21,541 nucleotides of DNA from Candidatus Calescibacterium sp. (lineage in GTDB: Bacteria; Calescibacteriota; Calescibacteriia; Calescibacteriales; Calescibacteriaceae): positions 1-21,541 of the forward strand of contig JANXBU010000022.1 in the NCBI GenBank assembly GCA_025060505.1, given 5' to 3'. Positions 1 to 21,541 of the stretch are shown piece by piece. Numbering within the stretch: the first letter of the stretch is position 1; each line of letters starts with the position of its first letter. Position numbers and translations under genes: made by a program. The notes beneath the pieces were generated by a model. That model did no database searches and was not told the origin of the DNA. It worked only from the letters and a program-made list of their open reading frames with translations.

Positions 1-359
1 CCATATTTCACAAAGCTTATATTATCTCCTTCATCTATAAAGTTGTTTATCTTCACACCATAGGTAAAGACTATTTGCGTTATCCTGTCTTCTGGGAACT
101 TTGATTTCAGATCTGTCCAGTATCCGAGCATTCTGACTGCAAAGTTCTTCTCATAATATAACTGGAATTCAGCCTGCACAATTATGCTTATTCCAGAGTT
201 CAGCCAGCACCTGTAAGCTACATCTACTATTTTTTCTTTCACAGTCGGGAGTTCAACATTTATAGCTTCCAATTTACTAACATCCAATCCTGCGAATTTT
301 AGCAGTTCTTTCTCTGCTCCTAATATCAGCTCCTTCAAAGAAACATCATATTTCTTCAT
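1..359 (-). CDS. Rpn-family PD-(D/E)XK nuclease / putative transposase, partial (C-terminus beyond window)
   Basis: This is a 119-residue N-terminal part read on the minus strand and cut by the left edge. It starts MKKYDVSLKELI, the usual opening of Rpn/PD-(D/E)XK recombination-promoting nucleases. An active-site pattern follows: Asp46 in IVDVAYR, then Glu64 and Gln66 in IIVQAEFQ, with the family's RMLGYWTDL helix near 76-84. Known members are often encoded by multicopy mobile-like genes and stimulate RecA-independent recombination. I chose the ATG at 357-359 because the family homology begins there. No SD is visible. The same frame stays open for 45 more codons upstream, to a TAG at 495-497, with no ATG. 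The family call is by motif recognition only, and the C-terminal half is not visible. Confidence 0.65.
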   Translation of the reverse strand, partial: MKKYDVSLKELILGAEKELLKFAGLDVSKLEAINVELPTVKEKIVDVAYRCWLNSGISIIVQAEFQLYYEKNFAVRMLGYWTDLKSKFPEDRITQIVFTYGVKINNFIDEGDNISFVKY

Positions 360-719
360 CACAGTCAATTTTAAATACTTTGGTAAAAAGTTTTGTCCTT
401 CTTTTGGATATCCAGGAGACCAGAAAATTCTTGGTGTTTTGGTTATGTGAATTACCTTTTTTCCAGAGTTCGCTAGCTTCTCGTAGTTGATAATCTAACC
501 TTAACTGATAATACTCTAAAAGGTGGATTTTTGGTATTTATAACGATTGGGTGTGTATCCATTATGTTCATACATTATAGTTGCTGTGGGAAATTTGGTT
601 TTTACTCAAATTTCTATATGTTACATTGATACTTAAAAATAATCAAAATCGTTCATTTTTTAGCTCTTTCTATAACAAGATATTAAAATAAAATAGTAGA
701 TCTAAATGAGAATAAAAAA
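360..719. other. Gene-poor gap with an open minus-strand frame and AT-rich DNA
   Basis: No complete gene is supported here. From 494 to 360 the minus-strand frame is a start-less continuation of the Rpn-like gene. Its translation looks protein-like (for example VIHITKTPRIFWSPGYPKEG) but I could not assign it. From about 498 to 719 the DNA is AT-rich and should carry the promoter of the large secreted protein. I found no -35/-10 pair good enough to annotate and no convincing hairpin. Confidence 0.5.
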
Positions 720-3700
720 ATGAGCTTGGATACTAAAAAAGTTATTTTATCGTTCTTTGTACTATTTATTTTTGTTACCTTTTCTGTATCATATTCTGTT
801 GATAATCTTGATTCACGGATTTCTGAGAAGAGGAGTGTGATAAGTTGTGGTAAGAAGTATGGAGGCGGAGGGGGAGGTGAAAGCGGAGATGTGGGGGGTG
901 GGGGAGGAGGAAGTGTAGTTGATCAGGGATATGTTCTTTTGAGAATAAGAAATTCAAATAGTCTTTCTCCTGTTGAGGGTGTTCAGGTTTATGTAAATGG
1001 AACGGCTACTGCCTTATCATCTGAGGAAGGAACAGTTTATTTTTCCGTTCCGCCGGGGGACTACAATATAAGACTTGTTAAACAATCTTATGCTCCATAT
1101 ACATTCAAAATAAAGGTATCAAAAGATGAAATTTCCGCTTTTGATGTGAATCTTTCTCCGTATCGTTTTTCCGCATCTTTCAATGCGTTGACTGGAGGAG
1201 AGGTGAAGGATGTAAATACTGGTCTGAAAATAGTATTTCAGGGAGGAGGTTTGAAAAGAAAGTCAGATGGAGCAATTCACACAGGTAATGCGTCAATATA
1301 TATATCTTATCTTGATCCACAGGTAAGCTCACAGCTCTTTGCGTTCCCCGGAAACTTTGTTGGAGTTCAGAATGGTGAAAAAGTTCTTCTTGAAACATTT
1401 GGACCAATTGAGGCGAGAATTGTTTCCGAATCCGGGCAGGAGCTTGATCTTCCATCAGGTGTCACAGCATATATAGAATTTCCTGTTCCAGATTCTTTAA
1501 GGGGTGTGGTTCCGGCATCTGTTCCACTCTGGTCTTTCAACGAGAATACTGGTGAATGGATGTATGAAGGAGTTTTGGTCAAAAGGCTCAATGAAGACGG
1601 AAAAGAAGTTCTCAGCGGATACGTTTCTCATTTCTCTTGGTGGAATCCAGATATTCCGTCTGAAACAACATGCGTGCAGGGAGTTATAAAAGATGAGAAA
1701 GGAAATCCAATAGCTGGTGCTCAGGTTTGGTCGGAGGGTGTGGATTATACAGGGGCAGATTTCACCGGAGCTTCAAGAAAAACTGGTGCAGATGGTAAAT
1801 TTTTTGTCTTTATAAGAAAGGGCTCAAAAGCAAAAATTGTGGCGAACGTAAATGGTGTAAGAAGAGAACTTAGAGTAGTTCAAACAGCCAATACCTATCC
1901 TTCCTACTATCTGAAAGATTGGATGCAAAATCCTTCGTCTGCCTGGAACGTGTGTCCTTCGGAGGGAGACTTTGTTATAAGAAATATAAAAATAATTCTG
2001 AGATGGGGTAATAAGAGGTGTGATCTTGATTTACATATAACCGGACCAACTTCAAGTGGAAGATTTCACGTTGCCACGAAATTGTGGGGTAGAGTGAATT
2101 CTAATCCATACGCAGAAATAGAGGGAGATGATTATCCAGAGATGGCTTATATTGATGCATCTTTGCCTGGAGTATATAGAGTTTCTGTTTTTGCTAATAA
2201 TCCAAATAACACCTGTTGTGGTAGACTTCTGAAGGATTCAGGAGCTCTGATACAGGTTTGGCATCGTGGGAGAGTTGTATTTACAGCAAGTCCACCTCCG
2301 CATGCAAGTGGTGATCTGTGGAAGGCAATAGACATTACCGTTAGTGCAGATGGAAATATCTCAATAACTGAAATAAGACAAATCGTAGATGGGGATTATT
2401 GCGCTCCGTATCATCCAAATCCTTCGGATGAAAGACCTTGTCCAACAAACGGTAATCCATCTGTGATTTTTTCTGTTCCATCTGAGGTTGACGGAGCTTC
2501 TACAGTTTATATCCCATACTATGCTTCAGATCCTGATGGAGATAACATCAAAATCAGGGTTTTTCAAGATGATCAGCAGTGTGGAGGAGGTGGCGGAGGC
2601 CAGTGCTCAGATTATAAATACTGTGAAGATGATCACGGAGATTTCGTTCAGGGCAACGGCTACATCAAGTGGAGTGTTCCTGATGTAAAAAGTTCAAAAA
2701 CAACCAAACTCATATTCAGGGTAGAAGACGGTAGAGGAGGAGTCGCGACATACTCTTATGCGGTTACTATTAAAGTTCCAACAATATATAAGATTTGGGA
2801 AAACACTACTCAGATTGCTGGTTCTGTTTTTTGGGATAGTGAAATTTTGGCTTCAACTGAGACAATCTATGCGATAGCTGACCAGTGGTGGGCTGACCCG
2901 GTTATACGAATATCAAAAGATGGTAGTATCACAAACCAGAGAAATTTCGCTCGTGTCTTTGATATAGCGGTCACCTCTGATGGAGTTTACGTTGCATATG
3001 ATCTTGGTGGGGGGATTTTCGGACTCGGAAAATATTCTCTTGACCTTGCAACTGCTGTGTGGGAGGTTGCTCTCACAACTAACGGAAGACATTTTGCTAA
3101 AATACATCCTACATCAGACGGGCTTTATGTTATCTTCTCAACAACGTCAAACTATATCATAAGAAAATATTCAGGTTCTGGGACTATTGTTTGGGAAACA
3201 ACATCTGCAAGAGCAGGAAGTGTTTCAAGATGTCATGATAGATGTATGAAAATTAATCCTGTGAATGGAGATATATATGTTAGTATTTTCGAAGATTTCA
3301 CATCTGGTTCAGACCAGCAGAGGATATTGAGGATTTCAAGCTCCGGCAGTATTCTTTCAACTAAGTTTTTCTATGATTGGTCTCCCGTTGTTGTTTTACC
3401 ATATGGAAATTCGGTATATGTCGTTCGTCTCTGGCTGCTTCTTGAAAGATATGATGCTAATCTGAATAATCTTGCAAGTTCTGTCAATATCTGGTCTTAT
3501 CCACAACTTGAAGATTTTTGGATCTCTGAGCTTTTCGTTCAGGGTGGCTATCTTTACGGTGTTGGTGGAAAATCATTCTATAATGAAAACTTAGAGTTCG
3601 TCAGAGAATCCATGACCGTTACAAAGTTTGATATGAACCTAAATCTTGTTTATGGTAAGGTTTTGGGTATATCTACTGTTGCTGACTCTGAGAGATTATT

Positions 3701-3797
3701 CAGTGCTGTTATATCTGGAAACTACCTTTATGTAGTTGGTGGATATCAGGTTTCTAACATATTCTATCCACTTGTTGCAAAATATAAGATTCCATAG
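720..3797 (+). CDS. Large secreted multidomain protein with carboxypeptidase-regulatory-like, CILP-like, DUF2135-like and beta-propeller-like regions
   Basis: This 1025-residue protein begins with a Sec-type signal peptide (hydrophobic core FFVLFIFVTFSV, no lipobox). Two hexaglycine runs follow (about 47-64). Next is a carboxypeptidase-regulatory-like beta-sandwich (about 71-147: GVQVYVNGT, PPGDYNIRLVK). Residues 150-311 resemble the region after such domains in CILP-like proteins, ending SHFSWWNP. A second regulatory-like domain (about 317-388: QGVIKDEKGNPIAGAQV) is followed by a YfaP/DUF2135-like domain (about 423-550: LRWGNKRCDLDLHITGP). An Ig/cadherin-like domain (about 580-690: ASDPDGDNIKIRV) contains a third hexaglycine run between cysteines. 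The last about 330 residues have repeated short beta segments (IYAIAD, GVYVAYD, GLYVIFS, LYVVGG), suggesting a beta-propeller. It is probably a cell-surface or secreted adhesion or sensing protein; no catalytic motif is visible. The ATG at 720 fits the signal peptide. The gene converges on rimP. Confidence 0.75.
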   Translation: MSLDTKKVILSFFVLFIFVTFSVSYSVDNLDSRISEKRSVISCGKKYGGGGGGESGDVGGGGGGSVVDQGYVLLRIRNSNSLSPVEGVQVYVNGTATALSSEEGTVYFSVPPGDYNIRLVKQSYAPYTFKIKVSKDEISAFDVNLSPYRFSASFNALTGGEVKDVNTGLKIVFQGGGLKRKSDGAIHTGNASIYISYLDPQVSSQLFAFPGNFVGVQNGEKVLLETFGPIEARIVSESGQELDLPSGVTAYIEFPVPDSLRGVVPASVPLWSFNENTGEWMYEGVLVKRLNEDGKEVLSGYVSHFSWWNPDIPSETTCVQGVIKDEKGNPIAGAQVWSEGVDYTGADFTGASRKTGADGKFFVFIRKGSKAKIVANVNGVRRELRVVQTANTYPSYYLKDWMQNPSSAWNVCPSEGDFVIRNIKIILRWGNKRCDLDLHITGPTSSGRFHVATKLWGRVNSNPYAEIEGDDYPEMAYIDASLPGVYRVSVFANNPNNTCCGRLLKDSGALIQVWHRGRVVFTASPPPHASGDLWKAIDITVSADGNISITEIRQIVDGDYCAPYHPNPSDERPCPTNGNPSVIFSVPSEVDGASTVYIPYYASDPDGDNIKIRVFQDDQQCGGGGGGQCSDYKYCEDDHGDFVQGNGYIKWSVPDVKSSKTTKLIFRVEDGRGGVATYSYAVTIKVPTIYKIWENTTQIAGSVFWDSEILASTETIYAIADQWWADPVIRISKDGSITNQRNFARVFDIAVTSDGVYVAYDLGGGIFGLGKYSLDLATAVWEVALTTNGRHFAKIHPTSDGLYVIFSTTSNYIIRKYSGSGTIVWETTSARAGSVSRCHDRCMKINPVNGDIYVSIFEDFTSGSDQQRILRISSSGSILSTKFFYDWSPVVVLPYGNSVYVVRLWLLLERYDANLNNLASSVNIWSYPQLEDFWISELFVQGGYLYGVGGKSFYNENLEFVRESMTVTKFDMNLNLVYGKVLGISTVADSERLFSAVISGNYLYVVGGYQVSNIFYPLVAKYKIP

Positions 3798-3914
3798 ATT
3801 TCTTCGAAGATTTTTGGGGCTCAATTCTTTACTGTCTTGAACTTATTTTTATATCTTCAGAGAAAAATTTAACTTTACAGAAGAGATTTCAGAATTTTTT
3901 TATACTCAGAATCT

Positions 3915-4391
3915 TTATATAATTGGGCAGAGTTTGACCTTTTTTACCATATCAACAGGAAAGTCAAGAATTTTATTTTCCTTTGTTCCCTGTGTTTTCT
4001 TACCTTTTTTGTTGTTGTGAGGTATGATGTAGATTTTTCCTTCTATCTTTGCCATAAGCTTTCCAGTTATTCTCCGTCCATCTTTCATAAATAGTTCAAC
4101 ATGCATTCCTTTGAATCTTTCAAAGTCGGAATCTTTTTTGAGTTCTCTATCTGCTCCGGGGGAGGATACTTCTATTGTGAATCTTCCTGGTATTTCCTGC
4201 TCAAGATAGTTTTCGATGTTTTTTGATACATACGAACAATCTCCAACAGATATAAAGCGATCTGTTCTATCTATTATGACTTTAACCAGTATTTGATTTC
4301 CGAGGTATTTTATTGAAATTTCCTCCGGTTCGTATCCTAGGTTTCTGACTTTGTTTTCGATAAACTCTGTTATTTTTTTGATGTCTACCAT
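3915..4391 (-). CDS. rimP: Ribosome maturation factor RimP
   Basis: This 158-residue cytoplasmic protein needed for 30S subunit maturation has the usual RimP length. The hallmark EVSSPGADRELKKDSDF (about 85-101) is intact. The N-terminal alpha/beta domain (VKVIIDRTDRFISVGDC) and the SH3-like C-terminal domain (GRRITGKLMAKIEGKIYII) are both present. A Lys-rich loop (HNNKKGKKTQGTKENK) sits in the C-terminal domain. Most bacteria keep rimP directly before nusA and infB. Here it lies 59 nt after cstA, is the last gene of the minus-strand run, and faces a convergent gene, so the usual operon is broken. The ATG is the only sensible start. The sequence just before it (ACAGAAG) is not a good SD. Confidence 0.95.
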   Translation of the reverse strand: MVDIKKITEFIENKVRNLGYEPEEISIKYLGNQILVKVIIDRTDRFISVGDCSYVSKNIENYLEQEIPGRFTIEVSSPGADRELKKDSDFERFKGMHVELFMKDGRRITGKLMAKIEGKIYIIPHNNKKGKKTQGTKENKILDFPVDMVKKVKLCPII

Positions 4392-4450
4392 CTTCTGTTT
4401 TTCTGTGTGTTTTGTTTGTATTTTAATTTAGAATTTCTACTTGTTTTGTT

Positions 4451-6109
4451 TTAAGGTTCAGTTTTTAGTATTTTTTGTTGCTCTTTGGTCTGAAAATATT
4501 TTTTCAGTGAGATCAGAACGACTACAGATGAGGTAATTAGTAGGGTTGCTGAAAGGATTGAAAGTATGTAGTTGGATGACTGAGTGAATTTTTGCAACTG
4601 TATAAATAGTGCAGAAAGTGTTACAGTGAACATAAACAGTGCGGGAAGGAAGAAGTAGAGATTTTTGTATTTATTTGTTTTAGCCCATATCGATGCTGTT
4701 ATAAGTGCGAATCCTGCAAGAAGCTGGTTTGAGGTTCCAAAAAGTTGCCACAGAACAATCGCTCCGCCTGTATTTATAAGTAAGTAAGCAAATATCACGA
4801 CCACTGCTGAAGCTACAATACCAAATGATATAGTCTCATCTTTTTGTGTGTATCTTACATTTTGTAGATTGTTTCCTTCTTTTTCAGATGGATATATAAT
4901 TTCTCCAAGCAGGTATCTTCCTATTCTTGCGGCTGTGTCAAGTGAGGTTAAAGCGAAAGCTGATAGGGCAATTACTGAGAAATTTTTAATAAATTCTTGA
5001 GGAACTCCAACAGATATTTGTGATATTCCATATGAGAAAGCATCTATCACTTTATCTCCCTTTTCTCCTATCATTTCTGTGTAAATTGAGAAGGAGAATA
5101 TAGCCATAGATGTTAGAGATATAACTCCAAGCAAGGACTCAAACAACATAGCTCCATAACCAATGGGTCTTGCGTGACACTCTGATGATATTTGCTTAGA
5201 TGTTGTTCCAGATGAAACAAGTGAATGAAATCCAGATACTGCTCCACATGCTACGGTCACAAAAAGGAACGGAAATATGTGAGATATAACTTCGATAAAA
5301 CTCATACCTTCTGGGATAGCATACATTTTTATTTCTGGTTTCTTTATGATTATTCCTGTTGTTCCTATTACAAGGAATGAGAAAAGCAGAAAGAAGTTTA
5401 TGTAATCTCTTGGTTGTAGTACTAACCAAACAGGTAGCCAAGATGCTAAGAACGAATATGAAAGAAGTATGTAGATCCAGCTATCTTGCGGTATGTTCAG
5501 TGGGAACTTGAAACCTAAGAATAGTGAAACAGAAAGAAAAACTATCGCTAAAATTAAAGATATAAATTGAGAGAGGTTGAGTTTTCTTACCAGTAATCCG
5601 AGAATAGGGGAGAAAATTGTTATAAACACAGAGGTTGAAGCAGCAACAGGATTTGTAGAAAAAGATGTAGAAACTATTCTTGTAAAAACAGCTATTACAA
5701 GTACAACAGTCAGAAATGTGAAGATCAAATAAATTTTTCCGGCAATTTTACTCACATAGTTGCTCATTATGTTTCCGATAGTTTTTCCTCCGTTTCTCAC
5801 CGAAATCATAAGAGATGCGAAATCATGAACTGCTCCAATTATAACAACTCCAACCACAAGCCAGATGAAAGTAGGTAACCATCCGAATTTCAGAGCTAAT
5901 ATTGGACCAACTATTGGACCAACTCCGGCTATTGATGAAAAATGATGACCGAAGAGTATTACCGGCTTTGTTGGAACGAAATCAATTTTGTTATATTTTT
6001 CTATTGCTGGAGTTGGTCTCACACAATCAACATTTAGGTTCTTTTCAATGTATCTTGACCATATTATGTATCCTAGAGAAAATATCCCAAGAGCTATGAT
6101 CAAGTGCAT
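4451..6109 (-). CDS. cstA: CstA-family carbon starvation / pyruvate transporter
   Basis: This 552-residue inner-membrane protein has about 13-14 hydrophobic segments. Family signatures are near intact: DFVPTKPVILFGHHFSSIAG (about 43-62), VGPILALKFG, AVHDFASLM, ACGAVSGFHSLVSSGTTSKQ, ARPIGYGAMLFE and AFALTSLDTAARIGRYLLGE. E. coli CstA and BtsT import pyruvate and were earlier linked to peptide uptake. The protein is shorter than the roughly 700-residue enterobacterial form, as is common outside enterics. The ATG at 6107-6109 lacks an SD, but a -10-like box lies 5-8 nt upstream, suggesting a leaderless transcript. Two 12-bp palindromes about 95-125 bp upstream are candidate operators. The same-strand gene upstream (hydrolase) is 135 nt away, so an independent promoter is likely. 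Family identity is secure; the substrate is inferred. Confidence 0.93.
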   Translation of the reverse strand: MHLIIALGIFSLGYIIWSRYIEKNLNVDCVRPTPAIEKYNKIDFVPTKPVILFGHHFSSIAGVGPIVGPILALKFGWLPTFIWLVVGVVIIGAVHDFASLMISVRNGGKTIGNIMSNYVSKIAGKIYLIFTFLTVVLVIAVFTRIVSTSFSTNPVAASTSVFITIFSPILGLLVRKLNLSQFISLILAIVFLSVSLFLGFKFPLNIPQDSWIYILLSYSFLASWLPVWLVLQPRDYINFFLLFSFLVIGTTGIIIKKPEIKMYAIPEGMSFIEVISHIFPFLFVTVACGAVSGFHSLVSSGTTSKQISSECHARPIGYGAMLFESLLGVISLTSMAIFSFSIYTEMIGEKGDKVIDAFSYGISQISVGVPQEFIKNFSVIALSAFALTSLDTAARIGRYLLGEIIYPSEKEGNNLQNVRYTQKDETISFGIVASAVVVIFAYLLINTGGAIVLWQLFGTSNQLLAGFALITASIWAKTNKYKNLYFFLPALFMFTVTLSALFIQLQKFTQSSNYILSILSATLLITSSVVVLISLKKYFQTKEQQKILKTEP

Positions 6110-6114
6110 AATTA

Positions 6115-6123
6115 TTTATAATG
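6115..6123 (-). promoter_or_regulatory. Candidate -10 box of cstA, leaderless spacing
   Basis: Read on the minus strand, the sequence before the cstA ATG is CATTATAAATAATTATG. Either CATTAT (8 nt before the ATG) or TATAAA (5 nt before it) could be the -10 hexamer, which places the transcription start at or next to the ATG. No clear -35 is seen. The layout matches the start of the lipoprotein gene at 9155. Confidence 0.4.
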
Positions 6124-6201
6124 CTATCTTGTATTATTGCGTATTGAAATAACAAAAAATAAAATTGAAATGACAGAAGATAATATAAATAAAAATCTAA
6201 G

Positions 6202-6234
6202 GAACTAATTAGTTTAAAAGAACTGATCAGTTTA
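6202..6234. repeat. Two tandem 12-bp perfect palindromes (operator-like)
   Basis: AACTAATTAGTT (6203-6214) and AACTGATCAGTT (6221-6232) are each perfect palindromes. Both sit in the shared 15-nt context GAACTRATYAGTTTA, differing at two positions that change symmetrically. Their centres are 18 bp apart. They lie just after the hydrolase stop codon and about 95 bp upstream of the cstA start. As RNA each would form only a 4-bp stem, so a pair of binding sites for a dimeric regulator is more likely than a terminator. Confidence 0.6.
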
Positions 6235-6244
6235 GTAGAATGGA

Positions 6245-6967
6245 TTATTTTTTGCCCTTTGATTTTTCTTTTTTAGCTTTTTCAACGAGGTGGGTTTTGA
6301 AAAATCCGAGCATGAGTTTTGTAGCATCTTTTGCATACTCTTTGTGGTAGACTTCTGGTCTTTTTTCGTTCATAAATGCGTGGTGGGCTCCGGGATATAT
6401 TTTTATTTGGAGTTCCTGCCCGTTTCTCCAAACCTTCTTGGCAAGTTCCAGAACGTCGTCGTTGTTTACGAATTCATCTTTTTCAGCGAGTATAAAGAAA
6501 ATTGGGATTTTTATATTTTCAGCTTTTATTGGCGCAAGCTGGGGAAGTCCATAGAAAGGAACGGCGGCATCAACTAGGTCTGGGAAGACAGAAGGAAGGT
6601 ACATTGCAAGTGTTCCACCACAGCAGAATCCGGTGACTCCTATTTTTTTGGGTTCAACTTTTGTTTGGTTCCTGAGGAATGATATTGAGGCTCTGAATAT
6701 GTCTTCTACTTCTTTCAGGCGATTTTGGAACATATCTGTCATAAGTTGACCGGCTTCTTCTGGTGTTGTTGCGACTTTTCCTTTGTAAAAATCTGGTGCA
6801 AATGTTACAAATCCACCTTTTGCGAGCGCGTCAACCGTAGCTTTTATTTGTTCATTCAAACCCCACCATTCATGCAAAATAACTAAAGCTGCTGCTTTTC
6901 TTCCCGGATACGCCATGTATCCTGTAACTTCTATTCCATCGCTTATAAACTTTATTTGCTTTCCCAT
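6245..6967 (-). CDS. Dienelactone hydrolase family protein
   Basis: This 240-residue cytoplasmic alpha/beta hydrolase has the nucleophile elbow GFCCG with Cys115, Glu33 in HEWWG, Asp164 in AEKDEF and His196 in GAHHAF. That is the Cys-Asp-His triad plus the Glu of dienelactone hydrolases. Classical members open lactone rings in chlorocatechol breakdown, but most genomic paralogues have unknown ester or lactone substrates, and no aromatic-degradation genes are nearby. The C-terminus has a Lys-rich tail (KAKKEKSKGKK). The start is firm: a strong SD, GGAGGTGA, lies 6-8 nt before the ATG. This is the only conventional gene in the window with such a site. An A/T-rich leader with two TGAAATAAAAA repeats precedes it. 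Confidence 0.9.
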   Translation of the reverse strand: MGKQIKFISDGIEVTGYMAYPGRKAAALVILHEWWGLNEQIKATVDALAKGGFVTFAPDFYKGKVATTPEEAGQLMTDMFQNRLKEVEDIFRASISFLRNQTKVEPKKIGVTGFCCGGTLAMYLPSVFPDLVDAAVPFYGLPQLAPIKAENIKIPIFFILAEKDEFVNNDDVLELAKKVWRNGQELQIKIYPGAHHAFMNEKRPEVYHKEYAKDATKLMLGFFKTHLVEKAKKEKSKGKK

Positions 6968-6973
6968 TTTAGG

Positions 6974-6981
6974 TCACCTCC
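6974..6981 (-). promoter_or_regulatory. Strong Shine-Dalgarno of the dienelactone hydrolase gene
   Basis: The minus strand reads GGAGGTGACCTAAAATG, matching the anti-SD closely with normal spacing. It stands out because nearly all other starts in the window lack such a site. Confidence 0.8.
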
Positions 6982-7127
6982 TTTTCTTTTATTTTCTTTT
7001 AATACTTGACTCTATTTTTTCATTTTTTTTGATATTTTTATTTCAATGTTTTTATTTCATTACGGGCTTTTACTTGCCGTGTTCATCGTAATTTGTTAGA
7101 TGTATATTGCGTTTGTTATGATTTATT

Positions 7128-9155
7128 TTAATCTGGATCACACTTTTTGTTTGAGCAGAGCTGATATATTTTTCCTTCTTCATAAAATCTTTTTTGTATT
7201 TCAAGAACTGGTAGGACGCATCGTGGAACTTCGTGTGGTGGGATGTATTCTCCTTCATTTGGCAACATAGGCCACCATCTTCTTACGATTTTTGATTTGG
7301 GGTCGGGTTTCTTCAAAAATTCAAGCGAGACGTTTTCATATTGGTATTCCGGAATGCCCTCAAGCTTTGGATCGACCTGTAAGTATCCGCTTCCATCATA
7401 TCCTGCGCTCGCATCAACTTTTTCGATTCCAAATACATCTTCTGGGAGTTCGGCTATTGCTGGTATTCCAGCTGTTCTTACAAAGGCTCTCGTGGCGAAG
7501 TTGGCAACTTGCTCATCGTACAGTGCTTCACGGTAAATTATTTTCTTTGGAGTTATGTCAAACTCTTTACTCCCTCTTGTTATGTATGTTGCAAATGTTA
7601 TTGGATCTAAAATGTCAAAGAGAATCTGAACTATTGCCATAACTTTTTTCACTTCAATTTCCCACTCGGGTCCTGATGGATACAAGAATGGTCTTAATCT
7701 ATCCCAAGATCTGTTTCTCTCAAGCATAGATGTCCAAACTCCTCCACCAACATCAAGAACTCCAAGCTGAACATCTTTCGTCAAGGTCATAAATATACTA
7801 CCCTGAATTGATCCGTTAGAAATTCCGTAATACACGGGATTCTGAGTATCTATATTGAAGTTTCCTGTTCTGTTTTTTATCTCATTCCAGAACTCATTTT
7901 TCTTGATCAGTATAGCCAGAGAAAGAAAGTTTGCATGACCCTGTTTAAGGTTATCTGTTATGTATTCAACTATTTGAACCATGTGTCTTTTTTTAGCAGA
8001 TGCGGAATCAAATATCTCTGAAAGAGCGTTTATATCTATTCCTACCCAGTTTGATCCTATAACGGGTGTGCAGAAATATTCTGCGGAGAAAATTATGTTG
8101 TGAGAATCAAGTTCAGCTGTGCTTCCAAAGAGTCCATGCCCGAAAATCATAGGTTTAAAATAAGATGTAGGATTAGCAAATGTGCATCGTGGTATATTGA
8201 GCAGAAATTTAGCTTCAAAGTTTCCTGAGCCATCAACTTTTGGTGCGTAAAACCTTCCAACAACTGCTTTCTGTATAAGATTTCTGTATACTTCTGGTAT
8301 GTTTTGCCTGTTGATATGTGGTAGATCTTTTACTTCATCAATTATGAAAGTTATTTTATCCTGATACTCATATACTTTTTTTCTAACTTCAAGCATATGT
8401 TCTTTCAGTATTTTTTCCTCGGACGCTGTTTTGAAATCCCAAGCTACAAGAAGCTCGTTTCGTTTTATGCCTTGGGATTCAAGGAATGACATAATCTGAT
8501 TGAAGTGTTCCTTCCATTTTCCAACGTCCTGATTTGTTCCGGAGACTTTTATATCTTTGTTTTCCAAAACTGCTTTGAAAAACAGTGGGGATTGAATTTC
8601 TTTTCCTTCGGAATCCTTTAAACCCTTCTTCATAACGACAATGTATCTTGAACTTGTTTTCATTCTTTTGAGTGGTCTTATGAAGAGTATTTGAAATGGA
8701 GGGCTGGATCTTGCATCTGGTTCGGCAAAAACCGGTATTCTCTCACCAGTTCCATATTCTATCAGTTGTATTGCTGATCTTTCATCGGTGGTTTCTTCTG
8801 GTTTCGGTAGAGAGTTTCTAGAAAAACCTTTTGGATACCAGAACATAATTTGATTTGCGGGTGAGAAACCATCGAAGCTGTTTATTCTCTCAAGGTTCAT
8901 CTCCGGATAGCCTTCTGGTTTTTTGAAAAGTTCTTTTGGTATGTTCAACTTTCCGTTTGAATAAAACTGAGTGAATGGAAATGGAAAGAAACACTCATCT
9001 TTTACTTCGTCTGGTTCATTTTCGTATTTTGAAAGTATATTGCAGTTTTCTTTGGGGTATTTTATACTCACGGTTTCTGTTTTCTCTCCGGAACAACTTG
9101 AAATTACCGCTGCTAGAGCAAGACACAAATATATGAGTTTTTTCCCTCTGTTCAT
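7128..9155 (-). CDS. Secreted lipoprotein with alpha/beta-hydrolase (lipase-like) fold
   Basis: This 675-residue protein has a type II signal peptide. After MNRGKK and a hydrophobic stretch, the lipobox ends ISSC with Cys21 as the lipidated residue. GHGLFG (339-344) looks like the HG oxyanion-hole motif of lipases. GISNG (444-448) is a GxSxG nucleophile elbow with Ser446. The later stretch YDEQVANFATRAFVR resembles the acid/His-side region of a large extracellular lipase-like family that I associate with Myxococcota and relatives (from memory). The N-terminal part (about 30-240) carries an Ig-like segment. It likely acts on ester substrates at the outer membrane or cell surface; the real substrate is unknown. 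The ATG at 9153-9155 has no SD but has TATAAT 8 nt upstream. The gene is divergent from the polysaccharide locus. Confidence 0.75.
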   Translation of the reverse strand: MNRGKKLIYLCLALAAVISSCSGEKTETVSIKYPKENCNILSKYENEPDEVKDECFFPFPFTQFYSNGKLNIPKELFKKPEGYPEMNLERINSFDGFSPANQIMFWYPKGFSRNSLPKPEETTDERSAIQLIEYGTGERIPVFAEPDARSSPPFQILFIRPLKRMKTSSRYIVVMKKGLKDSEGKEIQSPLFFKAVLENKDIKVSGTNQDVGKWKEHFNQIMSFLESQGIKRNELLVAWDFKTASEEKILKEHMLEVRKKVYEYQDKITFIIDEVKDLPHINRQNIPEVYRNLIQKAVVGRFYAPKVDGSGNFEAKFLLNIPRCTFANPTSYFKPMIFGHGLFGSTAELDSHNIIFSAEYFCTPVIGSNWVGIDINALSEIFDSASAKKRHMVQIVEYITDNLKQGHANFLSLAILIKKNEFWNEIKNRTGNFNIDTQNPVYYGISNGSIQGSIFMTLTKDVQLGVLDVGGGVWTSMLERNRSWDRLRPFLYPSGPEWEIEVKKVMAIVQILFDILDPITFATYITRGSKEFDITPKKIIYREALYDEQVANFATRAFVRTAGIPAIAELPEDVFGIEKVDASAGYDGSGYLQVDPKLEGIPEYQYENVSLEFLKKPDPKSKIVRRWWPMLPNEGEYIPPHEVPRCVLPVLEIQKRFYEEGKIYQLCSNKKCDPD

Positions 9156-9163
9156 AGTTATTT

Positions 9164-9169
9164 ATTATA
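9164..9169 (-). promoter_or_regulatory. Perfect TATAAT -10 box of the lipoprotein gene, leaderless spacing
   Basis: The minus strand reads TATAATAAATAACTATG. The consensus -10 is followed by 8 nt and then the start codon, so transcription should begin at or beside the ATG. The -35 region (9187-9192 at 17-bp spacing) does not match consensus. Confidence 0.5.
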
Positions 9170-9230
9170 AAATAAACTCTTGCAAAATTCCGAGAAATTT
9201 GCCAGAGTAAGAATTGAAATATTTTTATTA

Positions 9231-9260
9231 TGATAAAGAATTTTTTGATAAAGAATTTTT
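9231..9260. repeat. Exact 15-bp tandem duplication
   Basis: TGATAAAGAATTTTT occurs at 9231-9245 and again directly at 9246-9260. It is either a slippage product or a duplicated regulatory motif in the divergent promoter region. Confidence 0.85.
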
Positions 9261-9411
9261 GTTGATCTCGGGTTAGCGACTGAACAAATACTTTAACCGT
9301 TTACCGAAGACGCTTTGATTTGAATATTTCGTATGTTTAAAACCTGAAATTTATTATGATTTGTTTCAAATTGGAGTAAAGAATATTTCATAAATACAAA
9401 AGTTTGTTGAT

Positions 9412-9441
9412 TTGACTTTTTATTTGATTTTACTTTATGTT
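9412..9441 (+). promoter_or_regulatory. Candidate promoter for the wzm-wzt polysaccharide locus
   Basis: TTGACT (9412-9417, 5 of 6 to consensus) is followed after 18 bp by TATGTT (9436-9441, 4 of 6). Transcription would start about 9448, leaving a leader of about 34 nt. The surroundings are very AT-rich, so chance matches are likely. Confidence 0.3.
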
Positions 9442-9481
9442 TATCTTTGTAGTTGTTTAGACTCTGGTTGAAACTATTTTT

Positions 9482-10315
9482 ATGAATCAGATAACAGTAA
9501 TTAAGCCAAGAGATAGGTTAAGCTTAAGAAACATTTATGATTCTTTCTCGGAGGTTATAAAGTACTGGGAGCTTTTATATTTTTTCATATGGAAAAATGT
9601 AAAGGTAAGGTACAAAAGAACTTTTGTTGGTATTGGTTGGGCTGTGGTTCAGCCATTTATGACTATGGTTGTTTTTACGATTTTTTTCGGTAAGCTTGCG
9701 AAGCTCCCTTCTTATGATTTACCATATCCTATTTTTTATTACTCTGGTTTGCTTTGTTGGGGATATTTTTCAAGTTCCGTGCAGAATGCTACTGCATCAA
9801 TTATATCAAACAGGGGAATAATTACAAAAGTATATATACCAAGAATGATTTTTCCTATTTCTGCTGTTCTTTCAGGTCTTGTGGATTTTGTTATAGCTTT
9901 TGGAATGTTTTTGGTCCTGATGGTGATTTACGGTATACCGTTTGGTATTCATTTTGCATTTTTCCCTGCTTTTGTTCTGCTTAATATTTTTGCAGCTTTG
10001 AGTTTGGGCATATGGCTTTCTGCTCTGAATACTCTTTACCGAGATGTCCAGTACCTTGTTCCATTTCTTATACAGATTTTGCTTTTTGCATCCCCGGTTG
10101 TTTATCCTGCAAGTATGGTTCCTGAAAGTCTGAGATTTTTTTACGGACTTAATCCCATGGTTGGGGTGGTTGAGGGTTTTCGGTGGTCTTTAACAGGTGC
10201 AGGTCAGCCTTCTGGGGTTCATCTTTTCTCATCACTAATAACTATGTTTTTTATTTTTATAGGTGGTTTGGTATATTTTAAGAAGGTTGAGACAAAGATA
10301 GCCGATGTCGTATAG
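9482..10315 (+). CDS. wzm: O-antigen/polysaccharide ABC transporter permease (Wzm-like)
   Basis: This 277-residue ABC-2 type permease moves undecaprenyl-linked polysaccharide across the inner membrane with Wzt. The start has the family's N-terminal amphipathic segment and the motif WKNVKVRYKRTFVGIGWAVV (about 37-56), followed by about six hydrophobic helices (for example TMVVFTIFFG, ISAVLSGLVDFVIAFGMFLV, FLIQILLFASPVVYP). LNPMVGVVEGFRW is also typical. Length is normal. The ATG has no SD but is the only start giving the full N-terminus. The 3' end overlaps the wzt start by 11 nt, as expected for a two-gene transporter unit. It is the first gene of the rightward locus. Confidence 0.93.
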   Translation: MNQITVIKPRDRLSLRNIYDSFSEVIKYWELLYFFIWKNVKVRYKRTFVGIGWAVVQPFMTMVVFTIFFGKLAKLPSYDLPYPIFYYSGLLCWGYFSSSVQNATASIISNRGIITKVYIPRMIFPISAVLSGLVDFVIAFGMFLVLMVIYGIPFGIHFAFFPAFVLLNIFAALSLGIWLSALNTLYRDVQYLVPFLIQILLFASPVVYPASMVPESLRFFYGLNPMVGVVEGFRWSLTGAGQPSGVHLFSSLITMFFIFIGGLVYFKKVETKIADVV

Positions 10316-11579
10316 TGATACAGCCATAAGGGTTGAGAATTTGAGCAAGCTTTATTACATAGGGGAGGCCGAGAAATACTACGCTTTGCGAGATGTATTT
10401 TCAGACTTTTTCAGAAGCTTGTTCCGTCTGGGCGGGAGAAAAAAGAAGGTAAGAGAGCAGATCTGGGCTCTGAAAGATGTATCATTTGAGGTAAAGCGTG
10501 GTGAGGTTGTTGGTATAATTGGCAGAAACGGAGCTGGAAAATCAACGCTTCTCAAAATTCTATCAAGAATAACAGAGCCAACTCAAGGATATGCTGAGAT
10601 ACACGGTAGAGTTGGTTCATTGCTTGAAGTGGGAACAGGTTTTCATCCAGAGCTTACAGGGAGAGAAAACATATACTTCAGTGGTGCAATACTTGGAATG
10701 AAGAAAAAGGAGATAGATAAAAAATTTGACGAGATAGTAGCTTTTGCTGAAGTTGAGAAGTTTATAGATACACCGGTAAAGTATTACAGCAGTGGAATGT
10801 ATGTTCGTTTGGCTTTCGCTGTTGCAGCACATCTTGAGCCGGAGATTTTGCTTGTTGATGAAGTTCTGGCAGTTGGCGACGCAGCTTTTCAGAGAAAGTG
10901 CCTTGGAAAAATGGGCGAGGTTGCAAAGGGAGGAAGAACGGTTCTTTTTGTGAGCCACAATATGGGTATGATAACTTCTTTGTGTCCAAGGGCTATTTTA
11001 CTTGAAAACGGGAGAATCGTTGCAGATGGTGTAGCATCTGAAACTGTTCTGACCTACTATACCAGAGATAGGGCTTCTCCTTACAAAGTGGACTTCACAA
11101 AGATGGGACAAAAAGTAGGAGATGAGTTTGCAACACTACTTGAAGCACATATTGAAGATATGTATGGAAACGTTGTATCAGAAGTAGATATGCGTCAGCC
11201 TTTTAAGGTCAAGATGCGCTATGCTTTACATAAGAATGTTCCTCGCTCACCGTATCCTAACTTTCATTTTTTTGACTCACGAGGGGAGTATGTTTTTGTT
11301 TCAAGCGGAAATTCTGATTCTTCTAAAGAAGTAGGAATATATGAGGCGGAGTGTACTGTTCCAGGAAATCTTCTCAACAACGGAGTGTATTTCATAGGCC
11401 TTGCTCTCACTTTTACTCACAGTGGAATACACGTAAGTTTCTTTGAGAGAAATGCTCTTTCTGTAAGCGTCAAAGATCCAATAGATGAAACCTTAGATAC
11501 TCTAAGAAGTGGCTACAGCGGACCTATCCCGGGACCAGTCAGACCCAAATTAGAGTGGAAGATTTCAAGAATACAGTGA
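10305..11579 (+). CDS. wzt: Polysaccharide ABC transporter ATP-binding protein with C-terminal glycan-recognition domain (Wzt-like)
   Basis: This 424-residue ATPase partners Wzm. Walker A is GRNGAGKST (73-81), the signature YSSGM (161-165), Walker B ILLVDE (181-186) and the H-loop His218. EVGTGFHPELTGREN is typical of polysaccharide exporters. After about residue 260 there is a roughly 160-residue beta-rich C-terminal domain like Wzt-C of E. coli O8/O9a, which reads the modified non-reducing end of the finished chain. Exporters lacking this domain are shorter. Its presence suggests that the chain made here carries a terminal mark, for which the two methyltransferases downstream are candidates (inference). 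The last residues (PGPVRPKLEWKISRIQ) look like an extended tail. The ATG overlaps wzm. Confidence 0.93.
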   Translation: MSYSDTAIRVENLSKLYYIGEAEKYYALRDVFSDFFRSLFRLGGRKKKVREQIWALKDVSFEVKRGEVVGIIGRNGAGKSTLLKILSRITEPTQGYAEIHGRVGSLLEVGTGFHPELTGRENIYFSGAILGMKKKEIDKKFDEIVAFAEVEKFIDTPVKYYSSGMYVRLAFAVAAHLEPEILLVDEVLAVGDAAFQRKCLGKMGEVAKGGRTVLFVSHNMGMITSLCPRAILLENGRIVADGVASETVLTYYTRDRASPYKVDFTKMGQKVGDEFATLLEAHIEDMYGNVVSEVDMRQPFKVKMRYALHKNVPRSPYPNFHFFDSRGEYVFVSSGNSDSSKEVGIYEAECTVPGNLLNNGVYFIGLALTFTHSGIHVSFFERNALSVSVKDPIDETLDTLRSGYSGPIPGPVRPKLEWKISRIQ

Positions 11580-11613
11580 TTTAGGTTAATAATTTAAGTT
11601 AATTCTGAATTTT

Positions 11614-11620
11614 GGAGGTG
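11614..11620 (+). promoter_or_regulatory. Strong Shine-Dalgarno before a 15-codon ORF
   Basis: GGAGGTG lies 6 nt before a GTG codon at 11627. It is the strongest SD in the polysaccharide locus, although it precedes no full-length gene. Confidence 0.55.
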
Positions 11621-11626
11621 AATACG

Positions 11627-11674
11627 GTGGGGCAGAAAGGTTTGAATTCTTTGCTTGAAAATCATAAAAAGTAA
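11627..11674 (+). CDS. Possible leader peptide or gene relic (15 codons)
   Basis: A GTG-started frame encodes VGQKGLNSLLENHKK followed by TAA. It sits in the 151-nt gap between wzt and rfbF, behind an SD that fits far better than those of the real genes around it. I do not recognise the peptide. It may be a small leader that couples or tunes rfbF translation, or the surviving start of a gene lost between wzt and rfbF. Its stop is 56 nt before the rfbF ATG. Without conservation data this stays tentative. Confidence 0.3.
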   Translation: MGQKGLNSLLENHKK

Positions 11675-11730
11675 TTAGTATTTGCAAAATTCAATTAGAT
11701 CAGTTTTAGCTTTTTGTTTGGCATACGAGT

Positions 11731-12504
11731 ATGAAGGTTGTAATTTTGGCCGGAGGTTTCGGAACGCGACTCGCAGAGGAAACTGAAAGAATCCCAAAAC
11801 CTATGGTGGAGATCGGAGGTAGACCGATTCTCTGGCATATTATGAAACACTATGCTCACTATGGTTTCAAGGAATTCTTTATTGCACTGGGATACAAAGG
11901 AGAGGTGATAAAACGATATTTTCTTGAGTATTATCGTATGAACACAGATATAACCATCAATCTTGCAACAGGTGACGTTATGACTCAGGGTACGAGAAAA
12001 GATGACTGGATTGTGCATCTTATAGATACAGGTTTGAACACCCTAACAGGAGGGCGCGTCAAGCGACTTGAGAAGTGGCTTAAAGGAGAAACATTCATGA
12101 TAACATACGGCGATGGTGTGAGTGATATCAATTTGCAGGAGCTTCTGAAGTTCCACCGCTCTCATGGAAAGATAGGTACTGTCACCGCTGTTCGTCCGCC
12201 AGCCAGATTCGGTGGTATTATTTTCAACGGAGATATGGTTTACAAATTCACAGAGAAACCTCAGATTGGCGAAGGATGGATAAACGGTGGTTTTATGGTA
12301 TTTGAACCGCGAGTTTTTGATTACATACAGGGAGACAACACGAGTCTTGAAGCAGATGTTCTTGAAAGTCTTGCAGATGATGGTGAGCTTGCAGCTTTCA
12401 AGCACGAAGGTTTCTGGCAATGTATGGATACACTGCGCGATGTTCGTTTGCTCGAGAGCCTCTGGCAGAGTGGAAAACCTCCCTGGAAAGTTTGGGATTC
12501 TTGA
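11731..12504 (+). CDS. rfbF: Glucose-1-phosphate cytidylyltransferase
   Basis: This 257-residue enzyme makes CDP-glucose from CTP and alpha-D-glucose-1-phosphate, the entry step to CDP-6-deoxyhexoses. The nucleotide-binding start VILAGGFGTRLAEETERIPK (4-23) with KPMVEIGGRPILWHIM is diagnostic. Other RfbF features are YYRMNTDITINL, ITYGDGVSDINL (metal-binding Asp), the EGWINGGF region and FWQCMDTLRD near the C-terminus. Length equals the family norm (about 257). It is followed at 59 nt by its pathway partner, the CDP-glucose 4,6-dehydratase. There is no SD before the ATG, but the start fits the family exactly. Confidence 0.96.
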   Translation: MKVVILAGGFGTRLAEETERIPKPMVEIGGRPILWHIMKHYAHYGFKEFFIALGYKGEVIKRYFLEYYRMNTDITINLATGDVMTQGTRKDDWIVHLIDTGLNTLTGGRVKRLEKWLKGETFMITYGDGVSDINLQELLKFHRSHGKIGTVTAVRPPARFGGIIFNGDMVYKFTEKPQIGEGWINGGFMVFEPRVFDYIQGDNTSLEADVLESLADDGELAAFKHEGFWQCMDTLRDVRLLESLWQSGKPPWKVWDS

Positions 12505-12563
12505 ATATCCTAGAAAATAAATTTGGAAGCTTCTGATTGAGTTAAGAAACTCGGAAAATTTGA

Positions 12564-13565
12564 ATGAATCTGATGGAAGATAAATTCTGGAAAGATCGCA
12601 GAGTTTTTGTGACGGGAGCCACTGGTTTTATAGGCTCTTGGCTTGTAAGAGAACTTCTCAAGCATGGAGCTTATGTTGTTGTTCTTGTAAGAGATATTGA
12701 TCCACAATCTGAGCTTTACAGAAGCGGTGATATAGGTCGCGTTCATGTTGTCAGTGGGTCTCTTGAAGATTTTCTTACTTTGCAGAGAGCCATTGTTGAG
12801 CATGAGACTACAACGGTTTTTCATCTTGGAGCTCAGACTCTTGTTGAGGTAGCTTACAGATTTCCTCTTCAGACATTTGAGTCAAATATTCGCGGAACAT
12901 ACAATCTTCTTGAAGCTTGCCGTATTCATAGAGATATAGTTCAGCAGATAGTTATTGCATCAAGCGATAAAGCTTATGGAGAAAAAACCAGTCTTCCATA
13001 TACAGAAGATATGTCCCTTGAAGGAAGATATCCATACGATGTTTCAAAGAGCTGTACAGATCTTATTGCTCAGTCATATTACTATACATACAATATGCCA
13101 GTGGCTATTGCAAGGTGTGGCAATGTTTATGGTGGAGGAGATCTTAACTGGAGCAGAATAGTTCCCGGAACTATAAGGTCGTTTCTTTTCAAGCAAAATC
13201 CGATCATAAGGAGCGATGGGACTTATCGGAGAGACTACATATATGTAAAAGATGTTGTAAGAGCTTATATGTTGCTTGCTCAGAAACTGGACTTACCGGA
13301 AGTTCAGGGGCAAGCCTTCAATTTCAGCACAGAAAAACCTCTTGCGGTTCTGGAGATTGTATCTATAATACAGAAGCTGATGAATGCTTACGACCTTGAA
13401 CCAAAGATACTCAATTACGCAAAAGCGGAAATCAGAGACCAGTTTCTTTGTTCAAAGAAAGCTCGTGAAGTTCTGAATTGGCAACCTCAGTTTGATATAG
13501 AAGCCGGAATTACGGAAACCATAGATTGGTATCGGAAGTTTTTTGAATCTAAGTATGGTGCGTGA
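12564..13565 (+). CDS. rfbG: CDP-glucose 4,6-dehydratase
   Basis: This 333-residue extended SDR enzyme converts CDP-glucose to CDP-4-keto-6-deoxyglucose with bound NAD+. The Rossmann motif is GATGFIG (18-24). The active site is SSDKAYG (133-139) and YDVSK (158-162). SDK rather than SEL favours CDP-glucose dehydratases over GDP-mannose dehydratases. GNVYGGGDLNWSRIVPGTIR is also characteristic of RfbG. Its place after rfbF supports the substrate. A second ATG at codon 4 could equally serve as start. The 3' end overlaps the next gene by 11 nt, implying co-translation. It is slightly shorter than typical RfbG (about 350-360) without an obvious domain loss. Confidence 0.93.
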   Translation: MNLMEDKFWKDRRVFVTGATGFIGSWLVRELLKHGAYVVVLVRDIDPQSELYRSGDIGRVHVVSGSLEDFLTLQRAIVEHETTTVFHLGAQTLVEVAYRFPLQTFESNIRGTYNLLEACRIHRDIVQQIVIASSDKAYGEKTSLPYTEDMSLEGRYPYDVSKSCTDLIAQSYYYTYNMPVAIARCGNVYGGGDLNWSRIVPGTIRSFLFKQNPIIRSDGTYRRDYIYVKDVVRAYMLLAQKLDLPEVQGQAFNFSTEKPLAVLEIVSIIQKLMNAYDLEPKILNYAKAEIRDQFLCSKKAREVLNWQPQFDIEAGITETIDWYRKFFESKYGA

Positions 13566-14793
13566 TGAAATTATATCTGCGTGCAGAATCTGTGGATCAG
13601 ATAACCTCAAACTTATTTTATCTCTCGGTAATATGCCTCTTGCGAATGCTTTTTTGAGACCGGAGCAGCTCGGGGATCCAGAAGATCGATATCCTCTTGA
13701 TGTAGTTTTCTGTCAAAAATGCTCTCTTGTTCAGATTACTCAAACTGTTTCACCAGAAAAGCTTTTCAGAGAGTATCTATACTTTTCTTCTTTTTCAGAC
13801 ACAGTTTTGCGTAATGCAAAGGAGATCTCAGAACGTGTTATATCTCAGTTCGGTCTTGGTTCAGAAAGTTTGGTAATTGAGATAGCGAGCAACGATGGAT
13901 ACTTGCTTCAGTTTTATCATCAAAGAGGAATCCCGGTTTTGGGTATAGAGCCTGCTTATAACATAGCGAAAGTTGCTCAGGAAAAGGGTATAAGAACGAT
14001 CTCGGAGTTCTTTGGTCGGAGCCTTGCTCATAAACTCCTGGAGCAGGGTATCAAGGCAGATGTTGTTCACGCTAACAACGTTTTGGCTCATGTGGCAGAT
14101 CTTCATAGCTTTGTTGAAGGAATTTACTTGATTCTCAAGCAAAGTGGTGTTTGCATTATAGAAGTTCCGTATATAAAAGATCTTATAGATCACCGTGAGT
14201 TTGACACTATATATCACGAACATCTTTGTTATTACTCACTGACCTCTCTTGATAAGCTCTTTCGTATGCATGGTTTGGTTGTTTATGATGTTGAAAGAAT
14301 ACCAATTCATGGTGGCTCTATTAGAATTTTTGTTGCAAAGGAAGGTTCAAGAGAAGTTTCGCATTCAGTGAAAAACACTCTTATTGATGAGAGAGATTGG
14401 GGCGTAAATAATTTTGAGTTTTATGTAAGGTTTGCTGATCAGGTTCAGGCGTTAAGATACAAAATTCGTGAAACACTCTTTTCATTGAAACAAGATGGAA
14501 ACAAAATTGCAGCTTACGGTGCTGCTGCCAAGGGAACAATCCTTTTGAACTACTGTGGTATAGGAAGAGAAACAATTGACTTTGTTGCGGACAGAAACCC
14601 AAAAAAGCAGGGACTTTACATGCCGGGAGTTCGCATCCCTATATATCCAACATCAAAGATTTTGGAGGATATGCCTGACTACCTTTTTATTTTGGCTTGG
14701 AACTTTGCAGATGAGATTATAGATCAGCAGAGGGATTATCAAAGAAGAGGTGGAAAATTTATAATACCTGTTCCGGAGATAAGAATTTTATAG
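13555..14793 (+). CDS. Sugar C-methyltransferase (NovU/TcaB9-type, SAM-dependent)
   Basis: The protein has about 412 residues with the three-part layout of nucleotide-sugar C-3 methyltransferases. An N-terminal zinc-binding domain has Cys10, Cys13, Cys53 and Cys56. The SAM-binding Rossmann domain carries VIEIASNDGYLL (107-118) and GIEPAYNIA. The C-terminal domain has AAYGAAAKGTILLNY. DTIYHEHLCYYS (217-228) holds the Tyr-His-Glu-His cluster that I recall as catalytic in TcaB9. It should transfer a methyl to the carbon next to the 4-keto group of the CDP-sugar, giving a branched deoxysugar (inference from context). A TTG start at 13543 is possible, but I chose the ATG at 13555, which begins the family homology. 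It overlaps rfbG by 11 nt. Confidence 0.9.
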   Translation: MVRDEIISACRICGSDNLKLILSLGNMPLANAFLRPEQLGDPEDRYPLDVVFCQKCSLVQITQTVSPEKLFREYLYFSSFSDTVLRNAKEISERVISQFGLGSESLVIEIASNDGYLLQFYHQRGIPVLGIEPAYNIAKVAQEKGIRTISEFFGRSLAHKLLEQGIKADVVHANNVLAHVADLHSFVEGIYLILKQSGVCIIEVPYIKDLIDHREFDTIYHEHLCYYSLTSLDKLFRMHGLVVYDVERIPIHGGSIRIFVAKEGSREVSHSVKNTLIDERDWGVNNFEFYVRFADQVQALRYKIRETLFSLKQDGNKIAAYGAAAKGTILLNYCGIGRETIDFVADRNPKKQGLYMPGVRIPIYPTSKILEDMPDYLFILAWNFADEIIDQQRDYQRRGGKFIIPVPEIRIL

Positions 14794-14800
14794 ATTTGCC

Positions 14801-15394
14801 ATGCGATTTTTGGAGGTTGGGCTTGACGGAGCTTTTGTGATAGAGAGTGAATATTCTGAAGACGAGCGTGGTTTCTTTGCCAGAGTTTTTTGTCAAAAGG
14901 AGTTTGGGAGTTATGGTGTAGAATCTCAGGTTGTGCAGAGCAACATTTCTTTCAACAGAAAAAAGGGTACTTTACGAGGAATGCATTATCAAGCAGAACC
15001 TTATCAGGAAGCAAAGCTTGTCTGTTGTGTTCAGGGAGCGATATACGATGTTATAATAGATATTCGTCCTGAGTCAAAGACATTCAAGCAGTGGGTTGCG
15101 GTTCTGCTTTCTCCATATGGTACAGACATAGAAAAGTACAGAACAATATTGCCGAAAAAATGTATTCTTGCTCGGCCGGGTAGTTTTCTCTACATTCCAG
15201 AAGGTTTTGCACACGGATTTCAGACCCTTGAAGACAACACCATAATTTTTTATCACATGTTTGAGTTTTACAGTCCTGATGCATCTCGTGGAATTCGTTG
15301 GAACGATCCTGCGTTTGGTATACTCTGGCCCCTTGAACCGACGGTTATTTCTTCAAGGGATAAAAGCTACAAGGATTTTGAGTCGCAAACTTGA
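14801..15394 (+). CDS. RmlC-like nucleotide-sugar 3,5-epimerase
   Basis: This 197-residue cupin of the dTDP-4-dehydrorhamnose 3,5-epimerase family keeps the catalytic residues. His62 is in LRGMHYQ, Lys72 is ten residues later, His138 is in FAHGF and Tyr151 is at the expected distance. GIRWNDP near 164-170 is also typical. Unusually, about 18 extra residues (about 105-124) sit before LYIPEGFAHG, where standard RmlC has a short turn. With no rmlA or rmlB in the window and an adjacent CDP-sugar pathway, the likely substrate is the CDP-4-keto-6-deoxyhexose (C-methylated or not) rather than dTDP-4-keto-rhamnose (inference). It starts 7 nt after the methyltransferase stop. Confidence 0.9.
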   Translation: MRFLEVGLDGAFVIESEYSEDERGFFARVFCQKEFGSYGVESQVVQSNISFNRKKGTLRGMHYQAEPYQEAKLVCCVQGAIYDVIIDIRPESKTFKQWVAVLLSPYGTDIEKYRTILPKKCILARPGSFLYIPEGFAHGFQTLEDNTIIFYHMFEFYSPDASRGIRWNDPAFGILWPLEPTVISSRDKSYKDFESQT

Positions 15395-15449
15395 ATTGTA
15401 GCATGTTCAATCAAGTAAGCTTTCCTGTGATAATGGTTTTGAAGATTTG

Positions 15450-15578
15450 ATGAAATTGCTTCTGGTAGATTTTGGATTGTTGGCATATGAATTGCTTTAT
15501 CTTCTGATTAATATGACTCTTCAACGTAAGGCTATAAAATGTAGAATTATTGATGAGGAAACTATCTTTTTGGTATGA
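15450..15578 (+). CDS. Possible 42-aa small protein coupled to the ATP-grasp gene
   Basis: The frame starts at ATG 15450 and encodes MKLLLVDFGLLAYELLYLLI and then a basic/acidic tail ending ETIFLV. Its TGA overlaps the ATP-grasp start as ATGA, the usual layout of translationally coupled genes. Residues 1-22 are hydrophobic enough for a membrane-associated helix. The frame is open back to a TAG at 15399-15401, so a longer or alternatively started form is possible. I do not recognise it, and there is no good SD. It may be a small real protein, a leader, or a chance ORF in a 180-nt gap. Confidence 0.3.
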   Translation: MKLLLVDFGLLAYELLYLLINMTLQRKAIKCRIIDEETIFLV

Positions 15579-16612
15579 TTAATTCAGGAGTAAATGTTCT
15601 GATTGCTGGAATCGGTGGAGCTTCACTGGGAACTGAGATTTTTAAGTGCCTAAGGATTGCAGGAGGATACAACATATATGGGTGCGATATTTCAAAGTAC
15701 GCATATGGGCATTATCAAGAAGGTTTTGTAAGAACATTTTTGGTAGATAGAATCAAATATATAGATTCAGTAAAGCAGATATGTTTGGACTACGGAATCA
15801 AGGTGGTTGTACCTGGGGGTGAAGAGCCATCAATTCTTATGAGTTCGTCTGTTGAAGAATTCGAAAAAGAAGGAATTTTCATTGCCGGAAATTCTCCAGA
15901 AGTTGTAAGGATTTGTTCTGACAAAGCTATGCTTTTTAAGAAGCTGGAGGAGTTAGGGGTACCAATACCAAAGACATTTGTAGTTAGTTCTGAAGATGAT
16001 CTTAGAAAGTATGAAATTCCCTATCCTTGTGTTGTTAAACCTGCTTCTGGAACGGGAGGTAGTCATCTTGTATTTTTTGCAAGAAATCCGGAGGATGCCA
16101 GAATGTATGCAAGGTATATTCTTGAGAATGGTGCTGTTTCTCTTGTTCAGGAATATATAGGCCTGGATGAAGGTGAGTACACAGTAGGAGTTTTATCTTT
16201 GACAGATGGTTTTCTGGTTGGATCAATTGCTATGCAAAGAATTTTTCATACAAAACTTTCCATAGCCCTGAAGCTCAAAGACGCCTTGATATCAAGCGGA
16301 TATAGTCAAGGTCTCATAGAAGATTTTCCAGGGATCAGGGCGCAAGCTGAAAAAATATCTAAAATTCTTGGGAGCAGGGGACCTATGAACATACAAGGAA
16401 GAGTCAAAAATGATGTTTTTCTGCCTTTTGAAATCAACCCACGTTTTTCCGCATCAACTTATCTCAGAGCTTTAGCGGGTTTCAATGAGGTTGATATGTT
16501 TATTAGGTACATTATTTTCGGCGAGAAACCAAAGCATATATCTATCAGACCTGGATATTATTTAAGAAGTTTTTCAGAGTTGTATGTTCCAAAGGAAGAT
16601 TTGAAACAATGA
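15575..16612 (+). CDS. ATP-grasp ligase, CarB-like fold
   Basis: This 345-residue protein has a pre-ATP-grasp Rossmann-like N-terminus (VLIAGIGGASLGTEIFKCL). The ATP-grasp core has Lys155 in CVVKPASGTGG (152-162), VQEYI (191-195) and the metal-binding FEINPRFS (285-292). The stretch PMNIQGRVKN resembles the CarB-type subfamily. ATP-grasp enzymes activate a carboxylate as acyl-phosphate and join it to an amine, thiol or other nucleophile. It is far too short for carbamoyl-phosphate synthase. In this locus it probably acylates an amino sugar or sugar acid (inference). The ATG overlaps the stop of a 42-codon ORF. Its own end overlaps the next gene by 4 nt (ATGA), so the two products are probably functional partners. 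Confidence 0.82.
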   Translation: MINSGVNVLIAGIGGASLGTEIFKCLRIAGGYNIYGCDISKYAYGHYQEGFVRTFLVDRIKYIDSVKQICLDYGIKVVVPGGEEPSILMSSSVEEFEKEGIFIAGNSPEVVRICSDKAMLFKKLEELGVPIPKTFVVSSEDDLRKYEIPYPCVVKPASGTGGSHLVFFARNPEDARMYARYILENGAVSLVQEYIGLDEGEYTVGVLSLTDGFLVGSIAMQRIFHTKLSIALKLKDALISSGYSQGLIEDFPGIRAQAEKISKILGSRGPMNIQGRVKNDVFLPFEINPRFSASTYLRALAGFNEVDMFIRYIIFGEKPKHISIRPGYYLRSFSELYVPKEDLKQ

Positions 16613-17865
16613 TCAATTGGATAACAGAATATATTGGAACAGCTTCTTGGGATGAAGTTGCAAAGTCCCAGATTTTGTCAGACGTATCCATACTTGATGT
16701 TCGCGATCTTGTAGATAAGCAAGGAAATACAAAAGATCTAGTTTCATCAAAAATAGAAGAAGGACTGAAGTATCTTAATCAAGGAAAAAGAGTTGTTATC
16801 TGCTGTGATTATGGGGTATCTCGAAGCAATGCAGTTGCTGTTGGAATAATATCAAAGTATGAAAATATAGGTTTTCAAGAAGCTCTCAACCGTGTTGTTG
16901 AGAAAACCGGACAATCTCAGATAAGGCTTGAGGTTCTTTCGGTGGTCAGAGAAGTTTTGGGCTGCAGATCTGATATATCTACAGAGGAAAAGGCTCGAAG
17001 AAGAATATTGATAACAGGATCTTCCGGTTTCATTGGTTCTTCGCTTCTGAAATTTATCAATTCAGATTGGTTTATCGTGGCTCCATCGAGGAAAGATATT
17101 GATTTGACAAAAGAATACTTGAAATTAGAAATGCTCGTAAGGGAAAAAGGAATAGACACTATATTACATCTTGCAAATCCGAGAATTTATGGGACAAATG
17201 AATCTCTTGCGGTGACTCTTTTGATGTTGAAAAACGTTCTAGATGTATGTATACAAAATAATCTGAGGCTGATATACCTGAGCAGTTGGGAGATTTTTTC
17301 TGGTTACAAAAGCAGCGAGCTCATTGCAGATGAGGCTCTACCTCCAAGACCAGGGGGAACTTATGGGCAGACCAAATTTTTAGCCGAGAAGCTAATAGAG
17401 CACTATCATAGCCAATATGGTTTGCGGTTTGTGATTTTACGTTCTAGCCCAGTTTATGGACCAACAGGTGAGCGGCCTAAATTTATCTGGAACTTTTTAG
17501 ACAAAGCAATGCGCAATCAAGACATAGTTGCTCACAAATACCTGAACGGATTTCCGAAATTGGACCTTCTGTACATTGACGATTTGTGTAAGGCAATAGT
17601 TTCTGCTGTTGAGCATGATGTCGAAGGATTCTTCAATATCGGAACTGGAATCGGAACTTCTACAACAGATGTCGCTTACTACATAATACAAATTGTTTCA
17701 TCTAAAAGTATAGTCAAACATATACAAATAGAAGCATATGCGAGCAATGTTATTATGGACTACAGACGAGCACAAGTTTCTTTAAATTGGAATCCTTCTA
17801 TAAATGTTTATCAGGGTTTGGAAAAATTGATAAGTCTATCTTACGGTGATAAAAATAAGGATTAG
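16609..17865 (+). CDS. Fusion of dual-specificity-phosphatase-like domain and SDR NAD-dependent epimerase/reductase
   Basis: This is a 418-residue two-domain protein. Residues 1-118 resemble a dual-specificity phosphatase: VVICCDYGVSRSNAVAVGII (62-81) holds a CX5R P-loop with Cys66 and Arg72. Cys replaces the usual His before the catalytic Cys. Asp30, Asp33 or Asp36 could supply the general acid. Residues 131-413 form an extended SDR with GSSGFIG (137-143), SSWEIF (225-230), YGQTK as YxxxK (252-256) and the RSSPVYGP motif. It may epimerise or reduce a nucleotide sugar. It is also the only unassigned SDR near the CDP-branched-sugar genes, so it could be their missing 4-ketoreductase. The phosphatase role is unknown. 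The start overlaps the ATP-grasp stop. No stop or frameshift separates the domains, so the fusion is encoded as one protein. Confidence 0.85.
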   Translation: MINWITEYIGTASWDEVAKSQILSDVSILDVRDLVDKQGNTKDLVSSKIEEGLKYLNQGKRVVICCDYGVSRSNAVAVGIISKYENIGFQEALNRVVEKTGQSQIRLEVLSVVREVLGCRSDISTEEKARRRILITGSSGFIGSSLLKFINSDWFIVAPSRKDIDLTKEYLKLEMLVREKGIDTILHLANPRIYGTNESLAVTLLMLKNVLDVCIQNNLRLIYLSSWEIFSGYKSSELIADEALPPRPGGTYGQTKFLAEKLIEHYHSQYGLRFVILRSSPVYGPTGERPKFIWNFLDKAMRNQDIVAHKYLNGFPKLDLLYIDDLCKAIVSAVEHDVEGFFNIGTGIGTSTTDVAYYIIQIVSSKSIVKHIQIEAYASNVIMDYRRAQVSLNWNPSINVYQGLEKLISLSYGDKNKD

Positions 17866-17868
17866 ATT

Positions 17869-18660
17869 ATGAACAAAGATGACAAAAATGAAGATGAAGA
17901 GGTAGAGCGCTTCTGTATGCTTGATCCTCGTAATCAGACGGAAAAGGATAGAGAGTTTTCAAAAGGTATGGCGGTATATTTTAAAAGGAGTATTGGATCA
18001 ACTATGGATAAGTTGAGAAACTTCACGAAGTATGTTCCAAGGCAAACTCTGAGCTTGTTTCTTGCCAAAAATGAAATATTCAAAAAAATTATAGGTATTC
18101 ATGGATACATTATTGAGTGCGGTGTATTTTTAGGCGGAGGATTGATGGCATGGGCACAGCTTAGTGCTATATACGAGCCTTATAATCACATCCGGCGCGT
18201 AGTTGGTTTTGATACGTTTACTGGTTTCCCAGAACTTTCAGACAAAGATAAATATGATCCTGTTCTAAATGCAGAAGAAGGAGGATTGGCTACCTATGCT
18301 CTGGATGATATAAAAGAGTCTATAAGATTATATGATCTGAACAGACCGATTGGTCATATTCCAAGGGTAGAGATAGTTGTTGGAGATGCTTTGAAGACTA
18401 TCCCAGATTATGTGAAAAACAATCCGCATTTGGTAGTTGCTCTGTTGTATCTTGACTTTGATCTTTATGAGCCTACGAAGGTGGCGATTGAGAACTTTCT
18501 ACCTCGAATGCCAAAGGGAGCTGTTATAGCTTTTGATGAACTAAATCAGGCAAGTTGGCCCGGTGAAACTCTAGCTGTTTTGGAAACTATTGGAATACGA
18601 AATCTTAAAATAGAGCGTTTTCCCTTCGCTCCTCAAATATCTTTTGCTGTTTTAGATTAA
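17869..18660 (+). CDS. TylF/MycF-type O-methyltransferase
   Basis: This 263-residue SAM- and metal-dependent methyltransferase has IIECGVFLGGGL (81-92) as the SAM site, GFDTFTGFPEL (113-123), LLYLDFDLYEPTKVAIE (192-208) with acidic metal ligands, and AFDELN (221-226). This is the macrocin O-methyltransferase pattern. Family members methylate sugar hydroxyls of macrolides, and many homologues sit in O-antigen loci, so a polysaccharide hydroxyl or nucleotide sugar is the likely acceptor. The N-terminus (about 1-25) is strongly acidic and may be disordered. It starts 3 nt after the fusion gene, with AAGGA 7 nt before the ATG, one of the better SDs here, indicating the same operon. Confidence 0.9.
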   Translation: MNKDDKNEDEEVERFCMLDPRNQTEKDREFSKGMAVYFKRSIGSTMDKLRNFTKYVPRQTLSLFLAKNEIFKKIIGIHGYIIECGVFLGGGLMAWAQLSAIYEPYNHIRRVVGFDTFTGFPELSDKDKYDPVLNAEEGGLATYALDDIKESIRLYDLNRPIGHIPRVEIVVGDALKTIPDYVKNNPHLVVALLYLDFDLYEPTKVAIENFLPRMPKGAVIAFDELNQASWPGETLAVLETIGIRNLKIERFPFAPQISFAVLD

Positions 18661-18764
18661 GTTGCAATTTGACCTGAAGATGTGATTAAGAATAGAAGGA
18701 AATGAAATTTATTTGAAGCAAAATTAAGAAGTAAAGATAAATCATAATATTAACAGACTTTCTT

Positions 18765-19502
18765 ATGGATAAGCAAGAAGAGTTTCAGGAACAAAGAAAA
18801 AAGATCATACAACAGATCATCAACGATGATGATTTAAGGAAGTTGTCTATCAAATGGCTGGAAATTTTAACACGTTGCAGATATTCGTATAATTTTGATT
18901 GGTTAGGTCGCCCGATAATACAGTTGCCACAAGATATTATAGCTATTCAAGAAATTATTTGGAATGTAAAACCAGATTTGATTATTGAAACGGGTGTTGC
19001 ACATGGTGGAGGACTCATCTTGTATGCTTCAATATTGGAGTTGATATCAGGACCCGGCCATGTTTTGGGAATAGATATTGAAATACGCCCGCATAATCGA
19101 AAGGCCATTGAAGAACATCCTCTTTCAAAAAGAATATCGCTCATAGAGGGATCATCTGTGGATCCGGAAGTTGTGAGAAAGGTCTATAAATTCTCCGAAA
19201 ATAAGAATAAAGTTATGGTAATACTGGATTCGCTTCATACGCATGATCACGTTCTGAAGGAACTGGAGCTATATTCACCTCTTGTCAAAAAGGACAGTTA
19301 CATAGTAGTTTTTGACACATCTATTGAAGATTTACCGGATGACCTTTGGTCTGACCGCCCTTGGAAAAAGGGAAACAATCCGAAAACAGCAGTATATGAG
19401 TTTCTCAAAACCAACGATAGGTTTGTGATAGATAAAGAAATTCAATCCAAGATTCTGATAACTGCTGCGCTAGATGGTTATTTGAAGTGTGTAAAGGATT
19501 AA
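18765..19502 (+). CDS. CmcI-family (cephalosporin hydroxylase-like) SAM-dependent methyltransferase
   Basis: This 245-residue protein has IIETGVAHGGGLILYAS (73-89) as the SAM-binding site, GHVLGIDIEIRPHN (97-110) and VMVILDSLHTHDHVLKEL (151-168). These are signatures of the CmcI / rhamnosyl O-methyltransferase family. CmcI takes part in cephamycin 7-methoxylation, but family members in surface-polysaccharide loci are thought to be sugar O-methyltransferases, and that is the likely role here. A 104-nt gap separates it from the TylF-like gene. No SD precedes the ATG; CATAAT lies 16-21 nt upstream, a weak promoter hint. Two different methyltransferases in a row suggest two modified hydroxyls or a methyl cap. 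Confidence 0.88.
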   Translation: MDKQEEFQEQRKKIIQQIINDDDLRKLSIKWLEILTRCRYSYNFDWLGRPIIQLPQDIIAIQEIIWNVKPDLIIETGVAHGGGLILYASILELISGPGHVLGIDIEIRPHNRKAIEEHPLSKRISLIEGSSVDPEVVRKVYKFSENKNKVMVILDSLHTHDHVLKELELYSPLVKKDSYIVVFDTSIEDLPDDLWSDRPWKKGNNPKTAVYEFLKTNDRFVIDKEIQSKILITAALDGYLKCVKD

Positions 19503-19548
19503 ATTTAGTATTTAAAAGATTAATCAGATGGAAAATAAAGGACGCAAA

Positions 19549-20670
19549 ATGATACCTATCGCTGGACCCTGGATCACTCAGAAGGAGGTAGATTATGTTG
19601 CAGATGCTGCAGCTAATGCTTGGTACGAGAATGCTAACATTTACAACGAGAGATTTGAAAGAGCCTTTGCCAAATACATCGGTGTCAAGTACGCTGTTTC
19701 ACTACCGTCTTGCACTTCTGCTATACATCTTGCTTTGTTGTACTACAAAATAGGTCCTGGAGATGAGGTGATAGTTCCAGATATAACATGGATAGCTACT
19801 GCTGCTCCAATATCATACGTTGGAGCTACACCTGTGTTTGTTGATATAGATCCAAAAACTTGGTGTATTTCTCCCGAATCTATTGAGGCAAGAGTAACGA
19901 GAAGAACCAAAGCTATCATTCCGGTTGATCTCTATGGAAATATTCCAGATATGGATGCCATTTACGATATTGCTTCCAGATATAACTTAGTGATAATAGA
20001 GGATGCAGCAGAGGCTATTGGGTCAGAGTATAAAGGCAGGAAAGCCGGTAGCCTTGGAGATATAGGGGTTTTTAGCTTTCATGGAACTAAGACTTTGACA
20101 ACTGGCGAGGGAGGTATGCTGGTTACCAACGATGAGAATGCATACAAAAGAGTTCTTTTTCTGCGTGATCATGGGAGGGCACCGGGTGAGAAGATGTTTT
20201 GGAATACAGAAGTTGCATACAAGTACAAAATGAGTAGTTTGCAAGCCGCATTAGGACTTGCTCAGCTTGAGCGTATAGAGGAACTAGTTGCTAAAAAAAG
20301 ACTTATATTCTCCTGGTACAAAGAGGAGCTCAAAGATTTTGAAGGTATAAGTCTCAACTATGAAGGTTCAGATGTCAAAAACACATACTGGATGGTAACT
20401 GCTATCATTGATCCGTCTTTTGGTATAACGAAGGAAAAGCTCATATACCTCTTGAGAGAACACGGTATTGATTCAAGACCATTTTTTTATCCTCTTAGTT
20501 CTCTTCCGCCTTATGAGCATTTGGATCAGGCGAAAGTTGCACGAGAGCTAAACAAAGTGAGCTATCAGATAAGTCCATATGGCATAAATTTACCTTCTGC
20601 CCTAAATCTAACTCGCGAGCAAGTGAAGTTTGTATGTGACACACTGAAGAAAATTCTATTGAGTAAGTAG
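19549..20670 (+). CDS. DegT/DnrJ/EryC1 PLP-dependent sugar aminotransferase (perosamine-synthase-like)
   Basis: This protein of about 373 residues transfers an amino group, usually from glutamate, to a keto-sugar nucleotide. Counting from the upstream ATG at 19528, the PLP-binding Lys is K188 in FSFHGTKTLTTGEGGMLVTN, the cofactor Asp is D159 in IIEDAAEAIGSEYKG, and PGDEVIVPDITWIATA (77-92) is typical. Similarity to GDP-perosamine synthases is strong (IPVDLYGNIPDMDAI, LQAALGLAQLERIEEL). However, the family's NYRMTN is KYKMSS here, so the sugar may differ. The likely substrate is a 4-keto-6-deoxyhexose. I prefer the ATG at 19549: MIPIAGP matches family starts and AAAGGA lies 6 nt before it. The ATG at 19528 would add seven residues. 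It is the last gene before a terminator-like hairpin. Confidence 0.93.
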   Translation: MIPIAGPWITQKEVDYVADAAANAWYENANIYNERFERAFAKYIGVKYAVSLPSCTSAIHLALLYYKIGPGDEVIVPDITWIATAAPISYVGATPVFVDIDPKTWCISPESIEARVTRRTKAIIPVDLYGNIPDMDAIYDIASRYNLVIIEDAAEAIGSEYKGRKAGSLGDIGVFSFHGTKTLTTGEGGMLVTNDENAYKRVLFLRDHGRAPGEKMFWNTEVAYKYKMSSLQAALGLAQLERIEELVAKKRLIFSWYKEELKDFEGISLNYEGSDVKNTYWMVTAIIDPSFGITKEKLIYLLREHGIDSRPFFYPLSSLPPYEHLDQAKVARELNKVSYQISPYGINLPSALNLTREQVKFVCDTLKKILLSK

Positions 20671-20684
20671 AGTTATGATTATTT

Positions 20685-20708
20685 GAGCTTTGTGCTACAA
20701 ATAAGCTC
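20685..20708 (+). other. Stem-loop after the aminotransferase gene
   Basis: GAGCTT (20685-20690) and AAGCTC (20703-20708) pair perfectly over a 12-nt loop, which itself contains TTTG and CAAA. No T-tract follows, so it is not a classical terminator. It may protect the mRNA end. Confidence 0.4.
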
Positions 20709-20731
20709 ATATTGTACTAATCACTTCAGCG

Positions 20732-20778
20732 GCCATTTTTCGGATGTATTGATTCAATAAATTCCTTAATGGCTTTTT
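20732..20778 (+). terminator. Candidate rho-independent terminator of the polysaccharide operon
   Basis: GCCATT (20732-20737) pairs with AATGGC (20768-20773), which is followed at once by TTTTT. Inside, GGA pairs with TCC and TATTGA with TCAATA, making a long imperfect stem. It sits about 60 nt after the aminotransferase stop and before a new -10 box, so it plausibly ends the upstream transcript. Confidence 0.5.
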
Positions 20779-20880
20779 AACGAAAGTTATTTGAGAAGAG
20801 GAACGACTTATTGGCCTTGTGGTTGGATAAAAAGGAAGAAATAATCAAAGTGATGAATAAGAATTTTTGAGGATACGGAT

Positions 20881-20886
20881 TATAAT
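20881..20886 (+). promoter_or_regulatory. Perfect TATAAT -10 box before the GT2 gene, leaderless spacing
   Basis: TATAAT is followed by AAAGTT and the ATG at 20893, so transcription would start at or just by the start codon. No -35 match is seen 16-18 bp upstream. Together with the preceding terminator-like hairpin, it suggests a new transcription unit. Confidence 0.45.
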
Positions 20887-20892
20887 AAAGTT

Positions 20893-21541
20893 ATGTCGCA
20901 TTACGACAGTCCACTTGTAAGCATTGGTATGCCTACTTACAACGGGGCGCGTTTTATTCGTCAGACCTTAGATTATCTTTTAGCACAAGATTATAAAAAT
21001 TTTGAGCTGATAGTTTCAGACAATGCTTCAGAAGATGAAACGCAGCAGATAGTTCTTGATTACGCAAAAAAAGACAAAAGGATAAAGTACTACAGGAATG
21101 ATGTAAATCTTGGGATGGCAGAGAACTTCAAAAGGGTTTTTGAACTTTCATCTGGAAAATACTTTATGTGGGCGTCAGATCATGACCTACATCATACAAC
21201 TTTCATATCTCGTTGTGTTGAGATACTTGAGAAAAATCCAAATGTTGTTTTGGTTTATCCAAAGGGTATATACATAGATCACGAAGGTAAGGATTTGGGA
21301 TCAATATCTCAAAACCAAATGGATACAAGAGGTCTCCCGGAAGTACAAAGATTTCTTCATGTGCTTTGGAATACTGATTTTTTTGCAGTTTATGGTTTGA
21401 TTAGAAGGCAAGCTCTTGAAAGTACGGAGATTATCAGAAAAGTTTGGTCGCCTGATCGTATCCTACTTTTGGAGTTGGCTCTGCTCGGTGAGTTTGCGTA
21501 TATACCTGATATCTTGTTCTATGCTAGAAAAAATAGACCGG
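20893..21541 (+). CDS. Glycosyltransferase family 2, partial (C-terminus beyond window)
   Basis: The first 216 residues of a GT-A fold glycosyltransferase are visible before the window ends. VSIGMPTYNGARFIRQTLDY (9-28) and ELIVSDNASEDET (38-50) form the nucleotide-sugar site, and NDVNLGMAENFKRV is typical. Asp96-His97-Asp98 (WASDHD) is the metal-binding DxD. It most likely adds a sugar to the O-antigen repeat on the cytoplasmic face; donor and acceptor cannot be read from the sequence. The ATG has no SD but a consensus -10 six nt upstream. It is the only glycosyltransferase visible in the locus, so others should lie to the right. Confidence 0.9.
   Translation, partial: MSHYDSPLVSIGMPTYNGARFIRQTLDYLLAQDYKNFELIVSDNASEDETQQIVLDYAKKDKRIKYYRNDVNLGMAENFKRVFELSSGKYFMWASDHDLHHTTFISRCVEILEKNPNVVLVYPKGIYIDHEGKDLGSISQNQMDTRGLPEVQRFLHVLWNTDFFAVYGLIRRQALESTEIIRKVWSPDRILLLELALLGEFAYIPDILFYARKNRP

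Follow-up and report, generated by a model that had tools for sequence, protein, structure and literature searches.

The locus analysed here raises the question of why a phosphatase-like domain should be joined to an SDR. An intact open reading frame of 418 amino acids at positions 16609-17865 (+) of the window, by which we mean the whole 21,541-nucleotide stretch of Candidatus Calescibacterium sp. DNA, encodes a dual-specificity phosphatase (DSP)-type domain followed by an extended SDR. To our knowledge, no characterised protein has its domains in this order. A literature search retrieved no description of a DSP-SDR fusion or of an SDR/ATP-grasp/phosphatase module, and an earlier mention in a survey of amidoligases (Iyer 2009, cited in PMC3765264) is possible. 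Judged against the literature, the architecture is new within known families, and its component domains are ordinary.

A DSP-SDR fusion present in two genomes

The same fusion is present in an independent genome (G003), which belongs to another genus of the same family. The two proteins are 46% identical over residues 1 to 416, and the G003 protein keeps Cys66, Arg72, Asp36, Tyr252, Lys256 and the whole GxSRS loop. Since a fusion so similar, with the same catalytic residues, occurs in an independent genome, that of the window is not an assembly artefact. Its start codon is preceded by an AAGGAAG stretch and overlaps the stop codon of the ATP-grasp gene upstream, as ATGA; this normal overlap, together with the G003 protein, rules out a chimeric assembly or a frameshift. 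Thus, the fusion is real and conserved, and the first-pass annotation's worry that the two parts might occur together in a single assembly can be set aside.

Its distribution is narrow. Sampling of 60, and then 386, genomes around the window's own yielded G003 as the sole further carrier. Five of the genomes represent the phylum, and two of these have the fusion. No further fusion was detected in about 650 other genomes sampled: none turned up in the 386 diverse genomes from beyond the family, in 275 genomes belonging to another phylum, on plasmids or in viral contigs. The matches in phages covered the SDR part only, and a scan of genome contigs returned one locus, an SDR without a DSP. Other search matches, such as a free-standing DSP (L031), a kinase-like/DSP protein (L036) and a ThiF-rhodanese protein (L042), are not DSP-SDR fusions. 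The L036 gene (1-1770 of its locus) combines a kinase-like region, aminoglycoside-phosphotransferase-like by eye, with a C-terminal DSP-type domain (HCVGGLGRSG), and is followed by an aldehyde dehydrogenase gene.

The features of the window that are relevant here are the following.

9482-11579 (+): ABC-2 permease and ATPase with a Wzt_C domain (O-antigen/polysaccharide export)
11731-15394 (+): nucleotide-sugar genes (nucleotidyltransferase, CDP-glucose 4,6-dehydratase-like SDR, C-methyltransferase, RmlC-like 3,5-epimerase), missing around the G003 cassette
15575-16612 (+): ATP-grasp ligase, PRK12767-like (NF009402, 318 bits), whose stop overlaps the start of the fusion; a 52% identical gene adjoins the fusion in G003
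16609-16980 (+): DSP-type phosphatase domain of the fusion (aa 1-124), with candidate general acid Asp36 and P-loop Cys66-DYGVS-Arg72
16987-17862 (+): extended SDR domain of the fusion (aa ~127-418), RmlD/Epimerase type, with G137/G140/G143, S225, Y252 and K256
17869-18660 (+): TylF-like SAM methyltransferase, which adjoins the fusion in G003 too
18765-19502 (+): CmcI/rhamnosyl O-methyltransferase-like protein, inside the window cluster and missing from the G003 cassette
19528-20670 (+): DegT/DnrJ/EryC1 PLP aminotransferase; a relative is next in G003, on the opposite strand

Two other genes of the window encode a predicted secreted protein of 1025 aa (720-3797), which has a carboxypeptidase-regulatory-like domain and, close to its start, runs rich in glycine, and a lipoprotein-like protein of 675 aa (7128-9155) with no Pfam match at 0.001.

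The two domains and their predicted catalytic residues

In the case of the SDR domain, the assignment made in the first-pass annotation stands. The domain has full length, its GxxGxxG motif is TGSSGFIG (136-143), its YxxxK motif is Y252-GQT-K256, and the Pfam family Epimerase (PF01370) matches residues 133-345 with an E-value of 2e-31. Domain length, TGxxGFxG and YxxxK are thus shared with the extended SDRs of nucleotide-sugar metabolism, such as RmlD and the UDP-glucose 4-epimerase family (PF01370). The fusion differs from these enzymes, however, in carrying an N-terminal phosphatase, in scoring far below the cut-off of any NCBIfam equivalog (the best reaches 72.6 bits against a cut-off of 365 bits, so that it is close to none of them), and in that the usual catalytic serine position, Ser226 in the window, is a glycine in G003; S225 is kept in both. 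An S-R-K sequence following the second SDR strand suggests NADPH as the cofactor.

The N-terminal CX5R motif, also recognised in the first-pass annotation, reads C66-DYGVS-R72-S73. Pfam family DSPc (PF00782) matches residues 55-100 (9e-5), and likewise the G003 protein (1.6e-5), with scores of 22.7 and 25.2 bits, respectively, that lie below the gathering cut-off of 33.5, which is a curation threshold. When the N-terminal 131 amino acids were shuffled 20,000 times, a C..G..R[ST] pattern arose in 30 cases; this low frequency and a predicted fold matching DSPs argue that the motif is more than chance. AlphaFold2, given the N-terminal domain alone and a two-sequence alignment, produced a model with a mean pLDDT of 82 and a pTM of 0.79. 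Foldseek searches of the PDB with this model placed DSP-type cysteine phosphatases on top (ShufPTP/Tk-PTP, E 7e-5 to about 1e-4), and VIA-align gave Z-scores of 14.3, 13.7 and 13.6 for human DUSP28, DUSP18 and DUSP14, the best 50 entries all being DSP-type. The predicted fold is therefore that of a dual-specificity (cysteine) phosphatase, in line with the phosphatase-like fold proposed initially. A Rhodanese/Cdc25-like domain, hinted at by an 'ILDVR' sequence and one rhodanese match, is not favoured, because DSPs account for every one of the best fold matches, although a list of best matches cannot by itself rule out other folds. The full-length model, also built from two sequences, was set aside (mean pLDDT of 56 for the SDR).

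With the DSPs (PF00782; Tk-PTP 5z59/5z5a, DUSP28, DUSP18) the domain shares the fold, at Z of about 13-14, the CX2GX2RS P-loop, and an Asp about 30 residues upstream. In the fusion this is Asp36, 30 residues before Cys66, which is invariant in both proteins, aligns with an Asp of a free-standing DSP, and is likely the general acid. The domain differs from DSPs in its sub-gathering Pfam score, its attachment to an SDR, its compactness (the free-standing DSP of genome G276 is about 20 residues longer) and the absence of the His of HCX5R, which is replaced by Cys65 in the window and by Val in G003. This His is usual among DSPs and is not part of the fold; the free-standing G276 DSP also lacks it.

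A conserved cassette and its phosphatase slot

Comparison of the surroundings of the two fusions shows that they share four genes only: those for the ATP-grasp ligase, the DSP-SDR protein, the TylF-like methyltransferase and the DegT aminotransferase. The ATP-grasp and aminotransferase partners had been overlooked in the first-pass annotation. Judged by eye, the flanks of the G003 cassette look like unrelated housekeeping genes, with a UvrC-like gene upstream and a tRNA nucleotidyltransferase-like and a TsaD-like gene downstream, and neither the other sugar genes nor the export system of the window were found around it. Therefore, the conserved unit is the four genes, and not the whole polysaccharide locus.

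We gathered 48 relatives of the window's ATP-grasp gene by sequence alone and scored their neighbours within 1.5 kb. A phosphatase adjoins 27 of them, calcineurin-like (MPE) in 18 cases, PHP in seven and DSP in two; an ORF with a HAD motif adjoins two more, and no phosphatase neighbour was detected in the remaining 19 of the 48. An SDR is present within this distance in 23 of the 48 loci, and both an SDR and a phosphatase in 17. On the other hand, none of 24 control loci, each centred on an SDR related to the window protein, contained MPE, PHP, DSP or ATP-grasp genes. The difference from these controls, which are SDR loci and not random genes, is significant by Fisher's exact test (8e-7, or 1.4e-4 without the loci that seeded the models), the rows not being phylogenetically independent.

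The gene order varies among these modules. It is SDR, calcineurin-like phosphoesterase, ATP-grasp in genome G229; SDR, methyltransferase, metallophosphoesterase, ATP-grasp on a plasmid of Deltaproteobacterium Smac51; PHP, ATP-grasp, SDR on Sinorhizobium meliloti pSymB and in R. sullae; and ATP-grasp, SDR, metallophosphoesterase in A. noterae. By Pfam, the phosphatases belong to Metallophos/Metallophos_2 or PHP and the SDRs to Epimerase. An ATP-grasp gene, an SDR and a phosphatase are likewise adjacent in both the window and G003. Modules such as those of S. meliloti pSymB and the Smac51 plasmid thus place the same three functions side by side, with homologous ATP-grasp and SDR proteins; their phosphatase, however, is a separate protein of another fold, whereas that of the window is a DSP fused to the SDR. 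The presence of DegT and TylF-like genes is a further feature that sets the cassette of the window apart from most modules. The recurrent neighbourhood of an SDR, a phosphatase (calcineurin-like, PHP or HAD) and an ATP-grasp gene extends over several phyla (loci L098-L118 and L060-L075), often with an adjoining SAM methyltransferase and sometimes with a NeuB-like synthase. As NeuB-like genes adjoin some modules and none is present in the window, we make no claim about nonulosonic acids. A separate ATP-grasp subfamily (L082, L085 and L086), conserved in three genomes, lies beside NYN-like and DHH-like genes, and its loci contain neither a phosphatase nor an SDR.

A maximum-likelihood tree of the 48 ATP-grasp proteins places the DSP-linked pair inside a set of six, supported at 99/99, whose other four members are MPE-linked. 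This nesting suggests that, in a surface-sugar module of ATP-grasp enzyme, SDR and phosphatase, the DSP has taken over the phosphatase slot from a non-homologous enzyme. The SDR of the fusion groups with the module SDRs, apart from 25 control SDRs, its own best matches among them, with moderate support in a quick tree (SH-aLRT 88). The simplest history would be that an SDR/ATP-grasp module was inherited, that its calcineurin-like phosphatase was replaced by a DSP, and that the DSP was then fused to the SDR.

Possible roles of the fused phosphatase

From the folds, conserved residues, four-gene cassette and phosphatase-fold replacement observed, we infer an activity, a substrate, an order of steps and a benefit of the fusion. 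The DSP domain would remove a phosphate from a sugar-like intermediate, with Cys66 as nucleophile, Arg72 as phosphate ligand and Asp36 as acid, and the RmlD-like SDR domain would reduce or epimerise the same or the next intermediate. The DegT aminotransferase would install an amino group, through which the ATP-grasp enzyme would probably ligate the product via an amide, and methylation by the TylF-like enzyme would yield a decorated sugar destined for a polysaccharide or glycan of the surface. We give about an even chance to the core of this scheme, that the fusion works in a small-molecule pathway as a bifunctional enzyme combining a DSP phosphomonoesterase with an SDR acting on a sugar-like intermediate, ahead of ATP-grasp ligation and methylation.

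In other genomes, calcineurin-like, PHP or HAD proteins occupy the corresponding position next to related ATP-grasp and SDR genes, as would be expected if the phosphatase were metabolic and its small substrate common to the modules. Dephosphorylation thus seems to be a requirement of the module that proteins of different folds can satisfy, which suggests that the DSP trims a small sugar-like molecule in surface-sugar synthesis and is not a protein switch. Of the two functions proposed in the first-pass annotation, the coupling of dephosphorylation of a sugar-type intermediate to the SDR step is thereby favoured, and the sensing of phosphorylation state less so. Protein phosphatases are found in each of the calcineurin-like, PHP and DSP families, however, so changes of fold alone do not prove a small-molecule substrate. 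It is this established property of DSPs and of some PHP and calcineurin-like enzymes, together with the ABC-dependent export system within the window, that speaks for a tyrosine or serine/threonine protein phosphatase, which would regulate polysaccharide synthesis by setting the phosphorylation state of the SDR, of the ATP-grasp enzyme or of a component of the export system. We consider such a role unlikely: the conserved unit consists of four enzymes, with no kinase or regulator, and most of the alternative phosphatases are Metallophos_2 proteins directly beside the ATP-grasp gene, as expected of metabolic partners.

The domain might also be catalytically dead or weak and act by binding phosphate or by docking, so that a phosphorylated substrate is held in position for the SDR; the missing His in both homologues and the compact size are consistent with this. 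Yet the two proteins, with an overall identity of 46%, have both retained Cys, Arg, Asp and the GxSRS loop, and in relatives the same slot keeps phosphatase families of the active type, which makes docking distinctly improbable in our view. Another reading starts from the genes at 11731-15394, which resemble a pathway for a CDP-linked 3-C-methyl 6-deoxyhexose: they include look-alikes of a cytidylyltransferase, a CDP-glucose dehydratase, a C-methyltransferase and a 3,5-epimerase, and have no dedicated 4-ketoreductase besides the SDR of the fusion. The SDR could be the 4-ketoreductase completing this CDP-branched-sugar pathway, leaving the DSP as an accessory with a separate job. The G003 cassette is conserved without those genes nearby, however, and the SDR groups with those of the phosphatase/ATP-grasp module, and we regard this reading as very doubtful.

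Among studied gene sets, the nearest to the cassette by gene content is sfmABCDE of Shewanella oneidensis, which is implicated in flagellin modification and in which genes for a reductase, a methyltransferase and a NeuB-like synthase accompany an ATP-grasp gene (PMC3765264). The likeness lies in an ATP-grasp enzyme encoded with a reductase and a methyltransferase; no phosphatase gene is reported there, and the ATP-grasp protein belongs to another subfamily (ATP-grasp_4) than that of the window.

Returning to the metabolic role, we suggest, more tentatively than for the enzyme itself, that bacteria may share an undescribed glycan-modifying module of SDR, ATP-grasp and phosphatase in which phosphatases of the calcineurin-like, PHP, HAD and DSP folds have repeatedly replaced one another, and that here swap and fusion together may have produced one bifunctional protein, both phosphatase and reductase, for a single phosphorylated sugar intermediate. 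If this is true, it would give a bacterial DSP domain a concrete class of substrate in sugar metabolism, not in protein signalling, and would point to a widespread three-function module in surface-sugar clusters. As four unrelated phosphatase folds occupy a single slot, work on any member that is easy to express, such as that of Sinorhizobium meliloti, could identify the substrate they share.
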